From assembly GCA_945889495.1 (NCBI GenBank), contig CAMDBU010000029.1:1-43221 (forward strand): a stretch of 43,221 nucleotides of DNA, read 5' to 3'. Both the position numbers and the translations under genes were made by a program. This DNA comes from Syntrophobacter sp. SbD2 (lineage in GTDB: Bacteria > Desulfobacterota > Binatia > UBA9968). Shown in pieces: positions 1-43,221 of the stretch. Below the pieces are notes generated by a model. The model worked only from the letters and a program-made list of their open reading frames with translations, was not told where the DNA came from and did no database searches. Positions within the stretch are counted from its first letter, which is position 1. Each line of letters begins with the position of its first letter.

Positions 1-225
1 ACGCACACACTTGGCCTATACCGAACGCCAGCTAAGAAGCAGGGGTTCCGCTACGGTCCGATTTCTACCTTGGAGGCTGCTACCAACAAACCGACCTGAC
101 ATTTTCGCCTTGCCGTTAACATGACAGATTGACGTTGCTACGACACGAAATGTTCATGATCCTACGATTGTCTCCCGAGCATGAAAACCCAGCGAAGCCG
201 CTCCACATGGGTCTTCGCTCAATCG

Positions 226-302
226 GTCATTCCCGCGTAGGCGGGAATCCAGGTTTGTTCTGCACCGAATTAACCTGGATACCCGCCTACGCGGGTATGA
301 CG
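226..302. repeat. REP-like inverted repeat (copy 1)
   Basis: The left arm reads GTCATTCCCGCGTAGGCGGG and the right arm is its near-exact inverse, CCCGCCTACGCGGGTATGAC. About 30 bases of spacer separate them. Each arm is itself a small palindrome built on CCCGC-GCGGG. Related copies occur at 29691-29719 (half) and 37272-37355. This is a dispersed extragenic palindrome family, not a coding region. Confidence 0.85.
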
Positions 303-393
303 AAACGGGAGAGTCTTGTCGTTGCACAGATCACCAACGCACATTTACTTTCGAAGGAGACACGAAGTTCACGAAGGATTTGCTAGTTCGTAG

Positions 394-410
394 GGTGCGC
401 TGCGCGCACC
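394..410. repeat. Short hairpin, CGTAGGG-type palindrome
   Basis: GGTGCGC pairs with GCGCACC across a TGC loop, preceded by CGTAG. It resembles the 20-base perfect palindrome at 37369-37388, which is followed by CTACG in the opposite orientation. It sits just upstream of the first binding-protein gene, in its leader. No T-run follows, so it is probably a repeat and not a terminator. Confidence 0.6.
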
Positions 411-431
411 ACTCTTAGCCGGGGAGGTTCC

Positions 432-1415
432 ATGAGACTACTGATTCGAAGCACTTTATCGATGCTGCTCTTGCTGCTTGTGCCTCCGCCGGCGCAGAGC
501 AAGATCACCATCGCTTACATCTCCGATTCGCCGAGTTCGTCGGTACCGCAATGGATCGCTAAGGAAACCGGCATCTTCAAAAAATACGGCCTCGATATCG
601 ATCTGGTGTTCATCGACGGCAGCACCCGCGGCATTCAAGCGCTGCTGGCCGGCGATCTCGGCTTCACCGAAGCGGTGGGTACCTCGGCGATCAACGGCAA
701 AATGGCCGGCGGCAACATCGCGATCATCAACGGCGTGGTCAACACGCTGCCGTATTACATCATCGGCAATCCGGCGATCAAATCGCGCGACGATCTGAAA
801 GGTCGCACCGCCGCGGTGCATATCCCCGGCACGGCGGCGGACTTCGCGCTGCGGCTTGGGCTCAAGGGCATAAATCTGCCTTATAATCAGATCAAAGCGA
901 TCACCGTCGGCGGTGGGCCGGCGCGCATCGGCGCGCTGATCAACGGTCAGGCCGAATTCACCATCGTCAGCGACGCCGAGAAGATCAAAGGCGAGAGCGT
1001 CGGCCAGAAGGTGATCATCGATTTGGCCGAACTTAAAATACCTTTTCTGTTCACCTGCACCGTGACCTCGCTGAAAATGATCCGCGAACAGCCCGACACC
1101 GTGCGCCGCATGGCGGAATCCATCGCCGCTGGCGTGCATTTTTTCAAGACCAACAAAGAAGAGACCCTCAAGATCATGGGCAAATACACCCGCGGCGCCA
1201 ACCGGACGATCCTCGAAGGCGCCTACGCGGCCTATTACAAACTGTTCGTCGAAGACACTTATCCAACCGTCGAAGGGCTACGCAACACGTTGGAGATTCA
1301 GTCAACCTGGGACCCCAAAGTCGCCAAGGCCAAGGCCGAGGATTTTTTCGACCTGCGTTTCGTCGACCAGATGCGCAGCGTCGGCTTTATCGACAAACTG
1401 TACGGGCGTAGGTAG
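432..1415 (+). CDS. NMT1/TauA-type ABC transporter substrate-binding protein (SBP A)
   Basis: This is a secreted periplasmic binding protein of 327 residues. Residues 1-23 form a Sec signal peptide: MRLLIR, then a leucine-rich core, with cleavage after AQS. The mature part shows the NMT1/SsuA fold signature: a start like ITIAYISD, the segment WIAKETGIFKKYGLD (a typical substrate-site helix), GIQALLAGD, and DDLKGRTAAVH before the second lobe. Such proteins deliver small organic solutes (sulfonates, pyrimidines, nitrate-like anions or others) to an ABC importer. The ligand cannot be read from sequence. No permease or ATPase gene is nearby, so its transporter must be encoded elsewhere or it works in another way. 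The start is set by GGGGAGG a few bases upstream of ATG. Confidence 0.9.
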   Translation: MRLLIRSTLSMLLLLLVPPPAQSKITIAYISDSPSSSVPQWIAKETGIFKKYGLDIDLVFIDGSTRGIQALLAGDLGFTEAVGTSAINGKMAGGNIAIINGVVNTLPYYIIGNPAIKSRDDLKGRTAAVHIPGTAADFALRLGLKGINLPYNQIKAITVGGGPARIGALINGQAEFTIVSDAEKIKGESVGQKVIIDLAELKIPFLFTCTVTSLKMIREQPDTVRRMAESIAAGVHFFKTNKEETLKIMGKYTRGANRTILEGAYAAYYKLFVEDTYPTVEGLRNTLEIQSTWDPKVAKAKAEDFFDLRFVDQMRSVGFIDKLYGRR

Positions 1416-1436
1416 TTGTTTCGGATACGGGATATC

Positions 1437-1472
1437 TCCCGCAAAGGCGCAAAGGCGCAAAGGGTTGGGATA
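1437..1472. repeat. CGCAAAGG short tandem repeat
   Basis: GGCGCAAA units recur about every 9 bases, ending in GGGTTGGGATAG. Similar CAAAG or CACGAA strings lie upstream of the genes starting at 8469, 9592 and 22963, and after the gene ending at 27449. They look like members of one low-complexity intergenic repeat class. Confidence 0.5.
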
Positions 1473-1553
1473 GATTTCTCCCTGCGGTCGAAATGACAAC
1501 GCTGCCGAACTTCGTGCCTTCGTGGCGAACAGCGAATTCCGTTTGGAGTTACT

Positions 1554-2678
1554 ATGATCTCAAAACGCCGAGCTAGCATTATCGCAACGATCTCGATTCT
1601 CTTGAGTGTACTGACACCCGGTATCGTCCTAGCCCAGAGCGATTGGAAGAAGGAATGGGAGCGCGTCCAGCAGGAAGCCAAGAAAGAAGGGTTGATCGTT
1701 GCCGGTATCCCGGCGCGGGCGGAGCTGCGCAAACAGCTGGAAGCGGTCTTCAAACCCAAGTTCGGCATCGACATGGACTTGAACACCGCGCGCGGGCCGC
1801 AGAACGCTAGCCGCATTGCCGCTGAGTTTACCGCTGGAGTGAAAAACTTCGATGTCTTCATCGGCGGCAGTGGGACATTCGAGTCGCTGGTGGATGGCGG
1901 TATGGTGGAACCACTGGACGGGCTGATGTTGTTACCCGAAGTGAGAGAAGCGAAACATTGGTGGGGCGGCCATATCTGGGAAGATAATCTATCCGGCAAC
2001 CGCCATCTCTATTCCTTCATCGCCGAAGCCGGCACCGGCGGCTTGTGGTTCAATACCGATGTCGCGAAGCCGGTTGAGCTGCGCTCCTTCGACGATCTGC
2101 TCCACGCCAAGTGGAAAGGCAAGATCGGCTTTCTCGATCCGCGCACGCCAAATTCGGGGCAATCGGTGTGGTCTTACTTGTGGGACAAGAAAGGCGAGCC
2201 CTATCTGAAAAAGCTCTTGCAGCAGGATCTCTTCATCAGCCGCGACCAACGCCAACTCGGCGACGCCTTGGCCAAGGGCAAAGTCGCCATCGCCCTGGGC
2301 ATCAGCTTCTATACCCTGGAAGGTTTCATCGTCGCCAATCTGCCGGTGAAGGAACTGCCGACACCCAAGGAAGGTTTGCCGTCGAGCAACGGCTCGGGCG
2401 TTATTGGTATAGTCAAGAATGCGCCTCATCCCAATGCGGCGCGACTGTTCGTCAACTGGCTGCTGTCCAAGGAAGGCCAGGAGCTCTACGTCAAATACAT
2501 GCACCAATCCTCGCGCCGCCTCGACGTCGACACCAAATGGCTGCGCCAACATGGCGTACGCGCCGCCAAAGACAACATGACCGTGGAGCAGTACCACAGG
2601 GCGCGGAATCATCTCGAGGACAAGTACACCAGAGTGAGAATTCCGGCGGGGAAGTTCGCCGAAGAGGTACTCAAATGA
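1554..2678 (+). CDS. Extracellular solute-binding protein, family 1/6 (Fe3+/polyamine type)
   Basis: This is a periplasmic binding protein of 374 residues from a class different from its NMT1-like neighbours. A signal peptide covers residues 1-27, with cleavage after VLA. The mature protein begins with the hallmark of the iron/putrescine/spermidine binding class (WERVQQEAKKEGLIVAG). It then has FDVFIGGSGTFESLVDGGMVEPLD, cited here as the lobe-1 region near residues 100-123, a GLWFNTD segment, a DLLHAKWKGKIGF hinge region, and HPNAARLFVNWLLSKEGQ near the C-terminus. These are typical of SBP_bac_6/11 proteins. The ligand could be a metal chelate or an organic anion. Start choice is supported by TTGGAG upstream. 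No permease or ATPase gene follows; a decayed cupin fragment and a toxin-antitoxin pair do. Confidence 0.88.
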   Translation: MISKRRASIIATISILLSVLTPGIVLAQSDWKKEWERVQQEAKKEGLIVAGIPARAELRKQLEAVFKPKFGIDMDLNTARGPQNASRIAAEFTAGVKNFDVFIGGSGTFESLVDGGMVEPLDGLMLLPEVREAKHWWGGHIWEDNLSGNRHLYSFIAEAGTGGLWFNTDVAKPVELRSFDDLLHAKWKGKIGFLDPRTPNSGQSVWSYLWDKKGEPYLKKLLQQDLFISRDQRQLGDALAKGKVAIALGISFYTLEGFIVANLPVKELPTPKEGLPSSNGSGVIGIVKNAPHPNAARLFVNWLLSKEGQELYVKYMHQSSRRLDVDTKWLRQHGVRAAKDNMTVEQYHRARNHLEDKYTRVRIPAGKFAEEVLK

Positions 2679-2710
2679 AGTTGACCTCCGCCTTGGACGC
2701 GGGTGCCATA

Positions 2711-2780
2711 GCCCAATGCTAAATGTCGCGGGTCGGCGCCAGTGTTGAAGTGTCGGTGGAACCAACCGCCGCCGGGGCAG
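2711..2780 (-). pseudogene. Relic fragment of a second bicupin gene
   Basis: About 70 bases on the minus strand encode PGGGWFHRHFNTGADPRHLA. This closely matches PGGGWFHQHFNTGADPARHL in the intact cupin gene at 3368-4495. Most base differences are silent and one codon is deleted. That pattern suggests descent from a once-functional paralogue and not a recent copy. Nothing recognisable as cupin remains on either side, and the toxin-antitoxin pair begins about 50 bases downstream. Confidence 0.75.
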
Positions 2781-2830
2781 GGGGCACAGTTCGTTGCCGG
2801 GTTAGGCCAATTGGTGCTAGACTCCTTAAC

Positions 2831-3052
2831 ATGAGTGACACGGACCTTGCTGAGATTCTTAAGCTTCCGGCTGAGGAACGGCTTCGACTTGTCGAGTTAC
2901 TTTGGGAGAGTCTGCGAACGACACCCAATGAGTTGCCATTGAGCGACGCCCACCGCGCAGCTCTTGAAGCTGAACTTGCCGACTACCAGCGTGACCCGAG
3001 CGATGTCCTGACCTTGGAAGAAGTGCTTGCCGGAATTCGCAAACCGCAATGA
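2831..3052 (+). CDS. Antitoxin of the addiction-module (TIGR02574-like) family
   Basis: This small acidic protein of 73 residues contains LKLPAEERLRLVELLWESL, LSDAHRAALEAELADYQRDP and EEVLAGIRK. These are the standard features of the short putative addiction-module antitoxins paired with RelE/ParE toxins. It would bind and neutralise the toxin encoded immediately downstream and probably repress its own promoter. Its stop codon overlaps the toxin start by four bases (ATGA), which indicates translational coupling. An in-frame GTG lies further upstream, but that region carries the cupin relic, so ATG 2831 is preferred. Confidence 0.85.
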   Translation: MSDTDLAEILKLPAEERLRLVELLWESLRTTPNELPLSDAHRAALEAELADYQRDPSDVLTLEEVLAGIRKPQ

Positions 3053-3354
3053 GTTTGCCCGTCGTCTATCGGCGGCGCGTTCAAAGAGACCTTGCCGCGG
3101 CTTTCGACTGGTACCAAGAGCAGAGTGCCGGACTCGGTGACAAATTTCTCACTTCGGTCACCGAGACGCTAAGGACCATCGAAGACTTCCCGGAAATGTA
3201 CGCCTTTGTGCATGGCGCGGTGCGTCGCGCTATTGTCAGTCGTTTCCCCTTTGCGGTTTTCTACTTAGTTGAACCTTCCCGCGTTGTAATTCTTCGCGTG
3301 CTGCACACTTCGCGCGATCCGCGGATCTGGCCCCGGCCTAGGCTTAAGTCTTGA
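3049..3354 (+). CDS. RelE/ParE-family toxin
   Basis: This protein of 101 residues shows the ParE-type pattern: an N-terminal basic strand (VVYRRRVQRDLAAAFDWY), a helix ending in GLGDKFL, then IEDFPEMYAFV, RRAIVSRFPFAVFYLVE, and a C-terminal ILRVLHTSRDPRIW. ParE toxins inhibit gyrase and RelE toxins cleave mRNA on the ribosome; the sequence alone does not decide between them. The gene overlaps the antitoxin by four bases. It is convergent with the cupin gene, with only 13 bases between the two stop codons. Confidence 0.87.
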   Translation: MSLPVVYRRRVQRDLAAAFDWYQEQSAGLGDKFLTSVTETLRTIEDFPEMYAFVHGAVRRAIVSRFPFAVFYLVEPSRVVILRVLHTSRDPRIWPRPRLKS

Positions 3355-3367
3355 ACGGCGTTAACTT

Positions 3368-4495
3368 TCATAGCGCCGGCATGGCGCTGGTCACGCCGCG
3401 CTTGGCGCACTCATCTTCGTAGTGTTTGCGAACATAGGGATCTTCATCGGCGTACTCGATTAACGTACCGCCTTGCTTGATATCGATGTAGACGCCGTCT
3501 TCGCTGCGCTTGTCGGCGATCTTGAAACCGATGGGGTGGATGCGGCTGCCGTAGCGTAGTGCTAAATGGCGCGCGGGGTCGGCGCCGGTGTTGAAGTGTT
3601 GGTGGAACCAGCCGCCGCCGGGGCAGTAGACGCTGCCGGCTTTCCATTTGACCTCGACCACTTGGTCGCCGTAGCCGCTTTCGAAGGGATGGGTGCCCAA
3701 CTCCTTGGACCAGAGTAGGACGTAGCCGGAGGATTGTAAGCCTAACAGGATCGCGCCGGCGCCGTGGTAGTGGGCTTTATGATAGCGTGCGGCGGGCCAG
3801 GTGGCGAGGTGGCCGATCAAACTATTGCCGGAGATCTCGAACTGAGTGATGCCGACGCCGGCGCCTTTGACTTCCCGGCTGTCGACGTTGGCGGTTTGGA
3901 TGTCGCTGATGAAGTTGGTCTCCCAGATATGCTGCATGCCAGACTCGTAGCGCTTGAGCCCTTGGTTGAAGTAATCGTCGGCCGCGCCGTATCGTTCGGT
4001 GAAGTTATAGGGGCAGTTGAAGACGAACTGTTCGTCATGGACAATATCCATCACCAGCGGCGCGTTGGTGACCGCCAAATATTTCACCGGCGCGCGGCCG
4101 CCGTTGACCAGCCGGTGGTTGGTGTTGAGCGGCGGCGCGAAGAGACTCCACGGTCCCCACTCGAACATTTGTTTTTTGCCGCCGTCCTGCCAGACTTCGG
4201 TGGCGCCTTGGCCATCGAGAATAACGATCACTTCCTCGTAGAAATGTTTTTCCGGCTTCAACGCGCCGCCGGCGGGGATCTCGCCGACGTACATGCCGGT
4301 GACGCCTTCCATGCCGTAGAGATTCAAGAACGCCGCCTTGCCGCCGGTGCGTGCCCAAGGCGCGGTGGCGACCTCGCGGACATCTTCGACGCCGTAACCG
4401 TCGATCACCGGGATGCCTTCCTTGGCCATCCAACGAAAGTAAGTGGTCTTGCGAAAGGCCGCCATCAGAGCTTCGAGACGTGGGTTTTCCGCCAT
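3368..4495 (-). CDS. Bicupin domain protein (dioxygenase-like)
   Basis: This cytosolic protein of 375 residues has two cupin barrels. The first centres on residues 65-140, with LKPEKHFYEEVIVILDGQG as metal-site motif 1. The second centres on residues 240-315, with ARYHKAHYHGAGAILLGLQ and PGGGWFHQHFN. The double-barrel layout and histidine placement recall gentisate 1,2-dioxygenase-like enzymes, but I cannot assign a substrate. A degraded paralogue lies at 2711-2780, so the lineage once had two copies here. There is no signal peptide. The start is ATG with few alternatives. Neighbouring LLM oxidoreductase and binding-protein genes fit a role in uptake and breakdown of organic compounds; this is inference. 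Confidence 0.8.
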   Translation of the reverse strand: MAENPRLEALMAAFRKTTYFRWMAKEGIPVIDGYGVEDVREVATAPWARTGGKAAFLNLYGMEGVTGMYVGEIPAGGALKPEKHFYEEVIVILDGQGATEVWQDGGKKQMFEWGPWSLFAPPLNTNHRLVNGGRAPVKYLAVTNAPLVMDIVHDEQFVFNCPYNFTERYGAADDYFNQGLKRYESGMQHIWETNFISDIQTANVDSREVKGAGVGITQFEISGNSLIGHLATWPAARYHKAHYHGAGAILLGLQSSGYVLLWSKELGTHPFESGYGDQVVEVKWKAGSVYCPGGGWFHQHFNTGADPARHLALRYGSRIHPIGFKIADKRSEDGVYIDIKQGGTLIEYADEDPYVRKHYEDECAKRGVTSAMPAL

Positions 4496-4617
4496 GGGAT
4501 TTATGACTCCGGTTTCCTCAAATGTTTCCGCATGTCGAGCATTATCACAAGTCGGAGAATGCCATAAAGAGTTGGGCCGAGGATTTTGCCAAGATGTTTT
4601 CTTCCAGCGCGGAAATC

Positions 4618-5160
4618 ATGTTAAGATTCATCACAATGAAGCGCTGGAGACTGTCAATTGTCGTTATGGGACTGATCGCACTGAGCGCTTGTTCCCATCC
4701 CATGAGCATGAAATCGCCCGAGGGCGTCACCTACGGTGGACAATATCGCTTCGGCCGCGATGATAACGGCCTCATGCGAATCCATGGGCCGGAAAATGAG
4801 ATCTTGATTGGCAGCTTTTCGCGGGTCGGCCGTACGGCGTTCGTCGAGAACTACGAAAAGGCCTTCGGCCGCGGCACCATCGAACTCGACGGACCTGACC
4901 TGTCGCGCCACGCTGGGAGCCTGGGCGGCGTGCTCGGACCGACTTCAGGATTTCACGAAACCGCCTACGCTGACCCGGTGGCGGCCGCCGAAGGGCGGCC
5001 AACCAAGTCGATCACCGGCCCGCTGTTCTACTGGGTCGCTTCATTGCAGGGCGACCGGCGCACGGTACTCGGCTGCTTCTTGATCGGCTCGAACTACACC
5101 GGCGGCGGCTTCGGCCGCTGCAAGAGTCAATCCGGGCGCGAATACAACATCGATTTCTGA
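4618..5160 (+). CDS. Putative lipoprotein of unknown function
   Basis: The protein has 180 residues and no family I recognise. Near the N-terminus KRWRLSIVVMGLIALSAC forms a basic segment, a hydrophobic core and a lipobox (LSAC), so it is predicted to be anchored by a lipidated cysteine. The rest is glycine-rich with short strands (GVTYGGQYRFGRDDNGLMRI; GTIELDGPDL; GCFLIGSNYTGGGFGRCKS) and probably forms a small beta fold. Two in-frame ATG codons compete: 4618, preceded by GCGGAAATC, and 4636, which gives a more usual lipoprotein leader. The downstream flavin enzyme starts 59 bases later on the same strand. Confidence 0.65.
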   Translation: MLRFITMKRWRLSIVVMGLIALSACSHPMSMKSPEGVTYGGQYRFGRDDNGLMRIHGPENEILIGSFSRVGRTAFVENYEKAFGRGTIELDGPDLSRHAGSLGGVLGPTSGFHETAYADPVAAAEGRPTKSITGPLFYWVASLQGDRRTVLGCFLIGSNYTGGGFGRCKSQSGREYNIDF

Positions 5161-5219
5161 AAATCGACCGCAGGTCAACGGCTCTACGCTTCGATCACTT
5201 CACTGGTAAGCCTCACCCG

Positions 5220-6209
5220 ATGACATCAAAATTAAAGTTCGGTCTTCTATTGCCCCATTTCGGCGCCCATATGTCGGTGGCGGACTGCCAAGAGGGGGCG
5301 CGGCGCGCCGAGGCCTATGGCTTCGATTCGCTCTGGGTGCGCGATCATCTGGTGTTCACGCCTCATGCTGGCGAAGGTGGCAACGCCAATCATCTGGAAA
5401 GCCTGATGTTGCTAGCGTCGCTCGCGCCGGTGACGAGCAAAATCAAATTCGGCACCGCCATGGCAATTTGCCATCGCCATCCGATTCACCTGGCGCAATC
5501 CTGCGCCGCCTTGAGCGAGATATCCGACGGGCGATTGATCTTGGGGCTGGGCTTGGGCGGCTTCGCCCATGAGTTCGCCGCCGCCGGGCGGCCGAGTTCA
5601 TTGATTGAACGCGTCGAGCTAGCGCGGCTCAATATCGAAATCTGCCGGGCGCTCTGGCGCGGCGAGACGCTCAGCCATCGCAGCGCCTACTTCGACTTCA
5701 AAGATGTCGGGCTGGCGCCGTGGCCGAAAGATAATATTCCGATCTGGATCGGTGGCAGCACGCCGGCCGCCTGCCGGCGCGCCGCGACGCTCGGCGACGG
5801 CTGGATGCCGGCGCGGATCAATTATCCGACGTTTAACAAACGGATCGCTTATCTGCGCGCGCTGTGCGCCGAGGCCGGCCGGCCGATGGTCGAGACCGCT
5901 GTGATGCCGTTCACCAGTATCGCCAAGGATGTCGAGACTGCGCTCCGCGGCATCGACGTGAAGAACTTACTCGACGACGCGCATAACTCGTCGACCTGGG
6001 TGAAACCACCGTCGGGAAAATTCGAGACGCTAGAAGACCTGGGCGGCGTGCTGATCGCCGGCGCGCCCGCCGACATCGTCCGCGAAAGCCAACGCTATGA
6101 AGCCGCCGGCGCCAACCACATCGTCTACGATCTACGCCTGCGTTTCACCGATTGGTACCAGCAGATCGATTTGTTGGGCCGGGAAGTGTTGCCAGCGCTG
6201 CGGGGTTGA
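5220..6209 (+). CDS. LLM-class (luciferase-like) flavin/F420-dependent oxidoreductase
   Basis: This TIM-barrel oxidoreductase of 329 residues belongs to the bacterial luciferase-like family. The N-terminus FGLLLPHFGAHMS is strand 1. The motifs YGFDSLWVRDHLVF, LAPVTSKIKFGTAM, CHRHPIHLAQ and LSEISDGRLILGLGLGG are diagnostic, as is IPIWIGGSTPAACRRAATLGDGW in the second half. Members use F420 or FMN to oxidise or reduce organic substrates. The architecture suggests the F420-type branch, but the cofactor cannot be proved from sequence. It is convergent with the methyltransferase gene, and a long inverted repeat separates them. Confidence 0.92.
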   Translation: MTSKLKFGLLLPHFGAHMSVADCQEGARRAEAYGFDSLWVRDHLVFTPHAGEGGNANHLESLMLLASLAPVTSKIKFGTAMAICHRHPIHLAQSCAALSEISDGRLILGLGLGGFAHEFAAAGRPSSLIERVELARLNIEICRALWRGETLSHRSAYFDFKDVGLAPWPKDNIPIWIGGSTPAACRRAATLGDGWMPARINYPTFNKRIAYLRALCAEAGRPMVETAVMPFTSIAKDVETALRGIDVKNLLDDAHNSSTWVKPPSGKFETLEDLGGVLIAGAPADIVRESQRYEAAGANHIVYDLRLRFTDWYQQIDLLGREVLPALRG

Positions 6210-6212
6210 AGA

Positions 6213-6300
6213 AGTAAGGAGTTAGTAGTGAGGAGTAAGGAGTAAGGAGTTCCGGATGTCCGGCTCCGATCTCCTTACTACTTACTCCTAACTCCTTACT
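6213..6300. repeat. Long inverted repeat of AGTAAGGAGT units
   Basis: The left arm (about 6213-6250) is made of AGTAAGGAGT/TAGTAG units and the right arm (about 6271-6300) is the inverse, CTCCTTACTACTTACTCC and so on. The centre is a small CCGGATGTCCGG palindrome. The RNA would fold into a long hairpin on either strand. It lies between two convergent genes and overlaps the minus-strand gene's stop codon. It may end transcription in both directions, although there is no clear T-run. Confidence 0.75.
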
Positions 6301-7624
6301 ATTTTCTCCCCACTGCGCAGTGAAACGGTTCTGAAACGAAGAATGTTCCATCAGCTTTGCCTCGCTCATAGGCCCCCTGCCATTCCGCCAGTTCCGCTGG
6401 TGTCAGTTGGGCGATGATGCGTTCGCGCAGGTATTCCAATCTTTCGCCGTCTTGGTGACTTGCCCAGCTGGGCAGCGTGACAACATCTAGCAGACCCGCT
6501 TGGTTCATCCGTTGATACAGGCTGGCGTCGGCGCAGCCTTGGGCGGTGACGTTACCGCCGAAGAGGGCGGCGGAATCGACCTTGGCTTTGAGCGGCGCGC
6601 TCAACGGCAAATTCACCCAGCGCGGCAGATCGATGGCGCGGGTGACGCTGCCGACTTTGCCGCCCGGTTTGGTGACCCGGACGAATTCGCCGAGCATGCG
6701 GTCGGCGTCGCCTTCCTCCATCACCGTGCATGAGATCGTGCAGTCGAAACGATTGTCTTCGAAGGGCAGGGCGGTGGCGTCGCCGGGCTGGAAATCGATC
6801 AAGCCGTCGAGCCCGTCGCGTTTAGCCAACGCTTTGGCTTCGGCCATCAGATAGCTATTGACGTCGGCGCCGACGATCGGATTGGCGCCGCGGGTTCGCG
6901 CCGCCAGCCGGCGCACGATGGCGCCGGGACCGCAGCCGACTTCGAGCAGCGATTGACCGGGTTGAAGTTGCAACTCATCAAGCAGCTGATCGATGACCCG
7001 CATGTAGCTCGACTGAGCGCGAGTCTCCAAGTGGGCGACCATGCCGAGATGAGCACCGCCGAGAGTAATCACGCAGAACTTTTGGCTTAACTGCTCGATC
7101 AGCGGCTGCCACTGAGATGGCGACAAGGCCAGCGGCATGAGCAACAACGGCTCGCCGCTGCCGCGGCAAGCGTAAGTGATTCCGGCGCACTGGCCGGATT
7201 GCGACGCGCCATCGGTGACATGCTTGGCTTCGCCGAAACCATTTTGCTCAATAAATCGTCCCATGGCGTCACCGATGCTGTCGAGGCGATCTTGAATGAC
7301 ATCGGCCCAGGGCGGGCTAAAATAGTTCTCCAGAATCACCAATTCTGCGGCCGCGATTTTCTTGCCATCGCGGATTGCTTCGACGCCGCCCCGTCCTTGG
7401 TCGCCGGTGACGATCAGGACTGGCGGTGGATTGGCGCTCAAGGGCGCCAGTTCGATGCCCATGGGGCACATGAGTGTCAGCGACGCGACGGCGTTTTTGT
7501 GCGCGCTGAGCAGACCGACCCAATCCCGCGGCATGCAGGCGGCGAAATGGGCGCGCTCAAGGCCGAGATGGCGCAGCAAGGCGATTAACCGTTCTTCGAG
7601 CGGGCTGTCGGTGGTGATGGTCAT
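6299..7624 (-). CDS. Alpha/beta-hydrolase-like domain fused to SAM methyltransferase
   Basis: The protein has 441 residues in two parts. Residues 222-441 form a class I SAM methyltransferase, with motif I LLEVGCGPGAIVRRLA (226-241), GADVN as the acidic end of strand 2, FQPGDATALPFEDNRFDC, and a VTKPGGKV loop. Residues 1-215 resemble an alpha/beta hydrolase in unusual order: 55-130 looks like a hydrolase C-terminal half (PVLIVTGDQG), while 148-205 looks like an N-terminal half (GEPLLLMPLALSPSQW). No GxSxG nucleophile elbow is visible, so hydrolase activity is doubtful. The start at 7624 is preferred because AGGAG lies upstream; a further in-frame ATG at 7648 lacks such a site. Substrate unknown. 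Confidence 0.8.
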   Translation of the reverse strand: MTITTDSPLEERLIALLRHLGLERAHFAACMPRDWVGLLSAHKNAVASLTLMCPMGIELAPLSANPPPVLIVTGDQGRGGVEAIRDGKKIAAAELVILENYFSPPWADVIQDRLDSIGDAMGRFIEQNGFGEAKHVTDGASQSGQCAGITYACRGSGEPLLLMPLALSPSQWQPLIEQLSQKFCVITLGGAHLGMVAHLETRAQSSYMRVIDQLLDELQLQPGQSLLEVGCGPGAIVRRLAARTRGANPIVGADVNSYLMAEAKALAKRDGLDGLIDFQPGDATALPFEDNRFDCTISCTVMEEGDADRMLGEFVRVTKPGGKVGSVTRAIDLPRWVNLPLSAPLKAKVDSAALFGGNVTAQGCADASLYQRMNQAGLLDVVTLPSWASHQDGERLEYLRERIIAQLTPAELAEWQGAYERGKADGTFFVSEPFHCAVGRK

Positions 7625-7755
7625 GGATCTGTTCTCCTGGTGAGGCAATCGATGAGCTTCTGTTTAACGCGGCGCGCGCATTTATTACAACCATGGGAGC
7701 GGCGTGGTTTTCTCAGCCGGCTATGGTATTGAAGACCGATGCGGAGATCGCCCCC

Positions 7756-8463
7756 ATGAGCAATCCACTCAATATCGGTTTCGTCAGTCCCGGCCCGGCC
7801 ACTTGGCCGCACTATGACGGCTTCATGAAGCTGGTGCCGGACTACGTCAAGTTCGATTTCCAGGGCTTGGGGCTGTTCGACCAGTCGCTGTACGAAATCA
7901 CCGGTAAAAAACAGGAAGTGGTGCGCCGAGTCGGTGAGCTTGCCCAGGAGAAGAATTGGGATGCGGTGATCCTCATCGGCGCACCCACCGAGGTGATGAA
8001 TCCCGGCCTGTACGGCGAACTGAAAGCCGCGCTGCAAATCCCTGTAACCACCGCGCTGACCGCCTCGGTGCATGCGCTGCGTCATTACGGCGCGAAAAGT
8101 TTGCTGTTACTGACGCCCTTCGAGACCCGCTTGAACGGCATGATCGAAAGCTATTTGGTCGACGCCGGTTTTGCCGTGCGCGCGCCGAATTCCTTCGCCA
8201 ACATCGGCGAGGCCGGCAAATTAGGTGGGCAAGCGGTCTACGATCTGACCAAGCAGGCGCTGGCTGAGGTGGGCGCGGTGGACGCGATCTATTTTCAAGG
8301 CGCGGTGCTCGACCCGCTGCCGGTGCTGCAACAAATCGAGAACGATCTCAAAATCACCGCCGTCGCCAGCAACCCGGCTATGCTCTGGGAAATCCTGTCG
8401 CAATTGGGCCGCCGCGCGCCGCTGCCGGGCTACGGCAAACTGCTGGCGGAGTGGCCGAGTTGA
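7756..8463 (+). CDS. Asp/Glu racemase-superfamily (maleate isomerase/AMDase-like) protein
   Basis: The protein has 235 residues with the two-lobed fold pattern of maleate cis-trans isomerase, arylmalonate decarboxylase and related enzymes: NIGFVSPGPATWPHYDGF at the N-terminus, AVILIGAPTEV in lobe 1, TALTASVHALRHYGAKSLLLLTPF (the highly typical linker strand region), and DAIYFQGAVLDPL in lobe 2. The family normally uses two cysteines, one in each lobe, at the positions held here by GAPTEV and QGAVLDPL. Both are missing, so classical racemase chemistry is unlikely. The next binding-protein gene begins about at its stop codon, which suggests a shared transcript. Start ATG 7756 has GGAG nine bases upstream. 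Confidence 0.78.
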   Translation: MSNPLNIGFVSPGPATWPHYDGFMKLVPDYVKFDFQGLGLFDQSLYEITGKKQEVVRRVGELAQEKNWDAVILIGAPTEVMNPGLYGELKAALQIPVTTALTASVHALRHYGAKSLLLLTPFETRLNGMIESYLVDAGFAVRAPNSFANIGEAGKLGGQAVYDLTKQALAEVGAVDAIYFQGAVLDPLPVLQQIENDLKITAVASNPAMLWEILSQLGRRAPLPGYGKLLAEWPS

Positions 8464-8468
8464 ATCCC

Positions 8469-9521
8469 GTGAAGAAAAACTCATATTCACCACGAAAAAC
8501 ACGAAAGGCACCAAAGGGTTGGATAACAACTTTTCCGACCTTCGTGTTGTTCGTGGTTAGCATCCTCTTCCTCCTTCCCCCCGAAAGCACCCATGCACTC
8601 GACAGGATTCGCATCGGCATGGGCGCCCTGAGTCCGACCAATAGCGCTATTTGGGTCGCCGAGGAGCGCGGTTTATTCAAGAAGCATGGCCTCGATGTCG
8701 AGGCGATCTTTATCGGTGGCGGCGCGGCGCGCGGCATCAATGCGCTGCTCGCCGGTGATATCCAGTTCGCCAGCGCCAGCGGCGGGCCGGTGATCAGCTC
8801 CATGCTCAAAGGCAGCGATGTGACCATGATCGCCGCGCTCAACAACAAGGGCGTCCATCGCTTGATGGTCCGGCCCGACATCGACTCGCCGGAACTATTG
8901 AAGGGCAAGCGTATCGCCATCACCGCCTTCGGCACCGCGTCCCACACCGTGCTGACGCTGCTGCTCAACCACTGGAACCTGCGCCAGGAGGATTTAACCG
9001 TCCTGCAGATCGGCTCGTCGCCAACCATGTTGGTGAGCTTGCAGAAAAAGATCGTCGACGGCGCGGTGTTAACCGATCCGTCCTACTTCATCGCCGAGGA
9101 CACCGGCTTCCGGGTGTTGGCCGATCTCGCCAAGATGAACATCCACTATCTGCAAAGCATGCTGGTGTCGACGCGTGGCTATTTGCGCACCAACCGCGAT
9201 CTTTCCACCCGAGTGATGCGCGCCTACGTCGAAGGCATCGCCTACTTCAAGCGCAATAAAAAAGACAGCATCCGCATCATCCTCAAGAAAATGCGCATGG
9301 AAGCGGACAAGGAAAAGTACGCCGAGCGCACCTACGAGCAGTACGCCAACACCTATTTCGACCGCGTGCCCTATCCGTCGTTGAGTGGTATCCGCACCAT
9401 CCTCGATTCCATCGCCAGGGAAGTTCCCAAAGCCAAGGGCGCCGACCCGGCGTCGTTTAGCGATCCGAGTATTCTCAAATCGCTAGAAGACAGCGGCTTC
9501 ATCAAGAGTTTGTACGAGTAG
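8469..9521 (+). CDS. NMT1/TauA-type ABC transporter substrate-binding protein (SBP B)
   Basis: This is a secreted binding protein of about 350 residues. The N-terminus is odd: a basic, polar stretch (KKNSYSPRKTRKAPKG) precedes a hydrophobic core (FPTFVLFVVSILFLLPP), with likely cleavage after STHA near residue 43. This leader lies on an inverted repeat (8489-8557). The mature part is typical: RIRIGMGALSPTNSAIWVAE, RGLFKKHGLDVEAIFIGGG, GINALLAGDIQFA, and LLKGKRIAITAFGT. Possible starts are GTG 8469 and GTG 8451; neither has a strong ribosome site, and coupling to the preceding gene is likely. The ligand is unknown and no permease is nearby. Confidence 0.85.
   Translation: MKKNSYSPRKTRKAPKGWITTFPTFVLFVVSILFLLPPESTHALDRIRIGMGALSPTNSAIWVAEERGLFKKHGLDVEAIFIGGGAARGINALLAGDIQFASASGGPVISSMLKGSDVTMIAALNNKGVHRLMVRPDIDSPELLKGKRIAITAFGTASHTVLTLLLNHWNLRQEDLTVLQIGSSPTMLVSLQKKIVDGAVLTDPSYFIAEDTGFRVLADLAKMNIHYLQSMLVSTRGYLRTNRDLSTRVMRAYVEGIAYFKRNKKDSIRIILKKMRMEADKEKYAERTYEQYANTYFDRVPYPSLSGIRTILDSIAREVPKAKGADPASFSDPSILKSLEDSGFIKSLYE
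8489..8557. repeat. Inverted repeat inside a signal-peptide coding region
   Basis: The left arm is ACCACGAAAAACACGAAAGG (from 8489) and the right arm is CCTTCGTGTTGTTCGTGGT (8539-8557). The inverse of the right arm differs from the left by only two positions. The repeat is translated as part of the leader of SBP B. It belongs with the other CACGAA/CGTGTTCG palindromes, for example 24071-24158. Confidence 0.8.
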
Positions 9522-9591
9522 GCTTTACCGAGCGAAGAACATTAACCGCAAAGAACGCAAATGACGCAAAGTTTGGAAGGAAATTATTTAG

Positions 9592-10125
9592 ATGAATTTA
9601 GTTGAACAGCTCAAGCAGGCGCGGACCGAACAGTTCGTCGCGCTGATTCTCGACAACGAAGTCACCGTCGGCGAGTTCGTTGCCGAACCGCCGTTGCCCT
9701 GGGCGCGCATCGTCCAGATCGACGGCGTGTTTCAAATCGCCGAAGGCTATCCGACGGTGCTCGACGCCCGGCTCGGTAGAGCCGAGATGAAGAACTGGGA
9801 CGACGTGTCCTTGCCGGGGATGATTAGAACTCTCGCCGACATGGCCGACGCCCTCGACTATGTGATCATCGGCAACAACGCGGGACAGGGACTGCCGCTG
9901 GCCCAAGCGGTGCCGCAAGGCTTGCGCGCGACCCAATCGGGGGTTATTTACGCCAGCGGGTTGCCGGAGCAGAGCGCTTACCAACGGCTGGGCTATGAGA
10001 ATTTCTTTCGCCGCTACGAGACCGCGCCGCGGTTGCGCGCCGCGGCCGAAGCGCACAATCGCCCGCTGGCGCTCTATTTCATGAACACGATCCAGCACAA
10101 CACGATGAATTATCATGATCCATAA
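9592..10125 (+). CDS. Conserved-looking protein of unknown function
   Basis: The protein has 177 residues and I do not recognise its family. There is no signal peptide or membrane segment. Readable features are a start like MNLVEQLKQARTEQFVALIL, a central LADMADALDYVIIGNNAGQG that may be a nucleotide- or substrate-handling loop, and a basic, helical C-terminal part (LGYENFFRRYE; PRLRAAAEAHNRPLALYF). It lies between two binding-protein genes. The downstream gene begins six bases after its stop codon, so they are probably co-transcribed. GGAAGG lies about 12 bases upstream of ATG. It may be an enzyme or accessory protein for the compound bound by its neighbours, but this is a guess from position. 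Confidence 0.7.
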   Translation: MNLVEQLKQARTEQFVALILDNEVTVGEFVAEPPLPWARIVQIDGVFQIAEGYPTVLDARLGRAEMKNWDDVSLPGMIRTLADMADALDYVIIGNNAGQGLPLAQAVPQGLRATQSGVIYASGLPEQSAYQRLGYENFFRRYETAPRLRAAAEAHNRPLALYFMNTIQHNTMNYHDP

Positions 10126-10131
10126 AAAAGT

Positions 10132-11118
10132 ATGAACACGTTCACAACCTTGGTCCGGAAAGGATCGTTGGGACTTCTACTGCTGGTTGGGCTCGCCATT
10201 TTCGAGCGGACCCCGCTCGAAGCTCAGGAGCCGCATAAACTGATCGTGCCGTTCTCGCCCATCGGTGGCAGCACGGTGCCGTTTTGGATCGCCACCGATG
10301 AACGCTTGTTTCAGAAGTACGGCTTGGAAGTGACGCCGCTGTTTGTCGGCGGATCGAGCGCCATCGTTCAGTCGATGGCCGCCAAGCAGTATGACATCGG
10401 GCTCATCGGCGGCGGCGGCGTGGTGCTCAATCGCTTCGCCGGCGGCGATCTGATCACTATCGGCGCCCATGGCGGGGTCTTGAGCAGCGATTGTTTCGCT
10501 AAGCCGGAAATCAAAACCATCGCCGACCTAAGAGGCAAAAACGTCGCCGTGACGCGCTTCGGCACGACCACCCATTTTTCCGCCCTGGCGATGCTGCGGC
10601 TGGGCAATATGCGTCCCAACGACGTCGCCTTCGTTCAAGCCGGCGGCGTCGCCGAATCGCTGGCCGCGCTGGTGAGCAAGCGCGTCGACTGCGCGATTCT
10701 CGGTTATCCGAGCAGCCAGTACGCGCTTCAGGCTGGCTTCAAGCAGCTCACCACGTTGGGGAAGACTGAATACGGATTGTTTCCCAACGTCGCCATCGGC
10801 ACCCGCGAGTCCTGGTTAAGGACGCCGCGCAACCGCGAATTGGCTGTAAACTTTCTGCGCGCCTTCAGCGAAGGTTTGGCCTTGGCCAAGAAAGACGCGG
10901 GGCTGAACAAAAAAGTGATGCGAAAGTACGCCCGGCTGAACGACGACGCGGTGCTGCAAGCGTCCTTTGAATTTTTCAAAGAGCAGTTCCCGCCAACCCT
11001 GCGGGTCGATGAACGGGGCTACGCCAATCTGTTGCGCTATCTCGACCACCCCAAGTCGGCCGGTGCCAACCCGAAGGAATTCTTCGACAATAGCTTGATC
11101 GACGAGATCCTGCGCTGA
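10132..11118 (+). CDS. NMT1/TauA-type ABC transporter substrate-binding protein (SBP C)
   Basis: This is a secreted binding protein of 328 residues. A signal peptide runs from residues 1 to 31: RKG before a GLLLLVGLAIF core, with cleavage after LEA. Family landmarks are TVPFWIATDERLFQKYGLEV, YDIGLIGGGGVVLNRFAGGD, IADLRGKNVAVTRFGTTTHF and LRYLDHPKSAGANPKEFFDN near the C-terminus. The DLRGKxVxVTRFG hinge motif is shared with SBP D and F in this window. The gene follows the unknown 177-residue protein after six bases and is likely in its operon. No importer subunits are present. The ligand cannot be predicted. Confidence 0.9.
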   Translation: MNTFTTLVRKGSLGLLLLVGLAIFERTPLEAQEPHKLIVPFSPIGGSTVPFWIATDERLFQKYGLEVTPLFVGGSSAIVQSMAAKQYDIGLIGGGGVVLNRFAGGDLITIGAHGGVLSSDCFAKPEIKTIADLRGKNVAVTRFGTTTHFSALAMLRLGNMRPNDVAFVQAGGVAESLAALVSKRVDCAILGYPSSQYALQAGFKQLTTLGKTEYGLFPNVAIGTRESWLRTPRNRELAVNFLRAFSEGLALAKKDAGLNKKVMRKYARLNDDAVLQASFEFFKEQFPPTLRVDERGYANLLRYLDHPKSAGANPKEFFDNSLIDEILR

Positions 11119-11188
11119 TCTTGCGCGCCCCGAGTTTATCCGGCCCAAAGATTAGGATAGTATTCCCACCGTTACCGCGGAGGCAGCT

Positions 11189-11488
11189 ATGGCGTTGAAA
11201 GCACTATTCGCTAAATTGCGCCCGTTGGTGGCGGGCGGCGCATCGGCGGCCAGCGGTTTGCGCAAGCGGCTGGCGGATTTGCGCGCCGATCCGAGCGCCG
11301 ATCGCCTGCTGGCGTTGGAGAAGACGGTGGAACTCCAGGCCCAGTTGAACGAGACCCTGGACGTGCAGATTACCATCGTGCAAGTGCAATTGGCCAAGCT
11401 GCGCCGCACGGTGCAATTGCTGGTGATCGTCTTGATCGCCACCGCGACGCTGGCGGCGATCGCCCTAGCGGCGGCGTTGTTGCGCTGA
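11189..11488 (+). CDS. Small coiled-coil membrane protein
   Basis: The protein has 99 residues. The N-terminal half is basic and helical (SGLRKRLADLRADPSADRLL), followed by a heptad-like stretch, LEKTVELQAQLNETLDVQI. The C-terminus is one strong membrane helix (QLLVIVLIATATLAAIALAA) ending at LLR. It probably sits in the inner membrane with a cytoplasmic coiled coil that could mediate oligomerisation. I do not recognise a named family. A GCGGAGG ribosome site precedes ATG. The ABC-F gene follows 62 bases later. Confidence 0.65.
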   Translation: MALKALFAKLRPLVAGGASAASGLRKRLADLRADPSADRLLALEKTVELQAQLNETLDVQITIVQVQLAKLRRTVQLLVIVLIATATLAAIALAAALLR

Positions 11489-11550
11489 TATTCGCGCCGC
11501 CGGTTTCGCCACTTCGGTAACGATTTTTTTAGAGGAAACCAGATTTAAGC

Positions 11551-13458
11551 ATGGCTTTGCTTCGGCTCGATAATATTTCCCACGCCTACGGTCATATCCC
11601 GCTCTTGTCTCAGGTTGGTTTTCAGATCGACGCCGGCGAGCGTGTCTGTTTGGTCGGGCGCAACGGCACCGGTAAGACCACGCTGTTGCGCGTCATCACC
11701 GGCGAGACCCTGGCCGACGATGGCGAGATCTGGCGCGCCGACGGCCTGCGGGTCGCCCATTTGGAACAGGAAGTCCCGCCCGACACCGACCAGACCGTCT
11801 TCGAAGTGGTCGCCGGCGGCACCGGCGAGTTGGGCGGCTTGCTGGCGGAATATCACCATCTCACTCATGGCGAACACTTGGCCAATCGCGACTCGCTGCT
11901 CCAACTGGCCCGCCTGCAAGCGCGTATCGAAACCCTCGGCGGCTGGAACGTCAATCAAAAAGTCGAGACCGTCCTCAGCAAACTGAATCTGCCGGCGGAC
12001 AAGCGGCTGGCCGACTGCTCCGGCGGCATCCGCCGCCAGGTGATGTTGGCCCGGGCGCTAGCCAGCGACCCTGATCTGTTGTTGCTCGACGAGCCGACCA
12101 ACCATCTTGATATCAACGCCATCGATTGGCTGGAAAAATATTTGCTCGGCTACCGCGGTGCGCTCATGTTCATCACCCATGACCGGACCTTTGTCCGGCG
12201 CTTGGCCACCCGCATCATCGAACTCGACCGCGGCAACCTGACCTCGTTCCCCGGCGATTTCGATCGCTATGCGCAGAAAAAAGATGAGCTGTTGGAAATC
12301 GAAGAGCGCGCGGCGGCGAAGTTCGACAAAAAATTGGCCGAGGAAGAAGTCTGGATTCGCCGTGGTGTCAAAGCCCGGCGCACGCGCAACGAAGGCCGGG
12401 TGCGCGAACTGCAAGCGCTGCGCAAGGAAAAGGCCGAGCGTTTGGATTCTCAGGGCAAGGCACGCTTCACGCTCGATGCCGGCGGTTCGTCGGGCAAGCT
12501 GGTGGTCGATCTGCGCCGGGTCAGCTTTCGCTACGGCGAAGCGACCATCATTGGCGATCTCACCACGCGCATTCTGCGCGGCGACCGGGTCGGTATCATC
12601 GGTCCCAACGGCTCGGGCAAAAGCACGCTGTTAAAATTGATTCTAGGCGAGCTCGCACCGACCAGCGGCGAAGTGCTGCTCGGCACCCGGCTGCAAGTGG
12701 CCTACTTCGACCAGCACCGCCGCACGCTGGATCCGGAAAAGAGCGTGCGCGAAAACTTGAGCGATTCGGACTTCGTCACCGTGCGCGGCAAGTCGCGCCA
12801 TGTGATTGGCTATTTGAAGGATTTTCTCTTTCCGCCCCAGCGCATCGACTCGCCGGTAAACGCGTTGTCAGGCGGCGAGCGCAACCGCTTGCTGCTCGCC
12901 AAGCTGTTCACCCAGTCGGCCAACCTGATGGTGCTCGACGAGCCGACCAACGATCTCGACGTCGATACTCTCGAACTGCTCGAAGAGCTCTTGTCCGAAT
13001 ACGAAGGTACGCTCTTGCTGGTCAGCCATGACCGGACCTTCCTCGACAACGTCGTCACCAGCACGCTGGTGTTCGAAGGCGACGGTAAGTTCAACGAATA
13101 CGCCGGCGGCTACGAAGACTGGGCGCGCTACCAGCGGCAAATTCCCGATGTGGCGAGTGAAACCAAAAAGCGCCCCACGGCGGCCGCTGTGACTGTGGAA
13201 CCCAAGCGCAGCGATAAGCCGCGCAAGCTCACCTACAAAGAACAACGGGAGCTGGCCCGCCTGCCGGAGAAGATCGAGGGATTGGAAGCTGAGCAGGTGG
13301 AACTCAATGCGCGTCTGGCTGAGCCGGACTTCTATCGCCAAGGCAATGAAAAGATCACCGCTACTATCGCGCGGCTCGAAGCGGTAAAAGCCGATCTCGA
13401 AACGAGCTACGCACGCTGGCAAGATCTAGAGCTGGTGGCGGTGGCGGCGAGCAATTGA
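11551..13458 (+). CDS. uup: ABC-F family ATPase, Uup type
   Basis: This soluble twin-ATPase of 635 residues has no membrane domain, so it is not a transporter. Domain 1 (about residues 4-255) has Walker A GRNGTGKTTLL, a degenerate signature CSGGIRRQ and Walker B LLLLDEPTNHLD. The linker (about 235-310) is charged and helical. Domain 2 (about 320-535) has Walker A GPNGSGKSTLL, signature LSGGERNR and Walker B LMVLDEPTNDLD. The last about 80 residues form a charged coiled coil (LPEKIEGLEAEQVELNARLA), which is the C-terminal domain typical of Uup. ABC-F proteins act on the ribosome, and Uup is also linked to DNA transposon excision and branched-DNA handling. Length matches the family. Confidence 0.93.
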   Translation: MALLRLDNISHAYGHIPLLSQVGFQIDAGERVCLVGRNGTGKTTLLRVITGETLADDGEIWRADGLRVAHLEQEVPPDTDQTVFEVVAGGTGELGGLLAEYHHLTHGEHLANRDSLLQLARLQARIETLGGWNVNQKVETVLSKLNLPADKRLADCSGGIRRQVMLARALASDPDLLLLDEPTNHLDINAIDWLEKYLLGYRGALMFITHDRTFVRRLATRIIELDRGNLTSFPGDFDRYAQKKDELLEIEERAAAKFDKKLAEEEVWIRRGVKARRTRNEGRVRELQALRKEKAERLDSQGKARFTLDAGGSSGKLVVDLRRVSFRYGEATIIGDLTTRILRGDRVGIIGPNGSGKSTLLKLILGELAPTSGEVLLGTRLQVAYFDQHRRTLDPEKSVRENLSDSDFVTVRGKSRHVIGYLKDFLFPPQRIDSPVNALSGGERNRLLLAKLFTQSANLMVLDEPTNDLDVDTLELLEELLSEYEGTLLLVSHDRTFLDNVVTSTLVFEGDGKFNEYAGGYEDWARYQRQIPDVASETKKRPTAAAVTVEPKRSDKPRKLTYKEQRELARLPEKIEGLEAEQVELNARLAEPDFYRQGNEKITATIARLEAVKADLETSYARWQDLELVAVAASN

Positions 13459-13470
13459 AATACCGCGGCG

Positions 13471-13704
13471 ATGAGCGACTGCAAGCACTCCACATTGGAA
13501 TTATTGGTCGAACGCAAGCGCACCATGCGCTGCCGGCGCTGCCACCTGACCATGTCCGCCGAAGAACTGGGCGACGGCCATTGCCCGGAGTGTTTCGACA
13601 GCAGCGGCAGCAAATATTTCGACTTCGAAGAGATCGTTCACAGGGAGGGGAAAGGCGCGCGTTACCGCTGCGAAGACTGTGGGATCGTGATCGGCAGCGG
13701 TTAA
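13471..13704 (+). CDS. Small double zinc-ribbon protein
   Basis: The protein has 77 residues. Its first ribbon has CRRC followed by CPEC about 19 residues later. A second CxxC (CEDCG) sits near the C-terminus and may pair with the N-terminal Cys/His (SDCKHST). The spacing suggests structural zinc sites such as those in rubredoxin- or zinc-ribbon-type accessory proteins. No catalytic motif is visible. It starts 12 bases after the ABC-F stop codon and is probably co-transcribed with it. Function unknown. Confidence 0.7.
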   Translation: MSDCKHSTLELLVERKRTMRCRRCHLTMSAEELGDGHCPECFDSSGSKYFDFEEIVHREGKGARYRCEDCGIVIGSG

Positions 13705-13747
13705 CTTCGCACTAGCCTCCACCCCTGGGATTGTGTAGGATCGGATT

Positions 13748-13945
13748 ATGGAAGCGAAGCAGACTGTAAGGGATTTACTCGACCGCTTGCCCGATAATTG
13801 CCGCCTCGATGAAGTTTTGTACCATCTGTATGTACTCCACGAAATCGAGCAAGGGCGCAGTGATGCAAAGGACGGGCGGACCCTGACACACAAACAAGTT
13901 GTCCAAGAGTTACGCAGCAAGTGGCAACAAGGCGTCGCCAAATAG
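13748..13945 (+). CDS. Putative antitoxin partner of the RelE-like toxin
   Basis: The protein has 65 residues and is mostly helical and charged: VRDLLDRLPDNCRLDEVLYHLYVLHEIEQGRSD, cited as residues 7-39, followed by TLTHKQVVQELRSKW. Proteins of this type are usually paired with ParE/RelE toxins. It overlaps the toxin gene by 25 bases, which supports that role. It has no obvious ribbon-helix-helix DNA-binding start, so autorepression is uncertain. Confidence 0.8.
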   Translation: MEAKQTVRDLLDRLPDNCRLDEVLYHLYVLHEIEQGRSDAKDGRTLTHKQVVQELRSKWQQGVAK

Positions 13946-14232
13946 TTTGGACTCGCCGGGCGCGTGACGGTCTTGACGATGCGGTTGGCTACATCGCAAA
14001 GGACTCACCCCAGAGTGCGCTCGAATTGTTAGAGCAAGCGTTGGCGATGGCACAGTCTTTAGAGCGACTGACGGAAAGGGGACGGATGGTACCGGAGCTT
14101 AGAGACTCTTCGGTGCGAGAACTTCTCGTCGGTCGCTATCGTTTGGTTTATGAGGTCACTACATCCCGGGCGGTGGTACTCGGCTTCTTACATGGCGCAC
14201 GTGATTTCAACCGTTGGTGGCGTGGCGAGTAG
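13921..14232 (+). CDS. RelE/ParE-family toxin (second pair)
   Basis: The protein has 103 residues with the ParE/RelE core: RRQIVWTRRARDGLDDAVGYI, DSPQSALELLEQALAMAQSL, an ERGRMVPEL turn, SVRELLVGRYRLVYEV, and VLGFLHGARDFNRWW. The terminal aromatic motif and VxELLxxxYRLxY are typical of ParE-type toxins. It would attack gyrase or mRNA unless bound by the protein encoded just upstream. The start is GTG 13921 inside the antitoxin gene; a shorter start is possible. It is convergent with the DUF35 gene, leaving only eight bases between the two stops. Confidence 0.87.
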   Translation: MATRRRQIVWTRRARDGLDDAVGYIAKDSPQSALELLEQALAMAQSLERLTERGRMVPELRDSSVRELLVGRYRLVYEVTTSRAVVLGFLHGARDFNRWWRGE

Positions 14233-14240
14233 CGCAACGC

Positions 14241-14666
14241 TTAAGCCGGCTTGAACTTCGGCAGCCAAATCTTTTCCGATGCCTTTTCGAACTGCACGGT
14301 TACCTTCATCCCCAGTTCCACTTTGTCCACCGGGCAGCCGATGATGTTGGTGATCAGGCGTGGGCCTTCTTCGAGGTCGACCCAGGCGATGACGTAGGGG
14401 ATGTCGGGTTCGAAGGATTTCGATGCGGCGCGACCGACCACCTGGCGGATCACCGTGAACGAATAGACTTCGCCCTTGCCGCTCATGGGCGTCCAGACCA
14501 CTTTGTCGCTGCCGCATTCGTTGCACAGCGGCTTGGGCGTCCAGACCCAAGCCTGGCAGGCCTGGCAGCGTTGAATGGTCAGCTTCTGTTCGGCGGCGTT
14601 GTCCCAAAAAGTTTTCGCTTCGGGAGTGATCGCCGGCAGGGGTTTTCTTACGTCGAGTTCAGCCAT
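14241..14666 (-). CDS. DUF35 OB-fold/zinc-ribbon acyl-CoA-binding protein
   Basis: The protein has 141 residues. The N-terminal rubredoxin-like zinc ribbon has CQAC at about residues 34-37 and CNEC at about 48-51. The OB-fold follows (GKGEVYSFTVIRQV; DIPYVIAWVDLEEGPRLITN; MKVTVQFEK). DUF35 proteins partner thiolase-like enzymes and help bind acyl-CoA, as ChsH2 does with Ltp2 in steroid side-chain breakdown. Here the gene begins five bases after the stop of the thiolase-like gene, so the two are almost certainly one operon and one complex. An upstream in-frame extension exists but overlaps the thiolase gene and is rejected. Confidence 0.92.
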   Translation of the reverse strand: MAELDVRKPLPAITPEAKTFWDNAAEQKLTIQRCQACQAWVWTPKPLCNECGSDKVVWTPMSGKGEVYSFTVIRQVVGRAASKSFEPDIPYVIAWVDLEEGPRLITNIIGCPVDKVELGMKVTVQFEKASEKIWLPKFKPA

Positions 14667-14671
14667 GGTCG

Positions 14672-15865
14672 TTACACTTCGTTTCCTAGAATCGCTACCG
14701 CGCAACAGCCGAGGTTTTTGCCGTAGGGGAGCACGCCCAGGCCGGAGATCAAACCGATCTTGGCGTTGGCCACTTGGCGCTCGCCGCCTTCGCCGCGCAA
14801 TTGGCGCACGCCTTCCAAAATATGATGCACGCCGCCGGCGGTGGAGGGCTGGCCGCAATTGATGATGCCGCCGCCGGTTTGGATTGGCAGCTGTCCCTTA
14901 AAAGTGAAATCGGTGTCCTCGAAGAATTTCAAATCGCCTTTTTTACAAAAGCCCAAATCTTCGATCTGCAAGTACACCACGATGACGTAGTCGTCGTAGA
15001 GCTGGAGAAAGTTGATGTCTTTGTGCTTGACCCCAGCCATCTCCATGGCGACTCGGCCGGCGTCTTTGACGCCCATGACCAGGGCGTCGGAGCCGGCGCG
15101 CGGGCCGTAGGAAGGATTGCTGCGCTCGCCGAAGCCTTTGACCCACACCGGTTTCTTGCGCAAGGTTTTGGCGCGCTCGGGCGAGGCCAAGATATAGGCC
15201 TTGCCGCCGTTGGCCGGCATGACGCAGTCAAACAAACGCACCGGATCGGCGACCAAGCGGGAATTTTTGTAGTCGTCGATGGTCATCGGCGTGCGCAGGT
15301 AACCCAACGGATTCAAGCTCGCGTGATAGCGCGCGGTGACAGCAATTTTGCCCAAGTGATCGAGGGTCGTGCCATATTCATGCATATGGCGGCGCATGAC
15401 CATGGCGATCTTGCTGTTGGGTCCCATGGTGCCGTAGGGGATTTCCCAGTCGCGCATGTCGCCGGGCTGAATGCCGCCGCCCCAATGTTCCGAGAACGGC
15501 GCCGCCGCGCCGACTACCAATGCGAGATCGATCAAGCCGGCGCTGATCGCCGCGCTCATGCCACCGATCAGCGACACCGCGCCGGCGCCGCCGGTGGCGC
15601 CGCCGAGCAAAAAGCCCGGCGTGATGCCCAAGATCTCGCTGACTTCTTCGGGCCAAAACGGTTGCGGATAGGCGGTGGGGATGGTGACGCCAAGACCCTG
15701 GCCGTGAAAATCCTTCAGGCTCAAGCCGGCGTCTTCGAGCGCTAGTTGCATGGCCCAGGCGATATATTCGGCGCTCGACTTACGCGGTTCGCCGGGCTTG
15801 GAGCCCAGACGATCGGTGGGCGTGTCGCCGATGCCAACGATTGCTGCTTTATTTGTGATGCTCAT
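14672..15865 (-). CDS. Thiolase-like (non-specific lipid-transfer/Ltp2-type) protein
   Basis: The protein has 397 residues of the thiolase fold, with KAAIVGIGDTPTDRLG at the N-terminus, ALEDAGLSLKDFHGQGLG, and a C-terminal GLISGLGVLPYGKNLGC. At the usual nucleophile site, where thiolases have Cys-Gly/Ser, this protein reads LGGATGGAGAVSLI, so the acyl-accepting cysteine is absent. Loss of this cysteine is known in Ltp2-like aldolases, which cleave C-C bonds in complex with DUF35 proteins. That fits the partner gene directly downstream. I therefore prefer a retro-aldol or acyl-CoA lyase role over a classical thiolase; the substrate is unknown. ATG 15865 gives the normal family start. Confidence 0.88.
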   Translation of the reverse strand: MSITNKAAIVGIGDTPTDRLGSKPGEPRKSSAEYIAWAMQLALEDAGLSLKDFHGQGLGVTIPTAYPQPFWPEEVSEILGITPGFLLGGATGGAGAVSLIGGMSAAISAGLIDLALVVGAAAPFSEHWGGGIQPGDMRDWEIPYGTMGPNSKIAMVMRRHMHEYGTTLDHLGKIAVTARYHASLNPLGYLRTPMTIDDYKNSRLVADPVRLFDCVMPANGGKAYILASPERAKTLRKKPVWVKGFGERSNPSYGPRAGSDALVMGVKDAGRVAMEMAGVKHKDINFLQLYDDYVIVVYLQIEDLGFCKKGDLKFFEDTDFTFKGQLPIQTGGGIINCGQPSTAGGVHHILEGVRQLRGEGGERQVANAKIGLISGLGVLPYGKNLGCCAVAILGNEV

Positions 15866-15980
15866 GGTCCGTCCAATTGATTTCAGCCGGACCATAGGTC
15901 AGTGCGATTTTGCTTACAAGCGAAAAGTGCACGGCTTGACAGTAACGAGGGCTGCCGGTACCACTGCTGTCTTAAGAATC

Positions 15981-16006
15981 GGACGGATCCGACGGATAGG
16001 ACGGAT
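15981..16006. repeat. GGACGGAT tandem repeat before a start codon
   Basis: Three imperfect GGACGGAT units lie end to end and finish directly before the ATG of SBP D. They form a short direct repeat over the ribosome-binding region. The third unit, AGGACGGAT, supplies the only purine-rich ribosome site, so a change in copy number could alter translation. Confidence 0.55.
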
Positions 16007-16996
16007 ATGACTCATCAACGGAAAACAATTTTAGCTGCCCTCGCACTGCTGCTCTTGCCCGGAACCGCCCAGGCGCAAAAGTTTGTTCAGGCATACTCAT
16101 CGATCAGCGCGCTCAACGCGACCTTTTGGATCATTCAGGATGCCGGCTTCGCCAAGCAGGAGGGGCTCGACACCGAGCTGGTCTACATTCCCAGTTCCTC
16201 GACGGTGGCGCAGGCGACGCTCGCCGGCGAGGTGATGATTTCTCCGGCCAACGGCCAAGTGATCGCCGATGTCGGCCTGCAAGGCGGCGATCTGGTCGCC
16301 ATGGGTGGCATCACCAACGTGGTGGCGTTTTACATCATGGCCACGCCGGAGATCAAAACGATTCAAGACCTCAGGGGGAAAATGGTCGGCGTCACCCGCT
16401 TCGGCTCATCGGGCGATGTCGGCATGCGGATGTTTCTAACCAAGTACGGCTTGGAGCCGGTGAAGGATGTGCCGATGATTCAGTTGGGTGGCCTGCCCGA
16501 GATCGCCTCAGCGATGGGCAAACGCACTGTCCATGCCGCGGCTTTTTCCCAACCGCTGGCCTACGTCGCCCAGCAGGGCGGGGCGCATTTGCTGGCCAAT
16601 CTGTCGAAGGAAAACATTCCGTTTCTCCACGTCGGCGTCACCACCACGCGAAAATTTATCCGCGAGCGGCGCGCCCAGGCCAAAGCTTACCTGCGCGCCT
16701 ATGGCCGCGCGGTGCACTTCATGCACACCCGGAAAGAAGAGAGCAAAGCGATCATCGCCAAATACACCAAGATCAAAGACCAGGGCATGATCGACGGCAG
16801 TTTGACCTACGCCTACGATTTTATCGAGAAGGTGCCGCTGGTCAAGCCGGCGGCGTTTCAAGTCACCCTCGACGACATCGCCAAGAAAAATCCCAAAGCC
16901 AAAGCCGCTAGGCCGGAACAGTTTTTCGACAACAGCTTGGTGCAGGAACTGCTCGACGAAGGTTTCTTCGTCAAGCTCTGGGGCAAAAATCCCTAA
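16007..16996 (+). CDS. NMT1/TauA-type substrate-binding protein (SBP D)
   Basis: This is a secreted binding protein of 329 residues with signal peptide 1-23: HQRK before an ILAALALLLLPG core, with cleavage after AQA. It belongs to a tight subgroup with SBP E and F. Shared landmarks are SxxSAxNxxFWIxxxxGF, AKQEGLD, ATLAGE, SPANGQVIADVGLQGGDLVA, TPEIKTIQDLRGKMVGVTRF and FFDNSLVQELLDEGFFVKLW at the C-terminus. Such strong similarity points to local gene duplication. The large minus-strand STAND gene now lies between D and its relatives. Start ATG 16007 gives a normal leader; longer frames upstream contain no signal peptide. Confidence 0.9.
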   Translation: MTHQRKTILAALALLLLPGTAQAQKFVQAYSSISALNATFWIIQDAGFAKQEGLDTELVYIPSSSTVAQATLAGEVMISPANGQVIADVGLQGGDLVAMGGITNVVAFYIMATPEIKTIQDLRGKMVGVTRFGSSGDVGMRMFLTKYGLEPVKDVPMIQLGGLPEIASAMGKRTVHAAAFSQPLAYVAQQGGAHLLANLSKENIPFLHVGVTTTRKFIRERRAQAKAYLRAYGRAVHFMHTRKEESKAIIAKYTKIKDQGMIDGSLTYAYDFIEKVPLVKPAAFQVTLDDIAKKNPKAKAARPEQFFDNSLVQELLDEGFFVKLWGKNP

Positions 16997-17006
16997 GACC
17001 TGTCGA

Positions 17007-20000
17007 CTACTGCGGCTGGCGCAGCATGCGCGCGGCGCCGTCGACTGGCACCTTCAACGGACTGCCGGCGCCGTCATGAAAAATCATCAGCTCGGCGTCA
17101 TGGCCGCCGTTGCTATCGGGGGTAAAGCGCAACCGCAGGACGCAGGGCGCTCCGCCCGGTTTGATCCTCGCCGGACACTGATTGAGTAGGGCAAAGCTCG
17201 CTTTGCCGCGCAGCTCCGCCCGGCTGATCAGCAAATCGGTGCTGCCCTGGTTATCGACGGTCACTTCGAGCGTGCGGTTGCTGCCGAGCGCTAGCTCCGG
17301 GAAGTTAAGCTGGGCGGGTGTGGCCGCGGCCACCGGCTTTTGCACCCTCACCGCCGATCCTTTGACGAGCACTTCGCGGCTGCCGTTGCTTGGCGCTATG
17401 ACGCGCAGGAGCGCCCGGTGGCTGGCCACCGCCTTGGGCGTGTAGCGCAAAATAATATTACAAGTGGCGGCGCCGGCGAGATTGTCGCCGCAGTTATTAC
17501 CGACGATGGCGAACTGGCGCGCGTCGGCGCCGTCGATCTCCACTCGATCGAGGCGTAGGTTGGCGCTACCGCCATTGCGAATCACCAGCCGCTGCAACAA
17601 CGGCGGCGAGTCGATCGCTTGGTCGGAAAACTCCACCGGATCGGGCAGCATTTCGATGGCACTGCCGGCCGGCTTGCCCGAGCCGTAGAGGAGCGCCCGC
17701 GTCGGTTCTCGTCCAGTAGCGTCGGTGATCACAAGCGCCGCTTCCCGGCTTCCCGCGGCGACCGGCGCGAAGGTAATCGCTAGGCGGCAGGTTTTCCCCT
17801 CGGCGGAGATACCGCCTTGGCAATCGTTCTGGGCGATGGTGAAATCGCGTTGGGCACCACCTTCGATGGCGATGGCGGCGATATCGGCGGCCCGGCCCTG
17901 GTGTTGGATGAGTAAATTCTTGGTTAACCTCTGGCCGACATCGACGGCGCCAAATCCCAGGCTCGCTGGATGAACGCTCAACGCATTTGACGCCACCTCG
18001 ACACCGTTGCCGCGCAGGGTCAACTCCGTGCTGGCACCGTCGGCCAGGGTCATGCTCAACATAGCGCTGCGCGCTCCGGCGCCGCTCGGTTTAAACAGAA
18101 TCGCGATGGTACAGCTGAGGCGCTGGGGAATTTCCCGATCGCGGCAGTCGCTTTCGCCGGCGGAAAAATCCTGCCGCTGGGCGCCGCTGATGGTGATTTG
18201 ACCAACCCGTAACGCGGCAACCCCAGTGTTGGTCAAAGTGAGCGCCGCGGCGATGGTGCTGCCGATGGGCCGCGCGCCGAGATCGAACTGCTCCGGGGTC
18301 AAGGTAAAATCTTCGCTGCGCTGTGCCACCCGGGCGTCGCGCCGGCCGCGCAACGCGATCTGGGCGATGGGTTCGCGCCGGCCGTCGCTGAGACTCAAGG
18401 CCGCCACTCGCGCGCCCTCAACGGTGGGCGTAAACATGACGCGGATCTGGCAATCGCCGCCCACCGCCAACGTCTTGTCGGCGCAGCCATTAACCTGGAT
18501 AAAATAATCTTCCCGGGCCGCGCCGGTCACGGCGGCGGCGCCAAACTTCAGCGGTGCGCTGCCAACATTGGCCACGGTCACCGATTGCGCCAGCGCCGGA
18601 ATGTGGAGTGCGACGCTACGAAACTCCAATTGGTTGGGCGAGAAGCTGAGGAGCGCGGGCGGCGGTGGCGCCGGCGGTTCTTGCCATGCCACCAGCGCAA
18701 TGAGCAGGCAGAGTAGCGCCAGGATGGAACCTTTCAGCGGCAGCGGCAATGCCGCTAGTCGCGACCAAAAGGCTCGGGCATAACTCGGAGTGGCGATTTC
18801 CTCTGGCGCGGTGGTGGCGTCGCGCGACGCCAGGCGGTCCAGCAGGTCTAAATTGTGCTGGGTCACGGCGGCGCCCCAGTGATCGCCACGGGCGCAACGG
18901 CGATTGAGCGCCAGGGCCAAGCGCTCGCGGGCCAATGCGCCATCGCCCAGACATAAGGCCCGGCTACCCAGTTGATGGATGAACCATTCGGCCGCCACCG
19001 GATCGCCGCTCAGTTCCGCGGCGCGCTGGCCGAGCTCAAGATTGTGTTGCCAGGCACCCCAGCGTTTGCTCAAGCAGAGCATCGGGTCCATGGCGCGCGC
19101 CAAGCGCAATACTTGCGGCCAGCGCTCTTGACCGACGGCCCAGTCGAGCGCCAGCTCGATCAACTCCGGCGCGGCGGCGCTGGCCGATTCGGCGGCGGCA
19201 ATAAAATATTCGAGTAAATTTTCTTTGAGCGTCGTCAGTTCGCCAACCGGCGCCGCGCCCTCGCGGCAATTGGCCGGCACCAGATAGTCGCCAGAAAGAC
19301 TTTCGATCAGGCGCGCGCTTTCGAGGGTGACTAGCGCCTCATCTAGTTGCGGATCGTTGATTAGCGCGATCAAGGTTGATTTTGCGATAGGTGCGCCGGC
19401 GGCGATCAGTAGCGCGACAATCTTGCGCTCAAGGGCGCCGCAGGCTTGGATGACTTGAGCGGCGCCAATCTCCTCGGTCGGCAGTTGGGCGACATATTCG
19501 ATGAGCGGGCTTTGCCGTTGGCGCAGCTGCGCCATGATTTGCCGGATCAAGCCGGGATTGCGGCCCAGCCGCAGGGCCAGATGTTTGGCCGCCGCCTGTT
19601 CGGCTTCGCTCAAGCTGGCGCCATATTCGCGCTCGATGAGCGCCACCGCGTCGTCCATCGGCAAACCGCGCAGGTAGAGCGGCGTCTCGTCCATGCGCAT
19701 GCGGCCGCTCGTAGTGATAACGATCGCGCAGTTGCTGAGCACATCGGATAAAGGCTTGAGCTCGGCATCGGCCAGGGCGACGTCATCAAGCAGAATCAGC
19801 GCCTTGAGCTCGCCCAGCCGTTGTCGCGTCGCGCCGTCGTTGAGGTTACAAACCTGGCCACCGTCATAGAAAGCCGCGAAGCAATCTTGCAGCAGATCGG
19901 CCACCGGCTGATGACCGACCCGTTGGCGGTAAATTATTCCATCGGGCAAGTTTTTTAATTGCGGCTGATCGGCCAGGTAGCGCATTAGAGCGCTCTTGCC

Positions 20001-20714
20001 GGTGCCGGCGGCGCCGGTGATTTCCAATCTACGGGAGTGAGCCAACGCCGCCAGGGCGTCGGCGGTTTCGCCTTCGCGATCGATCAGGGGCGGGGTTGGC
20101 GACCAGTTCTCTTGCCGCGGCAATCGTCGCACCGGCCCATCGATCTGGGCACTTTCGACCACCGCGCCATGGGCGCGGCTGACGCTGAGGCGGTAACCAT
20201 TGTCAGAGTCGGCTGGGATCAAGAGCTGGCTCGCCGGGTCACTAGCGATGGCGGGACGCAAGTGGCGGTCGAACAGCCAGCGGTGAATATCCGCCGTGAT
20301 CAGCTCGCACAGTTGCTCGCCGTCTTTGAACAGCCCGGGCCGCTGCTGGCGCCGCAACTCGGTTTTGAAAGCCAGCAATTTGCGCAACGCCGCGGCGTTT
20401 TGCTCGCCCAACTGGAGGACGTTTTCATCTTTTAAATAGATCAAACACTCGACGCCACGCGCGCGGGCATGGCGATACTGCGCCTCCACCGCGCCGGAAC
20501 TGTAGCGTCCGGCAATGATGCCGACATAAAGCTCGCAGCCGGCGATTTGACTGAACAGCTGCTCGCCATCGGACTCGCTGGAATTGCCGAAATAGTCCCG
20601 GCCAAGAATGGCGGCCTGGCGCAGACGCTGGAACAGCTCGGCTACGGCTTTGCGCTCGGATTGGAGATCGTACTGAGTCGAGCTGACGAAGATCGCGGCG
20701 ATGGGCGGTGACAT
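17007..20714 (-). CDS. DUF4062/STAND-type ATPase with TM segment and Hydin-like Ig repeats
   Basis: This is a multidomain protein of about 1235 residues. Residues 4-85 are DUF4062 (IAAIFVSSTQYDLQSERKAV), a domain common in NLR-like signalling proteins. Residues 210-480 hold a STAND/NB-ARC-type ATPase with Walker A GAAGTGKS (234-241) and Walker B ALILLDDV (305-312), followed by helical repeats (about 500-625). A membrane segment lies at about 662-677 (SILALLCLLIALVAW). Beyond it are five ASPM/SPD-2/Hydin-like Ig repeats of about 100 residues, each with a pair of cysteines about 11 apart (near 744/755, 857/868, 965/976, 1075/1085, 1180/1191). The likely topology is N-terminal domains inside and repeats outside. 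ATG 20714 is preferred over TTG 20729. The role, perhaps stress or defence signalling, is inferred. Confidence 0.85.
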   Translation of the reverse strand: MSPPIAAIFVSSTQYDLQSERKAVAELFQRLRQAAILGRDYFGNSSESDGEQLFSQIAGCELYVGIIAGRYSSGAVEAQYRHARARGVECLIYLKDENVLQLGEQNAAALRKLLAFKTELRRQQRPGLFKDGEQLCELITADIHRWLFDRHLRPAIASDPASQLLIPADSDNGYRLSVSRAHGAVVESAQIDGPVRRLPRQENWSPTPPLIDREGETADALAALAHSRRLEITGAAGTGKSALMRYLADQPQLKNLPDGIIYRQRVGHQPVADLLQDCFAAFYDGGQVCNLNDGATRQRLGELKALILLDDVALADAELKPLSDVLSNCAIVITTSGRMRMDETPLYLRGLPMDDAVALIEREYGASLSEAEQAAAKHLALRLGRNPGLIRQIMAQLRQRQSPLIEYVAQLPTEEIGAAQVIQACGALERKIVALLIAAGAPIAKSTLIALINDPQLDEALVTLESARLIESLSGDYLVPANCREGAAPVGELTTLKENLLEYFIAAAESASAAAPELIELALDWAVGQERWPQVLRLARAMDPMLCLSKRWGAWQHNLELGQRAAELSGDPVAAEWFIHQLGSRALCLGDGALARERLALALNRRCARGDHWGAAVTQHNLDLLDRLASRDATTAPEEIATPSYARAFWSRLAALPLPLKGSILALLCLLIALVAWQEPPAPPPPALLSFSPNQLEFRSVALHIPALAQSVTVANVGSAPLKFGAAAVTGAAREDYFIQVNGCADKTLAVGGDCQIRVMFTPTVEGARVAALSLSDGRREPIAQIALRGRRDARVAQRSEDFTLTPEQFDLGARPIGSTIAAALTLTNTGVAALRVGQITISGAQRQDFSAGESDCRDREIPQRLSCTIAILFKPSGAGARSAMLSMTLADGASTELTLRGNGVEVASNALSVHPASLGFGAVDVGQRLTKNLLIQHQGRAADIAAIAIEGGAQRDFTIAQNDCQGGISAEGKTCRLAITFAPVAAGSREAALVITDATGREPTRALLYGSGKPAGSAIEMLPDPVEFSDQAIDSPPLLQRLVIRNGGSANLRLDRVEIDGADARQFAIVGNNCGDNLAGAATCNIILRYTPKAVASHRALLRVIAPSNGSREVLVKGSAVRVQKPVAAATPAQLNFPELALGSNRTLEVTVDNQGSTDLLISRAELRGKASFALLNQCPARIKPGGAPCVLRLRFTPDSNGGHDAELMIFHDGAGSPLKVPVDGAARMLRQPQ

Positions 20715-20905
20715 GGTTAGATCGGGCAATGGTCAGACAACCGGGGTGAGTATCGCCAACTGAATTGCCAATGTCCAGCCGATTCACAATTTCGAATCGA
20801 AGGGCGCTCAATTGCGCCCTTCGGTTGACCGCTCTCGCGCTGCGGTGATACCTTCTGGCGGTCGTTGCAGCCAGCGGCCGCGGCGCTAACTTGAGGGACA
20901 ATTTG

Positions 20906-21913
20906 ATGAGCGATGCTAAATTTCTAATTCGACTATCGATGCTGATGCTCGCCTTGGCGGTGAGTCATTTCAACAGCGGCCCGGCCCATGGGCAAAAGCT
21001 AGTGATCGCTTGGACCTCGGTGAGCGCGTTCAATTCACCGTTCTGGATCATGCCCGAGGTGGGTTTTTACAAGCAAGAAGGTCTCGATGTCGATACCATC
21101 TTTATTTTGAGCTCGCCGACGGCGGCCAAGGCGACCCTGGCCGGCGATATCTCGATCAGCGCCCAGAACAGCCAGGTGGTCGCCGACTCGGGCTTGGCCG
21201 GCGGCGATCTGGTCTCCATGGGCGCGGTGGTGAATATTGTTCCCTTCTACATGATGGCAACGCCGGAGATCAAAACCATCGGCGATCTCAGGGGTAAATC
21301 GGTGGGTATCTCGCGCTTCGGCGCGGCCTCGGACTTCGGCACGCGAATGTTTCTCGCCAAGCATGGGCTCGAAGCCAACAAAGATGTCGCCTTCGTGCAG
21401 ATCGGCGGCCAGCCGGAAATCGCCGTCGCGCTGTCGAAAAAACTGATCGCCGCGGCGGCCATGTCCCAGCCCATGGCGGCGGTGGCCGAGCAGCAGGGCG
21501 CCCGGCTGCTCGCCAACATGGTCAAGGATGAAATTCCCTTCGTCCACTTGAGCCTCACCAGCACCAAGCGCTTTATCAAGGAGCACCGCGCCCAGGCCAA
21601 AGCGTTTCTGCGCGCCTACGGCCGGTCCATGCACTTTCTCTACAACCGCCGGGAAGACACGCTGAAGATTTTCCAAAAATACACCAAAGTCCAGGACCCA
21701 AAAATCCTGGAGGCGACCCTCAAGTACGGCTACGAGTTCATGGAAAAAGTCCCCTTCGTCAAGCCGGCGGGATTCCAAGTGACTCTCGATGAAATCGCGC
21801 GCAACAATCCTAAAGCCAAGGGCGCCAAGCCGGCGCAGTTCTACGACAACAGTTTGGTGCAAGAATTAGTCGACGAAGGTTTCTTCACCAAACTCTGGGG
21901 GCGCGCACCATGA
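20906..21913 (+). CDS. NMT1/TauA-type substrate-binding protein (SBP E)
   Basis: This is a secreted protein of 335 residues. A signal peptide covers about residues 1-29: FLIRLSMLMLALAVS, with cleavage near AHG before QKLVIAW. It aligns along its whole length with SBP F, sharing SVSAFNSPFWIM, KQEGLDVD, LSSPTxAKATLAGD, DLRGKSVGISRFGAASDFG, KHGLEANKDVAFVQIGG and a LVDEGFFTKLWG end. The two genes overlap by four bases (ATGA), so they are translated from one message. GAGGGA upstream supports ATG 20906 over TTG 20891. Near-duplicate binding proteins in one operon may serve different ligands of one chemical class, but no ligand is evident. Confidence 0.9.
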   Translation: MSDAKFLIRLSMLMLALAVSHFNSGPAHGQKLVIAWTSVSAFNSPFWIMPEVGFYKQEGLDVDTIFILSSPTAAKATLAGDISISAQNSQVVADSGLAGGDLVSMGAVVNIVPFYMMATPEIKTIGDLRGKSVGISRFGAASDFGTRMFLAKHGLEANKDVAFVQIGGQPEIAVALSKKLIAAAAMSQPMAAVAEQQGARLLANMVKDEIPFVHLSLTSTKRFIKEHRAQAKAFLRAYGRSMHFLYNRREDTLKIFQKYTKVQDPKILEATLKYGYEFMEKVPFVKPAGFQVTLDEIARNNPKAKGAKPAQFYDNSLVQELVDEGFFTKLWGRAP

Positions 21914-22917
21914 GTTGGAATCTGCCGCGGCGCCATCGCCGCTGGTTCGCCTTTCTCCTGGTTGCCTGCACAGCTCAGCTAGAAGTCGCGAGCGCCGAAA
22001 AACTAGTCGCCGCCTGGTCGTCGGTGAGCGCGGTCAATTCGCCGCTCTGGATCATGCAGGACGCGGGCTTTTTCAAACAAGAAGGGCTCGATGTCGATCT
22101 GATCTTCGTCTTGAGCTCGCCGACGGTGGCCAAGGCGACCCTCGCCGGCGAGGTCGCGGTGTCGGGCGCCAATAGCCAAGTCGTGGTCGACTCCGGTTTG
22201 TCGGGCGGCGATCTGGTCGCCATGGGTTCCATGTCCAACGTGGTGGCGTTCTACATCATGGCTGGTCCGGAGATTCGCAGCGTCGCCGACTTGAAAGGCA
22301 AGACCGTCGGTATCACCCGCTTCGGTTCGTCGAGCGATTTCGGCATGCGCATGCTGCTCGCCAAACATGGTCTGGAGGCCAATAAGGACGTCGCCTTCGT
22401 GCAGATCGGCGGCATGCCGGAGATCGCCGTGGCGCTGACGAAAAAACTCATCGCCGCCGCGCCGATGTCGCAGCCCATGGCCTATGTCGCCGAACAGTCC
22501 GGTGCCAAGGTGCTAGCCAACCTGGCCAAGGAAGAGATTCCGTTTATGCACATGGGCTTCACCACCACGCGCAAGTTTCTCAAAGAAAGACGCGCCGAAG
22601 CGAAATCAATGATCCGCGCCTACGGACGGGCGCTGCATTTTCTCCACACCCGCAGGGAGGCGAGCCGAGCGATCTTCGCGCGTTACACCAAGATCACCGA
22701 TCAAGGCATGCTTGACGGTAGCATCAAGTATGGCCAGGATTTTCTGGAAAAAATCCCCTTCGTCAAACCGGCGGCGTTCCAAGTGACCCTCGATGAAGTC
22801 GGCCGCAGCAACGCCAAAGCCAAGCTGGCCAAACCGCAACAGTTCTTCGACAACAGTCTAGTCCAGGAAGTGGTTGACGAAGGGTTCTTTCTAAAATTGT
22901 GGGGAAAGAACCCATAG
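21910..22917 (+). CDS. NMT1/TauA-type substrate-binding protein (SBP F)
   Basis: This is a secreted protein of 335 residues. The N-terminus is unusually basic (PRRHRRW) before the FAFLLVACTAQ core, with cleavage after ASA. An RRHRRW sequence is not a clear Tat motif. The body parallels SBP E and D: SVSAVNSPLWIMQDAGFFKQ, DLIFVLSSPTVAKATLAGE, DLKGKTVGITRFGSSSDFG and DEGFFLKLWGKNP. Its start codon overlaps the stop of SBP E, so it is a tandem duplicate in the same operon. The downstream cyclodeaminase-like gene begins 45 bases later and is probably co-transcribed, which ties the ligand to that enzyme's pathway; this is inference. Confidence 0.9.
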   Translation: MSWNLPRRHRRWFAFLLVACTAQLEVASAEKLVAAWSSVSAVNSPLWIMQDAGFFKQEGLDVDLIFVLSSPTVAKATLAGEVAVSGANSQVVVDSGLSGGDLVAMGSMSNVVAFYIMAGPEIRSVADLKGKTVGITRFGSSSDFGMRMLLAKHGLEANKDVAFVQIGGMPEIAVALTKKLIAAAPMSQPMAYVAEQSGAKVLANLAKEEIPFMHMGFTTTRKFLKERRAEAKSMIRAYGRALHFLHTRREASRAIFARYTKITDQGMLDGSIKYGQDFLEKIPFVKPAAFQVTLDEVGRSNAKAKLAKPQQFFDNSLVQEVVDEGFFLKLWGKNP

Positions 22918-22962
22918 AAACGATTGGCCGCTAAGTACGCAAACCGTCGCAAAGGGAGACCA

Positions 22963-24066
22963 ATGCTTTTTCTCAACAACGATGACGTGAAACAAGTTTT
23001 GACCATGGAACTGACCATGAACGCGCTTGACAAAGCTTACCGCGAGCTGGCGCGCCAGGAGGCGGTGTGCCGGCCGCGCATCGACGTGCAGATTCCCACC
23101 AGCGATCCGGACAAGATCTATCAATGGGGCACCATGGAAGGCGGCTCCATGTCGGGCTACTTCGCCATCCGCATGAAATCCGACGTGATCTACGAGCAGG
23201 AATATCAGGGCGCCATCACCCAGGAAAAATATTGCGTGCGGCCGGGCAGTTTTTGCGGCTTGATCATGTTGAATAATATTGAAAACGGCGAGCCGCTGGC
23301 GATGATCAACGACGGCTACCTGCAACATATGCGGGTCGGCGCCGACTCCGGCATCGGCGCCAAATACATGGCGCGGCAAGATGCTACGGTGATCGGCATG
23401 ATCGGGTCGGGCGGCATGGCGCATTCCCATGTGGAATCGTTTTTACAGGCGCGGCCAAATTTGAAAAAAATCCAAGTCTACAGCCCGACCAAGGCCAACC
23501 GCGAAGCCTACGCCAAGGAGATCAGCGCCGCCTACGGCCTCGAAGTGGTACCCATGAGTAATCCGCGCGACGTCTACAAAGGCGCTCATATAGTAGCCGG
23601 CTGCACCGACTCGGCGGTGCCCATCGTCATCGGCAAATGGTTGGAAGAGGGCACACATGTCACCTGCGTCGGCGGCAAGCCGGACGAGGACACCTTGAAA
23701 CGCATCGATGTTTCGTTGCGGTTGGGCACCGCGCCAGCGCCCTGGGGATTGCCGGAATTCGGCCTCGCCGATGAATACATCACCTACGCCGCGAAACCCA
23801 AAGACAACTCAAGCATTCAAATGAAACGGGCCGGCAATCGCGGCCACGGCGTCATCGCCGAGGACCGCGCGGTGTTCTTCTCAGACATACTCAGCGGCGC
23901 CAAGCAGGGCCGAACTTCCGACAAGCAGGTGAGCTACTCCGAGCGCGGCAATATCCAGGGCGCGCAATTTTTCGCCGTGGCGGGGAAGGTCTATGAGTTG
24001 GCGAAGGAGCGTGGCCTGGGACGCGACCTGCCGACCGAGTGGTTCTTGCAAGATATTAGGGATTAA
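22963..24066 (+). CDS. Ornithine cyclodeaminase/mu-crystallin family protein (copy 1)
   Basis: This cytosolic protein of 367 residues begins MLFLNNDDVKQVLTMELTM, a classic start for this NAD(P)-dependent family. The Rossmann motif VIGMIGSGGMAHSHVESFL lies at about residues 144-162. It is followed by KIQVYSPTKANREAYAKEI, a GCTDSAVPIV strand and VTCVGGKPDE. Members include ornithine cyclodeaminase, alanine dehydrogenase, ketimine reductases and lysine cyclodeaminase, so substrate calls by name are unsafe. The ATG at 22963 has AAAGGGAG upstream. It lies 45 bases after SBP F and is followed by a paralogue. Confidence 0.9.
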   Translation: MLFLNNDDVKQVLTMELTMNALDKAYRELARQEAVCRPRIDVQIPTSDPDKIYQWGTMEGGSMSGYFAIRMKSDVIYEQEYQGAITQEKYCVRPGSFCGLIMLNNIENGEPLAMINDGYLQHMRVGADSGIGAKYMARQDATVIGMIGSGGMAHSHVESFLQARPNLKKIQVYSPTKANREAYAKEISAAYGLEVVPMSNPRDVYKGAHIVAGCTDSAVPIVIGKWLEEGTHVTCVGGKPDEDTLKRIDVSLRLGTAPAPWGLPEFGLADEYITYAAKPKDNSSIQMKRAGNRGHGVIAEDRAVFFSDILSGAKQGRTSDKQVSYSERGNIQGAQFFAVAGKVYELAKERGLGRDLPTEWFLQDIRD

Positions 24067-24070
24067 AAAC

Positions 24071-24158
24071 CGTGATCGTGTTCGTGGTTCGTGGTCGTCT
24101 TTCGGATCTTACCGAGCACGAGCCACGAGCACGAACACGAACACGACCAACGACCACG
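24071..24158. repeat. CGTGTTCGTGG inverted repeat
   Basis: The left arm (24071-24098) is built of CGTGTTCGTGGTTCGTGG-like units and the right arm (24131-24158) of ACGAACACGAACACGACC-like units, its imperfect inverse. The repeat fills the gap between the two cyclodeaminase-like genes. Folded RNA would end just before the second gene's start codon and leave almost no normal ribosome site there. Confidence 0.75.
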
Positions 24159-24165
24159 AGGCCCC

Positions 24166-25257
24166 ATGCCATTATTTTTAAACAACGACGAAGTCGACCA
24201 GCTGATCACCATGAAGGACACCATGGAGGCGCTGGAAATTCTCTATCGTGAAATGGGCCAGGGGGCGGCGGTCACCGCGCCGCGCTCGGACGTCCACACG
24301 CCCACCGCGGCGGCGGCCAATGCCGAGGGGCCGATGGCGCATTATTTGAAAAGCATGAGCGGCGCCAGCCCGCACTTCGGCACCGCGGCGCTGCGTTTTT
24401 CCTCCGACATCGTCGCCTGGCGCGACAGCGGCGGCGGCATGCGCCGGGAAAAGTTGCCGCTGCTGCCGGGACAGCGGTGGATGGGGATTATTTTACTATT
24501 CAGCTCGGCGAACGGCGAGTTATTGGCGGTGATGAACGACGGCGTCTTGCAGCGCTTCCGGGTCGGCGGCGCCAACGGCGTGTCGACCAAGTATCTGGCC
24601 CGGGCCGACGCCGAAACCGTCGGCCTGATCGGCTCAGGCTGGCAGGCCGGTACGCAAGTCTTAGCTGTCTGCGAAGCGCGCAAAATCAAAAAGATCAAAG
24701 TCTTCAGTCCGACCAAAGCCAACCGGGAAAACTTTGCCAGAGTGACCAGCGCCAAGGTCGGTATCGAAATCATTCCGGTGGATAGCTATGAAGCCGCGGC
24801 CAAGGATGTCGACATCCTGATCACCTCGACCAATTCGCGCCAGCCGTTTATCGGCAAGTGGGCGCTGCGCGAAGGGTTACATATCAGCGCCATGCAGCGC
24901 GACGAGTTCGACGACGAAGCCTTGCTCGCCTGCCAGCCGCTGGTGCTGCATACCCATTCCATTGAAAACAATGTCACCTCGTCGGCCCTGGCCCATTTCG
25001 AGCGCGCCGATTTTACCCTGCGCGATCATCCGACGGCGCGCGGCATCGATTGGAAATCCTTGCCGACGTTGGCCGATCTACTAGCCGGTCGGGTCAAAGG
25101 ACGGGAGAACGATCGGCAGGTTACTGGTTTCGTCAACAATCTCGGCATGGGCGCGCAGTTCGCCGCGGTGGGCAAGAAAGTTTACGACGCGGCGCGCGCC
25201 AAAGGTTTGGGCCGCGAAGTGCCGGGCGAGTGGTTTACCCAGGATGTTCATCCGTGA
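24166..25257 (+). CDS. Ornithine cyclodeaminase/mu-crystallin family protein (copy 2)
   Basis: This protein of 363 residues is a diverged paralogue of the preceding gene: MPLFLNNDEVDQLITMKDTM at the start, VGLIGSGWQAGTQVLAV as the Rossmann glycine motif at about 143-159, and IKKIKVFSPTKANRENFARV next. GSGWQA replaces GSGGMA in copy 1, so cofactor or substrate details may differ. The two could form a heteromer or act on related substrates. ATG 24166 is the likely start; an open extension back to 24091 runs through the inverted repeat (HEHEHEHD) and is rejected. SBP G follows after 19 bases. Confidence 0.88.
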   Translation: MPLFLNNDEVDQLITMKDTMEALEILYREMGQGAAVTAPRSDVHTPTAAAANAEGPMAHYLKSMSGASPHFGTAALRFSSDIVAWRDSGGGMRREKLPLLPGQRWMGIILLFSSANGELLAVMNDGVLQRFRVGGANGVSTKYLARADAETVGLIGSGWQAGTQVLAVCEARKIKKIKVFSPTKANRENFARVTSAKVGIEIIPVDSYEAAAKDVDILITSTNSRQPFIGKWALREGLHISAMQRDEFDDEALLACQPLVLHTHSIENNVTSSALAHFERADFTLRDHPTARGIDWKSLPTLADLLAGRVKGRENDRQVTGFVNNLGMGAQFAAVGKKVYDAARAKGLGREVPGEWFTQDVHP

Positions 25258-25276
25258 ATCGGAGCGCAGGTTTGCC

Positions 25277-26266
25277 ATGAGAATTCTTCGCCTTCTGGCG
25301 CTGATCAGCATTTTGGCCGCTCCCGAATACATCCAAGCGCAACCGAAGTATCTTCTCGGTTACTCCTCCTTTAGCTCCAATCAGACCGCGCTTTGGGTGG
25401 CCAAGGAAGAGGGGCTGTTCAAGCGCTACGGCACTGACCCGGATTTGATCTTGATCGAAGGCGGCACCCGCGGCGCCCAGGCGCTGATCTCGGGCGATAT
25501 CCCGATCATGGGCATGTCGGGCCAGCCGGTGATCAGCGCGCGGGCACGCGGCGCCGATCTGGTCATGTTCGCCGGCATGGTCAACAAAATGAACTATATT
25601 TTGGCCACCACGCCGGCAATCAAAAAAGCAGAAGACCTCAAGGGCAAGCGCATCGGCGCCGCCCAGGCCGGCACGGCGTCCTATCATGGCGTGCTCCTGG
25701 CCTTGAAGCATTGGGGGCTCGATGCCCGGCGCGACCGGATCACGATCTTGCAGCTGGGCAACCAGGCGGCGCGGGTCGGCTCGCTGCAATCCGGCGGCAG
25801 CGATGCGATCATCGTCAACCCCGGGCTCGGCCCGGCGATGAAAGAGCGCGGCTACGCCATCTTCGCCGACTTCACCGAGCTGCCAATTGCTTATCCGCAA
25901 CAGACCATGAGCATCCGTGAGCGGACGATTAAAAACGACCCGGATTTCGTCGAGCGCGCGCTTAAGGGCATCGTCGCCGGCAACAGCTTCAGCCTCGATC
26001 CGCGCAACAAAGAGCGGGTCAAGCAGGTGATCGCCAAATATCTCCGCCTCGACCGCATCGACAAAGCCGAGGAGCACTATCAAGCCGCGCTCAAAGTGCT
26101 GCCGGCCAAACCGTACGTCGACGCCGCTGGCATCGCGTCGATGATCGAGTTCATGGCCGAAGCCGATCCACTGGTGGCGAAGATCAAACCGGAGATGGTG
26201 ATCAATCATACGATACTCAAAAAACTCGACGACAGCGGTTTTATCGACCAATTGGTCAAGCGCTAG
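25277..26266 (+). CDS. NMT1/TauA-type substrate-binding protein (SBP G)
   Basis: This is a secreted protein of 329 residues with a signal peptide of 21 residues: MRILRLLALISILAA, with cleavage after IQA. Landmarks are YSSFSSNQTALWVAKEEGL, FKRYGTDPDLILIEGGTRG, AQALISGDIPIMGMSG, DLKGKRIGAAQAG and a C-terminal LKKLDDSGFIDQLVKR. It resembles SBP A and B more than the D/E/F subgroup. It begins 19 bases after the second cyclodeaminase-like gene. The run from SBP E to SBP G may therefore be one operon of binding proteins and two NAD(P)-enzymes without importer subunits. Confidence 0.9.
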   Translation: MRILRLLALISILAAPEYIQAQPKYLLGYSSFSSNQTALWVAKEEGLFKRYGTDPDLILIEGGTRGAQALISGDIPIMGMSGQPVISARARGADLVMFAGMVNKMNYILATTPAIKKAEDLKGKRIGAAQAGTASYHGVLLALKHWGLDARRDRITILQLGNQAARVGSLQSGGSDAIIVNPGLGPAMKERGYAIFADFTELPIAYPQQTMSIRERTIKNDPDFVERALKGIVAGNSFSLDPRNKERVKQVIAKYLRLDRIDKAEEHYQAALKVLPAKPYVDAAGIASMIEFMAEADPLVAKIKPEMVINHTILKKLDDSGFIDQLVKR

Positions 26267-26384
26267 GTTTTTCTCAACCTCATGTCGATAGCCTGGTGAC
26301 TCCGGTGGTCGCAAGGGAATTGACAGTGAAAATCGAAAACTGTAACCCTAGTAGAAACTAACGATTCACAGTGGAGGATAGCCA

Positions 26385-27449
26385 ATGTCCATGATCGATG
26401 CCGATACCCATGTCGACGAGTGCGAAGAGACCTGGAAGAAGTTAGAAGGTACGCCCTACGCCAAATACATTCCGGTCACCACGACCATGCCGCCGGAGGA
26501 AGCCAAGCGCGCCGGTTACAACCCGACCAATAGCCGCTGCTGGGTGGTCGAAGGCCGGCTGCAAAACCGCGCCATCCGCGATGAGATCAATCATCCGCCG
26601 CGGGTGTTTCGCGAGCTCCAAGACGTCGCCGGCCGGGTCGCCCATATGGACAAGATGGGCGTGGCGGTGCAGGTGATCTTCCCGACATTCTTTATTCGCT
26701 ACAACACCGCCAACGCCGAGGCCGAGTGGGCACTGTCGACGACGTATAACCGCTGGCTGGCGGAGAAGTGTGCCGCCACCAACGGCCGCTTGCGTTGGGC
26801 CGCGGTGTTGCCATTTTTGAGCCCTGACAAAGCGGTCGAGGAGATACGCTGGGCCAAGGACAACGGCGCCTGCGGTATCTTCAAGCGCGGCTTCGACCTC
26901 GACCGCTACGTCACCGATCCGCACTTTTTCCCGGTTTACCAGGAGGCTGAGAAGCTCGATTTGCCGCTGTGCATTCACACCGGCCATCCGCTGCCGAGTC
27001 ATGAATGGGACCGCGGCTTTCCGATCATGCACTCCTGCTACGCCGTGGTCAGCTCCGGGATCGCCAAGAAGTTTTCTAAGCTGCGCTTCGGCTTCATCGA
27101 ATCGGGCGCATCGTGGATTCCCTACACGATCTCGCAATTGGGCGCGGTCAAGCGCCAATCGCTGCGCGGCAAAGGCGTGCGCATGCCCCACCTCTACGAC
27201 CTCGAACCGGAAATGTTCCGAGCCAACCGCTTGTTCGTGACCATCGATCCGATCGATGACATCGAGTCGATCCTGAAATTTGGCACCGAAGACAACCTGA
27301 TGATCGGCACCGACTATAGCCACACCGATATTTCGGCCAACTTGAGTGCGCTCGACGAAGTGAAGGGCTGGGTCGATGAAGGCCGGCTCAACAGCAGCCA
27401 GGCGCATAAAATACTTGAGAGCAATTCGAAAGAGTTCTACCGGCTGTAA
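26385..27449 (+). CDS. Amidohydrolase-2 (ACMSD-like) family protein
   Basis: This metal-dependent TIM-barrel hydrolase or decarboxylase has 354 residues. The N-terminal metal motif is IDADTHVDE, with DxH and then Asp where many relatives have a second His. Later metal or active-site motifs are LPLCIHTGHP (middle), FGFIESGASWIPY and MIGTDYSHTD. The family includes ACMSD, OMP decarboxylase-like gamma-resorcylate decarboxylases and related ring-processing enzymes. The variant first motif leaves activity open. GGAGG upstream supports the start. The gene stands apart from SBP G by about 120 bases and may have its own promoter. Confidence 0.88.
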   Translation: MSMIDADTHVDECEETWKKLEGTPYAKYIPVTTTMPPEEAKRAGYNPTNSRCWVVEGRLQNRAIRDEINHPPRVFRELQDVAGRVAHMDKMGVAVQVIFPTFFIRYNTANAEAEWALSTTYNRWLAEKCAATNGRLRWAAVLPFLSPDKAVEEIRWAKDNGACGIFKRGFDLDRYVTDPHFFPVYQEAEKLDLPLCIHTGHPLPSHEWDRGFPIMHSCYAVVSSGIAKKFSKLRFGFIESGASWIPYTISQLGAVKRQSLRGKGVRMPHLYDLEPEMFRANRLFVTIDPIDDIESILKFGTEDNLMIGTDYSHTDISANLSALDEVKGWVDEGRLNSSQAHKILESNSKEFYRL

Positions 27450-27513
27450 GAGAGGCCGGAATCGGACGGTTAACCACAAAGAGCACAAAAGGCACAAAAA
27501 AGAATTTCCGAGG

Positions 27514-27547
27514 TAGGGGCGGGTGTCAAACCCGCCCCTATTTTTTT
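27514..27547 (+). terminator. Rho-independent terminator after the amidohydrolase gene
   Basis: TAGGGGCGGG pairs perfectly with CCCGCCCCTA across a seven-base loop (TGTCAAA) and is followed directly by seven T residues. It lies about 65 bases past the amidohydrolase stop. Confidence 0.85.
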
Positions 27548-27605
27548 CGCACGCTTAAAGAATTCTGCCGGGGCGCCGATGGGGGGTTAAAGGTACCGCG
27601 CGCCC

Positions 27606-28361
27606 ATGGCCAAACACCTGCCCAACTACTACATCATTCTCCGGGTTCAGCCCAACGCCAGCGCCGAGACCATCAAGGCGAGTTATCGCAAGCTGATGGT
27701 GACCATGAAGATGCACCCCGATCTGGGCGGTGATCATGAAGTCGCGGCGCAGATCAACGAAGCTTACGCGGTACTCAAGGATACGGCGAAGCGGGCCAAG
27801 TACGACCGCCTGTACCTGCTGCAACGGCTTGAAGCTGCCCAAGCTGCGGCCCGCGAAAGGCGCAGCGCCAATCCTAGTGGCAGTCGTTCAAACCTGGGTT
27901 CGGTGAAGCGTGAGAGTCCCGCTTCCCAGGGCAGGGATGACCAGAGCCGCCATTGTCCTTTCTGCGATGCCGGTTTGCCGGCGCGGGCGGTTGCACCGAC
28001 CCGTTGCGAGCGCTGCCGCAGCCCGTTAGCTGCGCCGCCGGCGGCGGGCTCCTTCGGCCGCGAGTTGTTCGGCCGGCGCGCCACGCCGCGCATCCCGAAG
28101 AGCCATTTCGCCACCATCCATTCGAAGGGGCGGCCACAGTCGATGACGGTCAAGATGCGCGACCTATCGCTCACCGGTTTGAGCTTCTACGCGGAAATTT
28201 CCTTCGACGTCGATCAAGTTTTCAAATTCCGCGATGCCACACTAGAAGCCGTCGCCGTGGTGGTGTCGCGCGGCAAGCGCGGCGAATGGTATTCGGTCCA
28301 CGCTAAGCTACTGACCGTGGCCTTCCATCAGGCGGGAGTGTTTGTCTCGGCGAGTTCCTAG
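27606..28361 (+). CDS. J-domain/zinc-ribbon/PilZ-like fusion protein
   Basis: This protein of 251 residues has three parts. Residues 6-70 are a DnaJ J-domain with its HPD tripeptide at 37-39 (KMHPDLGG), needed to stimulate DnaK. Residues 117-137 are a small zinc ribbon, CPFC followed by CERC. Residues 157-240 look like a PilZ domain: RRATPR (157-162) gives RxxxR and DLSLTG (186-191) gives DxSxxG, the two c-di-GMP-contact motifs. The glycine/phenylalanine region and substrate domain of true DnaJ are absent. The fusion suggests chaperone recruitment tuned by c-di-GMP. It is a single protein here, with a terminator upstream and a HAD gene convergent downstream. Confidence 0.8.
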   Translation: MAKHLPNYYIILRVQPNASAETIKASYRKLMVTMKMHPDLGGDHEVAAQINEAYAVLKDTAKRAKYDRLYLLQRLEAAQAAARERRSANPSGSRSNLGSVKRESPASQGRDDQSRHCPFCDAGLPARAVAPTRCERCRSPLAAPPAAGSFGRELFGRRATPRIPKSHFATIHSKGRPQSMTVKMRDLSLTGLSFYAEISFDVDQVFKFRDATLEAVAVVVSRGKRGEWYSVHAKLLTVAFHQAGVFVSASS

Positions 28362-28379
28362 CCGGTTACAATTCGGCAG

Positions 28380-29057
28380 CTAAGCGCAAAGCCGCAGCAA
28401 ACTCGCCAAGCCCACGTTCTCCAAGCTACTGACGATTTCGTTGGCTTCGCCGAGCAACTCGGCCGCATGGGAATTGGTCACCGCCAGACATTTCATGCCG
28501 GCGCGGCGGGCGCCTTTGATGCCTTCCTTGGAGTCTTCGATGATCACGCATTCGCCCGGTTGAATCGCGTTCTCGTTGCCGACGTTGAGCGCCGCCAGCG
28601 CTTTTAGAAAAATCTCCGGCTCCGGTTTGCCGCGTAGGACATCTTCGGCGCTGACGATGGCTTTGAAGTGTTGGATTACGCCGGCGGTGGTGAGAATGGT
28701 TTCGATCTCGTTACGCAGGGCGCCCGAGGCAACCGCCAGCGGCAGGCTCTGGGCCAACTCGCCGATCAATTGCTTGACGCCGGGAAAGATCGCGACGTGG
28801 TTACGGATCGCTTCTTGGTAGTAAACCGCCTTGCGCTCGATCAACTCGGCGAGTTTCGTGTCACTGACCTCACGCCCATGCTCACGGTAGCCGAAGCTAA
28901 ACGCGCCGCGGTCGTCGAAGCCCAGATAGCGCGCGTAGTAGGCGTCATGGGTGAGCTCGATGCCTTCCTCGGCGAAGACCTTTTGGAACAGTTCAAAATG
29001 GATCGGCTCGTCGTCGACGATGATGCCGTTGAAATCGAATATGACCGCGCGCAGCAT
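28380..29057 (-). CDS. HAD-superfamily hydrolase (phosphatase/mutase-like) with DFNG motif
   Basis: This protein of 225 residues belongs to the HAD family, subfamily IA, with a four-helix cap. Motif I reads VIFDFNGIIVDD. Motif II is LPLAVASGALR, motif III lies around the lysine of RGKPEPEIF, and motif IV is CVIIEDSKEGI. The usual motif I is DxDGT/V with a second Asp as acid/base; here it is Asn. Members otherwise include phosphoglycolate phosphatase and beta-phosphoglucomutase. The change may mark a phosphatase with slower turnover or a different chemistry. It is convergent with the J-domain gene. Confidence 0.87.
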   Translation of the reverse strand: MLRAVIFDFNGIIVDDEPIHFELFQKVFAEEGIELTHDAYYARYLGFDDRGAFSFGYREHGREVSDTKLAELIERKAVYYQEAIRNHVAIFPGVKQLIGELAQSLPLAVASGALRNEIETILTTAGVIQHFKAIVSAEDVLRGKPEPEIFLKALAALNVGNENAIQPGECVIIEDSKEGIKGARRAGMKCLAVTNSHAAELLGEANEIVSSLENVGLASLLRLCA

Positions 29058-29116
29058 GGCGATAAGTTACAGGATTCAGCTTTCGTTTCAACATGATCTG
29101 CGCTAGATAACCATCC

Positions 29117-29668
29117 ATGGCAGCAGATCGTCACGAAGCCCACCACGCCGGCCACGGCCATGGTCATATCGAGTACCGCTTCTGTCCCAAGTGCGGCGGC
29201 GGCCTGGACAAAAAAATCGTCAAAGCCAGCGAGCCCAGGCGGCTGGTGTGCCAGCTCTGTTCGTTCATCTTCTATCAAGACCCCAAAGTTGTCGCCGGCA
29301 CGGTGTTCACGCTCAACGGCGGCATCGTGCTGCTCAAGCGCGGCGTCGAACCGGCGCTGGGCAAATGGGTGTTCCCCGGCGGCTACGTCGACCGCGGCGA
29401 AAGCGTCGCCGACGCGGCGGTGCGGGAAACTAAAGAAGAGTGCTTGCTCGATGTGAAGCTCGGCCCGCTGCTCAATGTCTACTCCTACCCGCGCTCGCCC
29501 AACGTCATCGTGGTCTACACCGCCGAAGTGATTGGCGGCACGCTGACCGCCGCGGACGAGTCCACCGACGCCGCCGTGTTTGCGCCCAAGGAATTACCCT
29601 GGCATGAGCTAGGGTTCGATAGCACCAAGGATGCGCTTAACGATTTCATTCGCGGGTACCTGAAGTAA
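29117..29668 (+). CDS. Nudix hydrolase with His-rich N-terminus and zinc ribbon
   Basis: This protein of 183 residues hydrolyses a nucleoside-diphosphate-linked compound by family. Its N-terminus is histidine-rich (HEAHHAGHGHGH), a likely metal-binding tail. It is followed by a zinc ribbon, CPKC and CQLC. The Nudix box lies at about residues 93-115 (GGYVDRGE, then REtKEEC). The zinc ribbon plus Nudix layout recalls NudC/NADH pyrophosphatase relatives and small ADP-ribose hydrolases. The substrate is unknown. The gene is divergent from the HAD gene, with about 60 bases between the starts. Confidence 0.9.
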   Translation: MAADRHEAHHAGHGHGHIEYRFCPKCGGGLDKKIVKASEPRRLVCQLCSFIFYQDPKVVAGTVFTLNGGIVLLKRGVEPALGKWVFPGGYVDRGESVADAAVRETKEECLLDVKLGPLLNVYSYPRSPNVIVVYTAEVIGGTLTAADESTDAAVFAPKELPWHELGFDSTKDALNDFIRGYLK

Positions 29669-29690
29669 TTCTGCATTGCCGGTTCGGAGA

Positions 29691-29719
29691 ACCTGGATTC
29701 CCGCGTGCGCGGGAATGAC
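29691..29719. repeat. REP-like half repeat (copy 2)
   Basis: ACCTGGATTCCCGCGTGCGC followed by GGGAATGAC is one arm of the inverted repeats at 226-302 and 37272-37355. Only one arm is present, inside the gap between the Nudix gene and a terminator. Confidence 0.75.
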
Positions 29720-29744
29720 GGATGGAAGAGGTATACGGAACAAC

Positions 29745-29785
29745 AAAAAGGCCCGCCAGCTTGACTCAAGCTGGCGGGCCTTTTT
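29745..29785. terminator. Bidirectional rho-independent terminator
   Basis: AAAAAGGCCCGCCAGCTTGA is inverted as CTCAAGCTGGCGGGCCTTTTT, with a very short loop. A run of A on the left and of T on the right lets it end both the plus-strand Nudix transcript and the minus-strand Rieske transcript. Confidence 0.92.
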
Positions 29786-29804
29786 CGCACTTTGGCGCTT
29801 TGAA

Positions 29805-30113
29805 CTATTCCAAGTCGACGAGCACGTCGTCGCCGTTGACCTGCACTTCATATTTTTGCGTTGGCAGGGCAGGGAGCAGTTCGTTTTCGCCGGTGGTGAC
29901 ATTGTAGCGCCAGCCATGCCAGGGGCAGATCACGGTGGTGCCGTCCATCTCGCCTTCGGCCAGCGGGCCGCCGCGGTGGCCGCAGACGTCATTGATCGCA
30001 TAAAATTTGCCGTCGATATTGAAGACTCCAACCGCTTTGCCGTTGATCTCAAGACTCTTGCCGCAGCCGCCTTTGACGTCGCCGGTGGCGCAGACTTTTA
30101 CGAAATTGGCCAT
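29805..30113 (-). CDS. Rieske-type [2Fe-2S] ferredoxin
   Basis: This soluble electron carrier has 102 residues. The cluster ligands are in CGHRGGPL (Cys-x-His) at about residues 43-50 and CPWHGWRY (Cys-x2-His) at about 63-70, the two-Cys/two-His pattern. Its size and MANFVKVC start match the small ferredoxins that feed aromatic ring dioxygenases, or the NirD-like family. No oxygenase gene is adjacent. Start ATG 30113 is chosen because the longer frame has no Rieske features and overlaps the next gene. It ends 20 bases past a bidirectional terminator. Confidence 0.9.
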   Translation of the reverse strand: MANFVKVCATGDVKGGCGKSLEINGKAVGVFNIDGKFYAINDVCGHRGGPLAEGEMDGTTVICPWHGWRYNVTTGENELLPALPTQKYEVQVNGDDVLVDLE

Positions 30114-30177
30114 TACCCGAGTTCCTTTCTGAGCTGGAACGAATTTTTCGCTTAATATACGGAGTTGAGACTGGTAT

Positions 30178-31263
30178 TCAAGGGGCCGGGCGGTTGACAA
30201 TCGGCCGAGTGGTAACGGTGGCGTCGAGGTCCTTGCCGTCATGTCGCAGAATCAACTTCGTCCCAGCTGCCGCGAAATCCTTATTGACGTAGGCTAAAGC
30301 GATAGCGCGTTCGAGCGCCGGGGAGGCCACCGAGCTGGTGATCTGGCCGACCTCTTTGTCGCCGGCGCTCAGTTTGTCGCCGGCGCTGGCGGGCTCTTTG
30401 CCGTCGAGCAGCAAGCCGCAGAGCTTTTTGTTGACATGGCCGCGCGAGCGGATGCGTTCGACCACTTCCTGGCCCAAATAGCAGCCCTTGGAAAAGCTCA
30501 CGGCGTCGTTGAGCTCAACTTCGAGCAACAGGTTATCTTCGGAAAAATCACTGCCGTAACGGGCGATTCCCGCCTCAAGCCGCAAAATATTTTGTGCCGC
30601 CGCGCCAACCCAAAGGGCGCCGAGTTCGGTCAGGCGCTCAACGAAGGCCGAGAGCTGCGCGGTTTGGACGATCAGATCGAAGCCATCGTAGCCGCTCCAA
30701 TCGGCGCGCACGACGCACACCGGCGCGCCGTCAAACTGCACCATGCCATGGTGATGGGGCTCGGCCGGCAGATCGGCGTGGGCAAGCAGTTGGTCGAGCA
30801 TCGCCTTGGCCCGCGCTCCCTGGAGCGACAGCATTTTCCACTGCTCGTTGGGATCATGGATTTCGACATCGTCGGCGACCAGGTAGCGGTTGAGGTGGGT
30901 TAGAATTTTTTCCTTCAGCGGCTCCCAAAAGTCGAGATAGAAAGAATTCAGGGAGCATAACACACGCACGTCTGCGACCACTTTGCCCTGTTGGGTCAAA
31001 ATCGCCGCCTGCTGGCCGTCGAACATCTGCAGCGGTTTGAGATCGTTGGACAGCATGCCCTGGAGATAGGACAGCCGGTCCTCGCCGGTGAACTGCAACA
31101 TGGCGCGGTTGGCGAGGTCGTAGATGCCGGCCGCGGTGGTCACGCCGGTATATTCCATCACCGGTTGCGGGAAGAATTTCTCGGGCAGCAACCAGCCATC
31201 CTGTTCGACGAAGGTCGCTCGGCGGCGTTCATGCAATTCGTGGAGTGTCGATCGCTTTGCCAT
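30178..31263 (-). CDS. Folate-binding YgfZ/GcvT-like protein
   Basis: This protein of about 361 residues has the aminomethyltransferase (GcvT) fold. The diagnostic YgfZ motif KGCYLGQEVVERIRSRGHV is present at about residues 240-258 and includes the conserved cysteine. YgfZ proteins use folate and support Fe-S cluster enzymes; they do not carry out the glycine-cleavage reaction. The N-terminus has LHELHERRRATF and YDLANRAMLQFTGEDRLSYL, typical of GcvT-like proteins. It is the upstream gene of the Rieske ferredoxin on the minus strand, with 64 bases between them, consistent with an Fe-S link. An alternative start lies at 31272. It is divergent from the selenoprotein gene. Confidence 0.88.
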   Translation of the reverse strand: MAKRSTLHELHERRRATFVEQDGWLLPEKFFPQPVMEYTGVTTAAGIYDLANRAMLQFTGEDRLSYLQGMLSNDLKPLQMFDGQQAAILTQQGKVVADVRVLCSLNSFYLDFWEPLKEKILTHLNRYLVADDVEIHDPNEQWKMLSLQGARAKAMLDQLLAHADLPAEPHHHGMVQFDGAPVCVVRADWSGYDGFDLIVQTAQLSAFVERLTELGALWVGAAAQNILRLEAGIARYGSDFSEDNLLLEVELNDAVSFSKGCYLGQEVVERIRSRGHVNKKLCGLLLDGKEPASAGDKLSAGDKEVGQITSSVASPALERAIALAYVNKDFAAAGTKLILRHDGKDLDATVTTRPIVNRPAP

Positions 31264-31381
31264 TGGTGCCAAAATATAGCCTCAAGTGAGGCGGTTGACA
31301 ATGCTCAAACGCGACTCGACATCGTTGATAGATGGATTTACCGGTGATAGACAGGCAATATCTAATTTACGGAGGTGCTTC

Positions 31382-31849
31382 ATGGCAGGACTTGAAGGAC
31401 AGAAGGCGCCGGCGTTCACGCTGGCTGGCAGCGACGGCAAGCAACATTCGCTGGCTGAGTACGCCGGCAAAAATGTAATTCTCTGGTTTTATCCCAAAGA
31501 CGACACACCTGGCTGAACCAAGGAAGCGTGCGGGTTCCGCGACGCTATCGATACCGTGACCAAAGCCAATACCGTCGTCGTGGGCGTGAGCCCCGATGGC
31601 ATCGACTCTCACAATCAGTTCATCAGCAAGTTCAACTTGCCGTTTGTTTTGCTCGCCGACCAGCAGAAGGAAACCATGAAGGCCTACGGCGCCTGGGGAC
31701 CGCGCAAGAACGCCGCTGGTGAAGTTTCCGAAGGGACGATCCGCTCCACCGCCTTGATCGGCGCCGACGGCACGATCAAGAAGCACTGGATTCCAGTCGC
31801 CGACGCCGGCGCCCATCCGGCCGAAGTGTTGGCGTTTCTCAATAGTTAA
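31382..31849 (+). CDS. Selenocysteine-containing peroxiredoxin, PrxQ/BCP type (SecPrx1)
   Basis: This protein has 155 residues if TGA at 31514-31516 is read as selenocysteine (U45). The N-terminal part is canonical: GQKAPAFTLAGSDGK, then ILWFYPKDDTPG directly before the TGA. After it the frame continues TKEACGFRD, so the family motif TPGC becomes TPGU, with the resolving Cys at position 50 kept. The rest, including VVVGVSPDG, LPFVLLAD and GTIRSTALIGADG, is intact to the normal stop. BCP/PrxQ enzymes reduce peroxides using thioredoxin. A hairpin at 31526-31545 gives a SECIS candidate. A simple nonsense mutation is unlikely because a second gene shows the same layout. GGAGG precedes ATG 31382. 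Confidence 0.93.
31526..31545 (+). promoter_or_regulatory. Candidate bacterial SECIS hairpin of SecPrx1
   Basis: Nine bases after the TGA, GCGU-GCGG pairs with CCGC-(G)-ACGC. This gives eight base pairs, a single bulged G on the 3' side and a three-base GUU loop. The loop begins 18 nt after the TGA. Bacterial SECIS elements typically place a small apical loop starting with a G about 16-37 nt after UGA. It lies inside the coding region, as expected in bacteria. Confidence 0.78.
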
Positions 31850-31866
31850 TTTTCGTCCAAGGTTCG

Positions 31867-31901
31867 GGGAGCGCGCCGATTTACCGATCGGCCGCGCTCC
31901 C
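31867..31901 (+). promoter_or_regulatory. Strong hairpin between SecPrx1 and the LysR gene
   Basis: GGGAGCGCG pairs with CGCGCTCCC, with an inner CCGAT/ATCGG stem and a short loop. There is no T-run after it, so it is a poor intrinsic terminator. It may stabilise the 3' end of the SecPrx1 message or act with Rho. A palindromic region close to a LysR gene could also be a binding site. Confidence 0.5.
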
Positions 31902-31921
31902 TGGGCTTGCCCACACGCTCC

Positions 31922-32833
31922 ATGGCCAAGATCAAAGCCGACCTCGATCTCCACAAGCTAGAAATTTTTTACTGGGTTGCCGAGCATAAAAGCTTCTCCC
32001 AAGCCGCCGAACTGTTATCGCTGCGCCAGCCGACCATCAGCGCCCATGTGCAGGAGCTGGAAGAAGCGGTGGGCGGAAAGCTGCTCTACCGCATGCCGGG
32101 GAAGATCAGCTTGACGCCGTTGGGTCTCATGCTCGCCGAGCGGGCGAAAAATCTGCTCGCCTTCAAGCGCGAAACCGTCGCCGCCGTGGAACAGTTTCAC
32201 GGCACGCTCAGCGGCGAGCTCTGGGTCGGCGCCAGTAGCATCCCCGGCGAATATCTCTTGCCGCAAAAGTTGGGCGAGTTCATCAAAAAATACCCAGGGG
32301 TCAAGCCGATTCTACGCATCGGCGATTCGGCCGGCGTGGTCACCGACCTACTCGACGGCAAAGTCGAGATCGGTTATGTCGGCTTCAAGGGCGACGATCG
32401 CCGGCTCAAGTTTGAAAAGATCTGGGACGATGAGATGGTGTTGGCCGTGCCCAAGGGGCATCCCTGGAGCAAGCGCAGCCATGTTAGCGTCGACGATCTA
32501 CGGTCGGAGAAGTTCATTTCACGCGAGCATGGTTCGGGAACCCTCGACTCGATCCGTCAATTACTCGCCAAGCGCAAACAGCCGGCCATGGAGCTGTTGA
32601 ATATCACCATGGAGCTCGGCAGCACCGAGGCGGTCAAAGAAGCGCTCATCGCCGGGTACGGGTTTTCTATCCTGTCGCGCGTCTCGATTCGGCATGAACT
32701 TGCCGAAGGCAGCATCGTTGAAGTGCCGATCCGCGGCTTGAAACTCGACCGTGATTTTTATCAGGTCTTTCACAGGCGCCGACCGCTCCATCCGATCGCG
32801 CAAACCTTTCGCGAGTTTCTCAGGCAAGTTTAA
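31922..32833 (+). CDS. LysR-family regulator, CysL/selenium-metabolism-like
   Basis: This protein of 303 residues is a LysR regulator. The winged-helix DNA-binding domain covers about residues 1-65: LEIFYWVAEHKSFSQAAELL, RQPTISAHVQELEEAVGGKL and LTPLGLMLAERAK. The effector domain begins about residue 90 and contains ASSIPGEYLLPQKLGEF and LGSTEAVKEALIAGYGFSIL. These are seen in CysL/CbbR-like regulators and in a family named for association with selenium metabolism. I raise the selenium subgroup as likely because the gene lies directly between selenoprotein genes; it is not proved. It is 72 bases after SecPrx1. An open upstream extension exists, but MAKIKADL is the natural start. Confidence 0.88.
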   Translation: MAKIKADLDLHKLEIFYWVAEHKSFSQAAELLSLRQPTISAHVQELEEAVGGKLLYRMPGKISLTPLGLMLAERAKNLLAFKRETVAAVEQFHGTLSGELWVGASSIPGEYLLPQKLGEFIKKYPGVKPILRIGDSAGVVTDLLDGKVEIGYVGFKGDDRRLKFEKIWDDEMVLAVPKGHPWSKRSHVSVDDLRSEKFISREHGSGTLDSIRQLLAKRKQPAMELLNITMELGSTEAVKEALIAGYGFSILSRVSIRHELAEGSIVEVPIRGLKLDRDFYQVFHRRRPLHPIAQTFREFLRQV

Positions 32834-32925
32834 GCGTGCTTTTCGGCAAAAGTTTTTGCCTCATTCTCTTCCATAGCTAAAATCTATTTAGTATATAGCC
32901 ATAGTGAATGCGGGAGGGGTGGGCC

Positions 32926-34284
32926 ATGGCACTGCAATTAAAGCATAGCGGTCCCAGCGCCGCCGAGCAGGTGCGGGAAAGATTTCATGCCGCTTGGGCG
33001 CGCTCGGATGAGATATTTGCCGTCGTCGGCGCGGGTCAAACCTTGACCCAACCGATCGTCTGGCGCCATCCGTTTATTTTTTACATCGGCCATCTGCCGG
33101 CTTTTTCTTGGAACCAGGTGTGCGGCGGAATTCTCGGCTGGCGTTCGTTTAATCCTTACTTCGACGATCTGTTCTGCCGAGGCATCGATCCCGATGTCGA
33201 CACCGGCGAGTGCCATTGGCATCCCGAAGTTCCCGACCGCTGGCCAAGCCTGGAAGAGACGTTAAGTTATCGCGACCAGGTGCGGCGCGCCCTGTTGGAC
33301 GCCACCGAGGCGCTGGCCGATTGCCGGTCCAACGATCCATTGGCCCAGGGTGGACGGGTTTTCGAGTTGATCTTGGAGCATGAGTACATGCACCAGGAAA
33401 CCTTGCTCTACATGATGCAGCAGATGGAGCCCTCGGAAAAAACCGCGCCGCGAAATTTGCCGCGCTACAACTTCGGCCCAGCTCGGCACCGCCAAACCAT
33501 TCGCATCCCCGCCGGCAAAGCGCGGCTCGGGGCGGACTTCGACGAGATCACTTTCGGTTGGGACAATGAGTTCGGCGCGGTCAATGTCGAGGTGCCCAGC
33601 TTCGCCATGGACTCATTGCCCGTGACCAACGGCGAGTTTTTCGAATTTGTTCTCGCGGGTGGCTACAACAAGCGGCGCCATTGGCGCCCGGACGACTGGC
33701 TTTGGAAAGAGCTTGAGCACAAACAACATCCCAGCTGCTGGCAGCGACAGGGCGATACTTGGTGCTATCGAGTGATGTTCGACTGGTTGCCCATCGAACA
33801 GGTATGCAGCTGGCCGGTTTACGTTAGCCTGGCCGAAGCGCGCGCTTTTGCCGCATGGCGGGGACAACGGTTGGCAACCGAAGCCGAGTATCAGCGAGCG
33901 GCTTTTTACGGTCCGAATGAACGTCCATCGATCCATCCATGGGGTGACAGCGATCCGGCGCCGCGTTATGGCAATTTCGGCTTTACCGCGTGGTCGCCCG
34001 AACCGGTCGGCGCCCATCCGGCGGGCGCGAGCCGGTGGGGAGTTCATGAACTAGTCGGTAACGGTTGGGAATTGACCGACACGCCGTTCGCGCCGCTGGC
34101 GGGATTTACGCCCTACATGACGACCTATCGCGATTACTCGCAAGACTTTTTCGACGGCAAACATTTTGTCGTCAAGGGGGCGTCCTGGGCCACCGATGGC
34201 GCGCTCCTGCGGCCGAGTTTTCGTAACTGGTATCAAGCCCACTATCCCTATGTGTTCGCCAAGTTTCGCTGCGTCAGCGATTGA
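32926..34284 (+). CDS. EgtB/SenA-like non-haem iron enzyme (DinB + FGE-sulfatase domains)
   Basis: This enzyme has 452 residues. The N-terminal DinB_2-like half (about 15-165) carries the presumed iron ligands: H56 in YIGHLPAFSW, then H152 and H156 in EHEYMHQE, which is the HxxxHxE pattern of EgtB. The C-terminal half (about 190-452) is an FGE-sulfatase domain (FAMDSLPVTNGEFFEF; LATEAEYQRAAF; NGWELTDTPFAP). EgtB makes the C-S bond of ergothioneine, and related SenA makes the C-Se bond of selenoneine. No egtD, senB or senC is nearby, so the product is uncertain. The strong GGGAGGGG site favours ATG 32926. A weak promoter may lie near 32855-32883. Confidence 0.88.
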   Translation: MALQLKHSGPSAAEQVRERFHAAWARSDEIFAVVGAGQTLTQPIVWRHPFIFYIGHLPAFSWNQVCGGILGWRSFNPYFDDLFCRGIDPDVDTGECHWHPEVPDRWPSLEETLSYRDQVRRALLDATEALADCRSNDPLAQGGRVFELILEHEYMHQETLLYMMQQMEPSEKTAPRNLPRYNFGPARHRQTIRIPAGKARLGADFDEITFGWDNEFGAVNVEVPSFAMDSLPVTNGEFFEFVLAGGYNKRRHWRPDDWLWKELEHKQHPSCWQRQGDTWCYRVMFDWLPIEQVCSWPVYVSLAEARAFAAWRGQRLATEAEYQRAAFYGPNERPSIHPWGDSDPAPRYGNFGFTAWSPEPVGAHPAGASRWGVHELVGNGWELTDTPFAPLAGFTPYMTTYRDYSQDFFDGKHFVVKGASWATDGALLRPSFRNWYQAHYPYVFAKFRCVSD

Positions 34285-34310
34285 CCGCCGCTTAATTGAA
34301 AGGACTAACC

Positions 34311-34592
34311 ATGAAAGCCGTTTGGGAAAATACCGTGATCGCGGAATCCGCCGAGACCGTTGTCGTCGAGGGCAATCATTACTTTCCGCCGCAGTCGATC
34401 AAGAAAGAATGCTTTGAACCGAGCGATACGCATAGCACTTGCCACTGGAAAGGGCTCGCCAGTTACTATCACGTCAAGGTGGATGACAAGGTCAATACCG
34501 ATGCCGCGTGGTTTTATCCTGAACCGAAAGAAGCCGCCCAGGCGATCAAGAGCTATGTCGCGTTTTGGCGTGGCGTGACGGTGGCGGAATAA
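34311..34592 (+). CDS. DUF427 domain protein
   Basis: The protein has 93 residues and consists entirely of a DUF427 domain: VWENTVIAESAETVVVEGNH, YFPPQSIKKECFEPSD, HSTCHWKGLASYYHV and AAWFYPEPKEAAQAIKSYVA. It folds as a small mostly beta barrel; its biochemical activity is not established. The conserved Cys and His (KEC, HSTCHWKG) could bind metal or ligand, which is inference. It begins 26 bases after the EgtB-like gene and ends 12 bases before the PhnD-like gene. GAAAGGA precedes ATG 34311; an upstream in-frame TTG (34296) is less likely. Confidence 0.88.
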   Translation: MKAVWENTVIAESAETVVVEGNHYFPPQSIKKECFEPSDTHSTCHWKGLASYYHVKVDDKVNTDAAWFYPEPKEAAQAIKSYVAFWRGVTVAE

Positions 34593-34604
34593 CTCCGCGA
34601 TTCG

Positions 34605-35405
34605 ATGAAAACTTTGAAGCTCGCCTCGTGCATGGCCGAGAACTCCGAGGCGCTGTGCCGCGCCGTCGCCGCGGTTCTTGAATGCGAGTTGGGCATCCCC
34701 GCCGAGTACCTCTCCGGCATCCCGTGGCAAGAGCGCGAGCGTTTATTCGATGCCGGCGAGATCCAGATACTTTGGCTGTGCGGCTTGCCCTATGTCGACA
34801 AAGCCGATCTGGCAGGCCAGGAGCTTGAACTGCTCGCCGTGCCGGTGCCGCTGGGCGCCCGCTACCACCGGCGGCCAATCTATTTTTCCGACCTGGTGGT
34901 GCGCCGCGACAGCCCATTTCAGTCCTTCATCGATCTGCGTGGCGCGTCTTTCGCCTACAACGAGCCACGATCCCATTCCGGTTTCAATGTCGTGCGCGCC
35001 TATCTGGCCGAGCTCGGCCAGCAACGAGGATACTTCGGCAGGGTCGTCGAATCCGGCGCTCATGCCAAGTCGATCGCGATGATCCAATCCGGCGCCATCG
35101 ACTGTGCCGCCATCGACAGCACCGTGCGGGAGTGGCTAACCGCCCAGCGCGAGGATTTGGCGGCCCAATTGCGGGTGGTCGAAACCATCGGTCCGAGCCC
35201 GATGCCGCCTTGGGTGGTGTCGAGGAATTTAACCGTGGCGCTGCGCCGGCAAATCCGTCGCGTGCTATTGGAACTTCACCTCACTGCGTCGGGGCAGGCG
35301 GCGTTGGCGCAAGCGCGGTTCGAGCGCTTCGTCTTTGCCGAGGATCTGGACTACAACCCGATCCGCCGCATGGCGCGCAACGCCGAAACGGTTTTGCTCG
35401 CCTAG
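34605..35405 (+). CDS. PhnD-like phosphonate/phosphate-type binding protein, no signal peptide
   Basis: This protein of 266 residues has the fold pattern of PhnD-type binding proteins: a start MKTLKLASCMAENSEALCRA, then GEIQILWLCGLPYVDKAD, YFSDLVVRRDSPFQSFIDLR, a SGFNVVRAYLAELG strand-helix, SGAHAKSIAMIQSGAIDCAA and IDSTVREWL. Most relatives are secreted, but this one has no hydrophobic leader and begins directly with strand 1, so it is predicted to be cytosolic. It may therefore sense or hold a metabolite instead of serving an importer. It is 12 bases after DUF427. SecPrx2 follows after 66 bases. The ligand cannot be told from sequence. Confidence 0.8.
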   Translation: MKTLKLASCMAENSEALCRAVAAVLECELGIPAEYLSGIPWQERERLFDAGEIQILWLCGLPYVDKADLAGQELELLAVPVPLGARYHRRPIYFSDLVVRRDSPFQSFIDLRGASFAYNEPRSHSGFNVVRAYLAELGQQRGYFGRVVESGAHAKSIAMIQSGAIDCAAIDSTVREWLTAQREDLAAQLRVVETIGPSPMPPWVVSRNLTVALRRQIRRVLLELHLTASGQAALAQARFERFVFAEDLDYNPIRRMARNAETVLLA

Positions 35406-35471
35406 ACTCTATGCTAAGAACTTGATCACGCGCACCGGTGCGCGGCTAGTACATTGAGGAGGCAAATCGTT

Positions 35472-35939
35472 ATGGCGAGTTTAGAAGGCAAGATGGCGGC
35501 TGACTTCAATCTTGACGGCAGCGACGGTAAGAAACATTCATTGTCCGACTACCAGGGCAAGACCGTGGTGTTGTTTTTCTATCCCAAGGACAGCACCCCT
35601 GGCTGAATCAAGGAGGCTTGCGGGTTTCGCGAGCGCAACAGCCAGCTGAAGAAGTTGAACGCGGTGGTGTTTGGCGTCAGCAAGGATAGCATCCCATCGC
35701 ACAATAAGTTCGCCGAAAAGTACGATTTGCCCTATGTGCTATTGTCCGATCCGACCACCGACGTGATGAAAAAATACTCCGCCTTCGGCAAAAAGATGAT
35801 GTACGGCAAGGAAGTGCAGGGGACGATCCGCTCGACGGTGATGATCGGACCCAAAGGCGACGTGATCAAGCATTGGCCGCTGGTGACGAAGGTCGAGGAG
35901 CACGCCGACGAAGTCTTGGCCCTGCTCAAAAGCAATTAG
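35472..35939 (+). CDS. Selenocysteine-containing peroxiredoxin, PrxQ/BCP type (SecPrx2)
   Basis: This protein also has 155 residues, with TGA at 35604-35606 as selenocysteine U45, the same position as in SecPrx1. Upstream of the codon: ADFNLDGSDGKKHSL and VLFFYPKDSTPG. Downstream: IKEACGFRERN, with the resolving Cys at 50. The remaining frame (VVFGVSKDS, LPYVLLSD, GTIRSTVMIGPKG, DEVLALLKSN) is undisturbed. The two proteins differ at many residues, so this is an old paralogue pair that kept the UGA. TTGAGGAGG gives an excellent ribosome site. GCGCACCGGTGCGC at about 35429-35442 is a palindrome in its leader and may be an operator. Confidence 0.93.
35616..35634 (+). promoter_or_regulatory. Candidate bacterial SECIS hairpin of SecPrx2
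   Basis: GCUUGCGG pairs with UCGCGAGC (eight pairs, two of them G-U), leaving the same three-base GUU loop as in SecPrx1 and the same loop start 18 nt after the UGA. The lower stem differs from SecPrx1 in base identity yet still pairs. Part of the similarity is forced by the shared KEACGFR protein sequence. Confidence 0.76.
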
Positions 35940-35974
35940 CGATTATCGCGGACCCATATTATCGAAATTGTGAA

Positions 35975-36002
35975 TTGACATAGCCTTCCGATCGGATATA
36001 AA
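35975..36002 (+). promoter_or_regulatory. Sigma-70-type promoter for the transglutaminase-like gene
   Basis: TTGACA (35975-35980) is followed by a 16-base spacer and TATAAA (35997-36002). It lies about 40 bases before ATG 36044, which has GGGGGGA upstream. This suggests that the gene is transcribed separately from the selenoprotein block. Confidence 0.62.
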
Positions 36003-36043
36003 TCAGCTATCGAAATCACCTATCCATGGGACAGGGGGGAGCT

Positions 36044-37144
36044 ATGAATCGTCGACAATTTCTTCAACAAGGATTAACCGTTTCCGCGGGACTCGCGCTC
36101 GGGGGCTTGCCGAAGTTCGCCGGCTGGGCCCATGCCGATGACCCGACCAAGTGGCGCACTTTCGAAGTCACCACCGCTGTCGAAGTTAAAGACGCGGTGG
36201 GCGCTGTGCGCGCCTGGGTGCCGGTGCCATTGACCACGCCGACGGATTATTTCAAGCGCGAGCCGGACGGCTTTAGCGGTAATTACAAAGCGGCGCGCTC
36301 GGTGCAGTATGACAAGTATGGCACCGCCATGGTCTTCGCCGAATGGGCCGCCAGCGAGAAGGCGCCGCAGCTCGAAGTCAAAAGCCGCTTCATGACCCGC
36401 GACCGCGCCATCGACGTCAACGCCAAACCGGCGACCCCGGCCAAGGAAAATCCCGCCGTGCTCCATTATTTCCGCCAGCCGTCCAAGCTCATCCGCACCG
36501 ACGGCGTGGTCGCCAGCACATCGAAAAGCATCGTGATGGGCTATAAGAGCGACGTCGACAAGGCCAGAGCGATTTACGAATGGATCGTCGACAACACCTT
36601 CCGCGATGCCAAAGTGAAGGGTTGCGGCATCGGCGATATCTCCACCATGCTCGAAAGCGGTTACCTAGGCGGCAAGTGCGCCGATTTGAACGCGCTCTTC
36701 GTCGGCCTCGCCCGCGCCGCCGGTTTGCCGGCGCGCGATGTTTACGGTGTGCGGGTCGCGGCGTCGTCGGAATTTAAAAGCTTGGGGCGGGCCGATGACA
36801 TCACTGGCGCGCAGCATTGCCGCGCCGAAGTTTATCTGAACGGTTTCGGCTGGACGCCGGTGGACCCGGCCGACGTGCGCAAGGTCGTACTCGAAGAAAA
36901 TCTGCCTGGCGAGCAGCTCGCTTTGACCGACCCCAAAGTGAAACGCGCCCGTGAGAAACTATTTGGCGCCTGGGAAATGAACTGGCTGCCCTACAACTAC
37001 GCTCACGACATCAAGCTGCCCGGTTCGAAGCTTTCCGATATCGCTTTCTTAATGTATCCGCAGTTGGAAACCGCCAATGGGCGGCGCGACAGCCTAGACC
37101 CGGCGAATTTCAAATACACCATCAAGTCGAAAGAAATCGTTTAG
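36044..37144 (+). CDS. Tat-exported transglutaminase-like protein
   Basis: This protein of 366 residues starts MNRRQFLQQGLTVSAGLALG, a twin-arginine signal (NRRQFLQ), with likely cleavage after AHA near residue 31. The central region has the transglutaminase-like papain fold: KARAIYEWIVDNTF, then GGKCADLNALFVGLARAAGL (the catalytic Cys in KCAD), AQHCRAEVYLNGFGWTPVD (His in QHC), with Asp in VDPAD. The triad appears complete. Such proteins act as periplasmic peptidases or cross-linkers. There is a preceding promoter and an intrinsic terminator about 26 bases after its stop, so it is probably monocistronic. Confidence 0.88.
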   Translation: MNRRQFLQQGLTVSAGLALGGLPKFAGWAHADDPTKWRTFEVTTAVEVKDAVGAVRAWVPVPLTTPTDYFKREPDGFSGNYKAARSVQYDKYGTAMVFAEWAASEKAPQLEVKSRFMTRDRAIDVNAKPATPAKENPAVLHYFRQPSKLIRTDGVVASTSKSIVMGYKSDVDKARAIYEWIVDNTFRDAKVKGCGIGDISTMLESGYLGGKCADLNALFVGLARAAGLPARDVYGVRVAASSEFKSLGRADDITGAQHCRAEVYLNGFGWTPVDPADVRKVVLEENLPGEQLALTDPKVKRAREKLFGAWEMNWLPYNYAHDIKLPGSKLSDIAFLMYPQLETANGRRDSLDPANFKYTIKSKEIV

Positions 37145-37169
37145 TCCGAGTTGGCAACCAGCATTCCTC

Positions 37170-37200
37170 AAGGCCTCCACAGCGATGTGGGGGCCTTTTT
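37170..37200 (+). terminator. Rho-independent terminator after the transglutaminase-like gene
   Basis: AAGGCCTCCACA pairs with TGTGGGGGCCTT around GCGA and is followed by T residues. It starts about 25 bases after the stop codon at 37144. Confidence 0.88.
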
Positions 37201-37271
37201 GTTTGTGGTGGAGATTAGAATGCACCGGGGAGAGTTCTGTGTGACGCAGAACGAGGTGAACGGAGGAATCT

Positions 37272-37355
37272 GTCATGCCGGCGCAGGCCGGCATCCATCT
37301 TCGTTTGAGCTGCGCAGCCGCAGGAAACCTGGATTCCGGCCTACGCCGGAATGAC
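37272..37355. repeat. REP-like inverted repeat (copy 3)
   Basis: The left arm GTCATGCCGGCGCAGGCCGG and the right arm CCGGCCTACGCCGGAATGAC are near inverses, with about 40 bases between the arms. It is the same family as 226-302, with CCGGC-GCCGG replacing CCCGC-GCGGG, and is paired with the 29691-29719 half copy. Confidence 0.82.
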
Positions 37356-37368
37356 GATTAGATAAGAG

Positions 37369-37388
37369 GGGCGCAGCATGCTGCGCCC
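37369..37388. repeat. Perfect 20-base palindrome
   Basis: GGGCGCAGCATGCTGCGCCC is its own inverse complement and is followed by TACGAAG. It is related to the CGTAGGGTGCGC hairpin at 394-410. It sits just before the Mo-hydroxylase FAD-subunit gene's stop codon, on the far side. Confidence 0.75.
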
Positions 37389-37408
37389 TACGAAGATCAT
37401 TCCCGTCG

Positions 37409-38266
37409 CTATCGGTTCAGCGCTTCTTGGATGGCGCGGGCGACGTAGACATGGGTGAGGTGAGCGCGGTACTCCGACGAGCCGTTGATGTCTTCGATGA
37501 CTTCGATATTGCGGGTGGATTCGGCGGCGGCCTGTTCAATTGTCGTCGCGTCGAGTTTCTTGCCGGTTAACATCTGTTCGGTGCGCTCCGGGCGGTAGGC
37601 TTTGTCGGCGACGCCGGTGATGCCGATGGCGGCGCGAGTGCAGGTGCCGGTCGAATCCATGCCCAAGCGCACGGCGACGCCGGTGACGGCGAAGCCGGAG
37701 GAGCGCGGCGCAGCCTTCTGATAGGCGGTCTTGTCACCGCCGGTGACCGGAAACTTTATTCCGGTAACGATCTCATCGGGCTCCAATACGCTCATCAATA
37801 GGCCAAGAAAAAAATCATCGCACTTGACCCAGCGTTCGCCACTCGGGCCGAAGACGCGAATCTCGGCGTCGAGCGCGATCACCGCCGCCGGCCAGTCGCC
37901 GGCCGGGTCGGCGTGGGCGATGCTGCCGCCGATGGTGCCACGGTTGCGCACTTGCACGTCGGCGATGGTGGTGGCGGTCTGCGGCATGAGCGGGCATTTG
38001 GCTTTGAGCAGCTCGGACGACTCGATCTGCTCATGGGTAACCAGCGCGCCGACGATCAAGCTGTCATCGAGTTCACTGATCGCGGCCAGGCCGGGAATGC
38101 GGCCGATGTCGACGACATAGGCGGGTTTGGACAGACGCATCTTCATCAGCGGCAGCAAACTCTGGCCGCCGGAGAGAATTTTTACGTCGTCGCGATGGTC
38201 GGCGAGATACTTAACCGCGTCGGCCAAGGAGCGGGGCGAAAAATATTCGAACGAACCGGGGATCAT
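37409..38266 (-). CDS. Molybdenum hydroxylase FAD-binding subunit (CoxM-like)
   Basis: This protein of 285 residues is the FAD-binding medium subunit of a xanthine-oxidase-family enzyme. FAD motifs are KILSGGQSLLPLMKMRLSKP (about 31-50) and TIADVQVRNRGTIGGSIAHA (about 104-123). The second half has the typical CO-dehydrogenase C-terminal FAD-binding domain (AAIGITGVADKAYR). It passes electrons between the Fe-S subunit and the acceptor. It is the last gene of an Fe-S, Mo, FAD operon, starting only two bases after the Mo subunit stop. The start MIPGSFEYF at 38266 is the family norm; the longer frame is an artefact. Confidence 0.92.
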   Translation of the reverse strand: MIPGSFEYFSPRSLADAVKYLADHRDDVKILSGGQSLLPLMKMRLSKPAYVVDIGRIPGLAAISELDDSLIVGALVTHEQIESSELLKAKCPLMPQTATTIADVQVRNRGTIGGSIAHADPAGDWPAAVIALDAEIRVFGPSGERWVKCDDFFLGLLMSVLEPDEIVTGIKFPVTGGDKTAYQKAAPRSSGFAVTGVAVRLGMDSTGTCTRAAIGITGVADKAYRPERTEQMLTGKKLDATTIEQAAAESTRNIEVIEDINGSSEYRAHLTHVYVARAIQEALNR

Positions 38267-38268
38267 GA

Positions 38269-40695
38269 CTAGAAAGTCCTCCGCTCTTTTTCCGGATTGT
38301 GATTGATCATGCGCCACACCGCTTCGGGGGTGATCGGCAGCTCGCAAACTTTGACGCCGAACTGCTGCAAGGCGTTCTCCACCGCGCTGGCGATGGCGGC
38401 GGGCGAGGGGATCGCCGCGCCTTCGCCGGCGGCCTTTTGCCCGAGCGGGGTGAACGGCGACGGCGACGGTTGATGGATCACCTCGACGCGCGGCGTTTCC
38501 GCCGTCGAGCATTTGCCGTAGTCGAGATAAGTGATGGTCAGCGGCTGGCCTTCCGGGCTGTACATGAACCCTTCGCCCAACGCGACCGCGATGCCATGCG
38601 CCGCCGAGCCGTAGACCTGGCCGTTGACGACATCGGGATTGATCACGGTGCCGTTATCGCCGACGATCAAATAGCGCAGCACATGCACCGCACCGGTGTT
38701 CTTGTCGACCTCGACGATCGCCGCGTGGGCGCCGGCGGAAAACGTGAACTGGGCGCGCACTTTTCGGTCCGCCCCCGGCACGATGTTGGGTTTGGCGTGG
38801 GGAAACATGTAGTAAAAGGTCGCTTCCAATCCCGGTTCCATGTCGTCTGGAATGAGATGCTGGTTGTTGTAGGCGATGCGGCCCAATTCGGCGAAGGTGA
38901 TCTGCTTGGCCGCCGCGCCGGGGACTTTGACCACGCTATCTTCGATGATCAGCTCGCTGGCATCAACCTTGAGGTTGAACGCGGCCAGCTTGAGAATCTT
39001 TTCGCGCAGCTTGCTCGCCGCGCCATGGATGGCGCCGATGTCGTAGAGATGGAAGTTATTGCCGCTGTTGGCGGCGGCTACTCCCCAAGAGGACAGATCG
39101 CTGTCGAAGGGGATGGTGGTGCTGAATTTGTCCGGCGTCGAGCCGAGCACGTCGGCGGCGACCTGGGCCGTGGTGGTCTCATGGGCCTGGCCGCAATTGG
39201 GCGAGCCCAAGTGCAGCGACAGGGTGCCGTTCTTTTCCAGTTTGATCTTGGCGCCGTTGACGCCGCCGGAACCGGGCGGATTCTGCATCTCGGGAAAGAT
39301 CGCCATGTCGCGCGCCGCGTTGCGCCCGCCGGGCTCGACGCCGATAACCACACCGACACCCAACAGCCGACCCTGATCGCGGGCTTTTTTCTGCTCGATG
39401 AGCAGATTGTCGTAATCGATTTTTTCCAGCAAGGTTTTCAACAGCCCGGGATAGTCGCCGCTGTCGTAAACGTTGCCGCTGATGGTTTCATAGGGCATCT
39501 CGCCCGGCTGGATCAGGTTTTTCCGGCGCACTTCGATAGGGCTCATGTCGAGCGCCTGGGCGACCCGATCCATCATCCGTTCCCAGATCCAGCACATGCC
39601 GGGCTTGCCGATGCCGCGGTTGGGGATGACCGGACACTTGTTGGTCACCACCGCGTTGCCTTCCATGTAAATCGCCGGCGTTTTGTAAGTGTTCGACAGA
39701 TTGTTGAGCTTGTTGGTGAAGTGAATCGTCAGCGTGCTGATGGTGCCGCCGACGTCGTCATACTCTTTGAACTTGAGGCCCAACACCGTGCCGTCGTTTT
39801 TCACCGCCGCTTCGGCTTCCACGTCTTGGTTCGCGGCGTGGCCGCCGGCGATCATATGCTCGGTGCGGTCCTCGATCCATTTCACCGGCCGGCCGGTTTT
39901 CATCGCCAGGAGTGACACCAGCACGACATATTTGCGGATCAAATGAATCTTCTGGCCGAAGCCGCCGCCGACATCGGGGATGATGACGCGAATGTCTTGC
40001 AGGCCGAGCGCCTCGCGCAGGCCGTCGTAAATCACTTCCGGCACCTGGGCGGTCACCCAGACGGTCAAGCGTTTACTCGCCGCGTCGAAGGAGGCGATGA
40101 CGTTGAAGGGTTCCAGCGGCGTCGAGCTATAGCGATGGATCTTGAGCCGTTCCTTGACCACGCGGTCGGCCGATTTGAAAGCGGCGTCGATGTCGCCGTA
40201 TTGCAGCGAGCCGGTCCAGGCTAGGTTGGTGCCGAGCTCGTCGAACAGTGCCGCCGCCGACGGTTTGATCGCTTCGTGAACGTCAACGTTGGCGCGCAGC
40301 GGCTCGTAGTCGACTTGAATCAGTTCAAGCGCATCCTCCGCCGTGCCCCGGTCCCAGGCCGCCACCGCGCCGATCGGCTCGCCAACGTAGCGCACCCGGT
40401 CCACCGCGCCGGCGTATTCGTCGATCGGTCTTTTCAAACCGGCGGCGTAACGGCCAGGCTTGAAAGGATTAGTGAGTTTCTTGACATCATCTGGTGTGAT
40501 CACCGCGAAGACATTGGGATGGCTGAGCGCTTCGGAAGCATCGACGGATAGGATTTTCGCGTGGGCATGCGGGCTGCGAAGGATCATCGCTTGGAGCATA
40601 CCCGGCATTTGAAAATCATCGGTGAACAGACCGCGGCCGGTGACATGGCGCGGGCCTTCTTTGCTGCGTGACTTGGAGCCGACAAACTTAGCCAT
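38269..40695 (-). CDS. Molybdenum hydroxylase large subunit (CoxL/XdhB-like)
   Basis: This protein of 808 residues binds the molybdenum cofactor. Landmarks: GRGLFTDDFQMPGMLQAMIL at the N-terminus; VGGGFGQKIHLIRKY, with the Gln of the cofactor loop; IPNRGIGKPGMCWIWERMMD in the region where CO dehydrogenase has the AYRCSFR loop; and KAAGEGAAIPSPAAIASAVE near the C-terminus, containing the essential Glu. The CO-specific AYxCSFR loop is missing, so this is not form I CO dehydrogenase. Other aldehyde, xanthine, nicotinate or aromatic-acid hydroxylases are possible. It overlaps the Fe-S subunit gene by eight bases and is expected to form an LMS complex. Confidence 0.93.
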   Translation of the reverse strand: MAKFVGSKSRSKEGPRHVTGRGLFTDDFQMPGMLQAMILRSPHAHAKILSVDASEALSHPNVFAVITPDDVKKLTNPFKPGRYAAGLKRPIDEYAGAVDRVRYVGEPIGAVAAWDRGTAEDALELIQVDYEPLRANVDVHEAIKPSAAALFDELGTNLAWTGSLQYGDIDAAFKSADRVVKERLKIHRYSSTPLEPFNVIASFDAASKRLTVWVTAQVPEVIYDGLREALGLQDIRVIIPDVGGGFGQKIHLIRKYVVLVSLLAMKTGRPVKWIEDRTEHMIAGGHAANQDVEAEAAVKNDGTVLGLKFKEYDDVGGTISTLTIHFTNKLNNLSNTYKTPAIYMEGNAVVTNKCPVIPNRGIGKPGMCWIWERMMDRVAQALDMSPIEVRRKNLIQPGEMPYETISGNVYDSGDYPGLLKTLLEKIDYDNLLIEQKKARDQGRLLGVGVVIGVEPGGRNAARDMAIFPEMQNPPGSGGVNGAKIKLEKNGTLSLHLGSPNCGQAHETTTAQVAADVLGSTPDKFSTTIPFDSDLSSWGVAAANSGNNFHLYDIGAIHGAASKLREKILKLAAFNLKVDASELIIEDSVVKVPGAAAKQITFAELGRIAYNNQHLIPDDMEPGLEATFYYMFPHAKPNIVPGADRKVRAQFTFSAGAHAAIVEVDKNTGAVHVLRYLIVGDNGTVINPDVVNGQVYGSAAHGIAVALGEGFMYSPEGQPLTITYLDYGKCSTAETPRVEVIHQPSPSPFTPLGQKAAGEGAAIPSPAAIASAVENALQQFGVKVCELPITPEAVWRMINHNPEKERRTF

Positions 40696-41161
40696 TTTTC
40701 ATTCCCTTCGCCGCGTCCTTCACGGCGTCGACGATCTGCACATAGCCGGTACACATGCAAAGATTGCCGGCCAGCGCTTTGCGGATCTCGTCTTCAGTTG
40801 GATTGGGGTTTTTCTGGAGCAGCGCGTGGCTGGTCATGACCATGCCAGGCGTGCAATAGCCGCACTGAAAAGCGTAATTCTTGACGAACGCTTCCTGCAC
40901 CGGATTGAGCTCGCCGTCCTTGGCCAAGCCTTCGATGGTCGTGATCTCCCGGCCGTCGGCCTGCACGGCGAAGTGCAGACAAGACTTGACCACCTTGCCG
41001 TCGAGCAAGATCGAGCAAGCGCCGCACTCGCCAATAACGCAACCGACATGGGTGCCGGTCAGCCCAATGGTCTCGCGCAGAAAATGCGCCAACAAGATGC
41101 GCGGCTCGACTTCTTCTTCGTAAAGCCGGCCGTTGATCGTCACACGAATCGTCTGTTTCAT
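40688..41161 (-). CDS. Molybdenum hydroxylase [2Fe-2S] subunit (CoxS-like)
   Basis: This protein of 157 residues has two [2Fe-2S] clusters. The plant-type ferredoxin site is GCVIGECGACSILLDG with a later Cys (VKSC). The second site is QCGYCTPGM and NLCMCTGY. The usual CRC in the second site is CMC here, which keeps both ligands. It carries electrons from the Mo site to FAD. It is the first gene of the operon, with the Mo subunit gene overlapping its end. Confidence 0.94.
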   Translation of the reverse strand: MKQTIRVTINGRLYEEEVEPRILLAHFLRETIGLTGTHVGCVIGECGACSILLDGKVVKSCLHFAVQADGREITTIEGLAKDGELNPVQEAFVKNYAFQCGYCTPGMVMTSHALLQKNPNPTEDEIRKALAGNLCMCTGYVQIVDAVKDAAKGMKNG

Positions 41162-41307
41162 GGCAACGGAGAATATCTTTTGAGGTGGGGTGATTCAAGC
41201 TTACGGTCTTTCTTGTCCCGCTCTAGCCCGGGGTTTAATCACGACCTTGCGCCAGGACGCGCCTGTAGCGGTTGTGTCGAATTGGCCGCTGCCGTATCTT
41301 ACCGACG

Positions 41308-41466
41308 ATGAAACCGATCCGAGATTGCTTTGGCCATTCCGTCAGGCTCACGGAAGAACGACTGACGCATATCTCCGGGCATGCCGAGATGGCCGGAATG
41401 GAAGATGAAATCGAGAGAGTTTTGCAATCTCCGAATGAAGGAGAAATCGTATGGCTGAAAATGTAA
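41308..41466 (+). pseudogene. Truncated toxin-like (RelE/barnase-related) gene
   Basis: This 52-residue frame begins MKPIRDCFGHSVRLTEERLT and includes HISGHAEMAGMEDEIERVLQ. That is the start of small nuclease-like proteins found next to DUF2283 genes, in which the HxEM motif is followed by 40-60 more residues. Here the frame ends soon after and overlaps the DUF2283 start. It seems to have lost its catalytic C-terminal half. Confidence 0.6.
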
Positions 41467-41663
41467 AAGTCTGGTTCGATCCCGAAGGGGACTTTTTAGA
41501 AGTACGGTTCAAAGATGTTCCAGGGTTCATGCGCGAAACCGCCAAGGATGCCTTGATGGCGCGCATCGACGAGCATGGCCAGGTAGTCGGGTTCAGCATT
41601 CTCGGCGTCAGCCGTTTCCGCAAGGAGCGGCCCTTTGAAGGCGAGTTAACCGCCGGGAAATAA
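41451..41663 (+). CDS. DUF2283 domain protein
   Basis: This protein of 70 residues belongs to DUF2283: VKVWFDPEGDFLEVRFKDV, followed by DALMARIDEHGQVVGFSILG. It folds as a small beta sheet. In many genomes it lies downstream of a short nuclease-like toxin gene and may be the antitoxin, as in the arrangement here, but the upstream partner is truncated. The start has GGAG about ten bases upstream, inside the end of the truncated gene. Confidence 0.85.
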   Translation: MAENVKVWFDPEGDFLEVRFKDVPGFMRETAKDALMARIDEHGQVVGFSILGVSRFRKERPFEGELTAGK

Positions 41664-41733
41664 TCGTCCGCCTGCTACGGGCGGATTAGCTGTTCCGCGG
41701 TCATGCCAATCGCCTGAAGCCTTTCAGGACCTA

Positions 41734-42162
41734 TCAAGCCATTCGTTGCATTGCTTGATTAATCGCGCGTGGCACCAGCACCTTAACCAGATCCCGCTTG
41801 TACTCCGCAGAGCCGCGATTATCGTCGGTAGGGTCGCACTCGTTGGCGGCGACTTCGCCCATTTCGCGCAGCAGATCGTCAGTGATCGCTTTGCCGCGAA
41901 TGACCGCTTCGGCTTTTCTAGCGTGAACGATGGTGGAGGAGACCGAATTCAAACCTAGGCGCACGTCTTCGCAAAAATCATTCTTTACGTTCAACGTAAT
42001 CGCCACGCCCACGGTGGCGAAATCTTCGACGCTGCGCGGGGTGAATTTGATATGCGCCCAACTCGGACGGGTCGGTGGCGGCACGTGGATCTCGGTTAAC
42101 AACTCGCCGGGCTCCATGGCGGTGTGATAATAATCGATGAAGAACTCGTCTAGCGGTAGCAT
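41734..42162 (-). pseudogene. Truncated second CoxM-like FAD subunit
   Basis: This minus-strand frame of 142 residues starts MLPLDEFFIDYYHTAMEPGE and runs through VGVAITL, VRLGLNSV and DDNRGSAEYKRDLVKVLV. This matches only the C-terminal half of Mo-hydroxylase FAD subunits. The N-terminal FAD-binding half is absent; the same frame upstream reaches a stop (42190-42192) after about nine residues. It is likely a decayed paralogue of the gene at 37409-38266. Confidence 0.78.
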
Positions 42163-42381
42163 TCGACTCCATTTCCGGTGGTCGCCAAATTAAAGGGTTG
42201 GGAGTGGTTTATCTATGGTCGCCGACATGTGTGTAGTTCGGCTGGAGGGTTATTTGCCCGAAACGCATAGGTTTGGTACAGTTCGGATTGCTGGTTGACG
42301 AGATATATCGATGAGCGTTGTAAACATCGATAAATTCAAGCGTGGCTCGTCCCAATACATCGAGTAGAGGGAGATAGAAAG
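42163..42381. other. Short gene-free gap upstream of the VapBC-type pair
   Basis: No gene or clear repeat is seen here. It separates the truncated FAD-subunit gene from the antitoxin gene, and AGAGGGAGATAG at about 42365-42376 is the ribosome site of the latter. The pair's promoter probably lies in this gap. Confidence 0.4.
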
Positions 42382-42621
42382 ATGTCTAAGGCCAGACCCT
42401 ACGAAGATGAAATCTTGAGAGCCGTTCGGGCGATTCCAGATGAAGCGCTGCCGAAAGTTCTCCAATTAGTGACACATCTGCGTGAGGAGTGCCGGGCGGC
42501 CGATAAGCAACCCTCCGCTTCTACGAATACCAGTCACGAACGCACTCGTCGGCTTCTCGCTTCTTCGGCCTCGGATAATTGGGCGCAAGACTTGGTTGCC
42601 GATCGTGACGACCGCTTGTGA
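42382..42621 (+). CDS. Putative antitoxin of a VapBC-type pair
   Basis: This protein of 79 residues is mostly helical and charged: YEDEILRAVRAIPDEALPKV, a LQLVTHLREE helix, and RTRRLLASSASDNWAQDL toward the C-terminus. It resembles short DUF2281-type antitoxins that sit before PIN-domain toxins. It overlaps the PIN gene by four bases (GTGA). GGGAGATAG lies seven bases upstream of ATG 42382. No clear DNA-binding fold can be picked out. Confidence 0.75.
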   Translation: MSKARPYEDEILRAVRAIPDEALPKVLQLVTHLREECRAADKQPSASTNTSHERTRRLLASSASDNWAQDLVADRDDRL

Positions 42622-43103
42622 GCACAATTTACTATCTCGACACATCTGCGTTAGTTAAGCTCTATCATCAAGAGACAGGGACCGAGCAGGTCGAAGAGCT
42701 TTTTGCGCATGCGGACAATTCCTTGATTGTCTCGGATCTAGCTGCGGTCGAGCTGGATTCCACGGTCGCGCGCAAAGTGCGAACTAGTGAAATCAGCCAA
42801 GAGGCATATGCGGAGATTCTCAAGAACTTCGACGACGACTGCAAACGGCGGTTTATTGTAACGCCTTTGAACGCCTCGACAACACAGAAAGCGAAAGAAT
42901 TACTGCGAAAATACGCAACGACTAAGGCGTTGCGCGCCCTCGATGCGCTCCATCTCGCTGCTTGCGCGATCTCCCAGATTGAAGGCGGATTGATATTCGT
43001 ATGTTCAGATCGCCGCCTCTTGGAAGTCGCCGCCTTAGAGGGCCATGAGGTGTTCAATCCCGAGAGTCCGCCGTTAGCAGCCCGTGGTGAAAGTCGAGAA
43101 TAA
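42618..43103 (+). CDS. PIN-domain (VapC-type) ribonuclease toxin
   Basis: This protein of 161 residues has the PIN-domain acidic set: an Asp in YYLDTSALVKLY at the N-terminus, a Glu in LAAVELDSTV, an Asp in LRALDALHLAAC, and an Asp in VFVCSDRRLLEVA-like sequence (ICVFVCSDR region near the end). The four acidic residues bind Mg or Mn and cut RNA. The GTG start overlaps the antitoxin stop, supporting toxin-antitoxin pairing. Its C-terminal tail (about the last ten residues) looks unstructured. Confidence 0.88.
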   Translation: MSTIYYLDTSALVKLYHQETGTEQVEELFAHADNSLIVSDLAAVELDSTVARKVRTSEISQEAYAEILKNFDDDCKRRFIVTPLNASTTQKAKELLRKYATTKALRALDALHLAACAISQIEGGLIFVCSDRRLLEVAALEGHEVFNPESPPLAARGESRE

Positions 43104-43221
43104 AGTGGGTGATCCGTGGTGATGAAGATCGACACTAACGACATAACGTACTAAAGTTTTCTGCATGGCGATGGGAAAACGAAGACACGAAGAGCAGCGA
43201 GGGATGTGGGTTGCGGTGAGC
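43104..43221. other. Window end, no gene seen
   Basis: Nothing coding is visible in the last 118 bases. CGAAGACACGAAGAGC near 43180-43195 resembles the CACGAA repeat class noted upstream. Confidence 0.35.

Follow-up and report, generated by a model that had tools for sequence, protein, structure and literature searches.

What kind of receptor results when a STAND ATPase is joined through a membrane helix to an array of immunoglobulin (Ig) repeats, and which of its two ends does the signaling? The question is raised by a single gene in the window, the whole 43,221-nucleotide stretch of DNA that was analysed. Our analysis favors, as the probable answer, a single-pass membrane STAND (NLR-like) receptor with an outside Ig array, a cytosolic switch and a non-catalytic DUF4062 domain, which arrived as a single-gene insertion.

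Domain organization of the protein

The gene lies on the minus strand, with its ATG at 20714 and its stop at 17007, and the frame is unbroken over 1,235 codons; an in-frame TTG 15 nucleotides upstream of the ATG is a possible other start. Read from its amino terminus, the protein starts with DUF4062 and continues with an NB-ARC-type STAND core and TPR-like helices; a single transmembrane helix and a proline-rich join then lead to five choice-of-anchor-D/ASH Ig repeats:

17007..20714 (-), whole gene, 1235 aa, ATG start; alternative in-frame TTG at 20729
20250..20714 (-), DUF4062, TIR-like domain, residues 1-155; Pfam PF13271 E=4e-11, KpSwz and TEP1 matched by profile
20478..20480 (-), codon CAG of Gln79, catalytic-Glu position in the DUF4062 alignment
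19425..20117 (-), NB-ARC-type STAND core, residues ~200-430; fold matches NRC4 (Z 16.6) and APAF-1 (Z 15.7), core of the family
19992..20015 (-), Walker A GAAGTGKS, residues 234-241
within 19425..20117 (-), Walker B LILLDD, residues 306-311, inside the STAND core
18795..19232 (-), TPR-like helical region, residues ~495-640; common to the Acidimicrobiaceae, Chloroflexi and Streptomyces relatives, helical in the model
18678..18743 (-), transmembrane helix, residues ~658-679, then PPAPPPP; hydropathy 2.36, helical in the models
18309..18656 (-), ASH/choice-of-anchor-D Ig repeat 1, Cys 744/755, profile matches
17985..18308 (-), ASH Ig repeat 2, Cys 857/868, profile matches
17658..17984 (-), ASH Ig repeat 3, Cys 965/976, profile matches
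17334..17657 (-), ASH Ig repeat 4, Cys 1075/1085, profile matches
17010..17333 (-), ASH Ig repeat 5, Cys 1180/1191, profile matches

The coordinates, strand and domain anatomy proposed in the first-pass annotation (DUF4062, STAND, membrane helix and five Ig repeats) are borne out by these profile and fold matches. Three points are absent from that annotation: TPR-like helices separate NB-ARC from the membrane helix, DUF4062 carries a Glu-to-Gln change, and the Cys pair is usual for the ASH family.

The protein is a STAND ATPase by fold and belongs to the ASH family by profile, with a DUF4062 domain at its amino terminus. The sequence match to NB-ARC is weak (E=0.1), whereas the fold match is clear in VIA-align, and the AlphaFold model of residues 1-691 matches NRC4, APAF-1, CED-4 and the TIR-NLR RPP1; this model was built on a shallow alignment and has a mean pLDDT of 60, with low confidence in the helical half. 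The P-loop of the NB-ARC/NACHT fold is present, as are Walker A, which is intact, and Walker B. No clear His-Asp (MHD-type motif) is visible by eye in the winged-helix domain, and the model pLDDT is below 50 in residues 412-500. The PADLOC models return weak P-loop matches alone (best E 2e-4). It had been noted that STAND proteins usually end in cytosolic sensor repeats, which is fair; superstructure repeats carboxy-terminal of the NB-ARC domain are still present here, between it and the membrane, as TPR-like helices common to relatives that match TPR_12, with the family signature RWxxW...GD...HQxG...AR..L..A...R...GD.

A glutamine at the catalytic position of DUF4062

DUF4062 is a TIR-like NADase, and its bacterial members (Swarozyc) defend against phage by NAD+ destruction (2026 preprint, PMC13174449). 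The catalytic Glu of KpSwz is E97 and that of TEP1 is E1008, and the E97A and E1008A forms are inactive; loss of TEP1 R976 lowers activity, and no NADase activity was seen in NWD1, NWD2 and NPHP3 either (PMC13174449). The PF13271 match in the present protein lies above the cut-off, which identifies the domain, and a profile built on the DUF4062 family finds KpSwz at E 9e-31, the DUF4062 search having used a four-row alignment. Residue numbering was fixed on PDB chains 10wc and 11gz via E97A, D71 and, for TEP1, R908 and R976; the KpSwz chain in the PDB carries the E97A mutation, its sequence at this site being FTEKAFDYA. With these anchors the catalytic Glu falls on the second acidic position of a T-E-x-E-Y motif, and the corresponding stretch of this protein reads AVEAQYRHA, which places Gln79 (CAG) at the catalytic position. 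Of 95 aligned DUF4062 domains, a few of them duplicated between collections and all gathered with motifs that excluded the catalytic column, 93 have Glu in this column, one, from a broken gene, has a gap, and the present protein has Gln.

The closest DUF4062 relatives are two Acidobacteria proteins (42% and 38% identity, same short loop), which read ITEAEYRRA and ITEDEYRRA and keep the Glu, as does an Acidimicrobiaceae relative of the same architecture. Since these relatives keep the residue, the domain very probably had activity in its ancestral form. Catalysis has probably been lost in this copy, provided that the MAG base is correct: Gln79 rests on a single MAG base, and CAG differs from GAG by one base. 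Because the NADase Glu is replaced by Gln79, DUF4062 probably serves here, without catalysis, as a TIR-like domain for assembly or nucleotide binding. The earlier proposal that the receptor fires an amino-terminal DUF4062 effector is unsupported for this copy, in which Gln79 stands against Glu in 93/93 other readable domains; such firing may hold for the Acidimicrobiaceae relative. An ASH domain was undetectable in the other DUF4062 proteins fetched in the DUF4062 scan. The two Acidobacteria relatives end at contig ends, and neither of their genomes has a significant ASH match or STAND-TM-ASH continuation.

An active membrane NADase receptor, whose ectodomain senses phage or a neighbor at the envelope and whose DUF4062 depletes NAD+ despite Gln79, or with Glu as the true allele, appears rather unlikely. 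DUF4062 is indeed the NADase of KpSwz and TEP1 (PMC13174449), Arg70, the equivalent of TEP1 R976, is retained, and a one-base change would restore the Glu codon; against this stand the inactivity of the E97A and E1008A forms (PMC13174449), a Gln79 that is unique among 94 domains and a locus with no defence neighbors.

Genomic setting and origin

The gene runs opposite to the two transporter genes that flank it:

15902..16996 (+), left flank, NMT1/THI5-like substrate-binding protein gene, which overlaps the next such gene in the same-genus genome G001
20891..21913 (+), right flank, paralogous NMT1/THI5-like substrate-binding protein gene

In G001, both flank genes (83% and 74% identity) lie on one contig and overlap by 19 bases, with nothing between them. 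No DUF4062-STAND relative or ASH match was found in the other genomes of the 25-genome family, and the genome itself has a single copy of DUF4062-STAND and of ASH, both in this gene. GC3 equals that of the neighbors, so the compositional signal of transfer is weak and the transfer reading rests on the empty site and the patchy presence. Judged from these, the simplest reading is that the gene inserted by itself between the two transporter genes. A defence-island location, which the first-pass annotation had suggested looking for among homologues, is not seen at the locus: the neighbors are metabolic and transport genes (transporters, thiolase, OCD, amidohydrolase), with one ParE-like toxin gene at 13921, 2.8 kb away.

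The sporadic presence, the empty site and the single catalytic substitution are also what a decaying foreign gene would leave, one that was acquired and then inactivated, with Gln79 as its first visible lesion. We consider this unlikely for a gene in which 1,235 codons are open, Walker A is intact and all five Ig repeats have their Cys pairs.

A small family with a fixed core and swapped ends

A tblastn search of plasmids with the whole protein identified WP_332880965.1 of Streptomyces sp. NBC_00564 (residues 175-786, E=3e-29), in an alignment that spans the NB-ARC domain, the helices and the membrane segment and extends into an ASH domain. A two-row profile of the part common with NBC_00564, run against 45 genomes in which DUF4062 loci or other matches had turned up, added two proteins, one of 956 aa from Chloroflexi (L248) and one of 796 aa from Acidimicrobiaceae (L249). 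When the core is compared by itself with the NBC_00564, Chloroflexi and Acidimicrobiaceae proteins, the three scores are 84, 107 and 114 bits, and 50 core shuffles reach a maximum of 23-26. The four-member profile matches a fifth protein, from a Streptomyces europaeiscabiei plasmid and unused in the profile, with 174 bits (E 3e-55); other STAND proteins compared with it score ≤88 bits. Single-protein scans of genome and viral contigs, and tblastn of the amino-terminal part against plasmids, gave no match.

The four relatives are remote; two come from Streptomyces plasmids and one each from a Chloroflexi and an Acidimicrobiaceae MAG. They have in common a STAND-TPR core, after which come a membrane helix and an ectodomain that varies. 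The ectodomains of the five members comprise five ASH domains; one ASH domain with CARDB; three Ig/FN3-like domains behind a long Thr/Pro/Ser stalk; a short ASH-like domain; and a Cys-rich region. The inner ends are DUF4062, a GD-repeat segment or a short tail, and among the four relatives DUF4062 occurs only in the Acidimicrobiaceae protein (E 6e-8); a hidden DUF4062 in the open frame upstream of the Streptomyces gene was checked and rejected. In some members the Walker A or Walker B motif has degenerated. The first-pass annotation had held that homologues split into two genes would count against its interpretation: the STAND-TM-ectodomain part is never split, whereas the fused DUF4062 is absent in three of the five members. 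As far as the sequences go, the protein is not a one-off fusion but one of a small, scattered membrane STAND family with a fixed core and swapped ends, a family of five members only, three of which are known by one sequence each, from a MAG or plasmid.

Membrane helix and probable Ig ectodomain

The protein has one hydrophobic helix (Kyte-Doolittle 2.36), helical in both AlphaFold models, and the membrane call rests on hydropathy and on conservation in relatives. A helix directly follows the core in 5/5 members, with a 19-residue hydropathy of 1.9 to 3.0, so the membrane helix of the first-pass annotation stands. On either side of the helix, this protein shows a weak charge bias (upstream 2 K/R and 2 D/E); the bias is clear only in NBC_00564, where positive residues precede the helix and acidic residues follow it. 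In the Streptomyces NBC_00564 and Chloroflexi proteins, the helix leads into a stalk rich in Pro, Ser and Thr.

The carboxy-terminal part matches choice_anch_D NF012200 in five stretches (E=7e-77) and the HYDIN/VesB Ig family PF22544 (E=1e-25), and its AlphaFold model (pLDDT 81) shows five beta-sandwiches with fold matches to CEP192 SPD-2, HYDIN and the secreted protease VesB. Each repeat was said to carry two Cys about 11 residues apart, and this is observed (spacings 11, 11, 11, 10 and 11), with no further Cys carboxy-terminal of the helix. The spacing was dropped as a special trait of this protein, since the pair is typical of the ASH Ig family and occurs in 84/98 ASH domains found in class-mates. 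Ectodomain Cys are paired in four members, the exception being the member with the Cys-rich region; of the only three Cys in the 796-aa Acidimicrobiaceae protein, two form an ectodomain pair 11 apart, and the ectodomain of this protein is not significant against the ASH profile built from the present five repeats. Because a helix and then an ectodomain occur in all five members and Cys pairs in four, an exported ectodomain across the family has good support from the sequences. Thus, of the interpretation of this protein as a membrane sensor with an effector inside, the receptor half is upheld by the helix and ectodomain of five members and the effector half fails on Gln79.

Could the Ig array simply hold the protein to a surface? 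A surface adhesion or scaffold protein, whose array anchors the envelope or a partner while STAND regulates assembly with no immune role, would agree with the class-mate ASH arrays, which are parts of proteins that are large and apparently secreted, several of them with a signal-like helix at the amino terminus, and with the same fold in VesB and other extracellular proteins; it leaves the retained NB-ARC/TPR core, the TIR-like domain and the swapping of inner modules unexplained, however, and is quite unlikely. A fully cytosolic protein, in which the helix stays out of the membrane and the ASH domains serve as ordinary carboxy-terminal sensor repeats, would suit the cytosolic ASH arrays of eukaryotes (Hydin, CEP192) and the weak charge bias here, but is very unlikely given a hydrophobic helix at the same place in every member, Cys that follow the helix here only as pairs, and stalks typical of exported regions.

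Comparison with known systems

KpSwz of Swarozyc (PMC13174449) and this protein both carry, at the amino terminus, a DUF4062 that belongs to one Pfam family. A STAND core, a membrane helix and an Ig array are all missing from KpSwz, which has Glu97 where Gln is found here, and a portal-binding HTH/winged auxiliary domain that is absent from the present protein, whose carboxy-terminal part is instead STAND-TPR-TM-ASH. By its residues and domains, the protein lacks the catalytic residue of DUF4062 NADases and is not a Swarozyc system. Bacterial DUF4062 genes are not all in defence islands (PMC13174449).

The animal DUF4062-NACHT-repeat proteins TEP1, NWD1 and NPHP3 likewise have DUF4062 beside a STAND ATPase and carboxy-terminal repeats, but they are cytosolic, carry NACHT where the present core is NB-ARC-like, and lack a membrane helix; Glu1008 is retained in TEP1. 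Bacterial STAND defence proteins (Avs, bNACHT), APAF-1 and plant NLRs also place an NB-ARC/STAND switch between an amino-terminal module and carboxy-terminal repeats. The known members of these groups are cytosolic sensors, whereas here a membrane helix and predicted exported Ig domains follow the repeats.

Closer in architecture are two family members. The NBC_00564 protein, annotated as a choice-of-anchor D protein only, has the same STAND-TPR-TM-ASH order over ~610 residues, but lacks DUF4062 and has one ASH domain and CARDB. The Acidimicrobiaceae protein (L249:2083-4470, (-)) has the same full order, including DUF4062, and a Cys-paired ectodomain; it differs in its one short ASH-like ectodomain, its catalytic Glu and a Walker A that ends in Lys. 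Toll/IL-1 receptors, for which we draw an analogy only and claim no homology, also combine an exported Ig or repeat ectodomain, one membrane helix and a TIR-like cytosolic domain, but in the opposite chain direction and without a STAND ATPase between.

A model for signaling

In the favored reading, the membrane STAND receptor, the five Ig repeats would lie outside the cytoplasmic membrane, with one disulfide each, and would read or hold a target in the envelope. Binding or clustering would be relayed by the single helix to the cytosolic TPR/NB-ARC switch, which would oligomerise and so bring the amino-terminal modules together. Relatives would keep this core and swap the inner and outer ends.

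An immune (antiphage) purpose is usual for STAND proteins and DUF4062, and by analogy an antiphage role may apply here. To our knowledge, the bacterial STAND sensors studied to date detect invaders within the cytosol. If the model is correct, a STAND core tied to exported Ig domains would amount to an envelope-facing NLR that reacts before or during entry, or to contact or envelope stress, and two animal immune designs, the Toll-like membrane receptor and the NLR switch, would be joined in one chain. It would also raise the questions of what ligand the ectodomain binds and whether ligand binding drives STAND assembly. The Glu-to-Gln copy would be a natural case of DUF4062 without the NADase residue.

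A broader proposal, which we regard as evenly balanced, is that these proteins represent an undescribed family of bacterial transmembrane NLR-like receptors, in which a constant STAND-TPR-membrane core would carry swappable ectodomains (ASH, CARDB, Ig/FN3-like, Cys-rich) and inner modules (active or inactive DUF4062, GD-repeat or none), the genes would move between phyla, and an outside signal would be acted on via an NLR-type switch. No transmembrane STAND receptor with an Ig ectodomain was found in the literature searched, which left out most subscription journals. The nearest literature concerns variable, membrane-linked components of other conflict systems.

Genes adjoining the receptor homologues

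In the Chloroflexi MAG that carries a member of the receptor family, two neighbouring genes lie directly after dnaA:

L248:5156-5692, upstream gene of the pair
L248:5708-8575, downstream gene of the pair

At the start of both products are glycine/aspartate/asparagine-rich repeats that resemble each other (GDNNVQIG, GDVHGSIVSGDGN), and the family member on the S. europaeiscabiei plasmid (L271) has the same type of repeat at its N-terminal start. The repeat in the Chloroflexi pair is possibly a homotypic adaptor between the upstream protein and the STAND receptor. On the Streptomyces sp. NBC_00564 plasmid, the start of the receptor homologue is overlapped by 1 base by another gene:

L217:6814-7866, gene for a 350-aa protein

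Its product, which has zero Pfam matches, is a candidate partner or effector.

Membrane association of DUF4062 may extend beyond the STAND-TPR-TM receptor family: two short DUF4062 proteins from Acidobacteria MAGs (L047 and L092) contain a hydrophobic helix C-terminal to the domain, with the catalytic Glu intact in both.

Genomic surroundings

A toxin-like gene in the window is separated from the receptor gene by about 2.8 kb:

13921-14232, forward strand, ParE-like toxin gene (PF05016, E 1e-13)

Many genes for NMT1/THI5-like or phosphonate-type substrate-binding proteins, several in tandem, are spread across 432-35405 and adjoin ornithine cyclodeaminase and amidohydrolase genes; no obvious permease partners for them occur among the annotated genes. 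Near the empty insertion site in the same-genus genome G001 is a CRISPR array (L139:4100-4677) of about 10 repeats with a period of 61 nt and a 29-nt repeat, CGGTTCATCCCCGCGCGTGCGGGGAACAC, over which ORF calling yields a false ORF.

Follow-up and report, generated by a model that had tools for sequence, protein, structure and literature searches.

Introduction

Sec-containing peroxiredoxins (Prx) have been recorded in several large surveys. The Sargasso Sea survey of 2005 counted 43 COG1225 sequences with Sec in a TXXU motif (PMC1088965), the GOS survey of 2008 counted 253 Prx with TxxU (PMC2398784), a count of 2016 arrived at 91 Prx in 78 organisms (PMC5029168), and a review of 2026 (PMC13188914) catalogues Sec-Prx. 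The gene studied here, referred to as SecPrx1, is located in a window of 43,221 nucleotides (the whole stretch of DNA that was analysed) from a genome of Syntrophobacter sp. SbD2 (5.64 Mb in 239 contigs, 95.6% complete). It resembles the Sec-containing COG1225/PF00578 Prx in its group, in the UGA at the peroxidatic position, in the PxxxTxxU motif and in its widespread Cys homologues, but differs from the surveyed Sec-Prx in lineage and in that two copies are present here in a conserved cluster, together with a LysR gene of family NF040786 and an EgtB/OvoA-like gene. Given that Sec-containing COG1225 Prx have been described since 2005 and that, covariation of the hairpin apart, their testable traits are found in SecPrx1, its kind is already known.

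With the Cys forms of BCP/PrxQ for which structures were solved (Xanthomonas, Xylella, Bcp1 of Sulfolobus) SecPrx1 shares the predicted fold and the active-site motif; unlike these, it would have Sec where they have their peroxidatic Cys. The BCP of E. coli presumably shows a Cys45/Cys50 arrangement, and a resolving Cys at +5 from the peroxidatic residue and on the same helix is one known arrangement in PrxQ. PrxU of Eubacterium acidaminophilum is said to be a characterised Sec-Prx with Sec at the peroxidatic site; SecPrx1 differs from the PrxU subgroup, reaching 38.5 bits with the PrxU model NF040737 (cut-off 270).

Results and Discussion

Reading frame and family assignment

The gene and its landmarks are the following:

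31382..31849, + strand: SecPrx1, peroxiredoxin of BCP/PrxQ type, peroxidatic codon UGA (Sec) (translation, profile, fold)
31514..31516, + strand: Sec-UGA codon, residue 45, the sole internal stop of SecPrx1 (translation; same codon in five relatives)
31529..31531, + strand: codon of the resolving Cys50 (Sec+5) of SecPrx1 (translation, alignment)
31371..31375, + strand: GGAGG, likely ribosome-binding site of SecPrx1, six bases 5' of the ATG

With TGA read as U, 155 residues are encoded from ATG 31382 to TAA 31849 (MAGLEGQ...FYPKDDTPGUTKEACGFRD...LNS). The original prediction, made from the letters alone, had placed PKDDTPG before TGA 31514 and TKEACGFRD after it, had recognized a BCP/PrxQ active site with Cys replaced by UGA and had regarded the resolving Cys50 as kept, and the translation agrees on all three counts, with the PxxxTxxU motif at residue 45 and a Cys at residue 50. 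It had also held that the remainder of the gene is intact and that a plain gene caller would split or truncate it; indeed the frame is otherwise open to the TAA, PF00578 (AhpC/TSA) matches the read-through product from residue 6 to 134 (123.8 bits vs a cut-off of 26, E 4.9e-36), and the mechanical list of open reading frames contains just 31556-31849 (97 aa) in this frame. P38, T42, residue 45 and R121, which make up the PxxxTxxC/U site and the conserved Arg, are invariant in 28 aligned rows.

SecPrx1 stays below the cut-offs of the NCBIfam PrxQ equivalogs NF006960 (116.7 vs 140 bits) and NF053650 (151 vs 260 bits), which are annotation models narrower than the BCP/PrxQ family. In the structure model (pLDDT 94.8) residues 45 and 50 share helix 43-54. 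Of the 14 PDB entries that Foldseek ranks highest for the model, 12 carry the name BCP or PrxQ, and query TM-scores of 0.85-0.93 and identities of 31-43% hold across the 14. On the strength of profile, alignment and model, SecPrx1 most probably belongs to the BCP/PrxQ group of peroxiredoxins, and thioredoxin-dependent peroxidase activity is predicted.

Gene cluster in the window and in relatives

SecPrx1 is accompanied by the following genes:

30178..31272, - strand: GcvT/YgfZ-like folate-binding protein, divergent neighbour of SecPrx1, position conserved (profiles, relatives)
31907..32833, + strand: LysR-type regulator, NF040786 (262 bits vs cut-off 250)
32908..34284, + strand: DinB_2 + FGE-sulfatase protein, EgtB/OvoA/SenA-like (profiles)
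34605..35405, + strand: phosphonate-type (PF12974) substrate-binding protein (profile; also in the G020 cluster)
35472..35939, + strand: SecPrx2, second BCP/PrxQ-type peroxiredoxin, UGA at 35604-35606 (translation, alignment, frame scan)
36026..37144, + strand: transglutaminase-core protein after SecPrx2, with Prx neighbours in G020 and G008 as well (profiles)

The order thus runs GcvT-like (divergent), SecPrx1, LysR, EgtB/OvoA-like, substrate-binding protein, SecPrx2 and transglutaminase-core, and the two peroxiredoxins are 55% identical. The protein at 32908-34284 remains under the cut-offs for SenA (220.4 vs 420 bits), EgtB (221 vs 360) and OvoA (257.1 vs 400), and it was therefore not assigned to any of the three. 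Likewise, 34605-35405 was not assigned to a selenate transporter, as its scores with the PhnD and selenate models stay under the cut-offs.

The arrangement recurs in relatives. G002, of the same genus, shows GcvT-SecPrx1-LysR-EgtB-like-SecPrx2, and G010 and G017, of another genus, show GcvT-SecPrx1-LysR, with the EgtB-like gene absent from the available DNA. In G020 the order is GcvT-LysR-Prx(Cys)-EgtB-like-substrate-binding protein-SecPrx2-transglutaminase, in G023 (genus of G020) LysR-Prx(Cys)-EgtB-like, and in G008 GcvT-LysR-Prx(Cys)-transglutaminase, where the Prx clusters with SecPrx2 on the tree. The EgtB-like gene belongs to the clusters of G002, G004, G020 and G023 and is not adjacent in L043 (G010) or L114 (G008).

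Elsewhere in the window, a molybdopterin-dehydrogenase FAD subunit is represented at 41734-42162 by its C-terminal portion alone and, with stops throughout the upstream frame, looks like a remnant. A protein of 1240 residues at 17007-20729 combines DUF4062 with HYDIN/ASH-type Ig-like domains.

Conservation of the UGA codon

Under the standard code SecPrx1 is interrupted, as it would be if UGA ended translation here and the gene were either a pseudogene in decay or an artefact of assembly. Among 34 homologous loci, retrieved from named genomes by searching with the protein, TGA occupies the peroxidatic codon in 26 and a Cys codon does so in the other eight; by titles and tree labels the TGA-bearing loci include Deltaproteobacteria, Eremiobacterota/Vulcanimicrobiota, Acidobacteriota, Gemmatimonadota and Planctomycetota. 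Random stops at this codon in related strains, named in the original prediction as a sign against it, were not encountered. The single exception among the homologues listed, which also speaks for decay, is a PrxQ homologue in another MAG (G013:C243:6580-7027), near its LysR: it is split in two, its C-terminal piece contains a TAA, and it is either a broken gene or an assembly fault. All other homologues listed show TGA or Cys. Against decay, five close relatives (L041-L044, L076) retain TGA, and the part after the UGA shows a dN/dS of about 0.07-0.11 at a dS of 0.85-2.2; before the UGA, dN amounts to 0-0.09 and dS to 0.57-2.2, with L076 saturated. Purifying selection thus acts on both sides of the UGA.

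The stops in other genes point in the same direction. The genome has 21 AhpC/TSA matches, and 12 of them (L002-L005, L007, L008, L011, L013, L014, L016, L017, L020) carry one internal stop, which is TGA each time and, judged by eye from the translations, lies at the active-site position in all 12 (TPGU twice, TPTU, NPTU, SATU, TKTU, YWUPFC, YWUGKC, IWUPYC, YGUINC, HPNU, ITUPP). Across the 25 genomes of the family, internal stops in PF00578 matches are likewise TGA every time among the matches listed. With these observations, the chance that SecPrx1 is a pseudogene or an assembly artefact appears vanishingly small.

A tree built from 65 peroxiredoxins, 39 with Sec and 26 with Cys, calls for nine switches between the two residues, and well-supported branches force seven of them. 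Cys orthologues of SecPrx1 occur within the same cluster in G020 and G023 (sister genus), so that two genera have Sec in this slot where a third has Cys. A close SecPrx1 was not found in G001 (same genus, 98% complete; best E 1.6e-11). This genome does possess selA and further TGA-bearing Prx, and none of its proteins exceeds the NF040786 cut-off.

A separate observation concerns the resolving residue. In all 17 rows of an Eremiobacterota/Vulcanimicrobiota clade (L050, L052-L055, L057-L063, L065, L067, L070, L071, L074; two titled just 'bacterium'), which have TGA at the peroxidatic site, the +5 Cys is absent and replaced by Ser, Thr, Ala or Gln. The alignment suggests a one-Sec mechanism or another resolving partner in this clade.

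Sec machinery and genetic code

The original prediction had called for a search of the same genome for sel genes, and the complement was found: selA (614 bits), selB (411 bits) and selD (377 bits) are adjacent on contig 26 (C26:33826-38141), all above curated cut-offs, and one tRNA-Sec (selC) is encoded on contig 78 (73 bits, above the gathering score; anticodon TCA by ARAGORN). selD itself contains one internal TGA.

These genes bear on the possibility that UGA was reassigned in the lineage, for instance to Trp or Cys, and not recoded as Sec. In several genes the UGA that is read through does occupy a Cys position, and a peroxiredoxin would look similar under a code in which UGA means Cys. 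However, three of the window's 13 genes with Pfam support end in UGA, and the codons of these 13 include 39 TGC, 7 TGT and 70 TGG; the tRNA with the TCA anticodon on contig 78 is called tRNA-Sec; selA, selB and selD accompany it; and a positioned hairpin, treated below, occurs in UGA-bearing genes and is wanting in Cys homologues. Reassignment is hence extremely improbable. Altogether, pseudogene, assembly error and code reassignment were rejected on the conservation of the UGA and the selection around it, codon use, the restriction of internal stops to TGA among the matches listed, and the hairpins.

A census of selenoproteins in the genome covered AhpC/TSA, CMD and thioredoxin. Besides the 12 AhpC/TSA genes, two of eight CMD/AhpD-like matches have a TGA, counted irrespective of position, and none of five thioredoxin-family matches has one, three of them overlapping Cys-type AhpC/TSA and two being thioredoxins proper. 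A mechanical scan of the window gave 77 TGA-joined frames, and by eye only the two peroxiredoxins display the active-site motif.

selA exceeds its cut-off in 51 of 58 relatives. Among the matches listed for 23 genomes of the same class, TGA-bearing Prx are present in at least 12 of the 19 with selA and in none of the four without it (G041, G046, G052, G055). Three genomes of the family (G003, G009, G014) have TGA-bearing Prx, yet no selA over cut-off; assembly gaps are a likely explanation, although G009 is rated 100% complete.

Hairpins downstream of the UGA

In both peroxiredoxin genes a hairpin follows the UGA:

31526..31545, + strand: bSECIS-type hairpin core of SecPrx1 (fold and synonymous-shuffle controls)
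35616..35634, + strand: bSECIS-type hairpin of SecPrx2, seven pairs, loop GGUUU, spacing 16 nt (fold)

The core in SecPrx1 consists of eight pairs with one bulged G (31541) and the loop GUU (31534-31536), which lies 17 nt from the UGA; in the MFE fold three further pairs beneath the core bring the total to 11. In the 2026 review, the bSECIS model asks for a loop of 3-9 nt, a stem of 4-16 bp, a G in the first two loop positions and a distance of 16-37 nt from the UGA (PMC13188914), and the SecPrx1 hairpin lies within these bounds for loop, stem, G and spacing.

Compared with synonymous shuffles, a qualifying hairpin was found over a broad range of positions in 27 of 37 Sec genes (12.8 expected) and in ten of 26 Cys genes (8.4 expected). 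Narrowed to a spacing of 16-18 nt, a range picked post hoc from the broad-range result, a hairpin with G in the first two loop bases occurs in 23 of the 37 Sec genes against 6.4 expected (sd 2.1), a number reached in 0 of 400 shuffle sets, and in one of the 26 Cys homologues against 1.4 expected. As the rows are related, they were also reduced to one per clade, which at this spacing left six of 11 Sec versus one of 14 Cys rows with a hairpin. MFE folds of the Cys orthologues of SecPrx1, L082 (G020) and L081 (G023), contain no such hairpin. Covariation in a fixed register was not significant across 27 Sec homologues, with 48 of 500 shuffles as high for cells paired and 49 for the covariation score, perhaps because the hairpin register varies across lineages; a second covariation test agreed.

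Rfam gave zero matches in 31300-36100. Promoter-like sites were no commoner than in shuffles (two found, 2.2 expected), and terminator-like sites were somewhat above them (ten vs 6.3, sd 2.9).

Proposed decoding and catalysis

We consider SecPrx1 almost certainly a genuine selenoprotein of the BCP/PrxQ type, in which UGA 45 is decoded as Sec by SelB and tRNA-Sec under the guidance of a hairpin. The guide would be the intragenic hairpin, starting six to nine bases 3' of the codon. Against this reading stand the non-significant covariation of the hairpin, the lack of an Rfam hit, the three family genomes that combine TGA-bearing Prx with no selA over cut-off, the missing SecPrx1 in G001 and the low scores with the PrxQ equivalogs. 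In peroxiredoxin chemistry the peroxidatic residue is oxidised by peroxide and then resolved by a Cys, and by analogy we infer, besides the insertion of Sec itself, the substrate, the reductant and the selenenylsulfide step of the following scheme. Activated by a pocket of Pro, Thr and Arg, the Sec45 selenol would attack a peroxide and give rise to a selenenic acid; Cys50 on the same helix would condense with it to a selenenylsulfide; and a thioredoxin-type reductant would open the Sec45-Cys50 bond.

The selenium-named regulator

NF040786 carries the database family name 'selenium metabolism-associated LysR family transcriptional regulator', and the LysR at 31907-32833 is the only protein of the genome above its cut-off. 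Across the 25 family genomes, 18 have one NF040786 protein each, and 16 of these 18 genes are situated at most 2.2 kb from an AhpC/TSA (PF00578) match, 14 of them TGA-bearing, as positions compared by eye among the matches listed indicate; in the remaining two, G007 and G014, none of the PF00578 matches listed is on the NF040786 contig. By a rough estimate, such an adjacency would arise by chance in a few percent of cases per genome (about 20 such genes in 4-5 Mb), although the genomes are related to each other. In a limited literature search, whose one hit for a LysR link dealt with genetic code expansion, the pairing of an NF040786 LysR with a Sec-peroxiredoxin was not found in print, and it is this part of the finding for which no earlier report was found.

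The same neighbourhood could be taken to mean that the UGA is decoded as Sec only some of the time, and that the cluster senses selenium through the LysR regulator combined with either the shortened product or the UGA itself. The membership of the LysR in a family named after selenium metabolism and its recurrence near AhpC/TSA matches in 16 of the 18 genomes would fit this. Nevertheless, the same LysR adjoins Cys versions in G020, G023 and G008, so that the UGA is not needed for the arrangement, and in the structure model the piece of 44 residues covers just part of the fold; a sensor of this type is very unlikely.

We tentatively suggest that the LysR might respond to selenium or peroxide and regulate a module for peroxide defence composed of the Sec-peroxiredoxins and the sulfoxide-synthase-like enzyme, an idea to which we give somewhat less than even chances; the EgtB/OvoA/SenA-like enzyme may make a small defence thiol or selenol.

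Conclusions

The window adds well-supported Sec-peroxiredoxins to a class whose genes are truncated by ordinary annotation. As one gene slot is occupied by a Sec form in two genera and by a Cys form in another, the locus offers a natural experiment on the benefit of selenium. The recurrent pairing with peroxiredoxins makes the signal of a selenium-named regulator family testable, and if the proposed regulation is true, this lineage ties its peroxide defence to selenium supply.
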